In this document: piece by piece, positions 1-64,000 of the stretch
Layout of the letters: every line of letters starts with the position of its first letter
Position numbering within the stretch: the stretch's first letter is position 1
Assembly: GCA_900299185.1 (NCBI GenBank)
Contig: OMIV01000190.1
Location: 1-64,000, forward strand
Direction of reading: 5' to 3'
Source: Planctomycetaceae bacterium
GTDB taxonomy: Bacteria; Planctomycetota; Planctomycetia; Planctomycetales; Planctomycetaceae
DNA: 64,000 nt
Notes under the pieces: generated by a model
The model's database searches: none
The model's input: the letters and a program-made list of their open reading frames with translations, nothing else
Told to the model about the DNA's origin: nothing
Position numbers and translations under genes: made by a program

Positions 1-304
1 GCGATAAGAAACCAGTCGACATCCGAAATCGCGTGGCGAGACAACATGTTGAGCCTTCCGTGGCAGGAGTGGAAAACCGACCTCTATCCCATACTCCTCT
101 CTAATGTCCACACGGCCTAAGTTCGCTTCGTCAATGCGAGCAGTTCCGACTACTCGTCATTCACTCGTGCTCCATGGCATTCAGCAAACACAGCCACAAC
201 TGCGTCCCACGGATTGCATGGAGCACGAACGAAACTCTGCAAGCGACCAAAGCATTGAGCGTCTCACCTGCGGACTTCGAATCAACCAGCAAGTGCCGAC
301 CAAC
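1..304. other. Left-edge stretch with no supported gene
   Basis: This stretch lies downstream of the minus-strand lipoprotein gene. A plus-strand frame is open from the window edge to a TAA at 102-104 and could be the last 33 codons of a gene that starts outside the window. The fragment shows no recognisable motif and is too short to judge. Nothing else stands out on either strand. Confidence 0.3.
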
Positions 305-1702
305 TCAGGGACGCTCGTTGGCGATCAAGATTTGCAACGCTTGCCCGGCCCTAGTCTTCACCTTGTGATCAGGACTTTCGGCAGCGAGCTTCTCCAATGG
401 AAACAAGCTGCGGTTCTGCCGACACTTTCGCAGCACTTCTGCTAAACGAACGTCGGCATTCACGAGTTCCACTAGAGCCAACCAATTGTGCCGGTCTTTA
501 TTCCAATCGAGGTGCATGCCGGGCAACACACCATCCCACATCGAGATCGATCGCGCCTTCATGACATAGCCTGTTGGAAACGCTTCCTCAGCAGTGAATC
601 GCCAAACAACTTCGCGATCACCAAGTTGCGTCCCGTTCGACTCGACCAACACCCCCGGCATCTTCACGACACACCGCAATGGATTTTGCGAACCGAGAAT
701 GAAGTAGTGTGCCCCATGAAGGCCCCAGATGCGTCTCGCGAGCTTCCCGATGTCTTCCTTGAATGCCAATTCGCCACCGGGGTAATCAACCATCGCAGCA
801 GTCCAAGCTTCAGCAAAACGATCGCTTGACGGCCCGCCGTCTCGAGGAACGAAGTTTCGTTTCAGCTCTTCAACATCGATCGGCTGACCATCCATTCGCT
901 TCACCTTCGAGGTAACGAGTCGCTCCATCAGCAAGATGACGGCCTTATCGAAGTCGAACGTTTCTTGTCCGTCAGCATCGCTCTTCATCGGTAGTTTTAC
1001 TTCCAGCCGTTCGAACAGCATTTCGAACTCACGACGTATTCGCGGCTCGAAGTTGCTGCGCGGCTGTTGGGACGATTCAAGCTGAACTTGATAGAGGCGT
1101 TCAAAGAGCTTCGAACCATCTAACCGCAGCCAATCCATAAGCTCGGTCGAGTCATAATCGGGAGCAAAGTAACGCTTCAGAGTTCGCTCTAATTGATCGC
1201 CAACCATATCGACCAATTCGCGCCGCGCGGCAGCTGCATCAATCAGATCAACCTCTTCGGTCAGAGTCTCAGTCCATCGAAACTCCGTCAGCAATCCGAA
1301 GTCGTTGACGACTCGCTCAACTTGGAGAGTGCTCGATCTTTCGAGACCCTCTCGGCGAATCTCCATGTGCTGCGGCACCTTGTCGCCAGCTTTCACTCGC
1401 TTCCTCGCCAGCACATGGCTGACCTTGCTGCTGTTGGATGAAGGCTTATCCCAGCGGATCGGAACTTGAGTGAGATCGCCATCAAACTTATCGAACGACT
1501 GACCTTGGCCGACCTCGTTCGCTTCGTCCCACTCTTTTGCATCAAAGACCTGCTGGTCGACTTGAAGGACACAGCGATCGACCGCCCCATCCGGCAGCAG
1601 TTCTGACTGGACGTGATACACAGGATTCGGGCCGCATCCCGACATCAGCCCACACACTCCCCAGAAGAACGCGAGCCAAGTTAAGTTTCGCAAGCTGTCC
1701 AT
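305..1702 (-). CDS. Putative lipoprotein, unknown function
   Basis: The product is about 465 residues. The N-terminus is a lipoprotein signal: a short charged start, a hydrophobic stretch rich in Leu, Ala, Phe and Trp, and a lipobox LMSGC with Cys23 as the lipidated residue. I chose the ATG at 1702 because a GAGGAA ribosome-binding site sits five bases upstream and because it places the signal peptide at the very start; a longer frame to 1747 would bury the signal. The mature part is acidic and mostly soluble, with no motif I recognise. It is probably attached to a membrane, facing the periplasm. The next gene (YbaK) is divergent, so this is a single-gene unit at least on its upstream side. 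Function unknown. Confidence 0.75.
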   Translation of the reverse strand: MDSLRNLTWLAFFWGVCGLMSGCGPNPVYHVQSELLPDGAVDRCVLQVDQQVFDAKEWDEANEVGQGQSFDKFDGDLTQVPIRWDKPSSNSSKVSHVLARKRVKAGDKVPQHMEIRREGLERSSTLQVERVVNDFGLLTEFRWTETLTEEVDLIDAAAARRELVDMVGDQLERTLKRYFAPDYDSTELMDWLRLDGSKLFERLYQVQLESSQQPRSNFEPRIRREFEMLFERLEVKLPMKSDADGQETFDFDKAVILLMERLVTSKVKRMDGQPIDVEELKRNFVPRDGGPSSDRFAEAWTAAMVDYPGGELAFKEDIGKLARRIWGLHGAHYFILGSQNPLRCVVKMPGVLVESNGTQLGDREVVWRFTAEEAFPTGYVMKARSISMWDGVLPGMHLDWNKDRHNWLALVELVNADVRLAEVLRKCRQNRSLFPLEKLAAESPDHKVKTRAGQALQILIANERP

Positions 1703-1813
1703 TGAGAGTTCCTCGGTCTCGCCAAAAGTCAGATCGATGCTCAGCAACTATGTGCAACTCGATGCGCCGCTCCCGACTTTATTCCCGACAAACACCAGCC
1801 TTCTGACCTCATC

Positions 1814-2293
1814 ATGCCCGCCAAGACCAACGCGATTCGACTTTTGGAGCAAGGTGGTATTCGTTTCGAACTCCGCGAGTATGAGGTCGATGAAAGCGAT
1901 CTCTCCGCGGAAAGCGTTGCTGCCAAAGTTGGACTGCCGGAAGAGCAAGTCTTTAAGACCTTGGTCGCCAAAGGTGACCGCAACGGAGTTTGTTTTGCGG
2001 TCATTCCGGCCAACTGCAAGCTCGACCTCAAAGCACTCGCCCAGCTGACCGGAGATCGCAAGATCGACACCGTTCCGCTGAAAGACGTGCAGCCTTTGAC
2101 CGGTTACATCCGAGGCGGAGTGACCGTCTTCGGTGCCAAGAAAGCGTTCCCCGTGTTTGCCAACGAAACGATCGAAATCTGCGATGTGATCTCGGTCTCT
2201 GCCGGTCAGAGAGGTCTGCAAATACTGCTCTCTCCTCAAGACTACGTCGCCGCAACCCAAGCGAAACTCGGCCCTATCGGGATGACGACATAA
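1814..2293 (+). CDS. ybaK: YbaK/EbsC-type aminoacyl-tRNA deacylase
   Basis: The 159-residue product matches the bacterial YbaK family in length and layout. These cytoplasmic proteins hydrolyse mischarged Cys-tRNA(Pro) or related tRNAs and so proofread translation. Visible family features are the N-terminal TNAIRLLE segment, the VFKTLV motif with the conserved lysine (Lys48) that contributes to the active site, the VIPANCKLDLKAL segment, and the late VFGAKKAFPVF and SAGQRGLQ blocks. The exact substrate (Cys-tRNAPro or another) cannot be decided from sequence. The ATG at 1814 lacks a strong Shine-Dalgarno site, but the family-typical N-terminus supports it. The upstream lipoprotein gene is divergent. 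Confidence 0.9.
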   Translation: MPAKTNAIRLLEQGGIRFELREYEVDESDLSAESVAAKVGLPEEQVFKTLVAKGDRNGVCFAVIPANCKLDLKALAQLTGDRKIDTVPLKDVQPLTGYIRGGVTVFGAKKAFPVFANETIEICDVISVSAGQRGLQILLSPQDYVAATQAKLGPIGMTT

Positions 2294-2406
2294 CCAATCC
2301 GAGATCGCTGCCTTCAAGCCACCAACAACTCACCGCGTGATATTCACGAACGCATTACGTCCTAGGTCCACGTTCAGACTTCATCCCCACAAACGTTGTA
2401 CAAGCC

Positions 2407-3066
2407 ATGAATCAAACAGCGACACAATCGACCGGTAATCGCATCCCGCTCTGGCTCAAGCTGCTCTACACCGCCTTCATGTTGGTGCTTGTGCCGTACT
2501 ACTGGCGGGCCTATGGACCAACCAACTTCCTGTGGTTCTGCGACGTCGCATTGATCGTCACATTGATTGGCTTATGGCGTGAGTCGCCGTTCCTAATCAG
2601 CACTCAAGCGGTCGCAATCGTCGCTCCTCAGATCTTGTGGATCATCAGCTTCGTCGTCGAACTCGTCACCGGAAAGCCGTTTATCGGACTCGCCAGCTAC
2701 ATGTTCGACGACACCATTCCGCTGTTTGTGCGGGGCTTGTCGCTCTTTCATGGTTGGATGCCGCTCTTGTTGCTGTGGCTTGTTTGGCGAGTTGGCTTTG
2801 ATCGACGAGCCTGGAAAGCCCAAGCCACCATCGCAGCCACTGTGTTGACGACAGCATTCCTCGTACTCGATGGCCCCACCGGACCGGCAGGCAACGTCAA
2901 CAAAGTCTTCGGCCTCGACGATGCCGCTCCTCAATCTTGGATGCCCCCTGCGATGTGGGTCGCAGTGTTGTGTGTTCTTTATCCGCTGGTGATCTATCTG
3001 CCGTCCCATCTGGTCTTCAGCCGAGTCGCTCCGTCCGCCATCCGAATTGACTGCGACATCTCGTAA
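2407..3066 (+). CDS. Multi-pass membrane protein, planctomycete-type hypothetical
   Basis: The 219-residue product is strongly hydrophobic with about six predicted membrane segments (roughly residues 15-35, 42-60, 68-90, 108-128, 138-155 and 180-205). A PYYWRAYGPTNFLWFCD stretch near residue 30 has aromatic residues typical of a membrane border. No transporter or enzyme motif is visible. It follows ybaK by about 110 bases on the same strand and precedes another small hypothetical gene; these may be cotranscribed but nothing ties their functions. I recall similar proteins annotated as membrane-associated in planctomycetes, without a known role. Confidence 0.75.
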   Translation: MNQTATQSTGNRIPLWLKLLYTAFMLVLVPYYWRAYGPTNFLWFCDVALIVTLIGLWRESPFLISTQAVAIVAPQILWIISFVVELVTGKPFIGLASYMFDDTIPLFVRGLSLFHGWMPLLLLWLVWRVGFDRRAWKAQATIAATVLTTAFLVLDGPTGPAGNVNKVFGLDDAAPQSWMPPAMWVAVLCVLYPLVIYLPSHLVFSRVAPSAIRIDCDIS

Positions 3067-3212
3067 GCAAACCGATGCAGATCCTCGACGGGCGATTGCT
3101 GCCAATCTCGCAGCTCGCCCTTATTGTCCGCAGCCCACTCACCAGGAGTGGGCCTCGCCCCTTCTCAAGCGACGTTTACGTTTCGCAAAACCTCACTCGA
3201 GCTCACGTACTC

Positions 3213-3686
3213 ATGCCGACCTTTGACGATCTCGCCGCTTCGCGCCGAGCATGGATTAACGATGTACTCGCCCCGTGGTGCCGACAAGCCGATCGCAAGC
3301 AGCTAATTAAGGCACAGATCGACTGGTTGAATCTCGCCGGACAAGTCGACCCGAAAGCCACACTCTGGGTATGGGCCTGGAGCCGTTTTGCACCACTCGT
3401 GCATGACGGCCTGCCGGGACTGAGCGAGACAAATGAAGTCAAAGTCACGCTCAATTCAGGCTCGATCATCAGCGGCTATCCCGATAACCGGGAAAGCGAA
3501 CATGGCCAACTCGTGCTCTTAATCCAAGCCGCTGATGGACGCCTCGTACATGGCGATCCCATCTCGATCGACGACGTGCAGTCCGTCGAGTTCGCTCGCC
3601 CCGAAGACGTCGTCGCGCCCTGCCCCATCCCCGATCGCCCACTCACAATGATGACCGACCTGAACGACCCCGAAGTGAGAATCTGA
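3213..3686 (+). CDS. Conserved hypothetical soluble protein
   Basis: The product is about 157 residues from the ATG at 3213. A longer frame opens at 3075, but its first 46 residues look like non-coding sequence, so the MPTFDDLAASRR start is preferred. The protein has no signal peptide or membrane segment. The first half is helical and Trp-rich (LWVWAWSRF near residue 56). The second half has a beta-rich stretch that begins with NEVKVTLNSGSIISGYP and could be a small barrel. Family not recognised. It sits 146 bases after the membrane protein gene on the same strand. Confidence 0.65.
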   Translation: MPTFDDLAASRRAWINDVLAPWCRQADRKQLIKAQIDWLNLAGQVDPKATLWVWAWSRFAPLVHDGLPGLSETNEVKVTLNSGSIISGYPDNRESEHGQLVLLIQAADGRLVHGDPISIDDVQSVEFARPEDVVAPCPIPDRPLTMMTDLNDPEVRI

Positions 3687-3841
3687 CAGATCGCCGCCGA
3701 GTGTTGCCGGAACCCGACGACATCTCTCCGTTTCACATTCTCCGTTTCCTTTGTTCGCTCCTGTTCCATTCCGAATAGCGACGGACGGAGCAGAAGCAAC
3801 CGGAGAGAACAGCGGGAAAAACTCCAGTGCCGTAAGAACTA

Positions 3842-5284
3842 TTACTCTTTCAGCTTGATCGAGACGAACTTCGTTTCGAGGTAAGCCTCGAGCCCCTCAT
3901 GAGCGAGTTCTCGACCGAGACCGCTTTCCTTCATGCCGCCGAAGGGACATTGCGGAGTGGCCGGGATTGGGTCGTTAATGCAGAGTATGCCGGCTTCGAG
4001 TCCCTCGCTCATTTTCCATGCGGTCGTGAGGTCGTTCGTGAAGACGTAGGCCGCGAGCCCATACGGAGTGTTGTTCGCCTGCGCGATCACGTCGTCGATG
4101 TTGTTGAAGTCGAGCAACGGCATAATCGGCGCGAAGGGCTCTTCGGTGAGGATGCGACAGTCAGACGGCAAGTCGGTCACGACCGTCGGCTCAAAGAAAT
4201 AGCCGCGATCAAACTTCGAACTGCGCTGACCGCCGGCAAGCACCTTTGCACCGCGCGACTTCGCGTCATCAATCAACCCGAGCGTCTTCGCGAGAGCCTT
4301 CTCTTCAAACATCGGCCCGATCTCGACGCCGTCATCGAGACCATTGCCGAGCTTCAGCTTGCGAGCCCTTTCGACGGCGGCTTCGGTGAACTCTTTGTGG
4401 ACATCGCGATGCACGTAGAAGCGACTGGGACAGATGCAGACTTGCCCGTTGTTTCGGAACTTGCCGATGACGGCCAAATTCGCGACGGCTTCGGGGTCAG
4501 CATCTGGGAAGACGATCAACGGAGCATGACCGCCGAGTTCCAGACTGATCCGCTTCACTTGATCCGCGCAGCCGCGCATCAGCTGCTTCCCGACTTCCGT
4601 CGAGCCCGTGAAGCTGATCTTTCTCACTGCCTTGTTCTCTAAGAACTCGGCCGCCATTTCATCTGCCGAGCCGATGACGAGATTCGCAACTCCGGGCGGA
4701 AGTCCCGCATCGACCAAGCACTTGAAGACCTCAATCAAGCTCAGCGGCGTTTGGCTCGCCGGTCGCGCGACGACGGTGCAGCCCGCTGCCAATGCCGGAG
4801 CAATCTTCCGAGCTTGCAGGGTGACAGGAAAATTCCACGGCGAGATCGAGGCAACAACTCCGACCGGGTGCTTGAGCGTCAGATGCCGCTTGCCCGGTAC
4901 TGCGGGCGGGATAATTTGCCCATAAGCCCGCTTGCCCTCTTCAGCGAACCACTCGTAAGTGTCGGCAGAGTGCAGAATCTCGGCTCGCGCTTCTGCGAGC
5001 GGCTTGCCTTGTTCGAGCGTGAGAATGCGAGCAATCGCTTCGCACCGTTCGCGCATCAGATCTGCAGTCTTCTTGAGAATGCGAGCACGCTCCCAAGACG
5101 TCTTCTTCATCCAATCGGGCATTGCCTTTTGAGCGACTTCGATAGCTCGGCGCGTCTCAGCCCGACCGGCGTAGGCGACCTCTTGAATGACCTCTTCGGT
5201 TGCGGGGTTGATGACGCCCAAAGTCCGACTGTCATCTGCGTTACACCACTGCCCGCCAATCAACATCTGCCCGATCGCTGCCAT
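3842..5284 (-). CDS. gabD: NAD(P)-dependent aldehyde dehydrogenase, succinate-semialdehyde type
   Basis: The 480-residue product has the full aldehyde dehydrogenase superfamily layout and usual length. Visible motifs are SPWNFP (about 148-153) in the cofactor site, FTGSTEVGK (225-233), LELGGHAP with catalytic base Glu249, and GQVCICPSRF with nucleophile Cys283. The closest family by motif style is NAD(P)-dependent succinate-semialdehyde dehydrogenase, which would oxidise succinate semialdehyde to succinate, but substrate cannot be fixed by eye. One oddity is Arg174 in VVARPASQTP, where most relatives have a lysine that contacts the cofactor. The gene is alone, followed by a gap on its 3' side and divergent from the GntR regulator on the other. 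Confidence 0.85.
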   Translation of the reverse strand: MAAIGQMLIGGQWCNADDSRTLGVINPATEEVIQEVAYAGRAETRRAIEVAQKAMPDWMKKTSWERARILKKTADLMRERCEAIARILTLEQGKPLAEARAEILHSADTYEWFAEEGKRAYGQIIPPAVPGKRHLTLKHPVGVVASISPWNFPVTLQARKIAPALAAGCTVVARPASQTPLSLIEVFKCLVDAGLPPGVANLVIGSADEMAAEFLENKAVRKISFTGSTEVGKQLMRGCADQVKRISLELGGHAPLIVFPDADPEAVANLAVIGKFRNNGQVCICPSRFYVHRDVHKEFTEAAVERARKLKLGNGLDDGVEIGPMFEEKALAKTLGLIDDAKSRGAKVLAGGQRSSKFDRGYFFEPTVVTDLPSDCRILTEEPFAPIMPLLDFNNIDDVIAQANNTPYGLAAYVFTNDLTTAWKMSEGLEAGILCINDPIPATPQCPFGGMKESGLGRELAHEGLEAYLETKFVSIKLKE

Positions 5285-5420
5285 AGCGCTGTCCTTAAAG
5301 GAGAAGAGTCTGTGAGCCGCGGCTGAAGGTGCCGTGATGGTGCGATTGATAGCCCGTAAGCAGCGACAGTTCGACTCGGGGCGAGATTCTTCAGAGAATC
5401 CCTCTTGCGTCTCATTTCGA

Positions 5421-5443
5421 CTGTATTAACACTGCTAGTACAG
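5421..5443. promoter_or_regulatory. Predicted YtrA-type GntR operator (autoregulatory site)
   Basis: An inverted repeat CTGTATTA-N7-TAGTACAG lies 15 bases before the regulator start codon. The two 8-base arms match except for one transition. Its shape resembles published operators of YtrA-subfamily GntR regulators, which carry inverted TATTA/TAATA half-sites. Its position suggests that the regulator represses its own gene and the downstream ABC genes. The site assignment is inference from position and symmetry. Confidence 0.6.
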
Positions 5444-5458
5444 CCGATCGAGGATGCC

Positions 5459-5845
5459 ATGCAACTTCACATCAATACCGCCAGTCGGACGCCGATCTAC
5501 AAGCAGCTCATCGAGCAAATTCGCTCGGGGATTGCTCGGGGAGATCTGCAAGCCGAGGAACAACTGCCGTCCGTGCGGCAGGTCTCGAAGGATTTGGTCA
5601 TCAATCCCAACACGGTCGCGCGGGTCTACATGGAGCTGGAGCGCGAAGGAGTGCTCAACACGCGGCCGGGGCTCGGTGTGTTCGTCGCGAACAAGAAGGT
5701 CGAACTCATGAAGCGGGCTCGCGATGACCGCGTGATCGAGATGCTCGATCGGTTCCTCACGGAAGCCGTGCATATGGGCTGCACTCGCAAGGACGTTGAG
5801 TCGTTGTTCTCAAAACGGCTCGGGCAATTTCAGTGGCCGGAGTAG
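5459..5845 (+). CDS. GntR-family regulator, YtrA subfamily
   Basis: The 128-residue product is a short GntR regulator: an N-terminal winged helix-turn-helix (about residues 10-75, with IYKQLIEQIRSGIARGDL, LPSVRQ and NPNTVARVYMELEREG) followed by only a short helical tail that serves for dimerisation. That short tail defines the YtrA subfamily, which usually controls adjacent ABC exporters. I chose the ATG at 5459 because it starts at the conserved MQLHI segment and has a GAGG site just upstream; a frame from 5405 would run through the predicted operator. The gene precedes an ABC ATPase and permeases on the same strand. It likely represses the locus until an envelope or antimicrobial signal appears. 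Confidence 0.9.
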   Translation: MQLHINTASRTPIYKQLIEQIRSGIARGDLQAEEQLPSVRQVSKDLVINPNTVARVYMELEREGVLNTRPGLGVFVANKKVELMKRARDDRVIEMLDRFLTEAVHMGCTRKDVESLFSKRLGQFQWPE

Positions 5846-5851
5846 GGCAGT

Positions 5852-5942
5852 GGGACGAATGGGACCGATGCGACGAATGAAAGGACGACGAACTTCTAGT
5901 CCGTCGCAGCGGGTGATCGATGGACTGGAAGTCCGTTGTACG
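5852..5942. repeat. Intergenic repeat block: 9-base tandem units and AGTCCGTCG palindrome
   Basis: Directly after the regulator stop are three 9-base units (GGGACGAAT, GGGACCGAT, GCGACGAAT at 5852-5878). They are followed by an inverted repeat GACGAACT-TCT-AGTCCGTC (about 5887-5905) and a second small palindrome GGACT-GGA-AGTCC (5922-5934). The AGTCCGTCG core recurs at 7657-7720 and 59195-59218. The block looks like dispersed repetitive DNA, not a terminator, since no T-run follows. Confidence 0.65.
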
Positions 5943-5993
5943 AGGCCGGGTGGAATGCAACCTACAAAGAACTCAAATCAATGAGGCAGGCTC

Positions 5994-6917
5994 ATGGCGG
6001 ATGTCATCGTCACTGAGAATCTGACGAAGTACTACGGCTCGAAGTGCGTCGTGAATCATCTGGAGCTGCGCGTGCCGGAAGGGTGCGTGTATGGCTTCTT
6101 GGGACGCAACGGCGCGGGTAAGTCGACGACTATCAAAATGCTGACCGGCATGGTGCGGCCTGATTATGGCAAGGCTCGCGTACTCGGTGAGGATGCGGTT
6201 GAACTTAGCCCGGCCATCAAGCGGCGAGTCGCCTATCTCGCGGAAGGGCATCCGCTCTACGGCTGGATGTCGATCGAGTCGGCGATGAAGTTCACCCGGG
6301 CGTTTTATCCCAGTTGGAATCAGACGCTGTTCGAGCAAGTACTCGATCACTTCCAGCTCGATCGTAAGAAGAAGATCAAGCACCTCTCGAAGGGGCAGCA
6401 GGCTCAAGTATCGCTCGCCTTAGGGATCGCACCGGATCCCGAGTTGCTCATTCTCGATGACCCGACGCTCGGACTCGACACCGTTGTGCGACGCGACTTC
6501 TTGGAGTCGCTAATTCAGATCATTCAACGCAAAGGTCGGACGATCTTCTTGAGCTCGCATGTGCTCGGCGACGTCGAGCGAGTGGCCGATCGCATCGGAG
6601 TGATGGTCGATGGTTCGCTACGAGTCGATTGCCCGACCGATGAGTTCAAGCAGGCCATTCGCCGAGTCGTGCTCACTTTCGAAGCGACTCCGCAAGCGAT
6701 CAGCGGATGCGAGGGGCTCATTGCTCTGCATGCAGAGGGGAAGCGGCTCGAACTGGTGATCTATGGGTATGGGGACGCGCACATGGAGTTGTTCGAGTCC
6801 CTGAAACCCGCTCCGGTGGATGTCGAGGTTGTGGAACTGAATCTCGAAGACGCCTTCATCGAATACACACGCGGCTCAAGACGCGCGATGCCGGTGTTCG
6901 CGGGCGAACGAGAATAG
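5994..6917 (+). CDS. ABC transporter ATP-binding protein
   Basis: The 307-residue product is a cytoplasmic ABC ATPase of the kind that pairs with ABC-2 permeases. Walker A is GRNGAGKST (37-45), the signature is LSKGQ (131-135), Walker B is LLILDD (151-156), the D-loop is GLD and the H-loop is SSHVLGDVERVADR. In Walker B the usual catalytic glutamate is replaced by Asp156, so hydrolysis may be slow or need another base. A C-terminal domain of about 90 residues follows the ATPase fold and may be regulatory. The gene lies between the YtrA regulator and a permease whose start is two bases after this stop, so they are clearly one operon. The substrate is unknown. Confidence 0.9.
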   Translation: MADVIVTENLTKYYGSKCVVNHLELRVPEGCVYGFLGRNGAGKSTTIKMLTGMVRPDYGKARVLGEDAVELSPAIKRRVAYLAEGHPLYGWMSIESAMKFTRAFYPSWNQTLFEQVLDHFQLDRKKKIKHLSKGQQAQVSLALGIAPDPELLILDDPTLGLDTVVRRDFLESLIQIIQRKGRTIFLSSHVLGDVERVADRIGVMVDGSLRVDCPTDEFKQAIRRVVLTFEATPQAISGCEGLIALHAEGKRLELVIYGYGDAHMELFESLKPAPVDVEVVELNLEDAFIEYTRGSRRAMPVFAGERE

Positions 6918-6919
6918 GT

Positions 6920-7648
6920 ATGACGGCCATGTGGCTTTGGGGGAAAATCAACATGCCGATTAGAGCTTTGGTGTGGAAAGAATTACGCAGCAGCGCGTTG
7001 ATCGTGGCGATTGCGGGGTTTGTCTTCGGCGCATGGCTCATGTGGCTGACGAATGGATTCGGACTCTGGCCGCAGCCGCCGATGTACTCGTACCAACAGA
7101 GCGAATGCGAACTCGCGATCGTCGACGGTGCGTTCTGGTATGCGGTCTTGGCTGGCTCGCTGAGTTTGTTCTTGGGGATCAATGCGGCTCGAACTGAGTC
7201 GATCGGCAAGCACTGGCAATTCGCATTGTTTCGACCAGTCAGCCGTCGAATGGTGATGGCAACAAAGATCGCTGTCGGAGTTTTGCTGAGCAGCGTGATC
7301 TCGGTAGTGCCGCTTTTCGTGTACTTCGTGTGGCTGAGGCAGCCGGGCAACTTACAGGGACCGTTCGACAGCAGCTTCTATCGCCCCACATGCAGTGTCT
7401 GGATTTGGACGCCGCTCATGTTCTTAGCAGCGTTCTGGTCAGAGCTAAATGAAGCTCGTTGGTGGGGCTCAAAGTTCTGGCCGGTGCTGGGAGTGATCGT
7501 CGCCTGCTTCTGGTTGTGGTTCATGCCGCTCGTCGAACCTCGCGAGTTCGCCTTCATGCTCGATGTGCTACCGGTCGGATGGTTCGTGCTCGGCGGATTA
7601 TTGCTTGCTGCGGTGATGGGAGTCGGGGCGGAACGAGACTTCGCATGA
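6920..7648 (+). CDS. ABC-2 type permease
   Basis: The 242-residue product has about six membrane segments and the ABC-2 permease pattern: an N-terminal WKELRSS coupling segment, a cytoplasmic RPVSRRMV loop after the second membrane pair, and hydrophobic helices up to the C-terminal GAERDFA. A frame in the same phase opens at 6707 inside the ATPase gene, but the ATG at 6920, two bases after the ATPase stop, is the natural start; ATG 6953 is also possible. The permease domain is clearly paralogous to the last 215 residues of the downstream 761-residue protein: both share RPVSRR and end in ERDFA/ERDYA. It likely forms the channel with the ATPase. Confidence 0.85.
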   Translation: MTAMWLWGKINMPIRALVWKELRSSALIVAIAGFVFGAWLMWLTNGFGLWPQPPMYSYQQSECELAIVDGAFWYAVLAGSLSLFLGINAARTESIGKHWQFALFRPVSRRMVMATKIAVGVLLSSVISVVPLFVYFVWLRQPGNLQGPFDSSFYRPTCSVWIWTPLMFLAAFWSELNEARWWGSKFWPVLGVIVACFWLWFMPLVEPREFAFMLDVLPVGWFVLGGLLLAAVMGVGAERDFA

Positions 7649-7656
7649 GGGCAGTA

Positions 7657-7720
7657 CGACGGACTTCTTGTTCGTCACGGTGTCATCGGGACGAAAGAGC
7701 GACGGTCAAGAAGTCCGTCG
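7657..7720. repeat. Long inverted repeat with perfect 14-base arms
   Basis: CGACGGACTTCTTG (7657-7670) pairs perfectly with CAAGAAGTCCGTCG (7707-7720). Inside, TTCGTC and GACGAA add a further inner stem. The transcript would fold into a long hairpin just after the permease stop, between two genes of the same operon. It shares the AAGTCCGTCG core with blocks at 5.9 and 59.2 kb, so it is best read as a dispersed palindromic repeat. No T-run follows, so termination is not supported. Confidence 0.75.
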
Positions 7721-7793
7721 CCCAAAGAGTTGAGCGTCGCATTGCGACTGAGGAAAGCGGTGAAAAGTCACCGTACTCCAACGAGGCATTCTT

Positions 7794-10079
7794 ATGACCA
7801 AACAACGATCACTCTGGAGCTCGGCTGGGCGAGCAGTATGGCTGACTTTTGGGGCGATGGCGGTAATTGCGGCATGCCTCATCGTTGGCATTACAGTTGT
7901 GGAATCTTTCGCACATGCGATTGGAGACCAACGTTTCGAGACTGAGACGCTCCGCTGGCGAACCGACGGGCAGTTGGCAATCCATTTGCGCAGCGATAGC
8001 GGCGAACATGCTCGGTCGCTCGAGGGACAGTCGCTGGAACCGGCGAAGACTTCAGCGGAGTACTTCAACTTCACGAACGAGTCGTTGTGGCTCCACCGCG
8101 ACCCGATCATGCCCACTCAACGCGTGCAGAAGGCTGACAACATCGACTCGGCAACTACTTGGTTCTTTCACGAACGAGATGGTCGCGGCATTTATGTGGC
8201 GGTGGACAGGCTGACGAAGCAAACGATCGGGTATCTCGGACCGCGCGGGTTTCAGGAGACGCTGCCCCAGGTAGATCGCCAATTCGACCTTTCGGAGACG
8301 CATAGCTCAGGACGCATTGGCTTAATGCGGCAGTGGTCGCGACGTCTGACGGGACTTGATTGGACAGGTTCCGATCTCAATTTGAATTACACCGGTGAGC
8401 TGTTGGTGCAGAACAACGGTCGGCGGCTGTACTTGGTCGATCTCAAGCAACGTGAAACACATGTCGTGCATGACGGCGAACCGATTGCTGCCGTGGCGTT
8501 GATGAAGACCGCGGGAATGGACCAACCACGTTTGGCGCTACGGTTCGCAGATCGCGTCGACGAGCGAGACACCTTTGCCCCCTACTCGATTAAGACTGTC
8601 GTCAAGCTACCGAACTCCGTGCGTGAGTGGGCGGCGTTCGAATGGATCCCCAATACCGGCGACAAGCACGATCGACACATCTACGTGAGAACGTTTCGCG
8701 GTCAGTACGAGATCGCGTGGTCCGACTCGGACGGTGTTGTGTTGCAGGAACACAAAGTCCGACTTCGCAGCAACCGGGATGATGTCGACGAGAATGGAAA
8801 TGCCGTCCAGATCCCTGGCTTCGTGGCTTGGATGATGGGCTCCGTGCAGTGTCCGTTTTTTTCCACAACGATGTATGGAGTTTTTACAGCATCGGCGGTC
8901 GCTTCTCGCGAGTTCGATCCCGAAACCGCAACACCGGCGCTCTACGGAGCCAGCGTGGCTGAAGCTCGGCAGCAAGTTTGGGCGACGGTGGCGCTGCCGC
9001 TGTTCACGACATGGCTCATCGGCGGCTTTTGGAGTTGGCTCGGAGTGCGACGGCTCAAGATGTTCGGCATGCCGACTCACGAACGCCGTTTTTGGGCCGT
9101 CTGGATCGGCGTGTTTGGCTTGCCGGGGTATCTCGCCTTGAGAGTTCATCGTCACTGGCCACTGCTCGTGAAGTGCTCGGCTTGCTTGAAGAAGGCGCCG
9201 TGTAATACGGAATGCTGCGTGCGTTGCGGGGCGAGTGGGATAGGCATCCTCCCTGTCAGCTTGGGCCAGTCGACGTGCAGTAATAATGACAGGCTGGTTG
9301 CCTATACCACAAAGGACAGACAGCGGACTTCTTTGATGATTGCCGCTCGGTGCGTGGAGCAGGCGGAGCATTGGGGATTCGAGTTTGCCGCGAGGCTAGG
9401 GCCTGCGGCGGGAGTCGGCGTGCTCGTCGTCAAAGAGCTACGAACGGTCGCGGGAGTTGTCGTGCTCGGACTGGCGGCGTTTGTGTGGTTGGTCGGCTCG
9501 AAGATGAATCTGCCGGTGCTCAATGCCTTCACGGGACACTCGGCTCGAGTGTCTCCGTTCTTGCAAAACTATCAATTGCCGACCTACGTCTGTATGAGCG
9601 TGTTGCTCGCGCTGGCACTTGGTTACTGGCAAACGATCTCCGAAGGATCGAATGGCGCGTGGCAGTTCTTGTTACATCGACCTGTAAGCCGCCGAGCAGT
9701 CGTTCTCAGCAAGTTGGTGATTGGTTTGTTGCTGGTACTGCTACTGAGCGCTTGGCCGATCGTGGTGCTGGGTTGGTGGGCGAGCAAACCGGGTTCGTTC
9801 GTCGCGCCGTTTGAGTGGTGGATGACGGAGCCGTTCTGGCGAATGTGGTGGCTGATGCCAGTCGTTTATCTCGGAGCGTTCGCCAGCGGATTGCGGCCAG
9901 CTCGTTGGACGGGGACACGATTGCTGCCCTTGATAGCTGTGGTGGGGATCCTTTTGCTCCATCAGCAGTTCTCAGTGCGGACTTGGATTTGGCAAGCTGA
10001 AGCGGGAGTTGTCGCGGTTGTCATGGCGGCGATGGCGATCGCGATTCTGACGGTGGGTCAGGAACGCGATTACGCGTGA
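7794..10079 (+). CDS. Sensor-like domain / zinc-knuckle / ABC-2 permease fusion
   Basis: The 761-residue protein has an N-terminal membrane helix (17-38), then a large domain of about 350 residues that is probably outside the cytoplasm. Two more membrane helices follow (396-416, 432-450). Next is a cysteine cluster (Cys461, 464, 470, 474, 475, 478) like a small zinc knuckle, a linker of about 60 residues, and a complete ABC-2 permease domain (545-761) paralogous to the preceding permease gene. The first 450 residues are paralogous to the next gene: both have TWFF, GYxG and GxRG blocks. The linker is encoded by a palindromic repeat (9237-9308), suggesting that two genes were joined. A GAGG site precedes the ATG at 7794. 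It probably acts with the upstream ATPase. Confidence 0.8.
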   Translation: MTKQRSLWSSAGRAVWLTFGAMAVIAACLIVGITVVESFAHAIGDQRFETETLRWRTDGQLAIHLRSDSGEHARSLEGQSLEPAKTSAEYFNFTNESLWLHRDPIMPTQRVQKADNIDSATTWFFHERDGRGIYVAVDRLTKQTIGYLGPRGFQETLPQVDRQFDLSETHSSGRIGLMRQWSRRLTGLDWTGSDLNLNYTGELLVQNNGRRLYLVDLKQRETHVVHDGEPIAAVALMKTAGMDQPRLALRFADRVDERDTFAPYSIKTVVKLPNSVREWAAFEWIPNTGDKHDRHIYVRTFRGQYEIAWSDSDGVVLQEHKVRLRSNRDDVDENGNAVQIPGFVAWMMGSVQCPFFSTTMYGVFTASAVASREFDPETATPALYGASVAEARQQVWATVALPLFTTWLIGGFWSWLGVRRLKMFGMPTHERRFWAVWIGVFGLPGYLALRVHRHWPLLVKCSACLKKAPCNTECCVRCGASGIGILPVSLGQSTCSNNDRLVAYTTKDRQRTSLMIAARCVEQAEHWGFEFAARLGPAAGVGVLVVKELRTVAGVVVLGLAAFVWLVGSKMNLPVLNAFTGHSARVSPFLQNYQLPTYVCMSVLLALALGYWQTISEGSNGAWQFLLHRPVSRRAVVLSKLVIGLLLVLLLSAWPIVVLGWWASKPGSFVAPFEWWMTEPFWRMWWLMPVVYLGAFASGLRPARWTGTRLLPLIAVVGILLLHQQFSVRTWIWQAEAGVVAVVMAAMAIAILTVGQERDYA
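9237..9308. repeat. Palindromic repeat inside the fusion gene, encoding its linker
   Basis: Arms at 9237-9258 and 9287-9308 match at 18 of 22 positions as an inverted repeat (core ATAGGCA and CCTGTCA, mirrored by TGACAGG and TGCCTAT), separated by 28 bases. The translated stretch GIGILPV and DRLVAYTTKDRQ is of a kind I remember from many planctomycete hypothetical proteins, where it comes from dispersed repeats. The reading frame stays open across it. Confidence 0.65.
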
Positions 10080-10212
10080 AGTCTTTCAATGTAGCCATCA
10101 TCACTCGCGTGAGGCGACTTCTTTGGTTCGAGCTCCGTCAGCAGTGATCTAGCTCACACAGCGAGGGGCGACATTGGCCCGTGGTGTTAGAGATCACAGT
10201 TTAGAGGCAGAC

Positions 10213-11775
10213 ATGAAACGCTCACGGTTTGGAAATTGGTTGCTGGGAGTCATGGTCGCGGGCGGCTTGGCGGTGCTTGTCATGTTGGCGGCAATGCTGT
10301 TGAGCATGTGGCTGTCTCAGAGAGAAGCAGTTGCTCAACAACGCGCGATGAAATCATGGAGTTATCAGCAGCTTGTCGCATTACAGACCGGCGAGGTCGT
10401 CGTGCAGACAACGACTCAGAATCCTCAGCCCTTAGTGGGCGAGTCGGGGCAGACTGTCACATTTACGACACCTCAAGGTGAGCCGGTGCCAGTAACGGAA
10501 GAAATGCCCGTCGCCAAAGGGCAGCATTGCGAGCTGGAGTCGCGCGACGACCAGTCGCTGATAAGGATGGTCTCAACGCTGACCGGTGATTGGCGGATTG
10601 AGCATCAGACTCCGGGCCGACTTCCGCCGGAGAGCCGCGTGACAGCGGTGAATGTCGAGACCGGCGAGACTTGGTTTTTTGTGATTCCGAATCGACTCGA
10701 TGAGCCGTGCTACTTCGCAGGCTATCGCTGGACCGGCCGACTCACGGAACCGCTGGGGTTCATTGGCGCGCGCGGTCTGATGAAGACGAAGCCGACGTGT
10801 GACGAAGGATTTCAGTGGATCGACTCTGAGTCCGGGCAGACGGGCCGCATGCTGGGGACCGGGAACTTCTACAGCGTGCATCCCATGCAGACGCTGTTTT
10901 CATGGGACGAATCAAACAATGCTCAGCATCGCTCGGTGATAGTGTGGGAGGGCGATCGACGGCGGCTGTTCGAGATCAACTTCGCTCGCTCAGGAGCCGA
11001 TGCCGTGCAGCTCGTGCGAGACTTCGGAGATGACCGACCGGTGTCATTAAAACTCCATCAAGAGCAAGCCCGGTACGGCTCGGACGGACGCTTGAATCCG
11101 ACCGAGCCGCCGCAGGGCTTCATTCGCTTCAACGATCGAGTCGAGTTTGTCGGCCCCAACTGGAAGGCAACTCACACGCTGCAACTGCCTAAGTTGCTCC
11201 GCGACAAGGCGGTCACGCTCTACGAAACCGATATGGGGCCAATTGCGATCACTTACGACGAGTCAGTCTCACGAACCGAAGGTTATGTCCTCGTTCGAGC
11301 CCACTGGCTAACAGACAACGGCGAGATCACGAAGCAGATCGAGTGGCATGACGAGCCACGCAAGCTCGCCGGTGATGTCGTGCAGTTGTCGTGGAGTCGT
11401 TCGGTGCCGCAAGCCATGACGTTGATGCCCGCGATTCCGCTGCTGTCACTCGCTGACAGAGTTCAATTAGTACGCTTCAACCCGCTGTTCGATCTATCGC
11501 TTAATGAAAAGACCAAGCACGGTGATTACTTTCTGCCATCGCTAAGAGGCTGGTGGGATCTCCTACGACGCGAGATCACAGCCGGTGATCTCGTCGGCTG
11601 GCTGATCTGCCTACTTGGTGGAGCAGCGAGCGTCGCGTTCTTCTGGAAGAGCGACCGCTCGCGCGACCTACACGGCCTCGAACTCGCCGCCTGGAGCGGA
11701 CTCATCTTCCTGCTCGGCCCCGCAGGACTCATGGGCTTCCTCACACATCGACCGTTCTCTCGCCACGAGGCGTAA
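10213..11775 (+). CDS. Membrane-anchored sensor-like paralogue without permease domain
   Basis: The 520-residue product has an N-terminal membrane helix (about 8-33), a large domain likely outside the cytoplasm, and two C-terminal membrane segments (about 460-478 and 492-512). It ends at HRPFSRHEA, the point where the paralogous 761-residue protein continues into its zinc knuckle and permease. Shared blocks with that protein include TWFF, a GY-x-LT-x-PLGFIGARG region and the paired C-terminal helices. I chose the ATG at 10213, preceded by a GAGG site, over the 13-codon-longer frame at 10174. No enzyme motif is visible. It is the last gene of the ABC locus and may modulate the transporter. Confidence 0.7.
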   Translation: MKRSRFGNWLLGVMVAGGLAVLVMLAAMLLSMWLSQREAVAQQRAMKSWSYQQLVALQTGEVVVQTTTQNPQPLVGESGQTVTFTTPQGEPVPVTEEMPVAKGQHCELESRDDQSLIRMVSTLTGDWRIEHQTPGRLPPESRVTAVNVETGETWFFVIPNRLDEPCYFAGYRWTGRLTEPLGFIGARGLMKTKPTCDEGFQWIDSESGQTGRMLGTGNFYSVHPMQTLFSWDESNNAQHRSVIVWEGDRRRLFEINFARSGADAVQLVRDFGDDRPVSLKLHQEQARYGSDGRLNPTEPPQGFIRFNDRVEFVGPNWKATHTLQLPKLLRDKAVTLYETDMGPIAITYDESVSRTEGYVLVRAHWLTDNGEITKQIEWHDEPRKLAGDVVQLSWSRSVPQAMTLMPAIPLLSLADRVQLVRFNPLFDLSLNEKTKHGDYFLPSLRGWWDLLRREITAGDLVGWLICLLGGAASVAFFWKSDRSRDLHGLELAAWSGLIFLLGPAGLMGFLTHRPFSRHEA

Positions 11776-11811
11776 TTCACGAACGGTCGAATGCTTCCGC
11801 TACTCCGCATC

Positions 11812-14100
11812 CTACGGCTTTGCCGGCGTTTCAGAGATCTCGACCAACCCAACGTCGACGTACTGACCGCCGCCCGTTTGATGGCAATGCACCGCGAGCG
11901 TGCTCTTGCCGCCGTGCAGCTTCTTGACCGCTTCGGCATCGAGCGGCACTTCCACGTAGTCCGTCGTGAAGCCCGTCGTCCGCGCGATCAAGTGGCCGTC
12001 GAAGTAGATCTCGGTGTCTTCGTCGTGATGGATGCGAACGGCATACTCGCGACCAGTTTGCGGCTTCCAATCGGCGGGCAAGTCGAGCGAACGACGCAGC
12101 CAAATATCATTACTCTTCCAGACGGTCTTCACATGACTGCCGGGAGTCGTCGGCTCGCCAAAGCCGCCGGGGCCGCTCTTCCAAGATGAGTCATCGAAGC
12201 TCGACTGGTGCCAATTCTCACCGGGCTTGTCCGTCGTGTAGCGCCATGTTTGAGCGTCCTTCTCAGACGTCGGCACGAGCGTCGTCACTTTTGGAGCGGG
12301 CAGATACAGCTTGCGAGCGGCTGCCGAGATCTTGTCGGCGTCCATCTTCACGACGCTGCGGTCATAGGTCATGAGGCCGTTGACCTCGACTTCGACGTCG
12401 GTCGTTTGTGTGTAGACCGCTGCTGCCAGGCCCTTGCCGATCATCGGTCGCAGCGCGGCGAGCTGCCCAACATACGCCTTCGTCAGGTCATCACGATTCG
12501 TGAAAGAGCGATAGCCCCAGTTGTCTTTGCCCTGCCACGTATGCCCTTCGAGCGGCAGGCCGAGCCCACCAAACTCGCCGAGCACGGTCGCTCGATCAGG
12601 CCACAAACGCGGCATGAACGGGCCGGGGTAGCGATGAATGTCGTAGACGTCGCCGACCGGAAAGTCGTTGCCGCCCGAGGCACAGTTCACGAGGCGGCTC
12701 GGGTCGTACTGCTTCGTCCATTTCGTCACTGCGACGGTATTGGCTTTCCCCCAACCTTCGTTGAACGGCACCCACATCACGATGCACGGGAAGTTCTTGA
12801 GCGAGTCGATGATCGCCTTCCACTCGCGATTGAGATTGTCGGACGACTCCTGCGAGCGAGTCATCTCACTGTTGTCGAACTTGCCGAACGGATCCCACTT
12901 CGTCTCTTTGTCGCCGCTGGGTAAGTCTTGCCACACAAGCAAGCCGAGCTTGTCGCAGTGGTGATACCAGCGCGCGGGCTCGACCTTCACATGCTTGCGA
13001 ACCATGTTGAAGCCGAGCTTCTTCGTCATCTCAAGGTCGTACTTCAGAGCCTCATCCGTCGGCGCGGTATAGAGCCCATCGGGCCAGAAGCCTTGATCGA
13101 GCGGCCCGTATTGAAAGACCGGCTTGTTGTTGAGCATCAGACGCCACAAACCTTGCTCGTCTTTCGCCATCGAGATCTTGCGCATGGCGAAGTAGCTCTT
13201 CACAGTCTCCAATGGGCTTTGTGGACTCAATTCAGCGCTGACCTCAACGTTGTAAAGCACAGGATTTTCCGGGCTCCACAATTGCGCTTCTGGAATCGAG
13301 ACTACAACGGGTTTTTGGTAGCTACCGCTCGCAGAGCCCACTGCTTTTCCATTGCGAGTCACTGTGACTCGAATCGTGGTGCGTGTCGTGAGCATCTTTG
13401 CAAAGACAGAGACCGTGCCTGCATCGACATCGGGAGTGATTGTAAGCGAGTCGATGTAGGTCATCGGCACTGGCTCCATCCAAACGGTCTGCCAAATGCC
13501 AGTTGTCGGCGTGTACCAAATGCCGTGCGGCTTGCGGACTTGCTTGCCGCGCGGCTGATAGCCGGCATCGCTCGGATCGAAGACCGAGACGACGATCTCT
13601 TGCGGGCCGTCGCCCTTGAGTGCGTCAGTGATGTCGCACGAGAACGGGTCGTAGCCGCCTGTGTGAGTTGTTACCTCTTTGCCATTGATCCAAACAGTCG
13701 TCTGCCAATCGACCGCACCGAAGTGCAAGAGGATGCGCTGGCCCGTCCATGCCGGCTTGTCGAACGTCCGCCGGTACCACAATCGGTTCTCTGGCCCGAC
13801 AAACTTCATGACGCCGGACAAAGCTGACTCAACCGGGAACGGCACAAGAATCTTGCCGTCCCACTGCGTCGGCTGAGCTTCGTCTTTAGGACGAATGGCA
13901 TACTCCCACAGACCGTTGAGGTTCTGCCATTGCTGCCTTACGAGCTGCGGTCGCGGATACTCGGGATGCGCCTTGTCGGGCGAGACATCCTTCGCCCATT
14001 TCGTCATCAGCGGCGCCTTCGTCGGCGGCCAATCTTGAGCACTGAGCGTCGAAGCCATAACCGCGACGATTAAACCACACACCGTTCGAGCGTCGAACAT
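11812..14100 (-). CDS. Exported glycoside hydrolase family 2 enzyme
   Basis: The 762-residue product has a signal peptide (about 1-21, cut near LSAQD) and the GH2 order: a sugar-binding jelly-roll (about 50-210), an immunoglobulin-like domain (about 215-310), a TIM barrel (about 310-600) and an extra C-terminal galactose-binding-like domain (about 620-760). The acid/base Glu448 lies in MWVPFNEGWG and the nucleophile Glu509 in VLGEFGG. GH2 enzymes hydrolyse beta-galactosides, glucuronides or mannosides; the specificity cannot be fixed here. It is likely periplasmic or secreted and used on polysaccharides. It is convergent with the ABC locus, with 36 bases between the stops. Confidence 0.9.
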   Translation of the reverse strand: MFDARTVCGLIVAVMASTLSAQDWPPTKAPLMTKWAKDVSPDKAHPEYPRPQLVRQQWQNLNGLWEYAIRPKDEAQPTQWDGKILVPFPVESALSGVMKFVGPENRLWYRRTFDKPAWTGQRILLHFGAVDWQTTVWINGKEVTTHTGGYDPFSCDITDALKGDGPQEIVVSVFDPSDAGYQPRGKQVRKPHGIWYTPTTGIWQTVWMEPVPMTYIDSLTITPDVDAGTVSVFAKMLTTRTTIRVTVTRNGKAVGSASGSYQKPVVVSIPEAQLWSPENPVLYNVEVSAELSPQSPLETVKSYFAMRKISMAKDEQGLWRLMLNNKPVFQYGPLDQGFWPDGLYTAPTDEALKYDLEMTKKLGFNMVRKHVKVEPARWYHHCDKLGLLVWQDLPSGDKETKWDPFGKFDNSEMTRSQESSDNLNREWKAIIDSLKNFPCIVMWVPFNEGWGKANTVAVTKWTKQYDPSRLVNCASGGNDFPVGDVYDIHRYPGPFMPRLWPDRATVLGEFGGLGLPLEGHTWQGKDNWGYRSFTNRDDLTKAYVGQLAALRPMIGKGLAAAVYTQTTDVEVEVNGLMTYDRSVVKMDADKISAAARKLYLPAPKVTTLVPTSEKDAQTWRYTTDKPGENWHQSSFDDSSWKSGPGGFGEPTTPGSHVKTVWKSNDIWLRRSLDLPADWKPQTGREYAVRIHHDEDTEIYFDGHLIARTTGFTTDYVEVPLDAEAVKKLHGGKSTLAVHCHQTGGGQYVDVGLVEISETPAKP

Positions 14101-14414
14101 GCTGCACCACCTCTGAAAATGGCGACCGTCGAAAACTCAACAACCAACCGTTGAAGTTCCAACAAACTCGCCTTGATAGACATGTCAATCACAACCAACA
14201 AAACCAAGCTAGGTGAAACGGGAGGACGCGTCTCAGTCAGCTACGTAGCTCAGTCGCACCGCAAATGAAATTGGCAACACAAATCCTGAGCGTTGCAGAC
14301 GCTCTATCTCAACCGACCGATCCGCTCCAAGAACATTTTGCAGTCGTTCTTACACCAGCCCGATTGCCACAACCAAGCGATTCTCCATCGCACGTTCTAA
14401 GTGTTTCGAACGCA
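14101..14414. other. Intergenic stretch, no gene supported
   Basis: This stretch separates the GH2 start from the SDR stop, both on the minus strand. It presumably carries the GH2 promoter. I see no hairpin followed by a T-run, and the open frames present run into the neighbouring genes antisense and look spurious. Confidence 0.4.
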
Positions 14415-15176
14415 TCACCTCGACAACCAACCGCCGTCGATCGGGATGATGCTGCCGTGCATGTAGTTCGACGCGTCGGACGCCAAGAACACACACAGCG
14501 GAGCGAGTTCATCCGGCGCCGCCCAACGTCCGATCGGAATGCGATCGAGAATCTGAGGTCCTCTCACCGGATCATTCTTAAGCACGCCGGACATCTCGGT
14601 CTCGATGTAGCCGGGGCAAATGCAATTCACGTTGATGCCTTTCGAAGCCCAGCTTGTCGCCAGCGATTTCGTCAGTCCGGCCAGCCCATGCTTCGCCGAC
14701 GCATACGCCGTGATGTTGAGCCCTCCTTCGAAGCACATCACCGAGCCAAGATTGATGACCTTGCCTCGTCCGCGCGGCAGCATGAATTCGGAACATTGCA
14801 CGGCAAGATCCATCGCCGCGAAGAGGTGCACTTCCAGCAGATAACGCCACTTCTCCGGCGGATATTCTTCGGGTGCAAACCGGCCCGTGACTCCCGCGTT
14901 GTTGACCAAAATGTCGAGCCGCCCCAGCTCTGCAGCCACTCGTCGAGCCAACCCGGCTCGCTGCTCGGGCACTCCCAAGTCAGCCTTCAAGTCGACAAAA
15001 CGGCGACCGCATGATTCCACCAAGCGACGAGTTTCAGTGGACTCGCCAGTACGTGTCACCGTCGCGATGTCTGCACCCGCTTGAGCCAGCCCCCACGCCA
15101 ACGCTTGCCCAATTCCGCGACCAGCTCCGGTCACAAAAGCCACTCGGCCATCCAGTTTGAAGAGATCCAAAATCAC
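14415..15176 (-). CDS. Short-chain dehydrogenase/reductase, gluconate/2-deoxygluconate type
   Basis: The 253-residue product is a classical SDR of normal length. It shows the cofactor motif TGAGRGIGQ (16-24), NNAG (92-95), catalytic Ser145 in LGSV, and Tyr158 and Lys162 in YASAK. The late CPGYIETEM block and the C-terminal DGGWLSR ending are typical of gluconate 5-dehydrogenase and 2-deoxy-D-gluconate 3-dehydrogenase relatives, so a sugar-acid substrate is likely, but SDR specificities drift easily. It acts in the cytoplasm. It lies on the same strand as the GH2 gene, 314 bases upstream of it; a shared sugar-degradation role is possible but not shown. Confidence 0.85.
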   Translation of the reverse strand: MILDLFKLDGRVAFVTGAGRGIGQALAWGLAQAGADIATVTRTGESTETRRLVESCGRRFVDLKADLGVPEQRAGLARRVAAELGRLDILVNNAGVTGRFAPEEYPPEKWRYLLEVHLFAAMDLAVQCSEFMLPRGRGKVINLGSVMCFEGGLNITAYASAKHGLAGLTKSLATSWASKGINVNCICPGYIETEMSGVLKNDPVRGPQILDRIPIGRWAAPDELAPLCVFLASDASNYMHGSIIPIDGGWLSR

Positions 15177-15486
15177 GGTGAGGACTCCTGCGAGAAACCT
15201 TGAAAGAGCGACACTTCATTTTCGCACGACGACAAACCAAACAGCCATAAGTGCGATGCTTGAGGAAGCGTAGTCACTGCCGCTCGGAAGGCGACCTTGA
15301 TGCAATGCGGCTCCCAACAACACTTGCTGGCCCGCTCCGCGCGACTCACCGTTTGGGTTTCCTACGGCCAGAGATGTTCGTCACATCGTTCTTCGATTGG
15401 CATTCGAACGCCTCAACATCTGGAATAGCATCCGCCGCTTGCGAGCCATCGGGCTCAACCAACAGACGTCCTTTGTGAGACTCGTC
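15177..15486. other. Intergenic stretch, no gene supported
   Basis: This is the divergent region between the SDR gene and the antitoxin gene. It probably holds both promoters. Frames open here on both strands but lack credible starts or family features. Confidence 0.4.
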
Positions 15487-15705
15487 ATGAAGACTCAACT
15501 CACAGCGACCGTCGTCAACGGCACGCTGCAATTCGACGAACCCCTCAACCTTCCAGAACACAGCCGAGTCACGGTGTCGGTTTTGCCGAAGCCTTCAGAT
15601 GTTCTGCGACGTCAAGAAATCTTACGCAAGCTCTTCGATTCGTTTGACGAGCAGCCAATTAATGTTGCCCCCTTCACTCGAGACCAAATGCATGATCGCG
15701 ATTGA
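15487..15705 (+). CDS. AF2212/DUF104-like antitoxin
   Basis: The 72-residue product begins TATVVNGTLQFDEPLNLPE, the pattern of DUF104/AF2212-like antitoxins, whose N-terminal beta hairpin reads (V/I)xxGxLxxxxPLxLPEG. A short helical tail follows, which in the family wraps the partner toxin. I chose the ATG at 15487; a frame in the same phase opens at 15397. Its last 14 bases overlap the start of a PIN-domain toxin gene, the standard arrangement for translational coupling. Because that toxin is broken, the antitoxin is probably a remnant. Confidence 0.7.
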   Translation: MKTQLTATVVNGTLQFDEPLNLPEHSRVTVSVLPKPSDVLRRQEILRKLFDSFDEQPINVAPFTRDQMHDRD

Positions 15706-16107
15706 TACCAACATTTGGGCCTATGCGATCAGCCAGCAAGACCCCGAGAAACAGAAGCATGCCAGAGAGCTCCTCAATCGCCTGGCGATGACAGATGAGA
15801 CCATCACGCTATGGCAAGTCACGAGTGAGTTCATGAACTGCCTCTATCGCATGGAGGGCAAAGGCGAAATCTCGACCGTACAAAGCGATCAATGGACCGA
15901 GTGGAGATCGAACTTTTCCCCATCCAACAACCGCTGGTCGCGAAGATTCTCACGGCCCTCGACCTCCGACGTCGGCATCGCTTATCGCATTGAGACAGCA
16001 GGCTCTTGGCGGCGTGCATTGAGTCTGATGTCACGACTCTGTACTCCGAAGACTTAAGCCACAACACACGGTACCAGTCGGTGCTTGTCGTCAATCCGTT
16101 TGCTTGA
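15692..16107 (+). pseudogene. Decayed VapC-type PIN toxin (frameshift plus nonsense codon)
   Basis: The ATG at 15692 opens MIAIDTNIWAYA, the PIN-domain start with its first metal-binding Asp, and the conserved TSEF segment with its Glu follows. Between about 15870 and 15900 the reading phase shifts by an apparent one-base loss. The second phase then reads KILTALDLRRRHRLSH, a TGA at 15991-15993 where relatives have the Trp of a WDS motif, then DSRLLAACIESD, LYSEDLSHN and a natural end at VVNPFA (stop 16105-16107). So all parts of a VapC-type ribonuclease are present but two lesions separate them. The first phase alone continues to a meaningless tail ending at 16057. Confidence 0.75.
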
Positions 16108-16178
16108 GTTGAGAGCCATCGCCGCTCACGGCTAAGAATTGAGCTGCACTCAACGCCGCTCTTCATTGAGGACTCGCC

Positions 16179-17060
16179 ATGAAGTTCGAACACGTCCGCT
16201 CGCTCACTCATAACAACGCAGTGTATTGGTCCGCGTTTTCGCCCGATGGCAAACGCATCGCCACGGCGAGCCTCGACAACATGGTGAAGCTATGGTCGAC
16301 CGACGACGGTCAGTTACTCAACACGCTCAAAGGTCATGGTGACGGAGTGACCTTTGTGGGATTCCTGGCAGATGGTCGCATCGCAACAGCCAGTCTCGAT
16401 CGCTCAGTTCGAGTGTGGCCTGCTGATGGCGGAGCCGCGACGACCACAATGCTCGGTCACCAAGACTATGTCCCGGCAGGAGCGGTCGCTCGCACCGGAA
16501 CGCTCATCGTGTCCGGGGGCTTCGATAAGACCGTTCGACTTTGGGATGCACAATCGGGCGCGGCCTTGGCTGTCCTCGCAGGTCACGATGCGCAGGTGCA
16601 ATGCGTCGCGGTGTCGTCCAACGGCAAACTCATCGCATCCGGTGGTGAAGACAACACCGTGCGTCTGTGGGACGCCGAAAGCAAGACACTCATCAAGACG
16701 ATCAACGGCCATACGCGAACGGTCGAAGGCGTCGCGTTCTCACCGGATGATTCAACATTGGCTTCGGCAGGAGCAGACGGTGCTCTCATGTTGTGGAACA
16801 CCAAAGGAGAAAAGGTGACGGCGGCAGAGGCCCCCACAGGCAAGCTGAAGTCGGTCGTCTTTATGCCCGACGGCAAGTCACTAGTGACCGGAGGAGCTGA
16901 CGGGGCTCTACGAATTTGGACGGTCAACGTCCCTCGTGAAGTCTTCAGCGTGAAGGCTCATCGCAACACCGTTTACGGAGTCACGGTCAGCGCGGACGGT
17001 AAGCAGCTCGCGTCGTCAGGCTTCGATCGCACGATCCATGTTTGGTCGGTGTCGCCGTGA
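16179..17060 (+). CDS. Seven-bladed WD40 repeat protein
   Basis: The 293-residue product is almost entirely WD40 repeats. I count seven units of 38-44 residues ending in W-containing strands such as NMVKLW, RSVRVW, KTVRLW, NTVRLW, GALMLW, GALRIW and RTIHVW, enough for one closed propeller. There is no signal peptide, so it should be cytoplasmic and act as a protein-binding scaffold. The stop codon overlaps the start of the following NosR-like gene, so the two are translationally coupled and may act together. The start ATG 16179 has a weak upstream purine stretch but matches the start of the first blade. Confidence 0.85.
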   Translation: MKFEHVRSLTHNNAVYWSAFSPDGKRIATASLDNMVKLWSTDDGQLLNTLKGHGDGVTFVGFLADGRIATASLDRSVRVWPADGGAATTTMLGHQDYVPAGAVARTGTLIVSGGFDKTVRLWDAQSGAALAVLAGHDAQVQCVAVSSNGKLIASGGEDNTVRLWDAESKTLIKTINGHTRTVEGVAFSPDDSTLASAGADGALMLWNTKGEKVTAAEAPTGKLKSVVFMPDGKSLVTGGADGALRIWTVNVPREVFSVKAHRNTVYGVTVSADGKQLASSGFDRTIHVWSVSP

Positions 17061-18799
17061 CGAGTCCTACCATTCCAACATCATCAGCACCTCGCCAGCG
17101 GGTGCGGCGTCGGCCCGTCCGAGCCATCCTCTTACACATCCTGCGACTAGCGTTGTTCGCGATCATCATCTTGTTGATTCATCAGAAGCACCAAGAGTTC
17201 GAATCGCGACGACTCGCAGCCACATCGTCCGCGTTATCCGTCGACGCGTTGCTTTCGCTGTTCCCAAGTGCGGCTCGCTTGAGCGACTCTGTCACCGAAC
17301 GAGGCGGTCAAATGGTGCTTGACCAAGACGGAAAGCTTTTGGGCTATGCCGTGCAATCAGCTCCGCAGTCCGATCGCGTTGTTGGGTTCTCTGGTTCAAC
17401 CAACGTGTTGATCGGCTTCGACGCTCAAGAACGCGTTGTTGTAGTTCGCATTCTTCACAGCCGAGACACTCGCGAGCACGTCGCTCACGTTGAACGTCAC
17501 GAGCAATTCTTGGCGACCTGGAACGGACTCTCTTGGGACGAAGCGGCGCGAATTCCCAAAGTCGATGCTGTCAGCGGCGCGACATTAACCAGCCTCGCGA
17601 TCGTCGAAGGTCTCACGCTGAGACTCGGTGGTCAGCGTCCGTCGTTGAGGTTTCCAGACGATCTGCAAATCCACGAAATCACGCCGCACTTGCCTGCTGC
17701 CGTGACGCTACGTCCTCGCGCCGACCAACCAATTGTCACGGACATCTTCGACCATGAAGACCGTCTCATTGGCTTTGCCATTCGAACGACGCCCGCCGCC
17801 GATTCCGAAATTGGATATCAAGGCCCCACCGACACTCTGCTTGTTTTCGACTCATCGCCAAAAGTCGCGGGCATGTCACTTCGTAAGAGTTATGACAACG
17901 ATCCCTATGTGGGTTATGTCCGAGATGAAGCGTCATTCACGGGCCTATTCGTAGGCCGCTCTCTCCCAGAACTCAGCAAACTGGATCCAAAAGCCGAAGG
18001 CATCGAAGGCGTATCCGGAGCGACAATGACCAGCATGGCCGTCGCACGCGGCATTGCTCCCGCAGTTCGTGCGGCAACCGATCGATCACTCGCCAAGAAA
18101 GCTGCAACAGCAATCTCATGGAAACTCCGAGATGTCGGAACCGTACTGATGCTGGTGCTGGCAAGCCTGATGTCCTTCACTCGTTTGCGAGGCATCAGTT
18201 GGTTGCGCATCACGTTTCAGATTGCGCTCATCAGCTACCTCGGCTTCTTAAATGGCGATCTGTTATCGCAAGCCTCACTCGTGGGTTGGGCTCAAGCAGG
18301 TATCCCCTGGAAGACCGCGCCGGGGCTAACTCTGCTGACTGCAGCGGCCCTATTGGTGCCGGCTTGCTCGCGAACTCAGCTCTATTGCCATCAAGTCTGT
18401 CCCTTAGGAGCTGCTCAACAACTACTGGTGAAGCACGCTCTCAAGCGTCGGTACTCAATTCAGCCCAAGTCGAGATGGAACAAGCTGAGTCGAATCATAC
18501 AGCTCATTCCGTTCGCATTGTTGGCGACCGTCATCGCCACCGCCCTCAAACACTGGCCGATCAACCTAGTTGCACTCGAACCGTTTGACGCGTTTCACGT
18601 GCGAATCGCCGGTGTAGCAACTCTTTCAGTGGCCGTAATCGGGTTGCTGACTTCGGCATTGGTCCCCATGGCTTATTGCCGCTACGGATGCCCGACAGGT
18701 GCGATGCTGAGCTATCTGCGCTTTCATTCGCGCAGTGATTGCTGGTCAGCCCGCGACTCATTGGCCGTCGCGCTGTTGGTACTGGCCTGCCTTCTTTGA
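17057..18799 (+). CDS. NosR-like membrane protein: two FMN-binding domains plus NapH-type Fe-S core
   Basis: The product is about 580 residues. An N-terminal membrane helix (about 22-42) leads into two tandem FMN-binding domains, each with the SGAT motif used for covalent FMN attachment to threonine (SGATLTS near 175, SGATMTS near 322). Then come about six membrane helices with two CxxxCP motifs (CHQVCP near 446, CRYGCP near 543) as in NapH and NosR, which pass electrons across the membrane. The C-terminal ferredoxin domain of NosR is missing. I chose the GTG at 17057 because it overlaps the WD40 stop as GTGA; an in-phase ATG at 17042 is the alternative. It likely carries electrons between quinol or Fe-S carriers and extracytoplasmic flavin. 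Confidence 0.8.
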   Translation: MTSPTIPTSSAPRQRVRRRPVRAILLHILRLALFAIIILLIHQKHQEFESRRLAATSSALSVDALLSLFPSAARLSDSVTERGGQMVLDQDGKLLGYAVQSAPQSDRVVGFSGSTNVLIGFDAQERVVVVRILHSRDTREHVAHVERHEQFLATWNGLSWDEAARIPKVDAVSGATLTSLAIVEGLTLRLGGQRPSLRFPDDLQIHEITPHLPAAVTLRPRADQPIVTDIFDHEDRLIGFAIRTTPAADSEIGYQGPTDTLLVFDSSPKVAGMSLRKSYDNDPYVGYVRDEASFTGLFVGRSLPELSKLDPKAEGIEGVSGATMTSMAVARGIAPAVRAATDRSLAKKAATAISWKLRDVGTVLMLVLASLMSFTRLRGISWLRITFQIALISYLGFLNGDLLSQASLVGWAQAGIPWKTAPGLTLLTAAALLVPACSRTQLYCHQVCPLGAAQQLLVKHALKRRYSIQPKSRWNKLSRIIQLIPFALLATVIATALKHWPINLVALEPFDAFHVRIAGVATLSVAVIGLLTSALVPMAYCRYGCPTGAMLSYLRFHSRSDCWSARDSLAVALLVLACLL

Positions 18800-19018
18800 T
18801 CGGTAATCCACAGCCGAAAACGGCGAGGCGCCATATCAAAATAAAGTCGTCTACTCGGTCGCGGTTTCCCCAAGTCAGCAAGTCCCCTAGGAGCGATTTC
18901 GGATGCAGCGCTATACTCGACGGCACTTTCTAGACCCCGCAGTTTCGATGGCATGAAGCCGCGTGCGGGTTGACTCACAACAGACGATTTCAACTTCACT
19001 GTGCAGGGAGGCGGATAC

Positions 19019-19951
19019 ATGAAGACGATGCTGGTCGTTGGTGTTGAAACAGTGGCAGGAGCAAATCTGGCGATCGAGTTCGCCTCGACCCATCGAGTTG
19101 TGGGGCTGTCGTCGGTACCCGGAGTTTCTCTCGCCGGCTGCTCAGTCCATTCGATCAAGGCTCATGATCCAGTCAGCGTGAAGAACTGGCTGCAACAAGA
19201 GCGACCAACTCACATCGTTTTCAGCGGCCAAGCCGCTCAATCTTGTTGTGATGAATGCCCTGCGCCGGCGATTGATCACAAAGTTGCTGCGACGTGGGCG
19301 AAGGCCGCTGCCGAGCAAGGCATCAGCTTCACCATGCTGTCGTCCGATGGCGTCTTCACGAGCCCTTGGTTGTCTCACTTCGAAGATGACGAAGAACATT
19401 TCTGCGCGACGCCAGAAGCTCAGGCCATTCGTCAAACTGAAGAAGCAGTCTTCGCTGGCTGCCCCGATGCATTGATCGTCCGCACGCATGTCTTCGGCTG
19501 GAGTCCGATCGAATCATCTCCCAGCTTTGCAGAGCGACTCCTAAGCCAGCTTGAGAACAACGAAGAGCTTTCCATCGACAGCTTGCGACATGCATCGCCG
19601 ATTCTGGCCTCTGACCTCGCGAAGTTGTTGCGAGAAGCGTTCGATGGCGAAGTGACTGGCTTGCTCCATATCGCAGGCGGCGAACGGACCAATCCCTATC
19701 AGTTCGCCGAACTCTTAGCCGAGGCCGCCGGGCTACCTCGGCCAGTGTTTGATTGGATTGAAGAACTGACCGACGTTGCGACGGACTTTGGCACAGGCGA
19801 GACGACGCTGAACTGCTCACAGGCGCGCGACTTACTGGAACAACCAATGCCGCTGTTAGTTGATGGCGTCAATCAACTGATGGCGCAGCGTCGCAACGGC
19901 TACTGCAACAAACTGCGATGCCGCGAAGACTCAGCCCGCCGAGCGGCATAA
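19019..19951 (+). CDS. RmlD-like NAD(P)-binding protein lacking catalytic Tyr/Lys
   Basis: The 310-residue product follows the dTDP-4-dehydrorhamnose reductase (RmlD) fold: an N-terminal Rossmann start (MLVVGVETVAGANLA), a THIVFSGQAAQS segment, a SSDGVFTSP segment in place of STDYVFDG, and later IVRTHVFGWSP, LLHIAGGERTNPYQFA. Where relatives have the catalytic YGRTK, the aligned stretch here reads EAQAI, so both Tyr and Lys appear lost, and the glycine motif is degenerate. It may bind a nucleotide or sugar without reducing it. The start at 19019 has an excellent GGGAGG site; the longer frame from GTG 19001 would lose it. It stands alone on its strand. Confidence 0.7.
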   Translation: MKTMLVVGVETVAGANLAIEFASTHRVVGLSSVPGVSLAGCSVHSIKAHDPVSVKNWLQQERPTHIVFSGQAAQSCCDECPAPAIDHKVAATWAKAAAEQGISFTMLSSDGVFTSPWLSHFEDDEEHFCATPEAQAIRQTEEAVFAGCPDALIVRTHVFGWSPIESSPSFAERLLSQLENNEELSIDSLRHASPILASDLAKLLREAFDGEVTGLLHIAGGERTNPYQFAELLAEAAGLPRPVFDWIEELTDVATDFGTGETTLNCSQARDLLEQPMPLLVDGVNQLMAQRRNGYCNKLRCREDSARRAA

Positions 19952-20077
19952 GCGACTCGCTCAACGATCAACGCAGCGGGGCGACCGAGAGTCTGTAGTA
20001 AGCGATGCACCAACTGCTCGTGCACCTCAGACTTCCCGGCAGCCCCGTTGTTTTTTTCACAACCATCGCCGCGATAA

Positions 20078-20902
20078 TCACAGTCTCGCGACAACCTGAG
20101 GAATCAACTGCGACAGCTTCTCGCCGCCAATGGCCGCGACTTTCAAGATCTTCGGCAGATCAACTGGCTCCAACTCGTCCGGCAAGCACATGTCAGTGAC
20201 GATCGAAAACCCGAGCACACGCAAGTTGGCATGCTTAGCAACGATCGCTTCAGGGACTGTCGACATGCCGACAACGTCAGCACCGATCGTTCTCAACATG
20301 CGATACTCTGCTCGCGTTTCAAGATTCGGGCCTGCGACCGCAACGAACACGCCCTCTCTCAACGACATGCCGATGCCGGCGGCAGCTTGCTTGGCCACCT
20401 CAATCAATCGCTTGTCATAAGGCTCGCACATATCGGGAAAGCGAGGCCCCAAGGTGTCGTCATTAATCCCACGCAGCGGATTGTCGCCCAGCAAGTTGAT
20501 GTGGTCCTCAATGAGCATGACATCGGCGAGTTTGAAGCTCGGGTTCATCCCCCCTGCAGCATTGGTGACAATCAGAATCTCGATGCCCAACGCCTTCATG
20601 ACTCGGACCGGAAACGTCACCTGTTGCAGGGAATAGCCCTCGTAGAAATGAAAGCGACCTTCCATAGCCACGATCGGCACACCACTTAATTCTCCGCAAA
20701 CGAGCTGCCCTTTGTGAGACTCCACCGTCGATGTCGGGAAGTGAGGAATCTGCGAGTAATGAATCACTGCGTCCTGCTGAATCTGAGCGGCAAGTCCACC
20801 GAGCCCCGTCCCCAAGATCAAACCAACCTTGGGAGTTGCATTCCATCGAGCCCGAATACTGGATGCCGCTTCGGCAATCTGATTAGCTAGTCCGATCATC
20901 AT
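20078..20902 (-). CDS. Purine nucleoside phosphorylase
   Basis: The 274-residue product is a trimeric-type (class I) purine nucleoside phosphorylase of normal length. Family blocks are [11 protein letters not shown] near the start, the phosphate-binding [61 protein letters not shown] with the base-binding Glu, and [14 protein letters not shown] with the sugar-site Met. It cleaves inosine and guanosine with phosphate to free base and ribose 1-phosphate in the cytoplasm, for purine salvage. The start could be either of the two adjacent ATGs at 20902 or 20899. The gene is alone and divergent from the terpene-cyclase-fold gene. Confidence 0.92.
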
Positions 20903-21021
20903 TGTTCCTTATTGAGCGAGCTGCTCCCGAACGTTGTACCGCCTAGGATCCACAAATCTGCCCACATCCAGAATCAGTCCACCGCGCGGACCAATCGAGC
21001 ATCCAAACACCGAGAACCAAC

Positions 21022-22101
21022 ATGTCTGAATCTCAACCAGCATTAACTCTCGGCTCTTCACCAGCCTCGCTCACCAGGCGATTTATCGGCTTGGTGTTCT
21101 TCGCGGTACTGATCGGACCGAATTGCATCCCAGCGGCAATCGCAGCACCAACCCCTCAGGAAGTCGATCGCTCCCTATCGCGCGCTATCAGCTACCTCGC
21201 GTCTCAACAACAAGCCTCTGGAGCGTGGCGCGCACCTCAAGGCGAATCGATGGCCATGACGTCTCTGACGTTGATGGCCTTTATGGCAACCGGTCACGTT
21301 CCCAGCGAAGGACCTCATGGCAAGAACATGGAACGAGCCATTCGCTGGGTTGTCGACCGACAACTCCCCACGGGCCTGCTCGCCATGAACCAAGTGCATG
21401 GAATCATGTACGAACACGGAATCTGCACTCTGATGCTGGCGGAAGTAGCTGGGATGGTTGATGAGCCCCTCGCCTCGCGCGTTCGGACAAGCTTGGCAGC
21501 CGCCGTGAAGCTCATTCTGCAAGCTCAGGCCGTCCCCAAAGTAAACCAGCACGTGGGCGGCTGGCGATACTCTGCAACCAGCAACGACAGCGACCTCAGC
21601 GCTACAGGTTGGCAATTACTCGCACTGCGAGCAGCCAAAGACGTCGGCTGCGATGTCCCCAGCGCCTCAATCGAAGCAGCGGTGAGTTACGTCAAACGCT
21701 GCACCGCTCGTCCAGGCGGATTCAGCTACATGCCCGGCGATGGAGTCACGGCAACTCGAACCGGTACCGGAATCCTCTGCCTGGAGGTCTGTGGTAATCA
21801 CCACGCTCCCGAAACAATCGCCGCCGCTCAATTTCTGCGTCGGCGCCCGCCTCGATATCAAGATGGCTGGTTCTTCTACGGTGCGTACTACAGTTCAATC
21901 GGCATGTTCAAAGTCGGCGGCGATTATTGGACAGAAACTCGCGATGCTCTCACCACAGAATTGATCGCCCATCAAGCCGGCGATGGAGCCTGGACCGGAA
22001 ACAGCACTAATGAATTCTCCAACGGCCCCATCTATTGCACCAGCCTGGCAACCCTCGCCCTCGCAGTCGAATACCAGTACCTGCCGATTTACCAGCGGTG
22101 A
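21022..22101 (+). CDS. Exported prenyltransferase/squalene-oxidase-repeat protein
   Basis: The 359-residue product has a signal peptide (about 1-41, ending AAIAAP). After this come four or more alpha-toroid repeats with the pattern of a helix followed by a GGW or GAW turn: ISYLASQQQASGAW, then GGWRY, GGFSY and GAWTG. This is the terpene cyclase/prenyltransferase fold. It lacks the DXDD motif of squalene-hopene cyclase and is about half that size, so it is not a hopene cyclase; such exported proteins are common in planctomycetes and their role is unknown. No clear Shine-Dalgarno precedes the ATG at 21022. It is convergent with the next gene. Confidence 0.8.
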   Translation: MSESQPALTLGSSPASLTRRFIGLVFFAVLIGPNCIPAAIAAPTPQEVDRSLSRAISYLASQQQASGAWRAPQGESMAMTSLTLMAFMATGHVPSEGPHGKNMERAIRWVVDRQLPTGLLAMNQVHGIMYEHGICTLMLAEVAGMVDEPLASRVRTSLAAAVKLILQAQAVPKVNQHVGGWRYSATSNDSDLSATGWQLLALRAAKDVGCDVPSASIEAAVSYVKRCTARPGGFSYMPGDGVTATRTGTGILCLEVCGNHHAPETIAAAQFLRRRPPRYQDGWFFYGAYYSSIGMFKVGGDYWTETRDALTTELIAHQAGDGAWTGNSTNEFSNGPIYCTSLATLALAVEYQYLPIYQR

Positions 22102-22146
22102 TTAACACCCACAGAACGAGAATCGCCCCAAAAACCTCACAGTTTT

Positions 22147-22584
22147 CTACTTCGATGTCATTGAAACATCGACCGTATTGGCTCCCTTCACGACGGTCGC
22201 CTTTACGCCGCTCGTCTTATAGTCACGATACTTTACCGGAATTTTTGAAGTATCAACGGGCGGCTTTACCCCCTTCGCAACTTCAATCGGATCAAGCGAG
22301 GGAATCGGCGGAGGCAACACGACAACATCGTAACTACCAGCTCGCAGTCCACCTTCCGGTGTCACGATCTGAAAAGTGCCATCGGGTTTCAACTCGGCTC
22401 CACCGACAATAGACGACACCGGATCTCGCATCTCGACGCGCCCCTCGCCATATGGAGCACCATCTAGCGTCACTTTTCCCGCAACTTCCCCGATAACGGG
22501 GCCCGCTGCACCGGAACACCCCACAGACACGATCGCACAAACCACAGTCAAAACACTATTGCCCAACCGCAAACTAATTGACAT
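22147..22584 (-). CDS. Small lipoprotein with transthyretin/CarboxypepD-like domain
   Basis: The 145-residue product has a lipoprotein signal with lipobox VSVGC (Cys23), then a beta-rich domain (GKVTLDGAPYGEGRVEM, then a GTFQIVTPEGGLRAGSYDVVV stretch) typical of carboxypeptidase-regulatory or transthyretin-like folds. In planctomycetes such small lipoproteins often follow DUF1559 genes, and here it lies 98 bases downstream of one on the same strand, so they probably form one unit. A role on the cell surface, binding or presenting the pilin-like partner, is inference only. Confidence 0.8.
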   Translation of the reverse strand: MSISLRLGNSVLTVVCAIVSVGCSGAAGPVIGEVAGKVTLDGAPYGEGRVEMRDPVSSIVGGAELKPDGTFQIVTPEGGLRAGSYDVVVLPPPIPSLDPIEVAKGVKPPVDTSKIPVKYRDYKTSGVKATVVKGANTVDVSMTSK

Positions 22585-22682
22585 AACCAGAACCAGTCTC
22601 GCAACACCACGTTTTTCCCGGGAGAAGAAGCCCTCAAAATGAGTCGGGCGACCATTACTGGCCGCTCGACAATTATCGCGCC

Positions 22683-23630
22683 CTAGCTCGCGTCATCAAT
22701 CCCATTCACCACCGCCCCGTCATCGCGCGAGCACATATTCTTCAATGTTGTGATGTCAAAGTTCTCAGCCAAAAACTTAACGGAGCCATCACCCAAGAGA
22801 ACGTGAGCGCCTCCAACGTGCGCCGACTGAATCCCTTTATTATTACCATCATCAACATTCATTCCAGACACCGTCGAATCCTTAAAATTGATCGGATACC
22901 TAACGGCCGTCATATTCATATAGCGATCATTCCACACCGAGCCCATCCAGCCGGTGTATCGATCAGAAACTCGAATATCCACTTTAGTATTCCCCGCACC
23001 AAATCCCCAGTCAGATTGCTCACAAACCAGAATCTGGTTCGTCGACCCATCCGTAATGTGCTTAAAACCAATCTTCGCACCACCAGGACTATTACTTGGA
23101 ATGAGCACACCGGAATTCGCCATTACCCCACTACCAGGATTCACGATGGTCCCATACGTGTCGTTACCAGCCACTCCCGTATACGTCGGTGCGACCTGCG
23201 TGTTGCCACTGAAAGAACTAAACACTGACAACGGCGAAGAGGGGCAAATAAACCCTTGTGGAACCACACCCGACAGAATCGCTTTGTTATAGCAAGTCGT
23301 CAGCACGAACCCGGGGCCACTTGGACTCGCACCATTCGCCTGGGTAAAGTCGAGTTTTTCATACAACGCAAGCTGATCAATATTGGGTAGAATCGCCATC
23401 CAAAATGAGATTCCCCAGCCGTTATTATTGGTGCCACCAGGAGGAAAAACCGTTGCAGTCTCTTCATACGACATCAATGCCAACCCGATCTGCTTCAAGT
23501 TATTTCGACACTGACTACGCCGAGCAGCTTCCCTAGCCTGCTGAACAGCCGGCAGCAACAACGCCACCAAAACAGCAATAATCGCGATCACAACCAGTAA
23601 TTCGATCAACGTAAATCCACGACGACGCAT
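22683..23630 (-). CDS. DUF1559 protein with type IV prepilin N-terminus
   Basis: The 315-residue product starts [20 protein letters not shown], a type IV prepilin leader with cleavage after Gly5 and the conserved Glu at mature position five. The long helix continues into [22 protein letters not shown], the DUF1559 hallmark, and a beta-rich head follows. The C-terminal [17 protein letters not shown] contains the H-x9-DG pattern also seen across this family. Planctomycetes hold many DUF1559 copies; they are thought to be pseudopilin-like surface proteins, and their precise role is unsettled. An AGGA site lies about a dozen bases before the ATG. The small lipoprotein gene follows. Confidence 0.95.
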
Positions 23631-24239
23631 ACCAGAATCCTAACATTCAAGAGCTACTCATTTAAAAAACGCACAACACCTAAATCGCCAGCAGTCGAAC
23701 ACAACGTCGAATGCGGTTGGAAATCGCGAGCAACAAACTCATGGCCTTACGAACCACACCTGGTCAAATAATCTCACCGCCGATAACCCAATAAACTTGC
23801 CCGTTCGCCCCTCATGAATCTTTCAGCCCAAGAACTGCTTGGCGAAAACGCTGCAAACTCAAGCCGCAATATGCAACAATGTGCCTAATCGCCGCACTTT
23901 GGTTACGCGATTTCCCCCAGCCGTCTCATTTTTCCTGCAATCAAAAGCACGATCCATTCAGACTGGCTTAGGAACGCTCGCGAACTTTCTGCAATCGGCT
24001 TGCACAGGCTAAGACGAAACATCACAGCCAAACCTCACTTCGTGTACAGGGAGAGCAGACTCAATACGAATCACGTCGAACAATCGCCTCGATTCCACAA
24101 TCATATTCCGAGTTGCCAAAACGAGACCGACTCATCAGCACCTCGACAGCCACCATCGCAATAATACTCAAAGAGCGGACCCCAATCCCCTGGGGTCCGC
24201 TCTCCAAAACGCCTTTGAAATGAATTAGTACTGACATAC
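23631..24239. other. Long divergent intergenic region with one strong hairpin
   Basis: This 609-base region separates two divergent genes, DUF1559 and the lipoyl/octanoyl transferase. It is richer in A and T than the flanking genes. Apart from the hairpin at 24172-24203 I see no gene, repeat array or RNA element. Open frames here have no credible start or family signature. Confidence 0.5.
24172..24203. repeat. Isolated perfect hairpin, 13-base stem
   Basis: AGAGCGGACCCCA (24172-24184) pairs perfectly with TGGGGTCCGCTCT (24191-24203) around a 6-base loop. No T-run follows in either direction. It lies 37 bases before the start of the lipoyl/octanoyl transferase gene, so it could be a leader structure, the end of an unseen small RNA, or a dispersed repeat. 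Confidence 0.6.
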
Positions 24240-25013
24240 ATGCCCATAGCTCCTAACTCACCACGCATTCGATTGCTCATCCAAGAACTCGACTGTTCCG
24301 GTTCAATAAACATGGCAACCGACGAATGCCTATTAGAAACAGCCCTCGCCCACGATATTTCGACCGTTCGGATTTATGGCTGGGACCAAGCGACCGTTTC
24401 ACTGGGTTATTTCCAGCCCCCCGACGATCCAGATCGAATGCTGAGATTCGGCCAATTACCAACGGTAAGGCGCCTTTCAGGTGGGGGCGCAATTCTGCAT
24501 CATTTCGAAATTACCTATTCGATCGCATTGGGCTCATCACACCCACTAGCGATCGAACCAGGTCGCCTCTATCAACTCGCCCATGAGGCGATAAACACTG
24601 AACTTGCCTCACTTCGCCTTCCCACTCGCCTGCGCGGATCTGACCTCAAAGATGGACCAGAACCGTTCCTCTGCTTTAGCCGAGGCGACAAGAACGACCT
24701 CGTATTTGGATCCGCAAAAATTGTAGGCAGCGCTCAACGTCGAAGGCGAGGAGCGGTCCTGCAACATGGAAGTTTGATTCTTCGAAGTTCGCCGCACGCA
24801 TCCGAGATTCGGGGTATTATGGATCTCGCTCCCAATTGCTTAATCCCGAATGATTTCCGAGATCGACTTGGCAACGCAATCGCTCAACGATTGGGTAACT
24901 CCATTGAATCAACAGAACTCACAGACGCCGAGCTCTCGCGTGTCAACGAATTGATCGAGAGCAGATACTCACACCTCAATTGGGGTCGGCCATCAACAGC
25001 AATCGTCAGCTGA
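24240..25013 (+). CDS. Lipoate-protein ligase / octanoyltransferase family protein
   Basis: The 257-residue product belongs to the biotin/lipoate A/B ligase family. Visible are NMATDECLL (family MAxDExLL), RRLSGGGAILHH (77-88, the acyl-binding loop), and KIVGSAQRRRRGAVLQHGSL (160-179) with the conserved Lys160. Cys145 in PFLCFSRGD lies where LipM-type octanoyltransferases carry their catalytic cysteine, so transfer of octanoyl from acyl carrier protein to lipoyl-domain proteins (GcvH, E2 subunits) is more likely than ATP-dependent ligation. The ATG at 24240 has no visible Shine-Dalgarno. It acts in the cytoplasm. Confidence 0.85.
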   Translation: MPIAPNSPRIRLLIQELDCSGSINMATDECLLETALAHDISTVRIYGWDQATVSLGYFQPPDDPDRMLRFGQLPTVRRLSGGGAILHHFEITYSIALGSSHPLAIEPGRLYQLAHEAINTELASLRLPTRLRGSDLKDGPEPFLCFSRGDKNDLVFGSAKIVGSAQRRRRGAVLQHGSLILRSSPHASEIRGIMDLAPNCLIPNDFRDRLGNAIAQRLGNSIESTELTDAELSRVNELIESRYSHLNWGRPSTAIVS

Positions 25014-25147
25014 GACTAATCAAGCCACAGCCGGCTGTATGCTCCAAGATTCAACGCGCCCGTTCGTCATTGCCGGAAGCGGGACCTTCTTTGATATTCA
25101 AATCAGCGGTCCGACTATCTATCGATCAGAATTAAAGGTTTTCTCTA

Positions 25148-26188
25148 ATGACACACCAGCTCCCAGATGCCTTTAATAATGAAGCAGAATTAGACGAGTT
25201 CATGACTCGCCCGTCGGAAACATTGATATCATTCATCAGGACGGTAGCTAGCCCACTGGTAATCCTCGGTGCTGGCGGAAAAATGGGACCAACACTAGCA
25301 GTCTTAGCCAAGCGAGCCGCCACTGCGGCAATCCATCCGCTAGAAGTCATCGCAGTGAGCCGGTTCTCGGACGCCGGAGCCAAAATGTGGCTCAACTCCC
25401 AAGGTGTAACGACACTGTCGTCAGATCTCCTCGAACGACAGCAAATCGATGCTCTGCCGAACGCACGGGATATTATCTACCTCGTCGGCATGAAGTTTGG
25501 AACGAGTACAAATCCGTCACGAACATGGGCCATCAACACTGTGGTCCCACCACTGATTTGTGAGCGATATCAACAATCGAGAATCGTCGCACTTTCGACA
25601 GGAAATGTTTATCCGTTAGCGCATGTCACAGACAGCGGCTCTCTCGAAAGTGATCCACTCACTCCAATCGGCGAATATGCCAACGCAGCCGTCGCGCGAG
25701 AACGAGTCTTCGAATACTGCGCGCGTCGTTAAGGGAATAATGTCGCGCAATTGCGTCTAAGTTACGCGCTGGATCTGCGATATGGAGTCGCAGCCGATCT
25801 CGCTCAGAAGATTTGGCACAATACCCCCATCGATTTGGCAACGGGGCATTTCAACGGCATCTGGCAAGGCGATGCGAACGACATGATCTTGCGATCGTTC
25901 GATCTCACGGCAAGTCCAGTTGCGGCATTTAATCTGTCGAGTGCATCGATCTACTCGATTAGAGAAACCGCCTTGCGACTCGGTCAACTCCTCGAACGCA
26001 AACCGCGGTTCATTGGGGTGGAATCAGGAACTGCATTCGTCAGTAACACAACCTTGATTACGTCAAAGCTCGGCGTACCTCCCACCGCGCTGAATGCGAC
26101 ATTAAATTGGATAGCACATTGGGTGCGATCCGGGGGCAGGTCTCTCAATAGACCCACCCACTTCGATGTTCGCGATGGCCAATTCTGA
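25148..26188 (+). pseudogene. NAD-dependent epimerase-like gene interrupted by in-frame TAA
   Basis: Two open segments in the same phase are joined by a single TAA at 25730-25732. The first (25148-25729) carries VILGAGGKMGPTLA (Rossmann glycine motif), IVALSTGNVYP and GEYANAAVARERVFEYC, where the usual Tyr of YxxxK becomes YANAAVA. The second (25733-26188) carries LRLSYALDLRYGV, NLSSASIYSIRETALRLG and a typical C-terminal region. Together they make one NAD-dependent epimerase/dehydratase-like protein of about 345 residues. No frameshift is needed; only the stop codon breaks it. The catalytic Lys is also absent from the usual place. It may be a pseudogene, a sequencing error, or a readthrough case. 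Confidence 0.7.
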
Positions 26189-26219
26189 TATCTCTCAAAT
26201 TGATTTCTCAAACGATCAA

Positions 26220-28052
26220 CTAGGCAGCAGTTGGAGCAGCATCAAACATCTTCGTAACCAGCGATGTATCTGGAGGCGTCGTCAACAAAGTAACAAAAAC
26301 ACCAACAAGTGCGGACGCCGACATCCCCCATAGAATTGGATCGAATCCCAAGAAGTAAAATGGACGAACGGAGCTAATAACTCCAATTTTGGGATCGGGC
26401 ATGAACGATCCCGCCACATAGAAGGCAATCAATGTGCCACCTCCGGCCACCATGGCAGCGATACATCCCGAAGAGTTTGCTCGTCGCCAATAACAAGCCA
26501 TTAGCGACGGAATCACGAAAGTCACCGCTCCTCCGGTCCCGCTGAATACAACGAAAACCTGAAGATACGGGACCGGTTTGACGTTCATGGCGAAGGCGAA
26601 TATCCCGACAAGAATCATCGTGATATACGTCAATCGGCGGATCTCCGAATTGGTTGCATGAGGTCGAATGAAACGCTGGAAAATGTCTCTCACAATTCCC
26701 GATGCAATCACTACGAGATAGCCACTGACCGTTGCCATTACAGCTCCAAAAGGAGCAGTGAGAACCAATCCTGCTAGCAATGAACCGGCGGGTAGTCCGC
26801 CAGTCAACAAGAGCGTTAGACGAGGAATAATCTCATCAGACTTACCGGCAGGTAGACTCGGTATTAGCGATCGTCCGCAGATACAAATCATGATCAACGG
26901 GATGTAGATCAAGAGATTGTAGCCGCCGAGTAAGAAGATCGACTTGCGTATGTGAGCGGTGCTCTTAGAGGCCATCACCCTAACGATGCTCGCCGGCGAA
27001 CCAATCCCAGCAAAGACCCACACCATGAAGAACGAGATACCTAAAGTTATTGGCATAAACTCGCGGCCGTCGGCTGAATAACCAGGTCCAAATGCGTATG
27101 CAGCACCAATAACCTCGTCGGGGTCGACTGATACCTTCTGCTGAATCGCCGTCAGAGTCGCTTGCTCTAATCCTCCTGCCGCAGGAATCGCCAAGACCGC
27201 TAAGAGGACAACACCAAATAGCATCATCACACTCTGGAACAGGTCCGTCCAAACGGCTGCAAGGAATCCGCCAATCAAGGTGTAGCCGACGACGGTCAGT
27301 CCAAAAATCACCAAGCCCATTAAATAGAGCCAATCAAATGGTTCTGCGGCTGCTGCAATCGCCTTTCCATGTGTCTTGAAATCGTCCTTCGTCAGGAGCT
27401 TCGATATTTCCGCCTTGAACTCTGCATCACTGTTGAATGGCTTACCGACTAATGGCGTCAAAGTATCAATCACGTTTTCAGCAACGCTCTGCTTCCTCAG
27501 TAACTCAATACCAGAAGGCTTCAGTTCGTACTGATTGAGATCTTCGCTTAGTGCGATCACACCCGAATTCGGCCACGCAATCTTCATGATGAGCGCACCG
27601 GCTTTGAATTGGGCGATCATCATCGAAGTCATGAACGTGAGTACGAAGACCAAAGCGACAAGCCCAACTGCGGGACTATTGAACCGCTCACGGAATAGGT
27701 CAGGAACAGTTACCGCACCAGTACGACGAGAAAGCTGAGCGAGCCGCTTGCCCACAACTCCAAAACCAGTCAGCGGCACGACCATATAACCCGCAATCCA
27801 CAGGGCGACGATCCAGCCATGTGAGTACACCAGCGAAGGGAAGCCCATAAACGTGCCACCGCTTTGGACAGTGGCAGTTAGAGCCAGTGCCCAGGCCCCT
27901 AAACCGCGATTTCCAAGAAAGTAGCCCTTGAGAAACGCCCCCTTTTGAACGACCCGCTGGGCCACGGCGCCGAGCCAGACGGAAGCAACTATCAGCAACA
28001 CCAGTACGAACAGAGTCCCATATCCGGTTGATGGAGCAACATTAGCCAACAT
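26220..28052 (-). CDS. Sodium:solute symporter, PanF-like
   Basis: The 610-residue product is a sodium/solute symporter (SSS family) with about 13 membrane segments, longer than E. coli PanF (483). It has an extra soluble insertion of about 85 residues (roughly 165-250). Family features are a GYFLGNRGLGAWALALTAT segment in helix 1-2 and the GIGSPASIVRVMASKS region. The ATG at 28052 was chosen because it overlaps the YhdT-like stop by 11 bases; a longer frame to 28136 would run far into that gene. Pairing with a YhdT-like gene suggests PanF (pantothenate) or a close relative, but another solute is possible. Confidence 0.85.
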   Translation of the reverse strand: MLANVAPSTGYGTLFVLVLLIVASVWLGAVAQRVVQKGAFLKGYFLGNRGLGAWALALTATVQSGGTFMGFPSLVYSHGWIVALWIAGYMVVPLTGFGVVGKRLAQLSRRTGAVTVPDLFRERFNSPAVGLVALVFVLTFMTSMMIAQFKAGALIMKIAWPNSGVIALSEDLNQYELKPSGIELLRKQSVAENVIDTLTPLVGKPFNSDAEFKAEISKLLTKDDFKTHGKAIAAAAEPFDWLYLMGLVIFGLTVVGYTLIGGFLAAVWTDLFQSVMMLFGVVLLAVLAIPAAGGLEQATLTAIQQKVSVDPDEVIGAAYAFGPGYSADGREFMPITLGISFFMVWVFAGIGSPASIVRVMASKSTAHIRKSIFLLGGYNLLIYIPLIMICICGRSLIPSLPAGKSDEIIPRLTLLLTGGLPAGSLLAGLVLTAPFGAVMATVSGYLVVIASGIVRDIFQRFIRPHATNSEIRRLTYITMILVGIFAFAMNVKPVPYLQVFVVFSGTGGAVTFVIPSLMACYWRRANSSGCIAAMVAGGGTLIAFYVAGSFMPDPKIGVISSVRPFYFLGFDPILWGMSASALVGVFVTLLTTPPDTSLVTKMFDAAPTAA

Positions 28053-28392
28053 GCTTTTCGCCCTCCCCGGATTCGGCAGCCTGGGCTGCAGCAAACACAT
28101 CGTCGTCGTCAGCCAACTCTTCGCCGAGGTCTGCATCTTCCATCACGTAGAAAGCGAAAATGGCGCCAACAACAAAACTCGCCAGCCATGGCAGCACAAT
28201 TCCCCAGAAGACCCACTCGGGAAACGCAACACCCGCAAACAACTTCACGAACTTCAGTTCGCTCTTCGAATCAAAACCCAGCCGATAGCAGGTATAGACA
28301 GTGTAGGTCAGAGCAATCGCAGTGATGGACAACACTGCCACCACTTCACGGCGCGTTGAGCGAACCACGGGATCTTCAAGAGACGAAGACAT
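28042..28392 (-). CDS. yhdT: YhdT/DUF997-like small membrane protein
   Basis: The 116-residue product has two membrane helices (about 15-38 and 55-85) and an acidic C-terminal tail, as in the YhdT/DUF997 proteins that precede panF in many bacteria. The ATG at 28392 is preceded by GGAG at good spacing; the longer frame to 28548 starts in non-coding sequence. The stop overlaps the symporter start, a clear sign of coupled translation and of a two-subunit system. The partner role of YhdT in solute uptake is not established. Confidence 0.8.
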   Translation of the reverse strand: MSSSLEDPVVRSTRREVVAVLSITAIALTYTVYTCYRLGFDSKSELKFVKLFAGVAFPEWVFWGIVLPWLASFVVGAIFAFYVMEDADLGEELADDDDVFAAAQAAESGEGEKHVG

Positions 28393-28616
28393 GCATTCTC
28401 CATGTGCGAGATCAATGTCGTTGCTTAATAACGATCGCTCAGGATTGTAATCACGCATCGATGATTGCCGCTCATTATGAGCGAGAAATTCTTTGAATCG
28501 CACATAGAGCCGGAGAGTGTCAGTAAAACTCCACTTCAAGTATTCCAATACTCAATTTGAATCAACAAATGACGAAGTCCGAGGATCGAAACATAATTAT
28601 CAAGATTCAAATGAAA

Positions 28617-28642
28617 GAGACCCGCCATTTGGCGGGGCTCTA
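28617..28642 (-). terminator. Probable Rho-independent terminator of the von Willebrand A gene
   Basis: Read on the minus strand, GAGCCCCGCCA and TGGCGGGTCTC form a stem (7 G/C-rich pairs, one mismatch, then three more) with a 2-base loop, followed by the T-rich TTTCATTTG. It sits about 30 bases after the stop of the minus-strand VWA gene. Confidence 0.7.
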
Positions 28643-28667
28643 AGTGAATCAAGCCAGAGGAAAAAAA

Positions 28668-30602
28668 TTACAGACGCGGCTTTTGGCGAGGCCCCATCAT
28701 TTGCTTCTTCTGTCCCGGCTTCTTGGGATCATCTTCGTCAGCGAATTGAACGACCTTGCGATTAGCTGCCTCTGCGGCGCGACGCTCGATCTCTTCATAG
28801 TCACGACGTTCTTCAACCCACTCCCAACCCATTGGCTCTCGCAGTTCTCGCTCAGCCAAATCAGCCCAAGGAGTCCCAGGATGCTCATCCACGACACGGG
28901 AGAGATACTCAGTCGCTTTGGAAACCAACTTCTTGACGCTCGGTCCAGCCGAAATGTCTTTCGACGGTTTCATGTTCCAGGTGTTGCTGCCTTTATTCGC
29001 GAAGGGCTTAGGAGCAACCTTCATTTGAGCCATCAGGATGTTGTAGCCCTGGGCACGTGCTTGCAACGCCAACGCTCGGCCATAAGCCAAGTCAAACGAC
29101 GCTCGCCAGCGAGGCTCCTTAACCTTCGGACGATCCTTCTCGCCTGGTTCCAAACTCTTTACGACCTCATTGACGAGGTACTCCAACTCAACGACTTGGC
29201 GTTGAGCAGCTGTGGCGGCGGTTCGTAGTGCATTGTCGGAATCCGCTCTGAATGTCAGCGACGGCACTCCAACTCGCTTGTTGGAAGCTTGGAAGTCCCG
29301 TGTCTTTTCTGCAGTTTCAACGAGTGCTCGCTTCGCCCCGTTCTTTTTCAATTCCTGCAGGTAAACAGCCTCTGGCCGGTAGTCAGGCAAGTAGTTTCGC
29401 ATCACCGCAAAGTCGAACCGACCGTTGCGATGATCGTCGGTGATCAAATAGAGGCCGCCCGTTTCAGCACAAATTCGAGTGAGATGATACGGACCAAGTC
29501 CGGAAGACAGACGGGATAGATCGACACCAGTCGCTCCCCAGAATGGAAGATCCACGACTTCTTGGCGGATCGACTCAGGGCCTTGATCAATCTCAACGTC
29601 CTCGTCGAAGGTTCCGTTCTTATCCTTGTACTGCCAGCGGACGTAGCCCTTCTGACGACCAAAAGGAGAGGCATGAGCGATCGCAAAGACCTTAATACCA
29701 GCAGCGACATAGCTCGCTGAGACCTTCTCAAGCTTTTCAAGGTCATCGCCACGCTCGTCAGTCGTCAAAATCACCATAACATTGTGACGAGGGGTCATCG
29801 TGCGAAAGCGGCGATAGCGTTCCACGACTTTGCCGAGAGCATCGAAGATATTCTCGATGCCGGAGTCGTCTTCGCGCATCTCCATTACGAGCTTTTTCGC
29901 TTCCTCAACGTCGTTTGTAGGCTCGGCTCCATAGAAATGGACGTCCTTGCCAAAACCTACAACCGCCGTCTTCAGATGCTGATTCTGATTGGGATCTAAA
30001 GCTGCCAACTGGCCATAAATGTTGGCAAACCGGGTCGTGATCTGCTCACGTCGCAACTTCATTGAAGGCGACTCGTCAAACAACCAAATAACTAGCGTTG
30101 GACGCTCACGAAGATTGTTGATGATTTCGAAAGTGACCCGATCGAGTGATCCTTCGACACCGCCCGTTCGCTCAGCAGTACCGTGCGTTTCAATGTTGGT
30201 CGCAAGCTGACCTTCAGAGACTTGAGGAATCGCCGAAACCGGTGCGCTGTCGATGACCAAGACTTCTTCTTCGATTCGGCGTTGAACCGCTTGTTGAACG
30301 TTTCCACTAACCACAGCAGCTACGGCCTGTGAACCAGCAGACTTAGTACCATCGCCATTATTTCCAACGCGATCAGTGATCGTCGCGTCAAAGCGATAGT
30401 CAAGTTCGGGAGCGGCTTGCTGATCTTCCGCGACAGCGACGATCAGGTTGTCGGGTTCGGCAGCGGAAGTCGCAAACTTGTAACTTCCCAGTGCTACAAG
30501 GATGAGAAGGTGCGCCCCGAGACTGGCCGCCCATGAGGGAATTTCTCGATTTCGAGCGGGGACATCAGCAGGAACTTCTGGAACCGAATTGGTCTCGCTC
30601 AC
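28668..30602 (-). CDS. Membrane-anchored von Willebrand factor A domain protein
   Basis: The 644-residue product has one N-terminal membrane helix (about 27-46) and a large domain outside the membrane. A von Willebrand A domain (about 168-340) carries the metal-ion adhesion motif DESPS (Asp176, Ser178, Ser180) and a later TTDERGDD segment. The C-terminal 250 residues are helical and very basic at the end, with no recognised domain. The start is a GTG at 30602 supported by a strong AAAGGAG site. Planctomycetes carry many such proteins; they probably bind partners or take part in envelope processes. It is a lone gene with its own terminator. Confidence 0.85.
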   Translation of the reverse strand: MSETNSVPEVPADVPARNREIPSWAASLGAHLLILVALGSYKFATSAAEPDNLIVAVAEDQQAAPELDYRFDATITDRVGNNGDGTKSAGSQAVAAVVSGNVQQAVQRRIEEEVLVIDSAPVSAIPQVSEGQLATNIETHGTAERTGGVEGSLDRVTFEIINNLRERPTLVIWLFDESPSMKLRREQITTRFANIYGQLAALDPNQNQHLKTAVVGFGKDVHFYGAEPTNDVEEAKKLVMEMREDDSGIENIFDALGKVVERYRRFRTMTPRHNVMVILTTDERGDDLEKLEKVSASYVAAGIKVFAIAHASPFGRQKGYVRWQYKDKNGTFDEDVEIDQGPESIRQEVVDLPFWGATGVDLSRLSSGLGPYHLTRICAETGGLYLITDDHRNGRFDFAVMRNYLPDYRPEAVYLQELKKNGAKRALVETAEKTRDFQASNKRVGVPSLTFRADSDNALRTAATAAQRQVVELEYLVNEVVKSLEPGEKDRPKVKEPRWRASFDLAYGRALALQARAQGYNILMAQMKVAPKPFANKGSNTWNMKPSKDISAGPSVKKLVSKATEYLSRVVDEHPGTPWADLAERELREPMGWEWVEERRDYEEIERRAAEAANRKVVQFADEDDPKKPGQKKQMMGPRQKPRL

Positions 30603-30835
30603 TGCGGGCTCCTTTCAAACTCTGACTGGATCAGCGGGATTTCCGCGAAGGCAATCTCGCATGAATGTTTGCAAAACACATCAGGAAAGTAGTTTACGAC
30701 TCGAAGTGCAACAACTCTGCATGACCAAGTGCGATGTAGGTTCTGCCAAACTCGATTAAGCCAAACGGCCATGCAGGAACTCTTAAGACGCAGCATAACT
30801 GCCGAGTAACCCGAGATGTTCGCCAAAAAGTTGGA

Positions 30836-31714
30836 CTACAGGCATAGTTTGTCGGCAGGAAAGACCGGACCTTCAACGCACGTGCGGCGATAATCCCAAG
30901 AGCCATCGTCCTGGCGCACTCTCGTGACACAGCTAAAACAGATACCAAAGCCGCACGCCATCGGACTTTCGAGCGACAACCAGCACGGCGTGCCGCGAGC
31001 TTCTGCGATCTTTGCTACCGCAGCCATCATTGGCTCTGGACCGCAGCAGTAGATGGCCTCTGGAGCCTCATCAGTGTCGTAGCTGCGGTTCAACAAATCT
31101 GTCACGAAACCATGATGTCCGTAACTGCCATCATCCGTCGCGACTCGGACATCTAAGCCATCGAGATGGGTAAACCAGTCCAATGCCGCGAGATGCGACT
31201 TGGACCGAACTCCATAACACATCGTGAGCGACTTCGGACGGACAGCTTCAGGTCGATTGCCAAGTCCGTATTTGCGATAGCCCAGGGCTTCGCGAGCAAC
31301 GGCCCGAAACGGAGTTTGTCCAATACCCCCCGCCACGAGAAAAAGGCGTCGTCCGTCAGCGACCGGAAAGCCATTGCCAAGCGGCCCCCACAATTCAACG
31401 GGATCTCCGGCGGCCCAGGTCGTCATTAACTGAGTCATTTTACCGACGACTAGGTATGCAAAGTCGATGCCGGCAGGTTCACCGCTGGGTCCGCAATAAA
31501 CATCAAGCAACGCGAACGGTCGGCCCAGAATTGGATCTGCCACGCGGGGGTCACGGATCATGAAGAACTGGCCCGGAACAATTTGTCGAGCAATCTCCGG
31601 ACACTCGATCCGCAGGCGGTACGTGTCCTTCGCCAGTGGCTCTTGCTCGACAACTTTTCCAATCAAGTGAGCAGCGGAGTTCACCAACCCGACCATTCCG
31701 TTCGGTTCGCTCAT
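30836..31714 (-). CDS. pyrK: PyrK-type dihydroorotate dehydrogenase electron-transfer subunit
   Basis: The 292-residue product shows the ferredoxin-reductase fold with an FAD region (FALLDVY), a GGIGQTPFRAV NAD(P)-binding glycine motif, and a C-terminal [2Fe-2S] loop with the cysteines of MACGFGICFSC and RRTC, the PyrK signature. PyrK passes electrons from the PyrD subunit of dihydroorotate dehydrogenase to NAD+ in pyrimidine synthesis. I chose the ATG at 31714, preceded by AAAGGA; the longer frame from 31756 lacks a site. A pyrD is not seen in the window, so its partner lies elsewhere. A sulfur- or ferredoxin-linked reductase of the same fold is the alternative. Confidence 0.85.
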   Translation of the reverse strand: MSEPNGMVGLVNSAAHLIGKVVEQEPLAKDTYRLRIECPEIARQIVPGQFFMIRDPRVADPILGRPFALLDVYCGPSGEPAGIDFAYLVVGKMTQLMTTWAAGDPVELWGPLGNGFPVADGRRLFLVAGGIGQTPFRAVAREALGYRKYGLGNRPEAVRPKSLTMCYGVRSKSHLAALDWFTHLDGLDVRVATDDGSYGHHGFVTDLLNRSYDTDEAPEAIYCCGPEPMMAAVAKIAEARGTPCWLSLESPMACGFGICFSCVTRVRQDDGSWDYRRTCVEGPVFPADKLCL

Positions 31715-31805
31715 GTCTGCAAAATCCTTTCGATTGAGAAGCTCCTCGGCAGTCATCCATCACAACATTGAGCGACAGAACCGCGTCCCGAAATCCATCA
31801 AGATC

Positions 31806-33014
31806 CTATCGACGTTTACGAGGCGTTCGTCGGTCAGCTGTCTTCTTGGCAAACAAAGATTTCTTCCCGGAAAAAACTCGCTGAGCAGGACGACGCCCCT
31901 CGGTCGATTCCTCCGTCTTTCGACCGCCTCGAATACTCGAACGTCCCGTCGTAGGCCGATCCGGTTTTGGTCGAACAGGAGCAGGACGGCCAGCAAACGC
32001 CGGATGTTTTGTCAGATCGGATAATGGTCCATCGACATCACTGTCAAAATCATCATGCAATCGCGCTGGAGTCAGCGTGTTTCCCAAACGATCCAACCGA
32101 CGTCCCGTCATGTCACGTCGTCCTCGTCGACGAACGGCCGAGACTTCGACGATCGCTGGACGCTGCTCCGCAGATACAGCCGGCTTGGCTTTCGGCTTAG
32201 GCGGCGGCAACGGCAGTTCTTCCGGGATCTGAGCCGCACGAGCCGAGACCGACTGCGATGCATACTTCAACAACAGAGTACGCTCTTGTGGAGTTAACAC
32301 TCGCGCTTGCCCCAGTGGCACATTTTTCAGTCGCAACGGCCCAAAACCCACTCGTTCGAGTTGCATGACTTTATGCCCGACCCGAGCGAACAGCCGGCGC
32401 AGCTCGCGATTTTGACCTTCCAACAAGACGACTTCCAGTACCGAACTTCGTCCCTTCCGCTTCACATCGCGGATGCCTTCCACTTTGAACTTGCCGTCGC
32501 TGAAGTGGATCCCGCGCCGCAGTTGGATGATCGTCTCCGGCGTCGGAGTGCCAGCGACTTGCAAACGATATGTCTTGGGCACGCGAAACTTTGGATGAGC
32601 CAGCCGATAAGCAAGCTCGCCGTCGTTCGTCACCAGAATCAGACCGATGCTGTTTTCATCGAGCCGACCAACGGTGAATAGTCGCCCCGAATTCTTGGGG
32701 AACATATCAACGACGCGAGGCCGACCAGTTGGATCTTCATTGGTGCAGATCAAGCCTTTCGGCTTGTTAACCATGTAGTAGACCTTGCGTTCCGGCCGAA
32801 TCGACTCACCGTCGACTGCAATCTTCTGATCAGGCCGAACACAAGCTCCCAATTGAGTGACCAGCTTGTTGTCGACGGTCACACGGCCCGTCGTTATCAG
32901 CTCTTCGCAGTCGCGCCGCGAACCGACGCCGCACCGAGCCATCATGGCTTGCAGTCGCACCAATTTGGGGTCTGTGCTTTCACTTACAGACGCTTTGACT
33001 TCACGACCCTTCAT
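31806..33014 (-). CDS. RsuA/RluB-family 16S/23S rRNA pseudouridine synthase
   Basis: The 402-residue product has an N-terminal S4 RNA-binding domain (LQAMMARCGVGSRRDCEELI), then the catalytic domain with FTVGRLDENSIGLILVTND (catalytic Asp in GRLD), YRLQVAG and NRELRRLFARVGHKVMQLER. The last 140 residues are an unusual basic, Pro- and Arg-rich tail, probably disordered and RNA-binding. The enzyme modifies uridines in rRNA; RluB versus RsuA cannot be told apart by eye. The ATG at 33014 is preferred over a TTG at 33041. It is divergent from the methyltransferase gene. Confidence 0.9.
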   Translation of the reverse strand: MKGREVKASVSESTDPKLVRLQAMMARCGVGSRRDCEELITTGRVTVDNKLVTQLGACVRPDQKIAVDGESIRPERKVYYMVNKPKGLICTNEDPTGRPRVVDMFPKNSGRLFTVGRLDENSIGLILVTNDGELAYRLAHPKFRVPKTYRLQVAGTPTPETIIQLRRGIHFSDGKFKVEGIRDVKRKGRSSVLEVVLLEGQNRELRRLFARVGHKVMQLERVGFGPLRLKNVPLGQARVLTPQERTLLLKYASQSVSARAAQIPEELPLPPPKPKAKPAVSAEQRPAIVEVSAVRRRGRRDMTGRRLDRLGNTLTPARLHDDFDSDVDGPLSDLTKHPAFAGRPAPVRPKPDRPTTGRSSIRGGRKTEESTEGRRPAQRVFSGKKSLFAKKTADRRTPRKRR

Positions 33015-33402
33015 GCAACACGAAACCTTTCCCGGCACCAAACGCGAAACTCACAAATAACCCCGGCACGAACTTTCGAACCAAGCCAATTCCGCGAAGT
33101 ATAGGCCCCGACCAAACAGAGTCGACTTAGTCAGCCACAGGCGATCAAGCACGAGACCTCGGCAGTCATCCAAGAGGTCAATCAACAACGGGGGCAACTA
33201 CGACTCCCCCCTGCCCTCAGAGGTCAACGTCAATCGAAGCAGATCTCCTGCCGAGCACAACACTCATTGAACCATCAATACCCTGATTCAAGGACGGGGA
33301 AACTGCCGTAGTCTCATTCGAGAATCTTCGCCAAGATCGGAGCATCGGTCAGTTTGCTCGCTCGCTAATCAACTCGGAAAACGAATAGATCAGGACGATC
33401 GC
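33015..33402. other. Divergent intergenic region, no gene supported
   Basis: This region sits between the pseudouridine synthase and methyltransferase genes and should hold both promoters. A short G5/C5 hairpin at 33190-33210 is the only structure seen, and it is too small to name. Confidence 0.4.
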
Positions 33403-34662
33403 ATGGCTTCAGCAGCTCTTCCCACTTCTTCACCAAGTGCCAACGTGAAGTGCCGATCCTGTGGCAAAGTTGGACTGAACAACATCCTTTCGCTCGGCCA
33501 AATGCCCCTGGCGAACACGCTGCTAACCGAAGCTCAGCTCAGCCAAGCAGAACCAACATGGCCATTGGATTTGGAATGGTGCCCTGATTGCTCGCTGGTC
33601 CAAATCGCAGCAAGCGTTCCGCCCGAAAAGATGTTTCGAGATCACGCGTACTTCTCATCGCTATCCGAGTCTCTGGTGAGACAAGCCAAAGAGATCGCTC
33701 ACGATCTGACGGCTGGGCTGCAGCTCAATGCAAACAGCTTGGTGATCGAAGTCGCCAGCAACGACGGTTACCTCTTGCAGTGGTACAAGCAAGCTGGCAT
33801 TCCCGTTCTCGGCATTGAACCAGCTCGCAACATCGCTCGCATGGCCGAAGTTCAGAAAGGCATTCCGACAATCACGGAGTTCTTCAATCGCGAACTCGCT
33901 CAGCAACTGGCCAAAAAGGGGCAAAAGGCTGACGTCATCCACGCGAACAAAGTCCTAACGAACGTGCCGGACCTGAATGGGTTCGTGGCAGGATTTCGAG
34001 AGATCCTTAAACCCGATGGAGTCCTCGTCGCCGAGGTTCCGTACCTGAAAGATCTCATCGACAATGTCGAGTTCGACACCATTTACCACGAGCACGTCTG
34101 CTACTTTTCGCTGACCGCCTTGGACCGACTCTTCCGTCGGCAGGGTCTGATGATCTGCGAAGTCGAACGGTTGCCGACGCACGGCGGTTCGATCCGCATC
34201 TACGCGCGACCTCTCAGCAATATGAGACCAGCGATGTCGGTCGTCCGCATGCTGGCTCAAGAAGACGAATGGGCGTATCGAGAGTCCTACTATCGTCAGT
34301 TCGGCCAGCGAGTTGACGGATTGAGAGACGACCTCGTCGCATTGCTGAAGCGGCTCAAGAGTCAAAACAAGCGAATCGCGGTCTACGGAGCAACGGCTCA
34401 AGGCAGCCTACTCTTGAACTACTTGGGAGTCGGGCCAGATGTCTTGGAGTACGCCGTCGATCGTAACACCATCACTCAAGGCCGCTTCACGCCTGGAATG
34501 CATCTGAAAGTTCACAATCCCGAACAACTCATTCGCGACAAGCCTGACTATTGCTTGCTGCTGAATTGGAACGCCGCTGACGAAGTCCTCGCTCAGCAAC
34601 GTCAATATCGCGAGCAAGGCGGAAAGTTCATTATTCCAATTCCAACTGTCCGGGTGGCGTAG
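33403..34662 (+). CDS. SAM-dependent C-methyltransferase (sugar C-methyltransferase type)
   Basis: The 419-residue product follows the layout of NDP-hexose C-methyltransferases such as TylC3. An N-terminal zinc-binding part has CRSCG (17-21) and CPDCS. A class I methyltransferase core follows with VIEVASNDGYLLQWY (glycine motif variant), GIEPARNIA and DVIHANKVLTNVPDLNGF. The C-terminal domain contains YHEHVCYFSLTALDRLF and a second Rossmann-like VYGATAQGSLLLNYLG. It would methylate a carbon of a nucleotide sugar for surface polysaccharide or lipid. An AGGA site precedes the ATG. It lies 193 bases before hpnH on the same strand, but a shared pathway is not shown. Confidence 0.85.
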   Translation: MASAALPTSSPSANVKCRSCGKVGLNNILSLGQMPLANTLLTEAQLSQAEPTWPLDLEWCPDCSLVQIAASVPPEKMFRDHAYFSSLSESLVRQAKEIAHDLTAGLQLNANSLVIEVASNDGYLLQWYKQAGIPVLGIEPARNIARMAEVQKGIPTITEFFNRELAQQLAKKGQKADVIHANKVLTNVPDLNGFVAGFREILKPDGVLVAEVPYLKDLIDNVEFDTIYHEHVCYFSLTALDRLFRRQGLMICEVERLPTHGGSIRIYARPLSNMRPAMSVVRMLAQEDEWAYRESYYRQFGQRVDGLRDDLVALLKRLKSQNKRIAVYGATAQGSLLLNYLGVGPDVLEYAVDRNTITQGRFTPGMHLKVHNPEQLIRDKPDYCLLLNWNAADEVLAQQRQYREQGGKFIIPIPTVRVA

Positions 34663-34855
34663 GTCGCGATCACTCCCGCAGAGTCCGAACTCGAACTGCG
34701 TTGCAACCGATCGCCATCATCTGGCTGGCAGTCTGCGTTCGAGCTGTTATGACGCCTCTCAATGGCTCGAAACTCGAGCTCATCAACATTCAATCGCCAA
34801 CACACGCGACGCATCATCTCGCATCGCTCATTGAGCCATCATCACGGAGGAATCC

Positions 34856-35992
34856 ATGGCAGTGCCCGTTTCGCAGATGTGGACCGTCGCGACTTACGTC
34901 CTTAAGCAACGTCTGCGAGGCGTCGAGCGTTACCCCTTGGTGCTCATGCTGGAGCCGCTGTTTCGCTGCAATCTGGAATGCGCCGGATGCGGCAAGATCC
35001 AGTACCCCGCCAACATTCTAAAGCAGAACTTGTCCCCCGAGCAGTGCTTCCAAGCCGTTGAAGAATGCGGAGCCCCCATGGTCTCCATTCCCGGTGGTGA
35101 GCCACTGCTTCATCCACAGATTCATGAGATCGTGGAAGGACTGGTGGCCCGGCGGAAATACATCTATCTCTGCACCAACGCGATTTTGTTGGAAAAGCAT
35201 CTCGATCGCTTCAAGCCCTCGAAGTACCTCACGTTTTCAATCCATCTCGACGGACCAAAGGCCGAGCATGACAAGGCCGTTTGTCGAGAAGGCATCTACG
35301 AAATTGCGGTCAAGGCCATCGAAGCCGCCGTTAAGCGAGGCTTTCGAGTTACCACTAACAGCACGCTCTTCAACGACGCCGATCCCGAAACCTATCGTCG
35401 CTTCTTTGACACTCTGATGGGTTTGGGAGTCGAAGGCATGATGGTCTCGCCGGGCTACCCCTATGAGAAAGCTCCTGACCAAGAACACTTCCTGCATCGC
35501 AACGAAACGCACTCTCTGTTTCGCCGCATCTTGAGCAACCCGAAGCGAGGTTGGCGTTTCAACCAATCTCCGTTGTTCCTCGAATTCTTGAAGGGCAACT
35601 GGGATCTGGAATGCACTCCTTGGGGTAATCCAACTTACAACGTCTTTGGTTGGCAGAAGCCCTGTTACTTGATGCAGGAAGGCTACGCTCAATCATTCGA
35701 CGAATTGATGTCGTCGACGGAATGGAATTGCTACGGCCACAAGAGCGGCAACCCTAAGTGCACCGACTGCATGGTGCATTCGGGTTACGAACCGTCCGCC
35801 GTCACAGCCACGTTCGCGTCTTGGAAGGGCTTCTTAAAAACGGCATTGCTAACGATGTTCGGCCCGAACAAGGTCTCTGCCGAGGAACTCGCCAAGGACG
35901 AAGTCCGCAATACCCGTCCGACTCGTTTGCCGATCAACAGCGAAGATTCCCAATTCGAATTCGAACTACCAGTCGTGAATTCGAAGTCTTGA
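34856..35992 (+). CDS. hpnH: HpnH-type adenosylhopane synthase (radical SAM)
   Basis: The 378-residue product is a radical SAM enzyme with the CxxxCxxC cluster motif as CNLECAGC (Cys38, 42, 45), the [16 protein letters not shown]-binding block, and the extended HpnH pattern, for example the opening [20 protein letters not shown] and [13 protein letters not shown]. HpnH adds 5-deoxyadenosyl to diploptene or hopene, giving adenosylhopane, the first step to C35 hopanoids. No squalene-hopene cyclase or other hpn gene is in the window, so the pathway is scattered or partial. A GGAGG site lies just upstream of the ATG. The assignment rests on motif pattern and is confident. Confidence 0.93.
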
Positions 35993-36360
35993 CGACTTTC
36001 AACAAGCTGCGTCTCAATCGAACCAATGACGTTCGACGTGATGACGATGCGGCTCGTGAGTGCCGGGAGGCCGTTGAAATCTTCTCGTCACCGGCCGATC
36101 ACGAGCTCGCCCTTCACCGACCACACTGAAACCGAGACGAGAATTCATTTCCGTTTCTCTGCGTCCTCCGCGCCTCTGCGTGAAATCCATGATCACCACG
36201 CCGGAGAGTCGTCGTGCCCTGAATTCGGAACGATCAATCGCAAAGCACATCCAGCCAAGGCGCTCGTTGCGAACGCGATGTGGGCTTCGTCTAATGCCGA
36301 CTCAAAAGTCTGCGTTGAACAGCAACAGCCTCACAACTTCGAGTCAGCAATAGGCAACGA
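35993..36360. other. Intergenic region with dispersed CTCTGCG repeat
   Basis: This region lies between hpnH and a membrane protein gene. It holds a repeat at 36155-36188 and otherwise looks empty; the frames open in it lack credible starts. Confidence 0.4.
36155..36188 (+). repeat. Dispersed CTCTGCG-type repeat, copy 1
   Basis: Three near-tandem 8-9 base units (CTCTGCGTC, CTCCGCGC, CTCTGCGTG) are followed by AAATC. A second copy lies at 62032-62066 in the same orientation. I recall this kind of sequence as intergenic filler in genomes of several unrelated bacterial phyla. Confidence 0.6.
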
Positions 36361-36960
36361 ATGACGAAGCGAATCATCTTGGGAGCACTGCTCTCGGCCG
36401 TCGCCATGTTCTTCTGGGGTGCGTTTTATTGGATGGTGTTGTCGAACGTGTTCAACATCTCGAAAACGATCCCATCAGCAGCCCAGACCGCAGTGACAGA
36501 AGCACTACAGCCGCATCTAAAGATCAGCGGCGTGTACTTCGTGCCGTCGCCAATGGAGGGCGAAGACAAGGCCGATGATCCGAATAGCCCGTGGTTGCAG
36601 CGGCACCGACAAGGCCCAGTTGCTCAAATCTTCTTTCAAGCCGGCGGCATCGACCCGATGGCCGGAGCAACATTGGGGCTGGGCTTCATGCACACGTTGC
36701 TCTGCACGCTATTCGTGGCCACGTTGCTGTCGTTGTTGAAGAAGTCGATGTGTTGCTTTTGGACTCGCTGGGCCTTCGTCATTGGGCTTGGTTTGTTTGT
36801 CGGTGTTTGGGGCGAACTTAGACAAGTGATTTGGATGTATCACAGTTTCGGCTACGAGTTCTTCAATGCATGCTACGACGTCAGCACGTGGACCATCGGA
36901 GGAGCAATCCTGGCCGCGATCGTGAAATGCCCGACATGTGTGACGAGCGACGCGAAGTGA
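36361..36960 (+). CDS. Four-helix membrane protein, unknown function
   Basis: The 199-residue product has membrane segments at about 5-30, 105-125, 135-155 and 170-190, and a soluble loop of about 75 residues between the first two that begins NISKTIPSAAQTAVTEALQP. Its tail has a CPTC pair. No family is recognised. A small membrane protein gene of 54 codons lies 42 bases downstream and the giant beta-propeller gene follows that, all on one strand, so they may be an operon acting at the envelope. Confidence 0.7.
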   Translation: MTKRIILGALLSAVAMFFWGAFYWMVLSNVFNISKTIPSAAQTAVTEALQPHLKISGVYFVPSPMEGEDKADDPNSPWLQRHRQGPVAQIFFQAGGIDPMAGATLGLGFMHTLLCTLFVATLLSLLKKSMCCFWTRWAFVIGLGLFVGVWGELRQVIWMYHSFGYEFFNACYDVSTWTIGGAILAAIVKCPTCVTSDAK

Positions 36961-37001
36961 CCGTGCGCAACGAACCGAGAGCCACATAAGAGGTTTAAGA
37001 C

Positions 37002-37166
37002 ATGCGTCATCATCTAGGCATCTTCCTGCAACTGTGCGCTATGACTTTGCTGCTCGGAATCGTCTTGTTCGAGCTTAAGTCTCACATGCTGATCGTGATG
37101 CCAACGGGTCTTACGACCGGAGCGATTCTGTTTTGGATCGGCACCAAACTGCGTGAAGGCGGTTGA
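37002..37166 (+). CDS. Small membrane protein, 54 residues
   Basis: The start ATG at 37002 has a good AAGAGG site nine bases upstream, and the stop is at 37164-37166. The product MRHHLGIFLQL... has two hydrophobic stretches (about 5-23 and 28-47) with little charge between, so it is probably a small integral membrane protein. It lies between a membrane protein gene and the signal peptide of the large propeller protein, two bases before the next ATG, which suggests coupled translation. Function unknown. Confidence 0.65.
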   Translation: MRHHLGIFLQLCAMTLLLGIVLFELKSHMLIVMPTGLTTGAILFWIGTKLREGG

Positions 37167-37168
37167 TC

Positions 37169-40100
37169 ATGCTCCAGTGCTTCCGACAACTCTTGCGGCC
37201 CAGCCTAGGTCTCTTTGTAGTTTTCGCCACATGCCTGTTTGCGGGACTGACAAGTGATGGAGCTAACGCTCAACCTCCCGCCAAGCTGGCTGGACAAGGC
37301 ACACGGTTTCGAGAGTCCGTCACACTGCAGATCGACTCCAAAGTCGCTAAGTCGATTGCAACCGCCCAAGACTTCGTTGCCGAGAAGAAGTGGTCGCAAG
37401 CCATCCCAATCTTGCAACAAATCATTGAGAACAATGGCGATGCGATCGTGCCGCTGGAGACAGGCCGTTACGTCAATGCGGCCGACTTCTGCCATTGGCT
37501 GATTTCTCGATTCCCCGACGATGGTTTGAGGCTGTATCGCGAACGAGTCGACGAACAAGTCCGCATGGGGTTCGAAGAAGGGCAACGAGAACTCGACGAG
37601 CAAGCGTTGCGGCGCGTCGTCTCCATTGGCTTGCTGAGTTCTTTCGGTGACGAGGCACTCACTCTGCTAGGCGAACTGTCTTTCGAGCGCGGTCGCTTCG
37701 CCGCGGCACGTTGGTATTGGGAGCAGTTAGTCCCCGAGCCAACAGCGATGACACCGATGGAGAATGCCCCCAAGAGCCCGCCTTCTGAGCATTTGACTTA
37801 TCCCGATCCCGACCTTGAACCGGCGGTGGTCCGCGCCAAGTTGGTCCAATGCAGTTTGATAAGTGGCGAGTTCACGAGAGCGGATCGAGAGATCGCGGCG
37901 TTTCGTCGGCTGCATCCTGACGCTCAAGGAGAACTCAGCGGCAAAGTTGGCAACTTGCTGAACCTGCTCGAAGACCAACGCAAGGTCGCGTCTCAATGGA
38001 GCTTTGATCGACCTTCTCAACAAGACATACCGACGTTTGCGGGCGACACAAACCGATCCATCGAATCACCGACTCCGGCCGATCCTCTAACAGTGAGTTG
38101 GAGCGTCACGCTGCCTTCCAATCCGTTTGTAGGTTCGCTTCCACGTCCAGCACTGGCCAAGACCGGACCATTAAGCACATTCCCCATCGCTGCCGATGGA
38201 GTGGCTTACGTTTGTGGTCCAAGTTCCATTCACGCGTTCGACATCAAAACAGGAAAGCCGTTTTGGCCGACTGATGAAAACTCAGATGGTCGTATCTATC
38301 AGACGAACATCGTGGCTCCGACCGGCAACGACATGGTTGCCTTGCAAGGCGTGCCTTACTTCTCAATGACGGCGGATCGAGGCCGCGTTTATGCCCGCTT
38401 GGGTCCACCCATTTTGAGGCGATCGAAAACTCAGCGCGGACTGTTCTCCGAGATCGTTGGTCTGGATGTCGCGTCTCGTGAAGGCGAACTGGTTTTCCAT
38501 GTTTCCTCAGATGTCTTGGACGAGACTCCCGGTGGTCCCGAACTGACGTCGTGGTGCTTTGAAGGAGCACCAATCGTGGCGGACGATCGCGTGTATGTGT
38601 CCGCTCGCCGCAGCGTGCCGGAAGACGAAATTCATGTCGTCTGTTTCGAGGCAACATCCGGGCAACTCATCTGGCGTCGGAGGATTTGCGCGACGCTGAA
38701 GAACATGCCCGAGCAATTCAATTTCATCGGGCATCGGGTCTTAACGCTCGGCGACGGTCGACTGTTTCTCGACACCGGCAGCGGCGCGATTGCCAGCATC
38801 GATGCCGAGTCAGGCAAGCTTCTATGGGTCTCGACATTCGAGGCCACGATTCAGGACGAAACTCCGTTTGAATTCAGCGACCCCACCCGTCATGGCATGA
38901 CTCCGTGCGTGTATGCCGACGGCGTCGTGTTCGCGGCACCGGCCGAGACGAACTTCGTCATGGCCTACGACGCGGCGTCGGGCCAATTGTTGTGGCAACA
39001 ACGATTCACTGACCGAGTCTTGCATCTCTTGGGAGTTAGCCGCGGCAAGTTGATTGTCTCGGGCCGCAATCTTTGGGCACTGGATGCCAACTCGGGCCGC
39101 TTTGCTTGGCCGGAGAAATCGGTGGGATTCAAAGACCCACAAAGCTATGGCTACGGTCGAGGCGTGCTGACGGCCAGTTCGATCTATTGGCCGCTGCATG
39201 ACGAGATCTTGGAAGTCGCTACCGACTCAGGCGAGCTGCTCCGACGGATTGCTCTCCGACAAGCGACTGGTGCCACGGCGGGAAATCTTCTCATTGCAGA
39301 CGGGCGTTTGTTGGTCGCTCAACCTCACCACATGTTGGCCTTGGGAGAAGTCCCAAATGCTCCGGTTTCACCCACCAAGATTTTGACGCGACGTTCAAAA
39401 GTCCCCGCGACGAAAGCGTCGTCGGACTTTGTCTCGATCCCAACTCGACTCGCTCGGATGGAACAAGGCAATGGTCAGCAGAAGAGTAAGCCCAGCCCTG
39501 ATGAAGTGAGTCCAGCCGCTCAATCAATCGCATCAGCCAGGCATTGGCCGGCGCGAGAACTATGGTCTCTTGAATTATCAGCAGGAGCGAAAGCGTTCCT
39601 GCCGATGTCGCACTCGATGAGTTCAGTTACGCCACTAGTCCTCTTGCAGAAACAGCATGAGGTGCGAGCTTTGAATGCTCTTGATGGCCAGGAGCTTTGG
39701 GGGTGCGCGGCGTTGCAACCCTTGCTTTGGACGAACCACACCACCGCCGGACTTGTGCTTGCCGATCAGCATCACATCGAATGCCGAGAGAACTCATCTG
39801 GCCAACCTCTCTGGAAGGTCGAGCTGCCGATCACCGCTGCCATTCAAGAATGCCACGGTGATGACCGCGATGTAATTGTCGTGACAGACCGACAAGTTTG
39901 TGTGATCGCTGCGGACACAGGCCAAGTTCGTTCTCAGTTTGAGCCAAGCCGCAACGACTTCGCGGTGACTCAGGCTCGTCGAACACCAACGTTTCCACGC
40001 AGACTGCTGTCGAATTTCATCGCTCCCCACAGTCGCCAGCTGATGGCGTTTGATTCGCCGCTACTCCGCGAACCGTTGCTCATTGATCGTTCAAAGTCAG

Positions 40101-40744
40101 TGACTCTCTCTCGATGGCCGCAGTGGCGGCAGGCGATTCAAGGCATTTGGATGCCGGCCTCAACGTCGCGAGCCGAGCAACTAATCATGATCGGAGACGA
40201 CAACCTGATGAGCTGCTGGTCGGCAGACGGTAAGTCGCAATGGAAAAGCACTCTGCGATTGACCGTGGCATTTCAAAAGCCGCGACTGCTTGTCGCTCAA
40301 GATCGTCTCGTGCTCATTGAAGACGGCTTGTTCGCGCGAGGCGTCGATCCCAAGACGGGAGAGATTCAATGGTCGGCCCCACTTGGGCGACAACCATTGC
40401 ACGATCGCAACGAGTGCATCGCGTGCCTCGATCAAACTCTCGTCGCAGTGGCCGGCGACACGCTAACGAGCATTGATCTCAGCAACGGCAAGACCAGATG
40501 GCGGCGACACATTGGCGACGGAACGTGGAGCATCCGAGCCTCCGGCACTGACACCATCTGCCTACGCGAGTCGACTGAAACCAAGCCCGTCGAAATCACC
40601 GTTTGTGAAACGGAAACGGGAGACGCGGTGCAGTCGCTGCGCATCCCGAATCTCACGGGACGACCTCGCTGGCTGAGTTCAACGACAGCTCCGGTCGCGT
40701 TGCTGGCTGGAGATAACCGAGTGATCGCGTTTTGCAGCTATTGA
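37169..40744 (+). CDS. Large exported PQQ-like beta-propeller protein with helical N-domain
   Basis: The 1191-residue product starts with a signal peptide (about 1-35, cut near ANAQP). The first 260 residues are helical and TPR-like. The rest holds many PQQ/WD-type blade repeats of the BamB kind: AFDIKTGKPFWP, IDAESGKLLWVS, YDAASGQLLWQQ, LDANSGRFAWPEK, LNALDGQELW, VDPKTGEIQWS and IDLSNGKTRWRR, enough for at least two propellers. BamB-like folds bind partner proteins; whether this one binds PQQ is not shown, and the metal-binding residues of PQQ dehydrogenases are not seen. ATG 37169 follows the small gene's stop by two bases. Confidence 0.8.
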   Translation: MLQCFRQLLRPSLGLFVVFATCLFAGLTSDGANAQPPAKLAGQGTRFRESVTLQIDSKVAKSIATAQDFVAEKKWSQAIPILQQIIENNGDAIVPLETGRYVNAADFCHWLISRFPDDGLRLYRERVDEQVRMGFEEGQRELDEQALRRVVSIGLLSSFGDEALTLLGELSFERGRFAAARWYWEQLVPEPTAMTPMENAPKSPPSEHLTYPDPDLEPAVVRAKLVQCSLISGEFTRADREIAAFRRLHPDAQGELSGKVGNLLNLLEDQRKVASQWSFDRPSQQDIPTFAGDTNRSIESPTPADPLTVSWSVTLPSNPFVGSLPRPALAKTGPLSTFPIAADGVAYVCGPSSIHAFDIKTGKPFWPTDENSDGRIYQTNIVAPTGNDMVALQGVPYFSMTADRGRVYARLGPPILRRSKTQRGLFSEIVGLDVASREGELVFHVSSDVLDETPGGPELTSWCFEGAPIVADDRVYVSARRSVPEDEIHVVCFEATSGQLIWRRRICATLKNMPEQFNFIGHRVLTLGDGRLFLDTGSGAIASIDAESGKLLWVSTFEATIQDETPFEFSDPTRHGMTPCVYADGVVFAAPAETNFVMAYDAASGQLLWQQRFTDRVLHLLGVSRGKLIVSGRNLWALDANSGRFAWPEKSVGFKDPQSYGYGRGVLTASSIYWPLHDEILEVATDSGELLRRIALRQATGATAGNLLIADGRLLVAQPHHMLALGEVPNAPVSPTKILTRRSKVPATKASSDFVSIPTRLARMEQGNGQQKSKPSPDEVSPAAQSIASARHWPARELWSLELSAGAKAFLPMSHSMSSVTPLVLLQKQHEVRALNALDGQELWGCAALQPLLWTNHTTAGLVLADQHHIECRENSSGQPLWKVELPITAAIQECHGDDRDVIVVTDRQVCVIAADTGQVRSQFEPSRNDFAVTQARRTPTFPRRLLSNFIAPHSRQLMAFDSPLLREPLLIDRSKSVTLSRWPQWRQAIQGIWMPASTSRAEQLIMIGDDNLMSCWSADGKSQWKSTLRLTVAFQKPRLLVAQDRLVLIEDGLFARGVDPKTGEIQWSAPLGRQPLHDRNECIACLDQTLVAVAGDTLTSIDLSNGKTRWRRHIGDGTWSIRASGTDTICLRESTETKPVEITVCETETGDAVQSLRIPNLTGRPRWLSSTTAPVALLAGDNRVIAFCSY

Positions 40745-40757
40745 GGCTGTCGGAACT

Positions 40758-41381
40758 TCAGCGAGCCAGCATGCGGAACCCGCGCCAGGCGTAGAGCACT
40801 CCGGTGTAGACCGTGAAGACGGCAGTCGCCCACAGAGTTACGTCGCGAAACTCACGAAAGACTGCGGTTGCGAATTGCTCGTCCATCGACACCAGAGCGA
40901 CAAACACGGCCATGCATTGCAACGCCATCTTGATCTTCCCGCTCCATACGGCAGAGAAGTCGCGGCCATGCTGTTCGAGAAATGATCGCAAGCCCGTCAC
41001 GAACATCTCGCGTCCCACGACGGCGATCACGATCCAACCGTTGACCCCGGACTCGGTCGATCGCTCCAACAAGAACACAAACGCGCCGCAGATGATGATC
41101 TTGTCGACGAACGGATCGAGGATTCGTCCCAGCGTTGTGATGAGCTGATACTTTCTGGCGATGTAGCCATCGAGAAAGTCGGTCGCTGCCGCCACAGCGA
41201 ATACGGCTGCCGATGCAATCCACATCTTCCCGAGCGACATCATTCCGAAGAGCACGATCGACAGCACGAAACGGCTGAGCGTGATGAGATTCGGGAGATT
41301 GAGCGACCGCCGATCAATGGGGCCGGGTCCATTCGACGATGCAGCAGTTGGGGAATCAGTGGTATCGAGTTGAGGCGGCAT
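40758..41381 (-). CDS. pgsA: CDP-diacylglycerol--glycerol-3-phosphate phosphatidyltransferase
   Basis: The 207-residue product has the CDP-alcohol phosphatidyltransferase motif D-x2-DG-x2-AR-x8-G-x3-D-x3-D as DFLDGYIARKYQLITTLGRILD and the closing PFVDK, within six membrane segments. It makes phosphatidylglycerophosphate from CDP-diacylglycerol and glycerol 3-phosphate in the membrane. I chose the ATG at 41381, since the longer frame to 41549 reads through a repeat-containing intergenic stretch. A closely related CDP-alcohol transferase with another substrate is possible. It is convergent with the propeller gene, 13 bases apart. Confidence 0.9.
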   Translation of the reverse strand: MPPQLDTTDSPTAASSNGPGPIDRRSLNLPNLITLSRFVLSIVLFGMMSLGKMWIASAAVFAVAAATDFLDGYIARKYQLITTLGRILDPFVDKIIICGAFVFLLERSTESGVNGWIVIAVVGREMFVTGLRSFLEQHGRDFSAVWSGKIKMALQCMAVFVALVSMDEQFATAVFREFRDVTLWATAVFTVYTGVLYAWRGFRMLAR

Positions 41382-41683
41382 CAGCAGAGTATTTCCGAGT
41401 ATGAAAGGCCGCGTCAGAGCCTTCAGAGTTGGCGTCCTTGCGTTCCAGCACCAGCGAGCGGAGTTTGGCAATCGTGGCCGCGCCGTGCCAGTGCCCAAAC
41501 GGCGCTCTGAATCTGCGATCCCTGGAGTGCTCCGGCTGCGACGGAGCACTCAACTTTGCGGCGATCGATTCCCGGCAAGAACACGGCGACATCGTGATGA
41601 AGGACTCGGCATGACTTCCGAACTACCTGCCGGCTTCCAGTATCGCGCGAGAAAGTATGGAAGACATCCTACAGACTCGTCGC
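41382..41683. other. Intergenic region holding palindromic repeat copy
   Basis: This 302-base stretch lies between pgsA and the SPINDLY glycosyltransferase stop, both on the minus strand. It holds a palindromic repeat at 41522-41560. Other parts also look like repeat-derived sequence, because translation on either strand gives phrases such as KLRSLVLERKDAN reminiscent of planctomycete filler. No gene is supported. Confidence 0.5.
41522..41560 (+). repeat. Palindromic repeat, intergenic copy
   Basis: GAGTGCTCCG (41525-41534) and CGGAGCACTC (41542-41551) form a perfect 10-base stem with a 7-base loop. An inverted copy with 33 of 39 matching bases lies at 41721-41759 inside the SPINDLY gene. 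Confidence 0.75.
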
Positions 41684-43813
41684 TCACGGTTTGGCGTTGG
41701 ATTGAGGCGACGTTTCTTCTGCAAACTGGAGGGCTCCGTCACAGCCGGAGCGTTCCAGGGGCTGGCACCACTTCTGCCACACGTCGCGCAGAGTTTGTTC
41801 GAGTGCTCGCGTGAACCGGATGCGGTCACAGAAGGGCGATGCCGCCATCGTCCGTCTCAGCCGAGTTCGATAGTCGGCCAAGACTTTCAAGTCCGTAGCA
41901 AGTGCAACAGCTTTGCTGACGTATGCAGCTCGGCTCCCTGCCACCCACTCGGGAAAGCCAATCGTGTGCAGATAGCTCAAAGTCTGGCGGCTCGCGAAAG
42001 TGTCGCGCGGCCAAGTCAAAACTGGGCAGCCCATCCATAACGCCAAACAGGTCGTCATGCCGCCGGTGAATGGGAATGGATCCAACGCGATGTCGATGTC
42101 GTGATAACGACACATCATGTCTCGAAACGGACTCACTCCTTCCAGAGACAGTCGGTGAGACTCGATGCCCCGATCTGCGAAGAGTCGTGTGAAATGAGCA
42201 TGCGTCGAAACATCGTCGAAGTTGCGATACTTCAAGACCAGCCGCGAGCCCTCAACCTGTCGCAAGATCTCAGCCCAGACATCAACGACCTCAACATTCA
42301 CTTTGGCCGGATTGTTGAAACTCCCAAACGTCACATTACCGCAACTGGTTGCAGGTAATGGAGCAACTTCAGGCGAGTCCTCCGGCGGAGCAAAGCACAT
42401 ATGGCCGTCGGGCATTCGCAAAACTTGCTCGACGTAGAACTGCTCGGCTTCCGGGGGAATGTGATGCCGGTCCGCGATGATGTAATCCACAGCACTCAGC
42501 CCCAACGTGCCGGTATAGCCAATCCAGTTGATGAGAATCGGAGCGGGCTTACTCGCCAACATCAAAGGCTGGCCGCCCATCAGTCGTCCCGAAAGATCAA
42601 TGAGCACATCAATTCGATCAGACCGAATCTGCTCAGACAGTTGCTGAGGACTGAGCATGACGATGTCGTACCATTCATCAGCCAACGACTTGAATCGTTC
42701 ACGCTCGGCATCGAGTGTGACTCGGCTGGAATAGACGACGACATTGAATTGCTCTCGATTCAATGCTTCAAATGCCGCGCGAACAAAATGACCAACCGGA
42801 TGATTGCCGAGGTTGTTGCTATAGAGCCCCACACGTACCCGACGGTCGGCGGACCGATCATTCTCAAACGGGCGCCACGTGTCTCGAAGAGGTGCCGCGA
42901 AGGTGCGATCCCACTTGACGTGCTCTTCATAGATTTCGCGCAAGCTACACTCGGTCGAGTAATGCATGGTCGACAGCACGTTCTCGATCGAGTTCATGTG
43001 ATCGTGCTGAATGACATTCGCTCGTCGATAACTCTGAAAAGCCTCTTCAATGCGACCTTGGTCTTTGAAGGCGTTACCCAGATTTGTGAGCGCCGAACAA
43101 TGATCCGGCTGCAGTTCCAGCGTTCGTTCGAATGCCGCGATCGATTCCCCCGTCCGATACAAGAACCGATAAGCATTGCCGAGCGCGAACCACGCTTCGA
43201 CCTGCTTGGGATCTAGTTCCAACGCTTCTTGAATTGACGTGACAGCCTCACTGAATTGCCGCAGCTCCATTTGCGTCATGGCAACATTAAGTCGCACTGT
43301 CGGAAGCTTGGGATTACACGCGATCGCGCGGCGAAATGATTCAATCGCTTCTTGGTGTTTGCCCTGCCGCTTCAGGACGTCGCCCAAGTTGTTATGCGTC
43401 GCGGCTTGCTGAGGATGCTCAAGAACGCATTGACGTAACTGCTTCTCGGCGTCCTCTAGACGCCCGGCCTTCATCAATACGTCGGCGTATTTCAGAGTGA
43501 GATCGAGTTCCTTCACGCCTCGCTTAATGACGCCTTCATAAGCCAAGCATGCGCCTGCAAAGTTGTTGGATTGAGTGAGCGCGCGACCCAACTCCATAAA
43601 CAACGGCAAGCTGTTAGGGCTGACCTTCAAGCCCTGCATTAGCAACTCGGTCGCTTTCGCTGGTTCATTCAACTCCAGCGCGACTCGCCCCATGCCCAAC
43701 CAGGCATCTCCACAAGTTGCGTCGGCACGAATGGCCTGTCCAAACAAAGCACTGGCTTCGTTGAGCTGCCGCTCTGCCAACAGACGATTCGCGCGGGTCA
43801 CGAGATCAGACAT
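41684..43813 (-). CDS. TPR plus SPINDLY-type O-linked N-acetylglucosaminyltransferase (GT41)
   Basis: The 709-residue product has about nine TPR repeats (to residue 320) and a GT41 catalytic domain like eukaryotic OGT and SPINDLY (about 330-690). Motif blocks are NLGNHPVGHFVRAAFEAL, DVLIDLSGRLMGGQP, INWIGYTGTLGLSAVDYIIAD, NVTFGSFNNPAKVN, IALDPFPFTGG and a CPVLTWPRDTFASRQ loop. These enzymes add GlcNAc or other sugars to Ser/Thr of proteins. It lies downstream of flagellin on the same strand, so flagellin is the likely target. I chose ATG 43813 (MSDLVTRANRLL), with AAGG upstream; a longer frame to 43924 would start inside the flagellin terminator. The last 24 residues come from a repeat. Confidence 0.9.
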   Translation of the reverse strand: MSDLVTRANRLLAERQLNEASALFGQAIRADATCGDAWLGMGRVALELNEPAKATELLMQGLKVSPNSLPLFMELGRALTQSNNFAGACLAYEGVIKRGVKELDLTLKYADVLMKAGRLEDAEKQLRQCVLEHPQQAATHNNLGDVLKRQGKHQEAIESFRRAIACNPKLPTVRLNVAMTQMELRQFSEAVTSIQEALELDPKQVEAWFALGNAYRFLYRTGESIAAFERTLELQPDHCSALTNLGNAFKDQGRIEEAFQSYRRANVIQHDHMNSIENVLSTMHYSTECSLREIYEEHVKWDRTFAAPLRDTWRPFENDRSADRRVRVGLYSNNLGNHPVGHFVRAAFEALNREQFNVVVYSSRVTLDAERERFKSLADEWYDIVMLSPQQLSEQIRSDRIDVLIDLSGRLMGGQPLMLASKPAPILINWIGYTGTLGLSAVDYIIADRHHIPPEAEQFYVEQVLRMPDGHMCFAPPEDSPEVAPLPATSCGNVTFGSFNNPAKVNVEVVDVWAEILRQVEGSRLVLKYRNFDDVSTHAHFTRLFADRGIESHRLSLEGVSPFRDMMCRYHDIDIALDPFPFTGGMTTCLALWMGCPVLTWPRDTFASRQTLSYLHTIGFPEWVAGSRAAYVSKAVALATDLKVLADYRTRLRRTMAASPFCDRIRFTRALEQTLRDVWQKWCQPLERSGCDGALQFAEETSPQSNAKP
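41721..41759 (-). repeat. Palindromic repeat, copy inside the SPINDLY gene
   Basis: This is the inverted copy of the element at 41522-41560. On the minus strand it encodes LERSGCDGALQFA of the glycosyltransferase C-terminus; the intergenic copy, read in the same phase, would encode LECSGCDGALNFA. Confidence 0.75.
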
Positions 43814-43884
43814 GCCTAACCTTGCCGCATACATAGACATCAAACCCAGAGTGACGACAACGACGCCATTCCGACTGTCGGGTG

Positions 43885-43920
43885 AAATAAAAAACGGCGA
43901 CCCGTTACCGGGTCGCCGTC
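43885..43920 (-). terminator. Rho-independent terminator of flagellin
   Basis: On the minus strand a perfect 11-base stem ACGGCGACCCG / CGGGTCGCCGT with a 4-base loop is followed by a run of T residues (stem 43894-43919, T-run 43889-43893). It lies about 170 bases after the flagellin stop, before the SPINDLY start, so the two genes on this strand are separate units. Confidence 0.9.
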
Positions 43921-44088
43921 TCAATCAACAAGCAGTTACACACTGAGAACGTCGTTGCGGACGAGCGGCCATCCCAAAGGACCGCCCAGCACTGGGAACC
44001 GGGCCACCGGGGCCCCACCACCGTGAAGGTCCCTCGTAAGCCATGCCCGTTGACGCTCCGATAATCGGGACGCTCTCAGCTGGCCTGC

Positions 44089-44946
44089 TTAACGACCCGC
44101 TTGCAGCAACGCGAGAATTGACTGCGAGCTCTGATTCGCCAAGCCCAACACCGTCGAAGATGCTTGCTGACGGATTTGCTCGTTGGTGAATTTCGCGATT
44201 TCCTGTTGGTAATCGACGTCACGCAACGAGGACTCAGCTTCTTGCAGGTTCTGCAATTGTGAGCGGAGATTCGACTGAGTGGTCTGCAGCGTGTTCTTCT
44301 GGAACGCACCCAAGTCACCACGAGCGGTCACGATCTGATTGATCGCGGCGTCTACGGCAACGAGTGTCTCAGCAGCGCTGCCGGCCGATGTCACGTCAGC
44401 CAAGCTCAGGTCAGTCACAGTGGCGTTGGCAGTGCCAGTACCAATGTGCGTGCTGTCCAGTGCACCGACTGTGAAGCTAGCGGTCTCGTTCGAGAACGCG
44501 CCAGTTTGGAAGATGCTGGCAGAGTTGGTGAAGACGTTAAGTGAACCAAACTTGGTACGACCAACAACGTCGTCGATCGTGCTCAGCAGGTTGTCGATCT
44601 CGGCTTGGTTTGCGGCCAAGTCGCTGGCTGAGTGAGCGCCGCTGTTGAGCGAATCGACTGTCAGAGATCGAATCGCAATCAAAACGTCGCTGATCTCACC
44701 CATCGCCGATTCGGCGGTCTGCGTGAAATTCACGGCGCGATCGATGTTAGCGATCGCTCCTTCAAGCCCGCTGATCTCCGCCTTTTGTGTTTCGGAAATC
44801 ACGAGTCCCGAAGCGCTGTCGGAAGCCTTGTTGATCTTAAGGCCGGTCGACAACCGTTCGAGAGAGGTGTTGAGCCGACTTGTGCTGCGGCTCAAATTGC
44901 GTTGCGCTGTCAGTGACGCAACATTCGTTTGGACTGACAAAGCCAT
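44089..44946 (-). CDS. fliC: Flagellin
   Basis: The 285-residue product has the conserved flagellin N-terminus MALSVQTNVASLTAQRNL and SLERLSTGLKINKASDSASGLVIS, with a C-terminal helix ending SILALLQAGR. The central part is short (about 100 residues) and rich in Ser, Thr and Ala, suited to O-linked glycosylation. It forms the flagellar filament outside the cell. No other flagellar gene is in the window. A GGGG-containing site lies a few bases before ATG 44946, and a leader hairpin (GCGATGC / GCATCGC at 44987-45010) lies upstream. The gene has its own terminator. Confidence 0.95.
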   Translation of the reverse strand: MALSVQTNVASLTAQRNLSRSTSRLNTSLERLSTGLKINKASDSASGLVISETQKAEISGLEGAIANIDRAVNFTQTAESAMGEISDVLIAIRSLTVDSLNSGAHSASDLAANQAEIDNLLSTIDDVVGRTKFGSLNVFTNSASIFQTGAFSNETASFTVGALDSTHIGTGTANATVTDLSLADVTSAGSAAETLVAVDAAINQIVTARGDLGAFQKNTLQTTQSNLRSQLQNLQEAESSLRDVDYQQEIAKFTNEQIRQQASSTVLGLANQSSQSILALLQAGR

Positions 44947-45130
44947 GGTGACCCCTTTACTGCCTGACGGTGTAATCGTGAGTTTGGCGATGCCATCAGG
45001 CTTGCATCGCTCGACGTGACCGAGGCATTGAATCGACTCGATTCGAGCTCGCTTGACTCAACTTCAAACAAAAAATGAGAGTCACATCCGCAGCGCAATG
45101 ATTTGGCAGGAATGGAATTAGCGATGCCCA

Positions 45131-45165
45131 GAAACGAAGAAAGCCAGTCCGTGAAACGAACTGGC
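45131..45165 (-). terminator. Terminator-like hairpin upstream of flagellin
   Basis: GCCAGTTCGT-TTC-ACGGACTGGC on the minus strand makes a 10-base stem in which the only non-Watson-Crick pair is a G-U; on the plus strand the same site is a C-A mismatch, so the structure favours minus-strand RNA. A T-rich TTTCTTCG follows. It would end a short minus-strand transcript from the region above it. Confidence 0.55.
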
Positions 45166-45231
45166 TCAAGGCAATTTGATGACGATCAATAGGGTCATCA
45201 CACCAAGGCTGCACTCGGTGAAAGCGACAAC

Positions 45232-45345
45232 TCAGCAAGGCTTCGAATCGTCGACGAACTCAATGCAAGAGACGCCATTGAGATCGAGAGCCACGAAGAT
45301 ACCGCCGTTCGAAAGCTCCAGCTTCTTGCCCATGCTCATTGTCAT
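45232..45345 (-). CDS. Candidate small protein upstream of flagellin
   Basis: The 37-codon frame reads MTMSMGKKLELSNGGIFVAL and ends FVDDSKPC. It has no clear Shine-Dalgarno; an ATG at 45375 would give a 47-residue form. A terminator-like hairpin follows about 65 bases after the stop. Whether it is translated is uncertain. Confidence 0.25.
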   Translation of the reverse strand: MTMSMGKKLELSNGGIFVALDLNGVSCIEFVDDSKPC

Positions 45346-45651
45346 AAAAGACACACAGGCAACCAGCCGACGCATCAAAACAAGCGAGCAATCGCCGCAG
45401 CAACAACGCCACTGCGCGAAGCGAACTCAAGATCGATGATGTCGAAACAACCGGAGCGATCTCCCGAAAGTTCCGGCGGCAATAAATCGACGCACAAGCC
45501 ATCAACTTGCTTTGTTTTTCTAACGCTGTTGCCATTGTCTCTCGCGCAAAGTCTGGGGTGCCATTGCCTCAACCAACTCACAAAGCCAGCATCTTGCAAA
45601 TGAGTCTGCACTCACGCATTCAATCATCTGCTCCAAACCTGTGGAGGCCTT

Positions 45652-48285
45652 ATGAACCGACTCGCACTTCTCACTTCTTGCCTCGCTGCTATCGGTGGCA
45701 GTGCCACATTGACGATGGCCGACGACCTGCAATTCGAAACGTCGGTGCGACCGATCCTCAAAGCACGGTGCTTCCTATGTCATGGGGAAGAAGACAAACC
45801 CAAAGGTGGGCTGGATGCCAGGCTCGTCAGGCTGCTCGCTAAAGGTGGCGAGTCAGGTTCAGCGCTGACTCCGGGCAAGTCCGCGGCGAGCTTGCTATGG
45901 CAGCGCATTGAATCTGGTGAGATGCCGCCGTCAGGCAAGCCGCTTACAGCCAAAGAGAAAGCCACGATCAAAGATTGGATTGATCAAGGAGCCAAGACGG
46001 CTCGCCCCGAGCCCGAGACGATCGCTCCTGAATCGCATTGGACCGACGAAGAACGAAGCTATTGGGCGTTCCAACCGGTAAAGCGACCGCCCTTGCCGAT
46101 CGTGAAGCAACCCGACTTGCTGCGTTCGCCGATCGATGCGTTCTTGTTGAGTGAACTCGAACAACGCAACCTCTCATACTCAGCTCCAGCCGATGCAAAG
46201 ACGCTGGCTCGCAGATTGAGCTTTGATCTTCTGGGACTTCCGCCGACTCCCGAACTCGTCGAACAGTTTGCGAATGACTCGTCACCGGAAGCCTATGAGC
46301 GATTGGTCGAGGAATTGCTCGCCTCTCCGGCGTATGGCGAGCGCTGGGCGCGCCACTGGCTCGACGTCGCGGGCTATGCAGACAGCGATGGCTACACAGA
46401 GAACGATCACGTTCGGCAATGGGCCTATCGCTATCGGGACTATGTCATTCGCTCGCTTAACGACGATAAGCCCTATGACCAATTCGTCGTCGAACAATTG
46501 GCTGGCGATGAGTTGCTAACGCCGCCCTTCAAGAGCCTGACTGGCGACGACGCCGACCGTTTGACCGCTACAGGCTTTCTGCGAACAGCCCCCGATGGCA
46601 CTGGTGAAGGCGGAGTTGATCAGAACGTGGCGCGCAACGATGTCGTCGCCGAAACCATAAAGATTGTGTCATCGTCGATGCTCGGCGTAACGGTCGGCTG
46701 CGCTCAATGTCACGACCATCGCTATGACCCGATCTCGCAGAAAGACTACTACCGCTTCCGTGCCATCTTTGAACCAGCAATGGATTGGAAGAACTGGCAA
46801 GCCAAGCCCGCACGGCTCGTCAACATGTGGTCGCCTACGGAATACGAAGCCGCCGCGAAGATCGATGCTGAACTTCGCGACGTCGAAAAGAACCGACTCG
46901 CGGAACTCGACGGCATTGTGAACGAGGTCTTCGAAAAGAAAGTCGAGAAGCTCAACCCCGAACAACAAGCGTTGGCTCGCGAAGCCCGAAAGACCGCCGC
47001 CGACAAACGTACGCCCGAGCAACAGCAACTCATCAAGGACCATCCAAGCCTGAATGTCGATCGCGGCAGCGTCTATCTCTACGAGCCACAGCGATTGAAT
47101 GACTTCAACAAGAAGTGGGAGAAGACTCAGGCGGACGTGAAGGCGAAGCGACCGGCGGAAAGTTTTGTAGCGAGCCTCTTCGAACCTGCCGGACATAAGC
47201 CTGCGACGCATCTCTTCTATCGCGGCGAATTCAATCAACCGCGCGAAGTCATGACACCTAGCGATCTCAGCATCTTGCCCCCGAGCAGCACGATCGCCGA
47301 AGACGATCCGGCGATCCCGACAACCGGACGTCGCCTCGCCTTCGCGAGACTGCTAACGAGTGGCAAGCATCCGCTCGTGGCACGCGTCATCGTGAATCGA
47401 ATGTGGATGCACCACTTCGGTCGTGGCCTCGTCCCAACACCTGGCGACTTTGGCATCCTTGGTGAGAAGCCTTCGCATCCCGCGTTGCTCGATTGGCTTG
47501 CCGATGAGTTTGTCCGCAGTGGCTGGCAACTGAAGGCACTGCACCGCCTGATCGTGACGAGTCGAGCATATCAGCAACGCTCTGAGATTCCTGAGGCGTC
47601 CTCTGCGCAGCAGGCTGATCCCGACAATCGTTTGCTCTGGCGAATGCCAGTTCGACGACTCGAATCGGAAGCCATTCGAGATGCACTGCTCAGCGTGACC
47701 GGTCTACGAAACGATTCGTTGTACGGCCCCGCCTCGGTCGTGAATCCAGACGACGTCGGTCAAATCATCGTCGGCCAAGCCACGCGCGACGGAAACGGGA
47801 TTCTCGTCGCCAAACTCGAAGACAGCCCCGAGCAAATGCGACGCAGCATCTACGTGCAAGTGCGACGATCGATGCCGCTGGGAATGCTGGAGCCATTCGA
47901 CCTGGCGTCAGTGGCTCCCAACTGCGACCGACGTTCGTCATCGACAGTCGCGCCACAAGCTCTACTGATGATGAATAACGAACTTGTCTTGAGGATGTCT
48001 GAGAAGTTCGCCAAACGCGTTCAATTTGAAGCTGGCGACGATGCTGCCGCTCAAGTTCGCCGAGCGTGGCAATTGGCTTTCGGGCAATCACCAACCGAAA
48101 ACGAAGTCACTGCGGCCGTCGAGTTCCTGGGAGGGCAGCGCGCTCACTTCGAACAACTCGCCGCAGCAGCCCCAGCCAAGCCAGCGACTCCGAATGCACC
48201 TGCGGCACTCAGTCCGACTCAGCAGTCACTCGCAATCCTATGCCAAGCACTGCTTTCCTCAAATCGATTCTTGTACGTCGACTGA
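45652..48285 (+). CDS. PSD1 / planctomycete cytochrome c domain protein (DUF1549/DUF1553)
   Basis: The 877-residue product has a signal peptide (1-23), a planctomycete cytochrome-like domain with the heme motif CFLCH (Cys40, Cys43, His44), then DUF1549 (about 130-330, LARRLSFDLLGLPPTP) and DUF1553 (about 560-860, RLAFARLLTSGKHPLVARVIVNRMWMHHFG). An extra, helical insert of about 100 residues lies between them (about 400-500). It is exported and probably heme-bound; the family is thought to act on sulfated or other polysaccharides but this is unproven. The usual downstream DUF1501 gene is absent. A GGAGG site precedes the ATG at 45652. Confidence 0.95.
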   Translation: MNRLALLTSCLAAIGGSATLTMADDLQFETSVRPILKARCFLCHGEEDKPKGGLDARLVRLLAKGGESGSALTPGKSAASLLWQRIESGEMPPSGKPLTAKEKATIKDWIDQGAKTARPEPETIAPESHWTDEERSYWAFQPVKRPPLPIVKQPDLLRSPIDAFLLSELEQRNLSYSAPADAKTLARRLSFDLLGLPPTPELVEQFANDSSPEAYERLVEELLASPAYGERWARHWLDVAGYADSDGYTENDHVRQWAYRYRDYVIRSLNDDKPYDQFVVEQLAGDELLTPPFKSLTGDDADRLTATGFLRTAPDGTGEGGVDQNVARNDVVAETIKIVSSSMLGVTVGCAQCHDHRYDPISQKDYYRFRAIFEPAMDWKNWQAKPARLVNMWSPTEYEAAAKIDAELRDVEKNRLAELDGIVNEVFEKKVEKLNPEQQALAREARKTAADKRTPEQQQLIKDHPSLNVDRGSVYLYEPQRLNDFNKKWEKTQADVKAKRPAESFVASLFEPAGHKPATHLFYRGEFNQPREVMTPSDLSILPPSSTIAEDDPAIPTTGRRLAFARLLTSGKHPLVARVIVNRMWMHHFGRGLVPTPGDFGILGEKPSHPALLDWLADEFVRSGWQLKALHRLIVTSRAYQQRSEIPEASSAQQADPDNRLLWRMPVRRLESEAIRDALLSVTGLRNDSLYGPASVVNPDDVGQIIVGQATRDGNGILVAKLEDSPEQMRRSIYVQVRRSMPLGMLEPFDLASVAPNCDRRSSSTVAPQALLMMNNELVLRMSEKFAKRVQFEAGDDAAAQVRRAWQLAFGQSPTENEVTAAVEFLGGQRAHFEQLAAAAPAKPATPNAPAALSPTQQSLAILCQALLSSNRFLYVD

Positions 48286-48299
48286 GCCTGATTGCTGAC

Positions 48300-49106
48300 T
48301 TACGAACGTTCTTTCGTCGCATGGATGTTCGCGATGCCAACCACTTCGCGATGGAAGCTATAGATCCGACTGGCCTCGGGACGCGGAGCCAAATGCCACA
48401 CCCATCGTTTACCCGACCACGGAATCGGCACGTCGTAAATAGCACTATGAGATTCGACGACGTTGCCATCCTTGAGCTTCAGTCGTTGCACGTCAGAGAC
48501 CAGCGTCACCACTCCGGCAAACTTGCGGAGGTAGCTTAAGTGCTCGCGGATCAGCGTTGTTCCCAACTGATCTCGCAGAGTTACGTCATAACTACCGAGC
48601 TTGCGTAGAAACGATGTGGGGATGTGCGGCAATTGTGACAGCAGGTTAACCGAGGCCACGAAGTCAATTTCTGGATCGTCCAAGAATAAGGATGATCTGC
48701 ATTCCGGCAACGGCTCCTTCGAAAGCGGAGCAAGCCGCGAGAGCGACTCAATCACTCCCGTCACATCGGCTGTAATAAGCCTGACATTGGAAAACTTGCG
48801 AGCCAAGTTTCTTGCCCGCAGCGGCTGAACGAGATCCACCAATAACACTTCTCGGAACTGAGCCGCGAGGTCCGCAAGCGGGACGTCGTAAAGCATCCCC
48901 GAGCCAAAGATCACGGCCTTCCGACGCTGAGAACACAGGCTTATGCCATCCCGAATGACGTTCATCGTTTGATCGAGATGCGGTTCCCAAGCTTTGCGAC
49001 AACGTCGATAGCGCACCTTGATACCCAGCAACTCGCTAAGGAATCCCATCTTCCGCAAGTAACGAGGGCACGGAGTAAAGAAGTACTCGATCATCTCCAG
49101 AAACAT
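48300..49106 (-). CDS. Rossmann-fold protein, possible methyltransferase, unassigned
   Basis: The product is about 268 residues. The middle reads AVIFGSGMLYDVPLADLAAQF followed by VLLVDLVQPLRARNLARKF and ADVTGV, a class I methyltransferase-like order (glycine motif, acidic strand end, next acidic strand). I do not recognise the family. I chose the ATG at 49106 with AAGG upstream; a GTG at 49118 and an ATG at 49115 are alternatives. The gene is convergent with the DUF1553 gene, 14 bases apart, and divergent from mscL. Confidence 0.6.
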   Translation of the reverse strand: MFLEMIEYFFTPCPRYLRKMGFLSELLGIKVRYRRCRKAWEPHLDQTMNVIRDGISLCSQRRKAVIFGSGMLYDVPLADLAAQFREVLLVDLVQPLRARNLARKFSNVRLITADVTGVIESLSRLAPLSKEPLPECRSSLFLDDPEIDFVASVNLLSQLPHIPTSFLRKLGSYDVTLRDQLGTTLIREHLSYLRKFAGVVTLVSDVQRLKLKDGNVVESHSAIYDVPIPWSGKRWVWHLAPRPEASRIYSFHREVVGIANIHATKERS

Positions 49107-49463
49107 GGACGACATCACCTTGGAAACAGTGAGTGAAGCGGGTTGCTAGTGGCGTTCACGATAGAGGCATCAAGGAGTTTACCGAATTCTCACGAGGTCT
49201 CAGACGTTGAGATGAATTGCCCGCAGCTCGCAGGCATTGAGTTCCTGCCCCGCGATCTGTGGCGAATGAACTGTGAGCCCATCGCAAACCGCTCATCAAC
49301 CTTGCCGTGTTCGAACAGTTGGCAAATGGGATCAAAGCTTGCTGTCGCACTCAATCGAATGACCTTGATCTCAAGCGATTTCATGGCCTATCTCGTACTT
49401 CGTCGGGCCATTCTGCCAGTCATGAAGACAGGCTTACTTCGTCCATGTTGAAAGGAATCAAAC
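49107..49463. other. Divergent intergenic region, nothing seen
   Basis: This region separates the Rossmann protein gene and mscL and must carry both promoters. I see no repeat, hairpin or gene. Frames open on both strands look spurious. Confidence 0.4.
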
Positions 49464-49925
49464 ATGGTTCCCACCCAGAAAGCATTCTCGTTATTTGATG
49501 AGTTCAAGAAGTTCGCATTCAAGGGCAACTTGATAGATCTCGCCGTTGGTATGGTCATCGGCACGGCCTTCGGCAACATCGTCAACTCGCTGGTGAAGCA
49601 CATCATCATGCCGTCAGTGAGCATCTTGATGCCGGGCGATCAAAGCTACCTCAGTTGGAAGTGGGTTATCGTCGAAGCCGCGAAAGACGCTGAAGGTAAG
49701 GTCGTCGCCGGCAGCGGCAGAGAGATTCCTTACGGTCTGTTTCTGGGTGAGGTCGTCAACTTTGTCATCGTCTCAGCCGCCGTGTTCTTGTTCGTCGTCA
49801 AGTTTCTGGGTTGGGTGATGAGAACCCGCAAACAAGAAGCAGCGACACCACCTGCACCACCTAAGCCGACTCCAACCGAAGAATTGCTCACGGAAATTCG
49901 CGACCTCTTAAAAGCCCAGGCGTAA
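49464..49925 (+). CDS. mscL: Large-conductance mechanosensitive channel
   Basis: The 153-residue product is MscL: an N-terminal amphipathic helix FDEFKKFAFKGNLIDLAVGMV, the pore helix with GTAFGNIVNSLVKHIIMPSVS, a periplasmic loop with KWVIVEAAKDAEGKVVAG, the second helix NFVIVSAAVFLFVVKFLGWV, and a cytoplasmic bundle helix near EELLTEIRDLL. It opens under membrane tension to release solutes during osmotic downshock. The Pro/Ala-rich stretch before the last helix is longer than in E. coli. An AAAGGA site precedes the ATG. It shares a bidirectional terminator with the DUF692 gene. Confidence 0.97.
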   Translation: MVPTQKAFSLFDEFKKFAFKGNLIDLAVGMVIGTAFGNIVNSLVKHIIMPSVSILMPGDQSYLSWKWVIVEAAKDAEGKVVAGSGREIPYGLFLGEVVNFVIVSAAVFLFVVKFLGWVMRTRKQEAATPPAPPKPTPTEELLTEIRDLLKAQA

Positions 49926-49951
49926 CCGAATCGTCTTCGACTCGACCAACA

Positions 49952-49992
49952 AAAAAGCACGCCTCAACCACAGAGGTCGAGGCGTGCTTTTT
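49952..49992. terminator. Bidirectional terminator between mscL and the DUF692 gene
   Basis: AAAAAGCACGCCTC (49952-49965) pairs perfectly with GAGGCGTGCTTTTT (49979-49992), a 14-base stem with flanking A and T runs. It ends both convergent genes. Confidence 0.92.
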
Positions 49993-50015
49993 GAGGTCTC
50001 TCAAACCATCGCTTC

Positions 50016-50846
50016 TCAGACGGACGCCGCGTCTGGTTGCTCCGCCATTGTGCGAACTCGGCTGACTTCGCCGCGCCAGCAATCTTCGTCGAGTCCATCT
50101 TGATCTCGCTCCAAGTAGACCGCGCTGATCTTGCTATCGGCTTGCTCCAAGGTCGCTCGATAGAGGCTCCACACGGCATCAGGAATCGGGTGCGAAGAAC
50201 TCTTTGTGAACAGCCCCGTCTGAGATTCGGCATAGCCTCCCGACAAGTGCAACTGAATGCGATCTGCATCGGGAAGTACTTCGCTCAAGAACTCGAATGC
50301 ATCGAAGCCAGAGTTAACAGCGTTTGCATTTAACGTCGTGAGATCGAGCAGCCATCCACAACCAGTTGAACGCAAGACTTGTCGCACGAATTCGGCTTCG
50401 CTCATCGAACCATCTGACATTCCGAGATAAGCCACCGACTCCACAAAGAAGCGACGGTCACGGAAGAAGTGCTGCACGGTCTCGATTTGGCGACACGTTT
50501 GAGTCAGCACTGATGACGTCAGCGACGGTGGCAAGTACCACTGATCTGCCGATCGGCCCGGAGTCGTTCGCAACGCCCCCAAGTGATCGCTGATGGTCTC
50601 AGCATTGTTTTGGTAGGCAATCTCACGCAGGTCTTCGAGCACCTTGCGTGACGGCTCGCCCCCTCCTGCTAACGACAACTTCGCAGAGTGCAGACTGACA
50701 TGATCGAAGCAGCATTCACTGAGATACCGCCCGACGCGCAACGGCACATCAGGTCGGTCAATCGTAATCTCAGCAGCGTTGATGACAGAGTCATCAAGAA
50801 CAATGTGCTGATGTGGACGGACGGCATAGCCAATGGCAGGAATCAT
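50016..50846 (-). CDS. DUF692 (MNIO) family protein
   Basis: The 276-residue product follows the DUF692 (multinuclear non-heme iron oxidase) pattern: PAIGYAVRP near the start, AAEITIDRP, SLHSAKLSLAGG, TISDHLGALR, FFVESVAYLG, GWLLDLTTLNANA, RIQLHLSGGY and SSSHPIPDAVWSLYR, closing near VYLERD. The His, Glu and Asp ligands seen across this pattern match the di- or tri-iron sites of MbnB-like enzymes. Known members modify cysteines in ribosomal peptides, usually with a partner gene. No partner or clear precursor is seen here. It has no strong ribosome site before ATG 50846. Confidence 0.75.
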   Translation of the reverse strand: MIPAIGYAVRPHQHIVLDDSVINAAEITIDRPDVPLRVGRYLSECCFDHVSLHSAKLSLAGGGEPSRKVLEDLREIAYQNNAETISDHLGALRTTPGRSADQWYLPPSLTSSVLTQTCRQIETVQHFFRDRRFFVESVAYLGMSDGSMSEAEFVRQVLRSTGCGWLLDLTTLNANAVNSGFDAFEFLSEVLPDADRIQLHLSGGYAESQTGLFTKSSSHPIPDAVWSLYRATLEQADSKISAVYLERDQDGLDEDCWRGEVSRVRTMAEQPDAASV

Positions 50847-51168
50847 GACGTTGCTCGACTTCCGATGGAGAACTACTGCGCGACTCTCACGCTCAACCTA
50901 GAGGGTGGTCGTCGAACTTCTCGTTGAGGCAGGTCGAGTGCCAGATTCGAATCGAAACATACGGAATGTAGGAATCTCGCGGGAAGTGCCGAGATTTGCC
51001 GGGCTCGTCATCGAAGCCGCTCACGATTCATGTCTCTCATTGTTGCCATCACTCTGATGGCGACTGCTCATCAACAACGGCGCCATTCGATGATTGTGAC
51101 TCGCAGAACCGCATCAGAGATCAGAGCCACCAAACTTCGATCATTCGGAAGCTCGGTCGACTCCGGCT
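50847..51168. other. Intergenic region, nothing assigned
   Basis: The region lies between the DUF692 start and the MOSC stop, both on the minus strand. A short perfect 7-base palindrome (AATCTCG / CGAGATT, about 50972-50995) is present. I searched it for a Cys-rich peptide that DUF692 could modify and found none convincing. Confidence 0.35.
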
Positions 51169-51735
51169 TCAGATCTTGCGAATGACATCTCCGACTTTCA
51201 CCGCGCCGGCTTGAACAACACGCGCATAGATGCCTCTCAAATTCATTCGATGTCCTTCTGGCGTACTAATGAACTTCAATGCGTCGGCACCGAATCGATT
51301 CCGATATTTGATACATCCACGGTGAGGCTCACTCGTGATCTCAATCTGGGCAGCTCCAACGCTCAGGCGCTGACCGACCGGCAGGTTCTCCTCACTGAGA
51401 TCCAGATCAACGTAAAGCTGATCACCCGCCAAGGCCCATTGAGCTTTATCTTCGCCCATGACTAATCGAGCCAATCGAGTGCTCATCAAAGTGAGTTGCA
51501 CCTGCGGATCAGGCCGGCCATCTGCGAGCGTCTTCCAACACTTGACCGCCCAGTTGTCACCATGCACGCCGCCTTCGGGACTCAGTTCCGCCTCATCAAG
51601 CATCCGTCGACCGTTCTTCGCAGGACGGACAACAATCAACTCGAGAACGCCAGCATCGCGCGGTGCTGCACGCAGTGAATCAGAGCCTGCCTGCAATTCA
51701 TCCAACGTCTTATGAACCACATTCGATTGAGACAT
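51169..51735 (-). CDS. MOSC domain protein
   Basis: The 188-residue product contains one MOSC domain with ELSPEGGVHGDNWAV, QLTLMSTRLARLV, the AGDQLYVDLDLSEENLPVGQRL block and EPHRGCIKYRNRFG, where the conserved Cys is predicted to receive sulfur. MOSC proteins act in sulfur-carrier or molybdenum cofactor chemistry; a molybdopterin enzyme is not seen nearby. I chose ATG 51735 (MSQSNVVHK), because the longer frame to 51804 looks like leader. The DUF1990 gene lies divergently 105 bases upstream. Confidence 0.85.
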   Translation of the reverse strand: MSQSNVVHKTLDELQAGSDSLRAAPRDAGVLELIVVRPAKNGRRMLDEAELSPEGGVHGDNWAVKCWKTLADGRPDPQVQLTLMSTRLARLVMGEDKAQWALAGDQLYVDLDLSEENLPVGQRLSVGAAQIEITSEPHRGCIKYRNRFGADALKFISTPEGHRMNLRGIYARVVQAGAVKVGDVIRKI

Positions 51736-51839
51736 GATCTCGCCTAACAGAGTGAGAAGCTGAGTTAATGACAACACCGCGCAGCGGATAATCGACGACA
51801 CCATGCTGGTTATCGACTCATGAAAGAAAGTTCGATCCG

Positions 51840-52463
51840 ATGTTTTCGTTATTCAGACCGACTGCCGCTGCGATTTCCAAGCTTCATGAACGACTGCGGT
51901 CTACATCGCTGACATATCCATCGAGCTACGCACCATCAAATGACCGTGGAGCAATCCTCGATCGCAGTTCAGTCTACGTCCCTGCTCCGCCAGGATTCCT
52001 AACCGATCATTCCGAATGCGAACTCGGACATGGAGTAGACGTTTTCGAGGCAGCCTGTCGAGCCCTCCGTGCCTGGCGGATGTTCCCACCTCAAATGGCT
52101 AACCTTGAACCCGCCTCAGTGCCCATTGAAGTCGGCCAAATCGTCAGCGTCATGTTCCGAGCCGGTCCTCTCTGGACCGCCAATTCAGCTCGCATCTTGC
52201 GAGTGTTCCAAGAAACAAATGCAACATCTCGCTTCGGATTCACTTACGGCACCTTGCCGGGACACATTGCTCGCGGAGAGGAAACGTTTCTCGTCGAACA
52301 TGACAAAGCGAGTGACCGCGTCACCTATTCGGTCCATGCATTCTCGCGACCAAGCCATTGGATCGCGTGGGTGGGCTATCCGTACCTGCGTTTTCAGCAA
52401 GCTCGCTTTCGACGCCTATCTGGCGAATCGATGAAGGCGTCTGTGCGACCTACATCGAACTAA
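51840..52463 (+). CDS. DUF1990 family protein
   Basis: The 207-residue product fits DUF1990, a family of bacterial and plant proteins of unknown role. Blocks are LTYPSSYAPSN near the start, HGVDVFEAACRALRAWRMFPPQM, GQIVSVMFRAGPLWTANSARILRV and RFGFTYGTLPGHIARGEETF, with a late PYLRFQQARFRR. The fold is related to START-like lipid or small-molecule binding proteins, but that is inference. There is no signal peptide. Confidence 0.85.
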   Translation: MFSLFRPTAAAISKLHERLRSTSLTYPSSYAPSNDRGAILDRSSVYVPAPPGFLTDHSECELGHGVDVFEAACRALRAWRMFPPQMANLEPASVPIEVGQIVSVMFRAGPLWTANSARILRVFQETNATSRFGFTYGTLPGHIARGEETFLVEHDKASDRVTYSVHAFSRPSHWIAWVGYPYLRFQQARFRRLSGESMKASVRPTSN

Positions 52464-53074
52464 ACAAGCAAGCCAATGTTCCACTCGTTTCCGAGCAGCA
52501 CGATCGCCTTGGTATTAACGATTACATCAATTGCGTGAGCGTCTCCGGCACATTCGGCACGGCCAACAACTCTTCGTAGACGGCACACATTCTCAGACCG
52601 TTCATCTCTAGCCTTTCGACAGAGTCCGCCGATAACACACTGGGACTTACTCCAATTCGGATTAAGCCCACCGCTGCTCCTTAATGACGACGAATCAAGG
52701 GACTCACCGATTTCCCTCCTAAACTGGCATCGACCGACCGTCGAAACCATGTCGTCAGATTCTCTTTGAAGCAGCGGCTCACTGAGTTGCACAACAGATG
52801 ACGGACTAACTTCGTAAGTTGCTGAGTTCCCGGTGCCCACCACCCGCACGGACCCTTGCTTGCCCTCTGCTCGCCCCGCGAATTGTTCCAGTTCGCACAA
52901 TCGTTACGCAGAGTGTTGGCTGGCAAGTCGGGCACAACCGCTTCGTCGGACTCAGCTCTTCTGTTGCTGAAACTCGGGTTGGAAGACCGTACCGCCAACA
53001 ATCGGATGGCAACGTAAACGGAAGGCCGAAACGCCTCACCATCACGCGACTCGAGATGAACCAGCAGGACTTAA
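52464..53074. other. Long leader region before the sigma factor gene, nothing assigned
   Basis: This 611-base stretch lies upstream of the sigma factor gene. It presumably holds its promoter and a long leader. I saw no stable hairpin with T-run, RNA element, repeat or credible gene. Open frames on both strands overlap and look spurious. Confidence 0.4.
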
Positions 53075-53914
53075 ATGGAAACCACCACCCGTCGACGCAG
53101 CGGTTCCAAAGTTCAAAACCCATTGGAAACGTATCTCAAAGAGATCACTGAGACCGCACTTTTAACCGCTGAAGAAGAGAAGGAACTGTCGTATCGCATC
53201 TCCGACGGAGACGCTTCTGCCCGTGATCGAATGGTCCGAGCCAATCTTCGGCTCGTCGTGAATATTGCTCGAGCCTACACCAGCAAGGGCCTGCCTCTGC
53301 AGGACTTGATCGAAGAAGGCAACCTCGGACTATTGCGAGCGGTCGAAGGCTTCGACCCGGAGATGAATACTCGATTCAGCACCTACGCCAGCTATTGGAT
53401 CAAGCAATCCATCAAGCGAGCGTTGGTGAACTCAGCCAAAACCATCCGCATCCCAGCCTACATGGTCGAGCTGCTCACCAAATGGCGACGCGCCACAGCG
53501 AAGCTTGGTGAAACATTGGGCCGCACACCGACGGCCGATGAAGTAGCAGCTGAGTTGGGACTGCCCAAAAAGAAGCTGCGGATCGTGAAGAAAGCGATCG
53601 AGATCTATAACACGAGCCCGCAAACCGAGCAGCCTGATAGCAACTGGACCTTGGGCGAAGTCATTCCCGACGAGCGTCACAAAGGCCCTGATCATGAGCT
53701 GGTCGAGTCCGACAATCTCAAGCATGTCATGAAGATGCTGGAGACGATGGACCAACGCGAAGCCACAATTCTGAAGATGCGATTCGGACTCGACGACACA
53801 GAGCCCAAGACACTCAAAGAGATCGGCGAAGCTCTAGGTCTAACTCGCGAACGCGTCCGACAGATCGAATGCGACGCACTTAGCAGACTCAACCGCGGCC
53901 TAAATGGCGACTAG
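53075..53914 (+). CDS. RpoD-like RNA polymerase sigma factor (group 2)
   Basis: The 279-residue product is a sigma-70 factor without region 1.1. Region 1.2 is PLETYLKEI, region 2 holds ARDRMVRANLRLVVNIARAY, DLIEEGNLGLLRAVEGFDP and FSTYASYWIKQSIKRAL, region 3 is the PAYMVELLTKWRRAT to LGLPKKKLRIVKKA stretch, and region 4 ends with LKEIGEALGLTRERVRQIE, a helix-turn-helix for the -35 box. Its length suits a group 2 factor or a shortened housekeeping factor, common in planctomycetes. It directs RNA polymerase to promoters; target genes are unknown. It lies alone. Confidence 0.9.
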   Translation: METTTRRRSGSKVQNPLETYLKEITETALLTAEEEKELSYRISDGDASARDRMVRANLRLVVNIARAYTSKGLPLQDLIEEGNLGLLRAVEGFDPEMNTRFSTYASYWIKQSIKRALVNSAKTIRIPAYMVELLTKWRRATAKLGETLGRTPTADEVAAELGLPKKKLRIVKKAIEIYNTSPQTEQPDSNWTLGEVIPDERHKGPDHELVESDNLKHVMKMLETMDQREATILKMRFGLDDTEPKTLKEIGEALGLTRERVRQIECDALSRLNRGLNGD

Positions 53915-54053
53915 CTCAATCTCGATCTGTTGAGCAACTTCCATCTGCGGTCTCAGCGTCTTGGTAGCGAAGTGAATGATCTTCGAGCCAACCAGACGTT
54001 GAGACCGCAAAAGTCATTTTCGGGAGATGGTCGCAGCACTTTCGCACCGACAA

Positions 54054-54509
54054 CTACTGACACTCGCAATGCATCATTTTGAAGACGCCATTGTCGTGAC
54101 GAGAACAGTACCAAGCATTGAACTCTGAATTCGTCACCGTCGCGGTGTAGGAAAACGTACCGAAGAGCAGTCCCAAGTTCTTCGAACCTGAAAGCACCAG
54201 AGCATCCGCTCGACGTTCAGCAACCGTCAGCACCATGTCGTACTCGAACCGGAACAAGCCCCAAAATCGACCGCTGAAATGGACGCTGTAGTTGTCGTCG
54301 TCGATCTTGCTGATGCAGGCTGAAATCGGCCCATCATGTCCATTGGTGTGACTCAGCCAAGTTCCATCCCACCGCCCGGAGATATCGCTCGGAGCTTTGA
54401 CTACTGGCGCAACTGGAGCTGGCGTCGCGGCTTTGTCTTCTCCGATTGCGTAGGCCGCAGTCAGCATCACGACGCCGGCGATGACTCGTAACAACAACCA
54501 TTTCCACAT
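54054..54509 (-). CDS. Small exported protein, unknown function
   Basis: The 151-residue product has a signal peptide (about 1-23, ending YAIGE) and then a domain of about 110 residues with GRWDGTWLSHTNGHDG, NYSVHFSGRFWGLFRFEYDM and four cysteines, two near the C-terminal HCECQ. It is probably periplasmic. I do not recognise the family beyond a general resemblance to exported planctomycete hypotheticals. A candidate small gene precedes it by 12 bases on the same strand. Confidence 0.7.
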   Translation of the reverse strand: MWKWLLLRVIAGVVMLTAAYAIGEDKAATPAPVAPVVKAPSDISGRWDGTWLSHTNGHDGPISACISKIDDDNYSVHFSGRFWGLFRFEYDMVLTVAERRADALVLSGSKNLGLLFGTFSYTATVTNSEFNAWYCSRHDNGVFKMMHCECQ

Positions 54510-54521
54510 GATCGTGCATCC

Positions 54522-54734
54522 TCATTCCGCGACCGTCTGAAGTCGTCCTCGATGAAGTATCGCGTCACACAGATCGAGAGCTGTCGCGGGCACACTCTCG
54601 CTGGGCACGATTAATGAGGACGACTCTGCCGATTCGCTGCACCACAAGTCGAGCGGTTCGTTACCGCATCCGGGAAGCTCGATGAAAGCACAGGCGATTC
54701 GACAGGTCACGCGGCTCGGAACGATGTGTTGCAT
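54522..54734 (-). CDS. Candidate small soluble protein, unassigned
   Basis: The 70-residue frame MQHIVPSRVTCRIACAFIEL... starts from an ATG and has codon use like its neighbours, but no motif. It lies between the UDP-glucuronate epimerase gene and the small exported protein gene, on the same strand as both, close to each. It may be real or a chance frame in a 256-base gap. Confidence 0.35.
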   Translation of the reverse strand: MQHIVPSRVTCRIACAFIELPGCGNEPLDLWCSESAESSSLIVPSESVPATALDLCDAILHRGRLQTVAE

Positions 54735-54765
54735 CGAATGAACGCTCCGCGGCGCCGACAGACGG

Positions 54766-55782
54766 TTACAGCTTGTGGTACTCGCGATACCAACTCACGA
54801 AGCGCTCAATACCCACTTCGATGGGAGTAGCAGGTTTGAATCCCACGTCGCGCATGAGGTCGTCGACATCCGCATAAGTCGCGGGCACATCGCCAGGCTG
54901 CATCGGTAAGAAGTTCTTTTCGGCGGTCTTGCCCAAACATTTTTCGAGCGTCTCGATCATGTGCAGCAACTCGACGGGCTGATTGTTACCGATGTTGTAG
55001 ACGCGATACGGAGCCTTGCTGGTCGCGGGATCGGGATGATCGCCGCTCCAATTGGGATTTCCCGTCGGCACATTGTCGGAGACTCGCACCACTCCCTCGA
55101 CAATGTCCGCCACGAACGTGAAATCGCGTTTCATCTTTCCATGATTGAAAACGTCGATCGGCTTCCCCGACAGAATAGCCTTCGTGAACAGGAACAAGGC
55201 CATGTCTGGTCGGCCCCACGGCCCATAAACCGTGAAGAACCTCAGACCCGTCGTCGGCATGTCGAAGAGATGGCTATAGGTATGAGCCATCAATTCGTTC
55301 GCCTTCTTGGTAGCTGCATACAAGCTGATGGGATGATCGACGTTGTGATGGATCGAGAAGGGATTGTTGGTATTCGCGCCATAGACGCTGCTCGATGACG
55401 CATACACCAAGTGCTTCACTCCGCTGTGCCGGCAAGCTTCAAGGATGTTGACGAAGCCCACCAAGTTCGCGTCGACATAAGCATGAGGATTCGTCAGCGA
55501 GTACCTGACTCCGGCTTGTGCCGCCAGGTTAATCACGACATCAAACTTCTCGTCCTGACACAGCTTCATCAGCCGATCTCGTTCTGTCAGATCAGCATGC
55601 AAGAAGGTGAAACCTGGCTGACCTTCCAATTGCTTGAGCCGAGCGTGCTTGTACTCAACCGGGTAGTAAGGCACGAGGTTGTCATACCCCACAACAGTGT
55701 CGCCACGAGCCAGCAGCTTCTTGGTGGTATGAAACCCAATAAACCCAGCCGCGCCGGTGACGAGATACTTCTTGGAGGACAT
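54766..55782 (-). CDS. UDP-glucuronate 4-epimerase-like NAD-dependent epimerase
   Basis: The 338-residue product is an extended SDR with GAAGFIGF (10-17), an YASSSSVYG block (128-135), and catalytic Tyr155 and Lys159 in YAATKK. The sequence follows UDP-glucuronate 4-epimerase (GlcA to GalA), with a [20 protein letters not shown] segment after the catalytic part. It acts in the cytoplasm and makes UDP-galacturonate for surface polysaccharide. I chose ATG 55782 because of its AAGGAAG site. It lies 223 bases after the UDP-xylose synthase gene on the same strand. Confidence 0.88.
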
Positions 55783-56005
55783 GGACGCTTCCTTGCGATG
55801 CAAATGGATTACTTAATTCGTCGACGTGATTCCTGACACACAGTCGCTGACACTGGCGCCGCGATTGTCACTTCATGAGCATGCTGTGAATCGACAATCA
55901 CTTCTCATCTCGGTTGTCCAATTCAGTCAGTCGCAAGCCGCTCATCGAAAAGCTCGGGATGAATCCGTGGCTCGCCAAGAATGGAATCTTCCGGCCATCC
56001 AGCGG

Positions 56006-56947
56006 CTATTCTTCAGCTAACTGCTTTCGGTAGTACGTGACCGTCTTCTCCAAGCCGGTCTTAAGATCGATGCGAGGTTCCCAGCCGAGCAGACGTTTGG
56101 CTTTACTGATGTCGGGGCAGCGGCGAGTTGGATCGTCTTTGGGTAACGGGCGATAGTCGATCGGTGACTTCGAACCGGTGACTTCGAGCACCGCTTGAGC
56201 AAGCTCCAGCATCGAGTACTCGCCGGGATTGCCAACGTTGACCGGACCTGTGTCGTTGTCATCGAGATCCATTAGCCGCTGCATGCCTTCCAGCAGATCG
56301 TCCACGAAGCAGAACGAACGAGTCTGTTTGCCATCGCCATAGATCGTCAGTGGCTCGCCCTTAAGAGCTTGCACGATGAAGTTGGAAATCACGCGACCAT
56401 CATTCTGATCCATCCGCGGACCGTAAGTATTGAAGATGCGAATGATGCGAGTCTCGACGCCGTGCGCCTGGGAATAATTCATACACAGCGACTCGGCGAT
56501 GCGTTTCCCTTCGTCGTAACAACTCCGCGGACCAATCGGATTCACGTGCCCCCAATAGTCCTCAGTCTGAGGATGCACTTGAGGATCACCATAGACCTCG
56601 GACGTTGACGCTTGCAGCACGCGAGCTCGGCATCGCTTCGCCAGTCCAAGCACATTGACCATACCCACCGTCGAAGTCTTGATCGTCTTGATGGGATTGA
56701 ACTGATACGCCACCGGCGACGCGGGACAGGCCAGATTGAAGATGCGTCCGACCTCGACGGTCAGCGAATGCACGATGTCGTGTCGGATGAGTTCGAACCG
56801 CGGATGACCGATCAAGTGCGCGATATTGGCTTTGCGACCGGTGAAGAAGTTGTCGACGCAAATCACTTCGTGCCCGCGTTCGATCAAACGATCGCACAGA
56901 TGGCTTCCCAAGAATCCGGCACCGCCGGTGACGAGAACAGGCTGCAT
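56006..56947 (-). CDS. UDP-glucuronate decarboxylase (UDP-xylose synthase)
   Basis: The 313-residue product is a soluble UDP-xylose synthase. Seen are [10 protein letters not shown] (8-17), [20 protein letters not shown] (family mark), [20 protein letters not shown], catalytic Tyr144 and Lys148 in [11 protein letters not shown], and [10 protein letters not shown]. It converts UDP-glucuronate to UDP-xylose with NAD+. It shares its substrate with the downstream UDP-glucuronate 4-epimerase, so the pair splits UDP-GlcA into two sugars for surface glycans. A small membrane protein gene lies just upstream, 9 bases away. Confidence 0.93.
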
Positions 56948-56956
56948 TTCAAATGC

Positions 56957-57166
56957 TCAACAACAAGGAATGATCGGCGACAACAACCACATCAGTGGGA
57001 AGAACAAGTCACTCAAGAAGCCACTCGAAGGACAATAATTACCAGGCCAAGTCATGTAGACGACGAACCCAGTCAGATACGTCAACAGAAGGCTCACACC
57101 GCCCACTGTCAGACGGCCTTCGAACTTCGAGATAGGAATTTGGGAGAGTTGTCCGTGAGCTGACAT
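56957..57166 (-). CDS. Small membrane protein upstream of UDP-xylose synthase
   Basis: The 69-residue product starts MSAHGQLSQIPISKFEGRL and has two hydrophobic segments (about 21-42 and 50-67). I chose the ATG at 57166; the frame extends to 57370 but only the last part looks like protein. It ends 9 bases before the UDP-xylose synthase start, so the two should be cotranscribed and may form one unit. Function unknown; a membrane tether for sugar enzymes is possible. Confidence 0.6.
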   Translation of the reverse strand: MSAHGQLSQIPISKFEGRLTVGGVSLLLTYLTGFVVYMTWPGNYCPSSGFLSDLFFPLMWLLSPIIPCC

Positions 57167-57448
57167 GATTATTTCGCGGGACCAGAGACCACTCGTGCCA
57201 GAGATAGGAACTGAGACCAACGCAGGGTCGTCATTCTCTGCTTGTGCGCGAAGACCATCTCGCAGACTCCAGCCTGAGTGAATCAAGCGGGGAATCAGAC
57301 AGAGCGAACCGAGACATCCACTCCGATCAGGCTCAAAACTCGGATTCCCAAACTTTCGCCAGAGCGTCATCCTTGAACCACTCGGCTTTTTGCATCGCGA
57401 ACTGCGGCAGCATTCGCAACCTAATACCTCACAGCCCCATCGCTCATT

Positions 57449-58357
57449 ATGAAACTAAACTTGCTGGCCTTTACTGCGGCGTTGTTCGTTGGCTCGTACG
57501 CGGTGGCTCAAGAGTCGTCTCCGTCGATCATCATCAGCGGAGCACAGATCACGTTGGCCGAGCAAGTAGAAGTGCCCGCATCCGAAGTCGGCATCTTGGA
57601 CAAGTTGACGATTCGAGAAGGCGATCTTGTCGAAGACGGCCAAATCTTGGGCCGACTCGAAGATCGCGACGCGACCTTGGCATTCAAACGAGCGGAAGCT
57701 GAAGCCGCGATCGCCGCCGAAGCCGCTCGCAGCGACGTCGCCGTGCGTTCGGCCAAAGTCGCTCATGAAACGGCCAAAGCGGAACTTGCTCGGGCTCAAG
57801 AAGCGATCGAGAAGTACAACAAGTCGGTGTCTCTCACCGAGATCGATCGGCTCAGATTAGCTGTCGATCAAACCAAGTTGCAGATTGAACAAGCCGAGAT
57901 CGCTCAGAAGACTTCCAAGCTACAACTAGAGTTGAAGACCGCCGAAGTCGCGATCACCAAACGCAAACTCGAACGGCATGACATCCGCGCGCGAGTGACC
58001 GGGCGAGTGCTCGAAGTTCAAAAGCATGTCGGCGAATGGGTCGAGCCCGGTAAGACGATTCTCAAAGTCGCGCGACTCGATCGACTGCGCTGCAAAGGGT
58101 TTGTGGACCCGACCAAGCTAACCTTCGACCCAACCGGTCATGCGGTGCGCATCGTCGTCAGTCAGGGCAAAGGCAAATCGACCACGCTGATGGGCAAACT
58201 GGTCTTTGTGCATCCTGAAGTCACCCTGAAGAGCGACATTGAAGTTTGGGCCGAATTCGAAAACCGAGACCGCCTCGTGCGTCCCGGTGTTTCTGCGGAG
58301 ATGGAGATTCTGGCCAACGAAAAGCTCGCCACCACCGCTTCTGCTGGTGCCAAATAG
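57449..58357 (+). CDS. HlyD-type periplasmic adaptor protein
   Basis: The 302-residue product has a signal peptide (1-20, cut near YAVAQ) and the membrane-fusion-protein layout: a lipoyl-like half (VPASEVGILDKLTIREGDLVEDGQILGRLED), a helical hairpin of about 110 residues rich in Ala, Glu and Lys, the second lipoyl half (DIRARVTGRVLEVQKHVGEWVEPGKTIL) and a beta barrel. It links an inner-membrane transporter to an outer channel. No transporter partner is adjacent. A dispersed hairpin begins 3 bases after its stop. Confidence 0.88.
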   Translation: MKLNLLAFTAALFVGSYAVAQESSPSIIISGAQITLAEQVEVPASEVGILDKLTIREGDLVEDGQILGRLEDRDATLAFKRAEAEAAIAAEAARSDVAVRSAKVAHETAKAELARAQEAIEKYNKSVSLTEIDRLRLAVDQTKLQIEQAEIAQKTSKLQLELKTAEVAITKRKLERHDIRARVTGRVLEVQKHVGEWVEPGKTILKVARLDRLRCKGFVDPTKLTFDPTGHAVRIVVSQGKGKSTTLMGKLVFVHPEVTLKSDIEVWAEFENRDRLVRPGVSAEMEILANEKLATTASAGAK

Positions 58358-58360
58358 CAC

Positions 58361-58397
58361 CGACCTCGTTCGCAGGCAGAGCCTGGGAACGAGGTCG
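58361..58397. repeat. CTCGTTC/CAGGC palindromic dispersed repeat
   Basis: CGACCTCGTTC (58361-58371) pairs with GAACGAGGTCG (58387-58397), and inside CAGGC pairs with GCCTG around AGA, with one G-G mismatch at 72/86. I recall the consensus of this hairpin as widespread in planctomycetes and other bacteria. It starts just after the adaptor stop and may serve as its transcript end, though no T-run follows. Confidence 0.75.
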
Positions 58398-58439
58398 ATC
58401 AACATCGCTTATTTGTGGCCCGATCAATTCGTCAGGGCG

Positions 58440-59165
58440 CTACGGGTTGACCGTTCCTTCGTCGATCGCCTTCTCAAACTCTGCAGCGATGTCGACTTCG
58501 AACGGCTCGTCGGGAATCTCGACGGCGTCGGCAACCTCTTTGACTTTGGCAAGGAACGCTCGGACTTCCTCGTCAGTCATCCGTTGTTTGAGCTTCTTGC
58601 GATGCTCACCGTCTTCATCCATCAAGAGGTTCATCACAGCCTCTTGTTGCTTATCGTCGAATTTGCTTTCGAAGAGTCCTCGTGCGTAGCGTTCCAACGA
58701 ACGATGCGCCACTTGCTTCTCATCCTCACTCAGCCCCGACGGTTTGACGAAGTGCTGCTCGGCACTGGTGGTTAGGGCGATGATCAACAGCGGGCTCTTC
58801 ACAATCTTTTGTACGATCTGCCCGACTTGTTGATTGGTTAAGCGTCCGGCTTTGTAGTCATCCGCCAAGCGATTCAACCGCTCTTTGATCCTCGCTTTTC
58901 CTTCCGGTGGCAGTTCGGCCTTCTCAATCACTTCCGACGCCATGCTGACCGTGAAATCAGCCATGAGTCGCTTGGCGTTCATTGCCAAATAGACGCCGAC
59001 AATCACCATCAAAATGGCGAACAACACGGCCGCCACTCCGCAGCCGATCATCGCGTTACGGCAACCAGTGTTCTTATTCGACGATTCGAAAACCGCATCG
59101 TTGTCACGCTCGTCATCAGAACGAACGGGGCCATTCGGTGAGTCAGCGGCAGCGCGATCAGACAT
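58440..59165 (-). CDS. Single-pass membrane protein, unknown function
   Basis: The 241-residue product has an acidic, disordered N-terminus with a central membrane helix (about 40-63) after NKNTGCRNAMIG. The rest is a long, mostly helical soluble domain with an acidic C-terminus. A GGAGC site precedes the ATG at 59165; the longer frame to 59183 was not chosen. I do not recognise the family. It is convergent with the adaptor gene. Confidence 0.7.
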   Translation of the reverse strand: MSDRAAADSPNGPVRSDDERDNDAVFESSNKNTGCRNAMIGCGVAAVLFAILMVIVGVYLAMNAKRLMADFTVSMASEVIEKAELPPEGKARIKERLNRLADDYKAGRLTNQQVGQIVQKIVKSPLLIIALTTSAEQHFVKPSGLSEDEKQVAHRSLERYARGLFESKFDDKQQEAVMNLLMDEDGEHRKKLKQRMTDEEVRAFLAKVKEVADAVEIPDEPFEVDIAAEFEKAIDEGTVNP

Positions 59166-59194
59166 GAAGTGAAGCTCCAGCAAATCAAACTCGA

Positions 59195-59218
59195 GTGAAG
59201 TCCGTCGCAGCGACGGTT
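59195..59218. repeat. Short AAGTCCGTCGC palindromic repeat
   Basis: CCGTCGC and GCGACGG form a perfect 7-base stem around one base. The site shares AGTCCGTCGCAGCG with the block at 5.9 kb and the AAGTCCGTCG core with the long inverted repeat at 7.7 kb. Confidence 0.55.
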
Positions 59219-59379
59219 AAGCCATCGAGTCACATCATCGACAGCAACTCGACCGAGTTGCAACGCAGGTGCGATTGCGATGAACTCCCCGCGACTCCAG
59301 AGGAGAACGTGCCGGTGCATGGTTCCGCGCTTGCACGCCGACATCGAAGAACAATGTCCCCCACATAAAGGATTTCAGA

Positions 59380-60525
59380 ATGCGACTTCAGTACTTCGCG
59401 AGTTGGTGTGTTGCCGGAGCGATCGCGGTATCCGCGACCTCTTTGCCAGCGGATGAATTCGATGACCACGTTGCTGCAATTAAGTCCGTCCAAAAGGAAG
59501 CCATCGGCAATGACGCCGCAGCCAACGCTGTCAAAGCGTTGTCGACACTGCCCGTGACTTCGCTCACCAGACTGCTTAGCGCGTTCCAAGATGCCTCGCC
59601 GTTGGCCTCCAACTACCTGAGAGCCGCAACAGAAACCGTTGTCGATCGTCAGCTCGCAGCTGGAGTAAAACTTCCAACAAAAGATCTCGAAGCATTCATG
59701 CTGGATCGCAACCAAGATCCTCGGGCGCGACGACTGGCATACGAAACTCTGCGTCGAGTCGACGATACGGCTGAAGGTCGCTTGATCCCCGGCATGCTGC
59801 TCGATCCAGGTGCCGAGTTTCGTCGCGACGCCGTCCGGTTGCTCATCGCGAAAGCCACTGAGCAAGCCGCAACCAACAAGGATGCGTCGATCGCGACTTA
59901 TCAAGAAGCACTGAAAGGCGCGACTGAAGAGGATCAGGTCAAAGACATCTCAGGAGCACTGAAGAAGCTCGGAGTGACAGTCGACCTGCAACAACACTTT
60001 GGCTTCCTCACGAATTGGAAGGTCATTGGTCCATTCGACAACAAGGGCTTGATTGGCTTCGATGCTACCTACGCTCCTGAGAAGTCGATTGAGCTTGCGG
60101 CCAAGCTCACCGGGCAATCGGGTGAAGTGAGCTGGGGCGATGTCACGACTAAGGACGACTTCGGTGTGATCGACATCGCGAAGTCTCTCAGCCCCTACAA
60201 AGGCGCGGTCATGTATCTGACTACCAACTTTGTTAGCGATCGTGACCGCACCGTCGAGTTGCGATTGGGCACGCCCAATGCCTGGAAGGTCTGGGTCAAC
60301 GGGCAACTGTTGTTTGGCCGAGACGAATACCACCGCGGCATGGCAATTGACCAATACCGAGTGAAAGCAGCGTTGAAGTCCGGCACGAATTCTGTGCTCG
60401 TCAAACTCTGCCAGAACGAACAGACCGAAGACTGGGCTCAGCGCTACCAACTGCAACTGCGAGTCTGCGACTCATCCGGCGTCGCCATTCATGAGGCCAA
60501 GCAGACAGCTCACGCCAGCAAGTAG
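59380..60525 (+). CDS. Exported protein with HEAT-like and carbohydrate-binding-like parts
   Basis: The 381-residue product has a signal peptide (1-24, cut near SLPAD). About 130 residues of short helices resemble HEAT-like repeats. After residue 200 a beta-rich part has FLTNWKVIGPFDNKGLIGFD and later ELRLGTPNAWKVWVNGQLLFG, which resembles a jelly-roll or PA14-like domain with a WVNGQ sugar-type loop. It is probably periplasmic. Function unknown. An AAAGGA site precedes the ATG at 59380. Confidence 0.7.
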   Translation: MRLQYFASWCVAGAIAVSATSLPADEFDDHVAAIKSVQKEAIGNDAAANAVKALSTLPVTSLTRLLSAFQDASPLASNYLRAATETVVDRQLAAGVKLPTKDLEAFMLDRNQDPRARRLAYETLRRVDDTAEGRLIPGMLLDPGAEFRRDAVRLLIAKATEQAATNKDASIATYQEALKGATEEDQVKDISGALKKLGVTVDLQQHFGFLTNWKVIGPFDNKGLIGFDATYAPEKSIELAAKLTGQSGEVSWGDVTTKDDFGVIDIAKSLSPYKGAVMYLTTNFVSDRDRTVELRLGTPNAWKVWVNGQLLFGRDEYHRGMAIDQYRVKAALKSGTNSVLVKLCQNEQTEDWAQRYQLQLRVCDSSGVAIHEAKQTAHASK

Positions 60526-60725
60526 TGCGTCTATAGACCGATTCAGGGGACGCGAAAGCTACAGAGTGACGTGATGAAACTCGCACAACTCTCCGACGTT
60601 CCCCCGATGTGATGAACCAGACCGCGAAACGCGGACGACGCCGATTGGCGACTCAACAAATCATGAAATCAGCCCTAGATCTGACATCAAGCGATGCATG
60701 ATCTGGGCACCTAAGGAACATTGTC

Positions 60726-61961
60726 ATGAGGATCTCTTTCCGCAGATTTGCATCCGTAACGACTCGATCACTCGTTGCGACACTCGCACTCGCCTGCCTG
60801 ACGGGTGCTGATTGGCGGCAGTTTCGAGGCAACGACCTAACGAGTGTCGTGGCTGATGCGAAGCTGCCGACGACTTGGTCTGGCACTGACGACAAGACCG
60901 AGAACATCGGTTGGAAGGCACCACTGCCAGGGCGCGGTTTGTCAGGACCGATCGTCGTTAATGGCCGCGTCTATGTGACGGCCAGCAGCGGGTTCACCCA
61001 GGACCGGCTGCATGTGTTGTGCTTCGATCAGGGCTCTGGCAAGAAGCTGTGGGAGCGTCAGTTTTGGGCCACCGGACGCACAATGACTCATCCCAAAACG
61101 ACAGTCGCATCGTCGACGCCCTGCAGCGACGGCACACGTATCTTCGCTCAGTTTTCGAGCAACGATGTCGCGTGCCTCGACCTTGATGGCAACCTATTGT
61201 GGTATCGAGGACTCACTCATGACTTCCCCAACGCATCCAACAGTTTGGGCATGGCGTCGTCTCCAGTCGTTGTTGGTGACACGCTGATCTGTCAGGTCGA
61301 AAACGACGCCGAGTCCTTTGCCACGGGACTCGACGTCAACAACGGCGCATCACGTTGGAAGAAGGTCCGACCGAAGCGAGCGAACTGGACCTCGCCGGTT
61401 ACGCTGAAGGATGAGTCCGGTCGTACTCAAGTCATGCTGCAATCGTCGGCGGGCATTGAAGCCATCGATGCCAACTCGGGCTCAAAGTTGTGGGAGTTCA
61501 CCAAGGGCGCTTCGACCATTCCGTCATCGGTCGTCACGAACGGTTCGCTGCTGATTCCGTCCAACGGTCTGACGTCGGTGAAACCATCAGCCGGAAGTGG
61601 CTTCGAACTACTCTGGAACGAAGGCAAGCTTGGCCCAGCTACGGCCAGTCCGATCGTTCTGGGAGACAAGGTCTTCACGTTGAACAGCGCGGGAGTGATG
61701 AGTGCCGCTGAAGTCGCCACAGGCAAGCTGGCCTGGCAACTGAGACTCAAAGGCCCCTTCACATCATCGCCCGTCGGGAGTGGCTCGCACTTGGTGATCT
61801 TCAACGAAGCCGGTCTGGGCCAAGTCGTGAACGTTGCCGGAGAGAAAGGCGAAATCGTTTCCGAGAACGACATCAAAGAAACGATCCTCGCAACGCCCGC
61901 ACTCAGCGGAAACGCCATCTTCGTCCGCAGCGATAAGCACCTGTGGAAGATCGGTGGCTGA
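60726..61961 (+). CDS. Exported PQQ-like beta-propeller protein (BamB type)
   Basis: The 411-residue product has a signal peptide (1-28), then WRQFRGNDLTSVV, the usual opening of these planctomycete propellers. Repeats follow: CFDQGSGKKLWE, CLDLDGNLLWY, LDVNNGASRWKK, IDANSGSKLWEF and AEVATGKLAWQL, enough for one propeller of about seven to eight blades. It is periplasmic and likely binds partner proteins; a PQQ-dependent dehydrogenase activity is not supported. An AAGGA site precedes the ATG. It lies 200 bases after the HEAT-like exported protein gene on the same strand. Confidence 0.88.
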   Translation: MRISFRRFASVTTRSLVATLALACLTGADWRQFRGNDLTSVVADAKLPTTWSGTDDKTENIGWKAPLPGRGLSGPIVVNGRVYVTASSGFTQDRLHVLCFDQGSGKKLWERQFWATGRTMTHPKTTVASSTPCSDGTRIFAQFSSNDVACLDLDGNLLWYRGLTHDFPNASNSLGMASSPVVVGDTLICQVENDAESFATGLDVNNGASRWKKVRPKRANWTSPVTLKDESGRTQVMLQSSAGIEAIDANSGSKLWEFTKGASTIPSSVVTNGSLLIPSNGLTSVKPSAGSGFELLWNEGKLGPATASPIVLGDKVFTLNSAGVMSAAEVATGKLAWQLRLKGPFTSSPVGSGSHLVIFNEAGLGQVVNVAGEKGEIVSENDIKETILATPALSGNAIFVRSDKHLWKIGG

Positions 61962-61981
61962 GATGCAGAAGTGGCAACGGT

Positions 61982-62024
61982 GCGAGGCTGGCTCGCGCCG
62001 TCAGCCTCGCTCTTACATCTTTTC
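61982..62024 (+). terminator. Probable terminator after the propeller gene
   Basis: GCGAGGCTG (61982-61990) and CAGCCTCGC (62002-62010) form a perfect 9-base stem with an 11-base loop, followed by T-rich TCTTACATCTTTTC. It is 20 bases after the propeller gene stop. The stem is also of a type often seen as a dispersed repeat in planctomycetes. Confidence 0.6.
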
Positions 62025-62031
62025 TTGATTC

Positions 62032-62066
62032 ATCTCTGCGTCCTCTGCTGCTCTGCGGTGATCAGC
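62032..62066 (+). repeat. Dispersed CTCTGCG-type repeat, copy 2
   Basis: CTCTGCGTC, CTCTGCTG and CTCTGCGGTG units, then ATCAGCG. It is the second copy of the element at 36155-36188, in the same orientation, between the propeller and peptidase genes. Confidence 0.6.
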
Positions 62067-62154
62067 GTCCTTGAACGACAACGCGCTGACATCGCTGAGT
62101 ACATCGCACGACACGCCCGCTCCTCATACCGCTTGCCACTCAAAGGAAGTCGAT

Positions 62155-64000
62155 ATGCGTTTCTCGAAGTTTATGGTCGGACTCGTTCTCGCCTTGTGCA
62201 TCGGCCTGCCTGCCGAGCGAGTGTCATTTGCCCAAGCTCCTGTAGCGGGTATGACAGCCTACGACGTCGCGAAGTTGCGTTTCGTGACTGACGCCGTGAT
62301 CTCGCCAGACGGTAAGCACGTCGCCTTCACGTTGGCTGTGCCGCGCAATCCACTCGCAGATGGAGACGGCCTGGCGTTCTCGGAACTGCACGTGGTCGAT
62401 CTTGAAGGTCATTCGAAAGCCTTCATCTCGGGCGAAGTCAGCATCCAAAAGATTGACTGGACTCCCAGCGGAGAAATCTCATTCCTGACCAAGCGCGGTA
62501 AGGACAAAGAGGCGTCGATCTATGCGATCTCGCTCAGCGGCGGTGAGGCACGCAAAGTCGTCGAACATGAAACTTCGATCTCAGCATATTCATGGCATCC
62601 CGATGGGAAGCGTGTGGCCTTCTTGGCCACGGCTGCGCTGTCGAAGGACGAGAAAGATCTGCGCGACAAAGGCTTCACTCAGGAGATCTATGAAGAAGAC
62701 GGACGACTGACTCGCGTTTGGGTCGCCGATATCAGCAACGGTTCGAAACCCAAGCTTGTGGATGTGAAGGGCTCAGCGTCTGAGATCCAGTGGTGTCCGG
62801 TCGGAGATCAACTCGCTCTCGCCCTCGCGAGCACATCTCAGGTCGATGACAACTACATGAACCGACTTGTGTACGTCGTCAATTCGCTGACGGGAGCGGT
62901 TGATTCCAAGCTCGACCTGCCTGCCAAGTTGGGGCCGTTCGCTTGGAGTCCCGATGGCAAACATCTGGCCGTGATCTCGGGCGAGAACATCAACGATCCC
63001 CACGAAGGCCGCTTGTATCTGTGGTCGTCCAAGGGTGAGAAACTTCGAGACCTCGTGCCCGATTACCTCGGGCAAGTCGAAGGCGTCGCTTGGCGAAACT
63101 CGAACACCGTCGTCTATCTCGGACATGAAGGCGTCTATTCCCGAGTCGCCGAAGTGCAGATTGACGGCACTAATCGCAAGACGCTCGTCGAGCCCACTGG
63201 TCCAGTGCTTGGCAAGCTGACGCTCTCTGAGTCTGGAGCCATGAGCTTCGTCGGCGAATCACCGTCGCATCCGTTTGAAGTGTTTGGTCGCACCACGCAA
63301 GGAGACGTGAAGCGGCTGACTCACCACAATGCGTGGCTCAGCAAGTTGCGGTTCGCCAAGCAAGAAGTCGTGAAGCACAAAGCTCGCGATGGAGTCGAAC
63401 TCGAAGGCATTTTGGTTCGCCCCATCGATGAGAAGCCGGGGCAGCGATACCCACTCATCCTCGCCGTGCATGGTGGTCCTGAGTCGCACGTGCCCAACGG
63501 TTGGATCACTCAATACGCCAATCCCGGACAAGTCGCAGCGGCGAAGAACTTCGCGGTCTTCTATCCCAACTACCGAGGCAGTACGGCTCGCGGCGTCGCG
63601 TTCTCTAAGCTCGGCCAAGCTGATGCTGCGGGGAAAGAGTTCGATGATCTGATAGACGCTGTCGATCATCTCGTAGCGACGGGTCTGGTCGACAAAGCCA
63701 AGGTCGGCATCACCGGCGGTTCTTACGGCGGCTATGCCTCTGCATGGGGAGCAACCAAGCTCTCGGATCGTTTTGCTGCGAGCGTCATGTTTGTCGGCAT
63801 TAGCAACGCGATCTCAAAAGTGGGCACCACAGACATCCCCACCGAGATGTATCACGTACATCATCGCAAGTGGCTGTGGGAAGACTGGAACTACTTCGAG
63901 AAAGCAAGCCCGATCCTGTACGTGAAGCAAGCCAAGACGCCGCTGCTGATTCTGCACGGCAAGGAAGACCCACGAGTACATCCCAGCCAATCACTCGAAC
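62155..64000 (+). CDS. S9 family serine peptidase (prolyl oligopeptidase type), truncated at window edge
   Basis: The visible 615 residues are open to the window edge. A signal peptide (1-26, cut near SFAQA) is followed by a seven-bladed beta-propeller domain with ISPDGKHVAFTL, WHPDGKRVAFLA and WSPDGKHLAVIS blades. The alpha/beta-hydrolase domain holds the nucleophile Ser523 in GITGGSYGGYAS and Asp605 in LHGKEDPRVHP; the final His would lie just beyond the window. It hydrolyses short peptides in the periplasm, and is likely a dipeptidyl or acylaminoacyl peptidase. An AAAGGAAG site precedes the ATG at 62155. Confidence 0.93.
   Translation, partial: MRFSKFMVGLVLALCIGLPAERVSFAQAPVAGMTAYDVAKLRFVTDAVISPDGKHVAFTLAVPRNPLADGDGLAFSELHVVDLEGHSKAFISGEVSIQKIDWTPSGEISFLTKRGKDKEASIYAISLSGGEARKVVEHETSISAYSWHPDGKRVAFLATAALSKDEKDLRDKGFTQEIYEEDGRLTRVWVADISNGSKPKLVDVKGSASEIQWCPVGDQLALALASTSQVDDNYMNRLVYVVNSLTGAVDSKLDLPAKLGPFAWSPDGKHLAVISGENINDPHEGRLYLWSSKGEKLRDLVPDYLGQVEGVAWRNSNTVVYLGHEGVYSRVAEVQIDGTNRKTLVEPTGPVLGKLTLSESGAMSFVGESPSHPFEVFGRTTQGDVKRLTHHNAWLSKLRFAKQEVVKHKARDGVELEGILVRPIDEKPGQRYPLILAVHGGPESHVPNGWITQYANPGQVAAAKNFAVFYPNYRGSTARGVAFSKLGQADAAGKEFDDLIDAVDHLVATGLVDKAKVGITGGSYGGYASAWGATKLSDRFAASVMFVGISNAISKVGTTDIPTEMYHVHHRKWLWEDWNYFEKASPILYVKQAKTPLLILHGKEDPRVHPSQSLE

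Follow-up and report, generated by a model that had tools for sequence, protein, structure and literature searches.

Within a 64,000-nucleotide stretch of a Planctomycetaceae genome (positions 1 to 64,000 of contig OMIV01000190.1, hereafter the window), a gene for a 761-residue protein carries a 76-bp palindromic element in frame between a sensor-like half and an ABC-2-like permease half. We think it probable that this element is a selfish palindrome, akin to REP doublets and to Rickettsia palindromic elements (RPEs), that lies in a tolerant linker of an older gene fusion, and that such palindromes have overwritten this joint repeatedly. An earlier note on this DNA had proposed that the repeat joined the two genes. 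However, orthologous fusions in g72, another genus of the family, lack the window's element, and thus, to judge from these sequence comparisons, this copy did not itself join sensor 1 and permease 2; only a weaker form of the proposal, in which an earlier palindrome did the joining, survives as a possibility. Intragenic REPs and RPEs are known, and what is unusual here is their serial replacement at a fusion joint.

The fusion gene lies in an operon with the order GntR regulator, ABC ATPase, permease 1, 761-aa fusion and sensor 2, whose features are as follows.

5450..5845, + strand: GntR-family regulator (PF00392, 2.9e-12; start codon uncertain)
5994..6917, + strand: ABC transporter ATPase (PF00005, 2.2e-23; 77% identity to the g72 orthologues)
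6953..7648, + strand: permease 1, a separate gene (likely start MPIRAL; groups with g72 permease 1 at 97/86)
7794..10079, + strand: sensor 1-permease 2 fusion gene, 761 aa (open reading frame; full-length homologues in G132, G140 and G133)
7794..9158, + strand: sensor-like half, residues 1-455 (homology to separate sensors)
9174..9233, + strand: zinc-ribbon-like motif CSACLKKAPCNTECCVRCGA (compared with the sensors of G039, G046, G048 and G111)
9235..9310, unstranded: dispersed palindrome of 76 bp and REP-doublet-like form, translated in frame as residues 481-506 (SGIGILPVSLGQSTCSNNDRLVAYTT)
9235..9258, + strand: left arm GTGGGATAGGCATCCTCCCTGTCA (inverted-repeat search)
9287..9310, + strand: right arm TGACAGGCTGGTTGCCTATACCAC, complementary to the left arm at 20/24 positions
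9311..9398, + strand: remainder of the linker; its part from about 9339, directly before the permease, is conserved among all fused orthologues (protein alignment)
9399..10076, + strand: ABC-2-like permease half, residues 536-761 (weak, sub-cut-off Pfam ABC2_membrane matches; homologues in many genomes)
10213..11775, + strand: sensor 2, a separate gene (lacks a zinc ribbon at its C terminus; clusters with g72 sensor 2 at 95/86)

The open reading frame does join a sensor-like half to a permease half, as the earlier note read it, and the two paralogues that it took to be unfused (permease alone at 6953-7648, sensor alone at 10213-11775) are indeed separate genes. The sensor-like half proceeds from an N-terminal membrane segment through a large domain to a zinc-ribbon-like motif (CSAC...CVRC), which is the C-terminal motif of unfused sensors; in the fusion the element comes next, replacing the usual tail and stop. 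The permease half shows clear homology to permeases of many genomes, but its Pfam match (PF12679, E=1.4e-4) reaches only 21.7 bits against a cut-off of 27.2, and it is called ABC-2-like here from such weak matches together with the neighboring ABC ATPase. NCBIfam provides no family name for either the permeases or the sensors of the operon, Rfam gives zero matches over window positions 5000-12500, and a search for related loci among genome contigs found no relative. Sensor 2 lacks the C-terminal zinc ribbon typical of most unfused sensors, and the operon's zinc ribbon is kept only in the fused protein. A second inverted repeat of the GTACGACGGACTTC type, with 20-nt arms of which 18 positions pair, lies between permease 1 and the fusion gene (7657-7720), and a similar arm is present in G132 (L171).

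The inverted repeat at the joint has 24-nt arms (83% paired, 20/24) around a 28-nt spacer, making it slightly longer than first described (arms 9237-9258 and 9287-9308), and none of 1000 Markov shuffles of the region reached its score. It had been said to encode the linker. It does sit at the joint and in frame, but of the roughly 80 residues in the linker it supplies only 26 (481-506). Its arm motif occurs at this single site in the window, where none was expected. The suspicion that its translation is repeat filler is borne out by the genome as a whole (G000), where BLAST with the region gives 33 matches, both strands counted, and the arm pattern gives 53 sites versus 1 for the reversed control. 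Full-length BLAST copies are 70-81% identical and span 9234/9235-9310, and genome copies align over exactly 9235-9310, with shared boundaries.

Complete copies have the architecture GTGGGATAGGCTTCCAGCCTGTCA, spacer, TGACAGGCTGGAAGCCTATCCCAC. Half of the 12 complete doublets examined lie inside open reading frames as called by a simple codon-usage script, and half lie outside; the carrier frames include a TIR-like protein (a reading of its translation) and frames that span an entire 3-kb locus. All six left arms borne by reading frames are read in one frame, (S/R/C)GIG(I/F)(L/Q/H)PV, despite a second open frame of the arm. Copies within long reading frames, with a left arm read as xGIG(I/F)xPV, are seen at L002, L012, L014, L018 and L021 (element near 1501-1614), and in four of these five the spacer is unlike that of intergenic copies. 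At L003, L004, L015 and L027 the copies are nested within a more extended palindrome whose outer arms resemble GAGCCTGTCCGAGAAGTGGG, a longer form of the element. When the flanks of full copies were inspected by eye for the target-site duplication expected of a MITE derived from a DDE transposon, no consistent duplication was evident, and there was no empty site for comparison. The genome has two Y1 transposase (Y1_Tnp) genes, both flanked by other palindromes and with one possible degenerate arm near C305; a RAYT gene flanked by the window's family was not found in G000. One short IS200/RAYT-like transposase gene, flanked by the palindromes GCTGCGGGCGTCAGCCCGCAG and CGCGAAGCGGCGACAG (L192 near 1380-1450 and 2000-2030, in G000:C305), is a candidate source of other repeat families.

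When 170 genomes of the family were scanned, full-length homologues of the fusion were found only in genus g72 (G132, G140 and G133), and partial matches came from G137, G139 and G141. Extending the scan to a sample of 398 genomes from across the class yielded no additional fusion of the sensor-permease order. The g72 operons share the window's order, ABC, permease 1, sensor 1-permease 2 fusion, sensor 2. Fused sensors form one clade in the tree (100/99), the window's sensor 2 and permease 1 group with their g72 counterparts (95/86 and 97/86, respectively), and the fused permeases, taken by themselves, come together in 80% of bootstraps with weak branch support. These groupings suggest that both the doubled permease-sensor unit and the fusion are most likely older than the divergence of the window's lineage from g72. 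The fused proteins also have in common a segment directly before the permease (VEQAEHWGFEFAARLGPAAGVGVLVVKE in the window, VEDRGLTLLARVGLSPGHAALVLKE in G132), past the point at which separate permeases start. Within g72, dN/dS values of 0.18-0.38 indicate purifying selection on both halves.

The unfused state that the earlier note had envisaged among relatives does exist: most genomes have separate genes in the order ABC-permease-sensor, and family f2 has ABC-sensor-permease, where the sensor ends in a clear stop (..TEIFA or ..IEIFA, then TGA) followed by a short spacer with no palindrome. Fusions in the reverse order, permease then sensor, of 744-818 aa occur in G001 (L052:2737-7424, in tandem) and G021 (L060:4692-6947); these retain the sensor zinc ribbon and GTEI tail, and no palindrome was found at their joints.

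The window's element, which on the earlier view might have sat exactly at the joint in related genomes, is absent from all g72 linkers, each of which carries a different inverted repeat in the corresponding region. We had entertained the idea that these linkers are plain sequence, and dropped it when each proved to contain a palindrome.

G132 linker palindrome: CCGTACCGCGACCGTTAGGGAGCGGCC
G140 linker palindrome: GTGGGGCAGGTTTTCAACCTGCCC
G133 linker palindrome: GCGAACGGTGGGCGTCAGCCCACTGGT
G137/G139 linker palindrome: GTCGTTTAACCCGGAGCCAACGGCGACGGC (one side of the joint from each, their contigs ending nearby, with 149 identical overlapping bases)
G141 linker palindrome: GGCGAGCGGGGCGGCGTCAGCCC, split by contig ends

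Each of the four g72 linker palindromes that were searched belongs to a dispersed family in its own genome, and arms of the G141 type recur among the sampled palindromes of G132 and G140. At every g72 joint for which sequence is available, a dispersed palindrome sits where the C-terminal tail and stop of sensor 1 (..GTEIFA, stop) would be expected, although the point at which the element begins varies: in the window it follows the zinc ribbon, in G137 it follows FRV and in G140 it follows HRTW. The flanking DNA of G140 and G137/G139 is 87-92% identical, and that of G132 and G141 is 80-88% identical, whereas the linker palindromes in each pair are unrelated. The arms of the window and G140 elements match at 17/24 positions (GTGGG..AGG.TT.CA.CCTG.C), and so these two elements may share an origin. 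In G141, whose assembly is broken inside the palindrome such that the fused frame is not visible whole, the two halves lie at contig ends (L092 low end, L089 high end) with foreign sequence inside, and it looks like an insertion sequence landed within the linker palindrome.

A palindrome in the spacer between the ABC gene and permease 1 behaves differently from those at the joint. Between G140 and G137 it is almost unchanged (about 6 differences per 130 bp) although the surrounding genes are 84% identical, and therefore rapid turnover of the kind seen at the joint is not a necessary property of the operon's palindromes. This spacer palindrome (L087:6714-6797, L091:2223-2306) is GTAG-tagged and more conserved than the genes around it.

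All five linker elements that could be tested have exactly one stop-free forward frame, and it is the frame that the gene uses. In samples of 20 contigs each from G140 and G132, palindromes occur at 0.21-0.28 per kb overall, the density being about 1.2 per kb in non-coding and 0.06-0.09 per kb in coding DNA, and about a quarter of them lie within reading frames. A 160-bp stretch at the non-coding density would hold one palindrome with P=0.18, and five distinct elements at five of five g72 joints would have a probability of about 2e-4, far lower at the coding density; this figure is rough, as the lineages are related, the linker is lengthened by the element and the joint was chosen because the window has one (the window itself is uncounted). 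Five different occupants in five lineages thus exceed what even the non-coding density predicts, suggesting that mere tolerance may not suffice.

Given that a palindrome stands in place of the lost sensor tail and stop at each joint, an earlier palindrome could have done the joining. An element inserting into the 3′ end of sensor 1, in an ancestor shared by the window's lineage and g72, would have removed the tail and stop and put permease 2 in frame, with later replacement in each lineage. We regard this as possible but somewhat doubtful. The stop-bearing, palindrome-free joints of family f2 are in its favor, as is the resemblance between the window and G140 arms, by which one family may date to the ancestor. 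However, no intermediate is known, the elements begin at different places in the window, G137 and G140, and point mutation or deletion of the stop would join the genes equally well. The sequence had also made it attractive to suppose that the insertion of 76 bp was by itself enough to bypass a TGATG stop/start overlap (9334-9338), an idea that lost weight because the fused orthologues carry other elements. An extended version is a doubtful conjecture: selfish palindromes would have made the fusion by deleting the sensor tail and stop, and the site would since have been an exchangeable linker cassette and a recurrent landing site, with one palindrome family replacing another in frame. If it were true, each species would get its own linker peptide.

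The presence of palindromes at all joints, at an occupancy above expectation, is also what one would see if the hairpin itself, as mRNA or DNA, were selected for pausing between the membrane domains or for setting a product ratio, with its sequence freely exchanged. The g72 linker palindromes, as RNA, have predicted folds that outdo those of shuffled sequences by a wide margin (z -6.5 to -11.6), but the window's copy has decayed to 20/24 pairs and its predicted fold barely beats shuffles (z -1.63; 13/200 equally good), and the same families are also found in unrelated genes and spacers, so we judge a functional hairpin to be unlikely. We consider it highly improbable that the cell makes no fusion at all, with sensor 1 ending early, permease 2 starting internally (at ATG 9336 or a GTG further on) and the open frame being accidental. 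Such a reading gains some appeal from the fact that excising exactly 76 bp makes sensor 1 run to a TGA (9334-9336) that overlaps an ATG (9336-9338), the usual arrangement of coupled genes. Yet the frame is open through five different elements, always as the sole open forward frame, and the pre-permease segment is conserved across the fusions beyond the start of separate permeases.

We therefore favor the view that selfish palindromes have repeatedly overwritten the joint of an older fusion. A non-autonomous, putatively mobile palindrome of REP-doublet (REPIN-like) architecture, perhaps moved by a RAYT/IS200-like enzyme, would settle both between genes and in frame within them. One such element would have landed in, or been exchanged into, the linker of a fusion that already existed before the window and g72 separated, and that bridges the two inner members of a doubled permease-sensor unit (permease 1, sensor 1, permease 2, sensor 2). 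This same, presumably tolerant, linker would later have been taken over by different palindrome families lineage by lineage, and only frame-keeping copies would persist because both halves are under selection. No fused orthologue with an empty, palindrome-free linker was found, and so insertion into a pre-existing linker is something that we infer rather than observe directly.

Selfish palindromes read in frame have been described in Rickettsia and in genomes rich in REPs, where they may shape proteins or may simply be tolerated. Here, one orthologous protein offers a natural series, with the same fusion, the same joint and a different palindrome in each lineage, and the conserved intergenic palindrome of the same operon serves as a control for turnover at the joint. 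With both in hand, turnover, selection for frame and insertion preference become measurable, and the idea that repeats make linkers becomes testable.

Operons that combine a GntR regulator, an ABC ATPase and an ABC-2 permease are Ytr-like. The window's operon resembles them in having a small GntR regulator, an ABC ATPase and an ABC-2-like permease in a row, and differs in its doubled permease-sensor unit with a fusion across the middle.

RPEs are dispersed palindromes that lie in frame in unrelated genes and encode a recurring peptide, and nearly half of those in R. conorii are in reading frames (PMC10969869). The window's family likewise lies in frame in unrelated genes, with the recurring peptide xGIG(I/F)xPV in six reading frames. 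The likeness is one of behavior alone. The element here is about 76 bp long rather than about 150 bp, has another sequence and comes from another phylum, and here different families succeed each other at one orthologous joint.

REPINs, or REP doublets, consist of two inverted REP-like arms around a variable spacer, with a predicted hairpin, and are present in many copies, with several families per genome and some copies intragenic (PMC3116915; PMC3733652). The window's element is similarly an inverted arm pair with a variable spacer that is predicted to form one hairpin, its family has many dispersed copies (53 arm sites against 1 in the control), and several palindrome families coexist per genome here as well. 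Unlike GTAG- or CGTC-tagged REPs, the family begins with GTGGG, although GTAG-tagged families coexist in g72. REPINs are mostly extragenic and are associated with a RAYT transposase gene; here no RAYT gene flanked by the family was found in G000, and half of the complete copies examined are intragenic. A precedent is the recB gene of Xanthomonas campestris and X. oryzae, an orthologous gene in which different REPs occupy roughly the same position (PMC3733652). The same pattern of different palindromes at one orthologous site is seen here, but where the Xanthomonas case involves two species and one gene, the present one concerns a fusion-protein joint and comprises the window's element together with five further, differing elements in g72.
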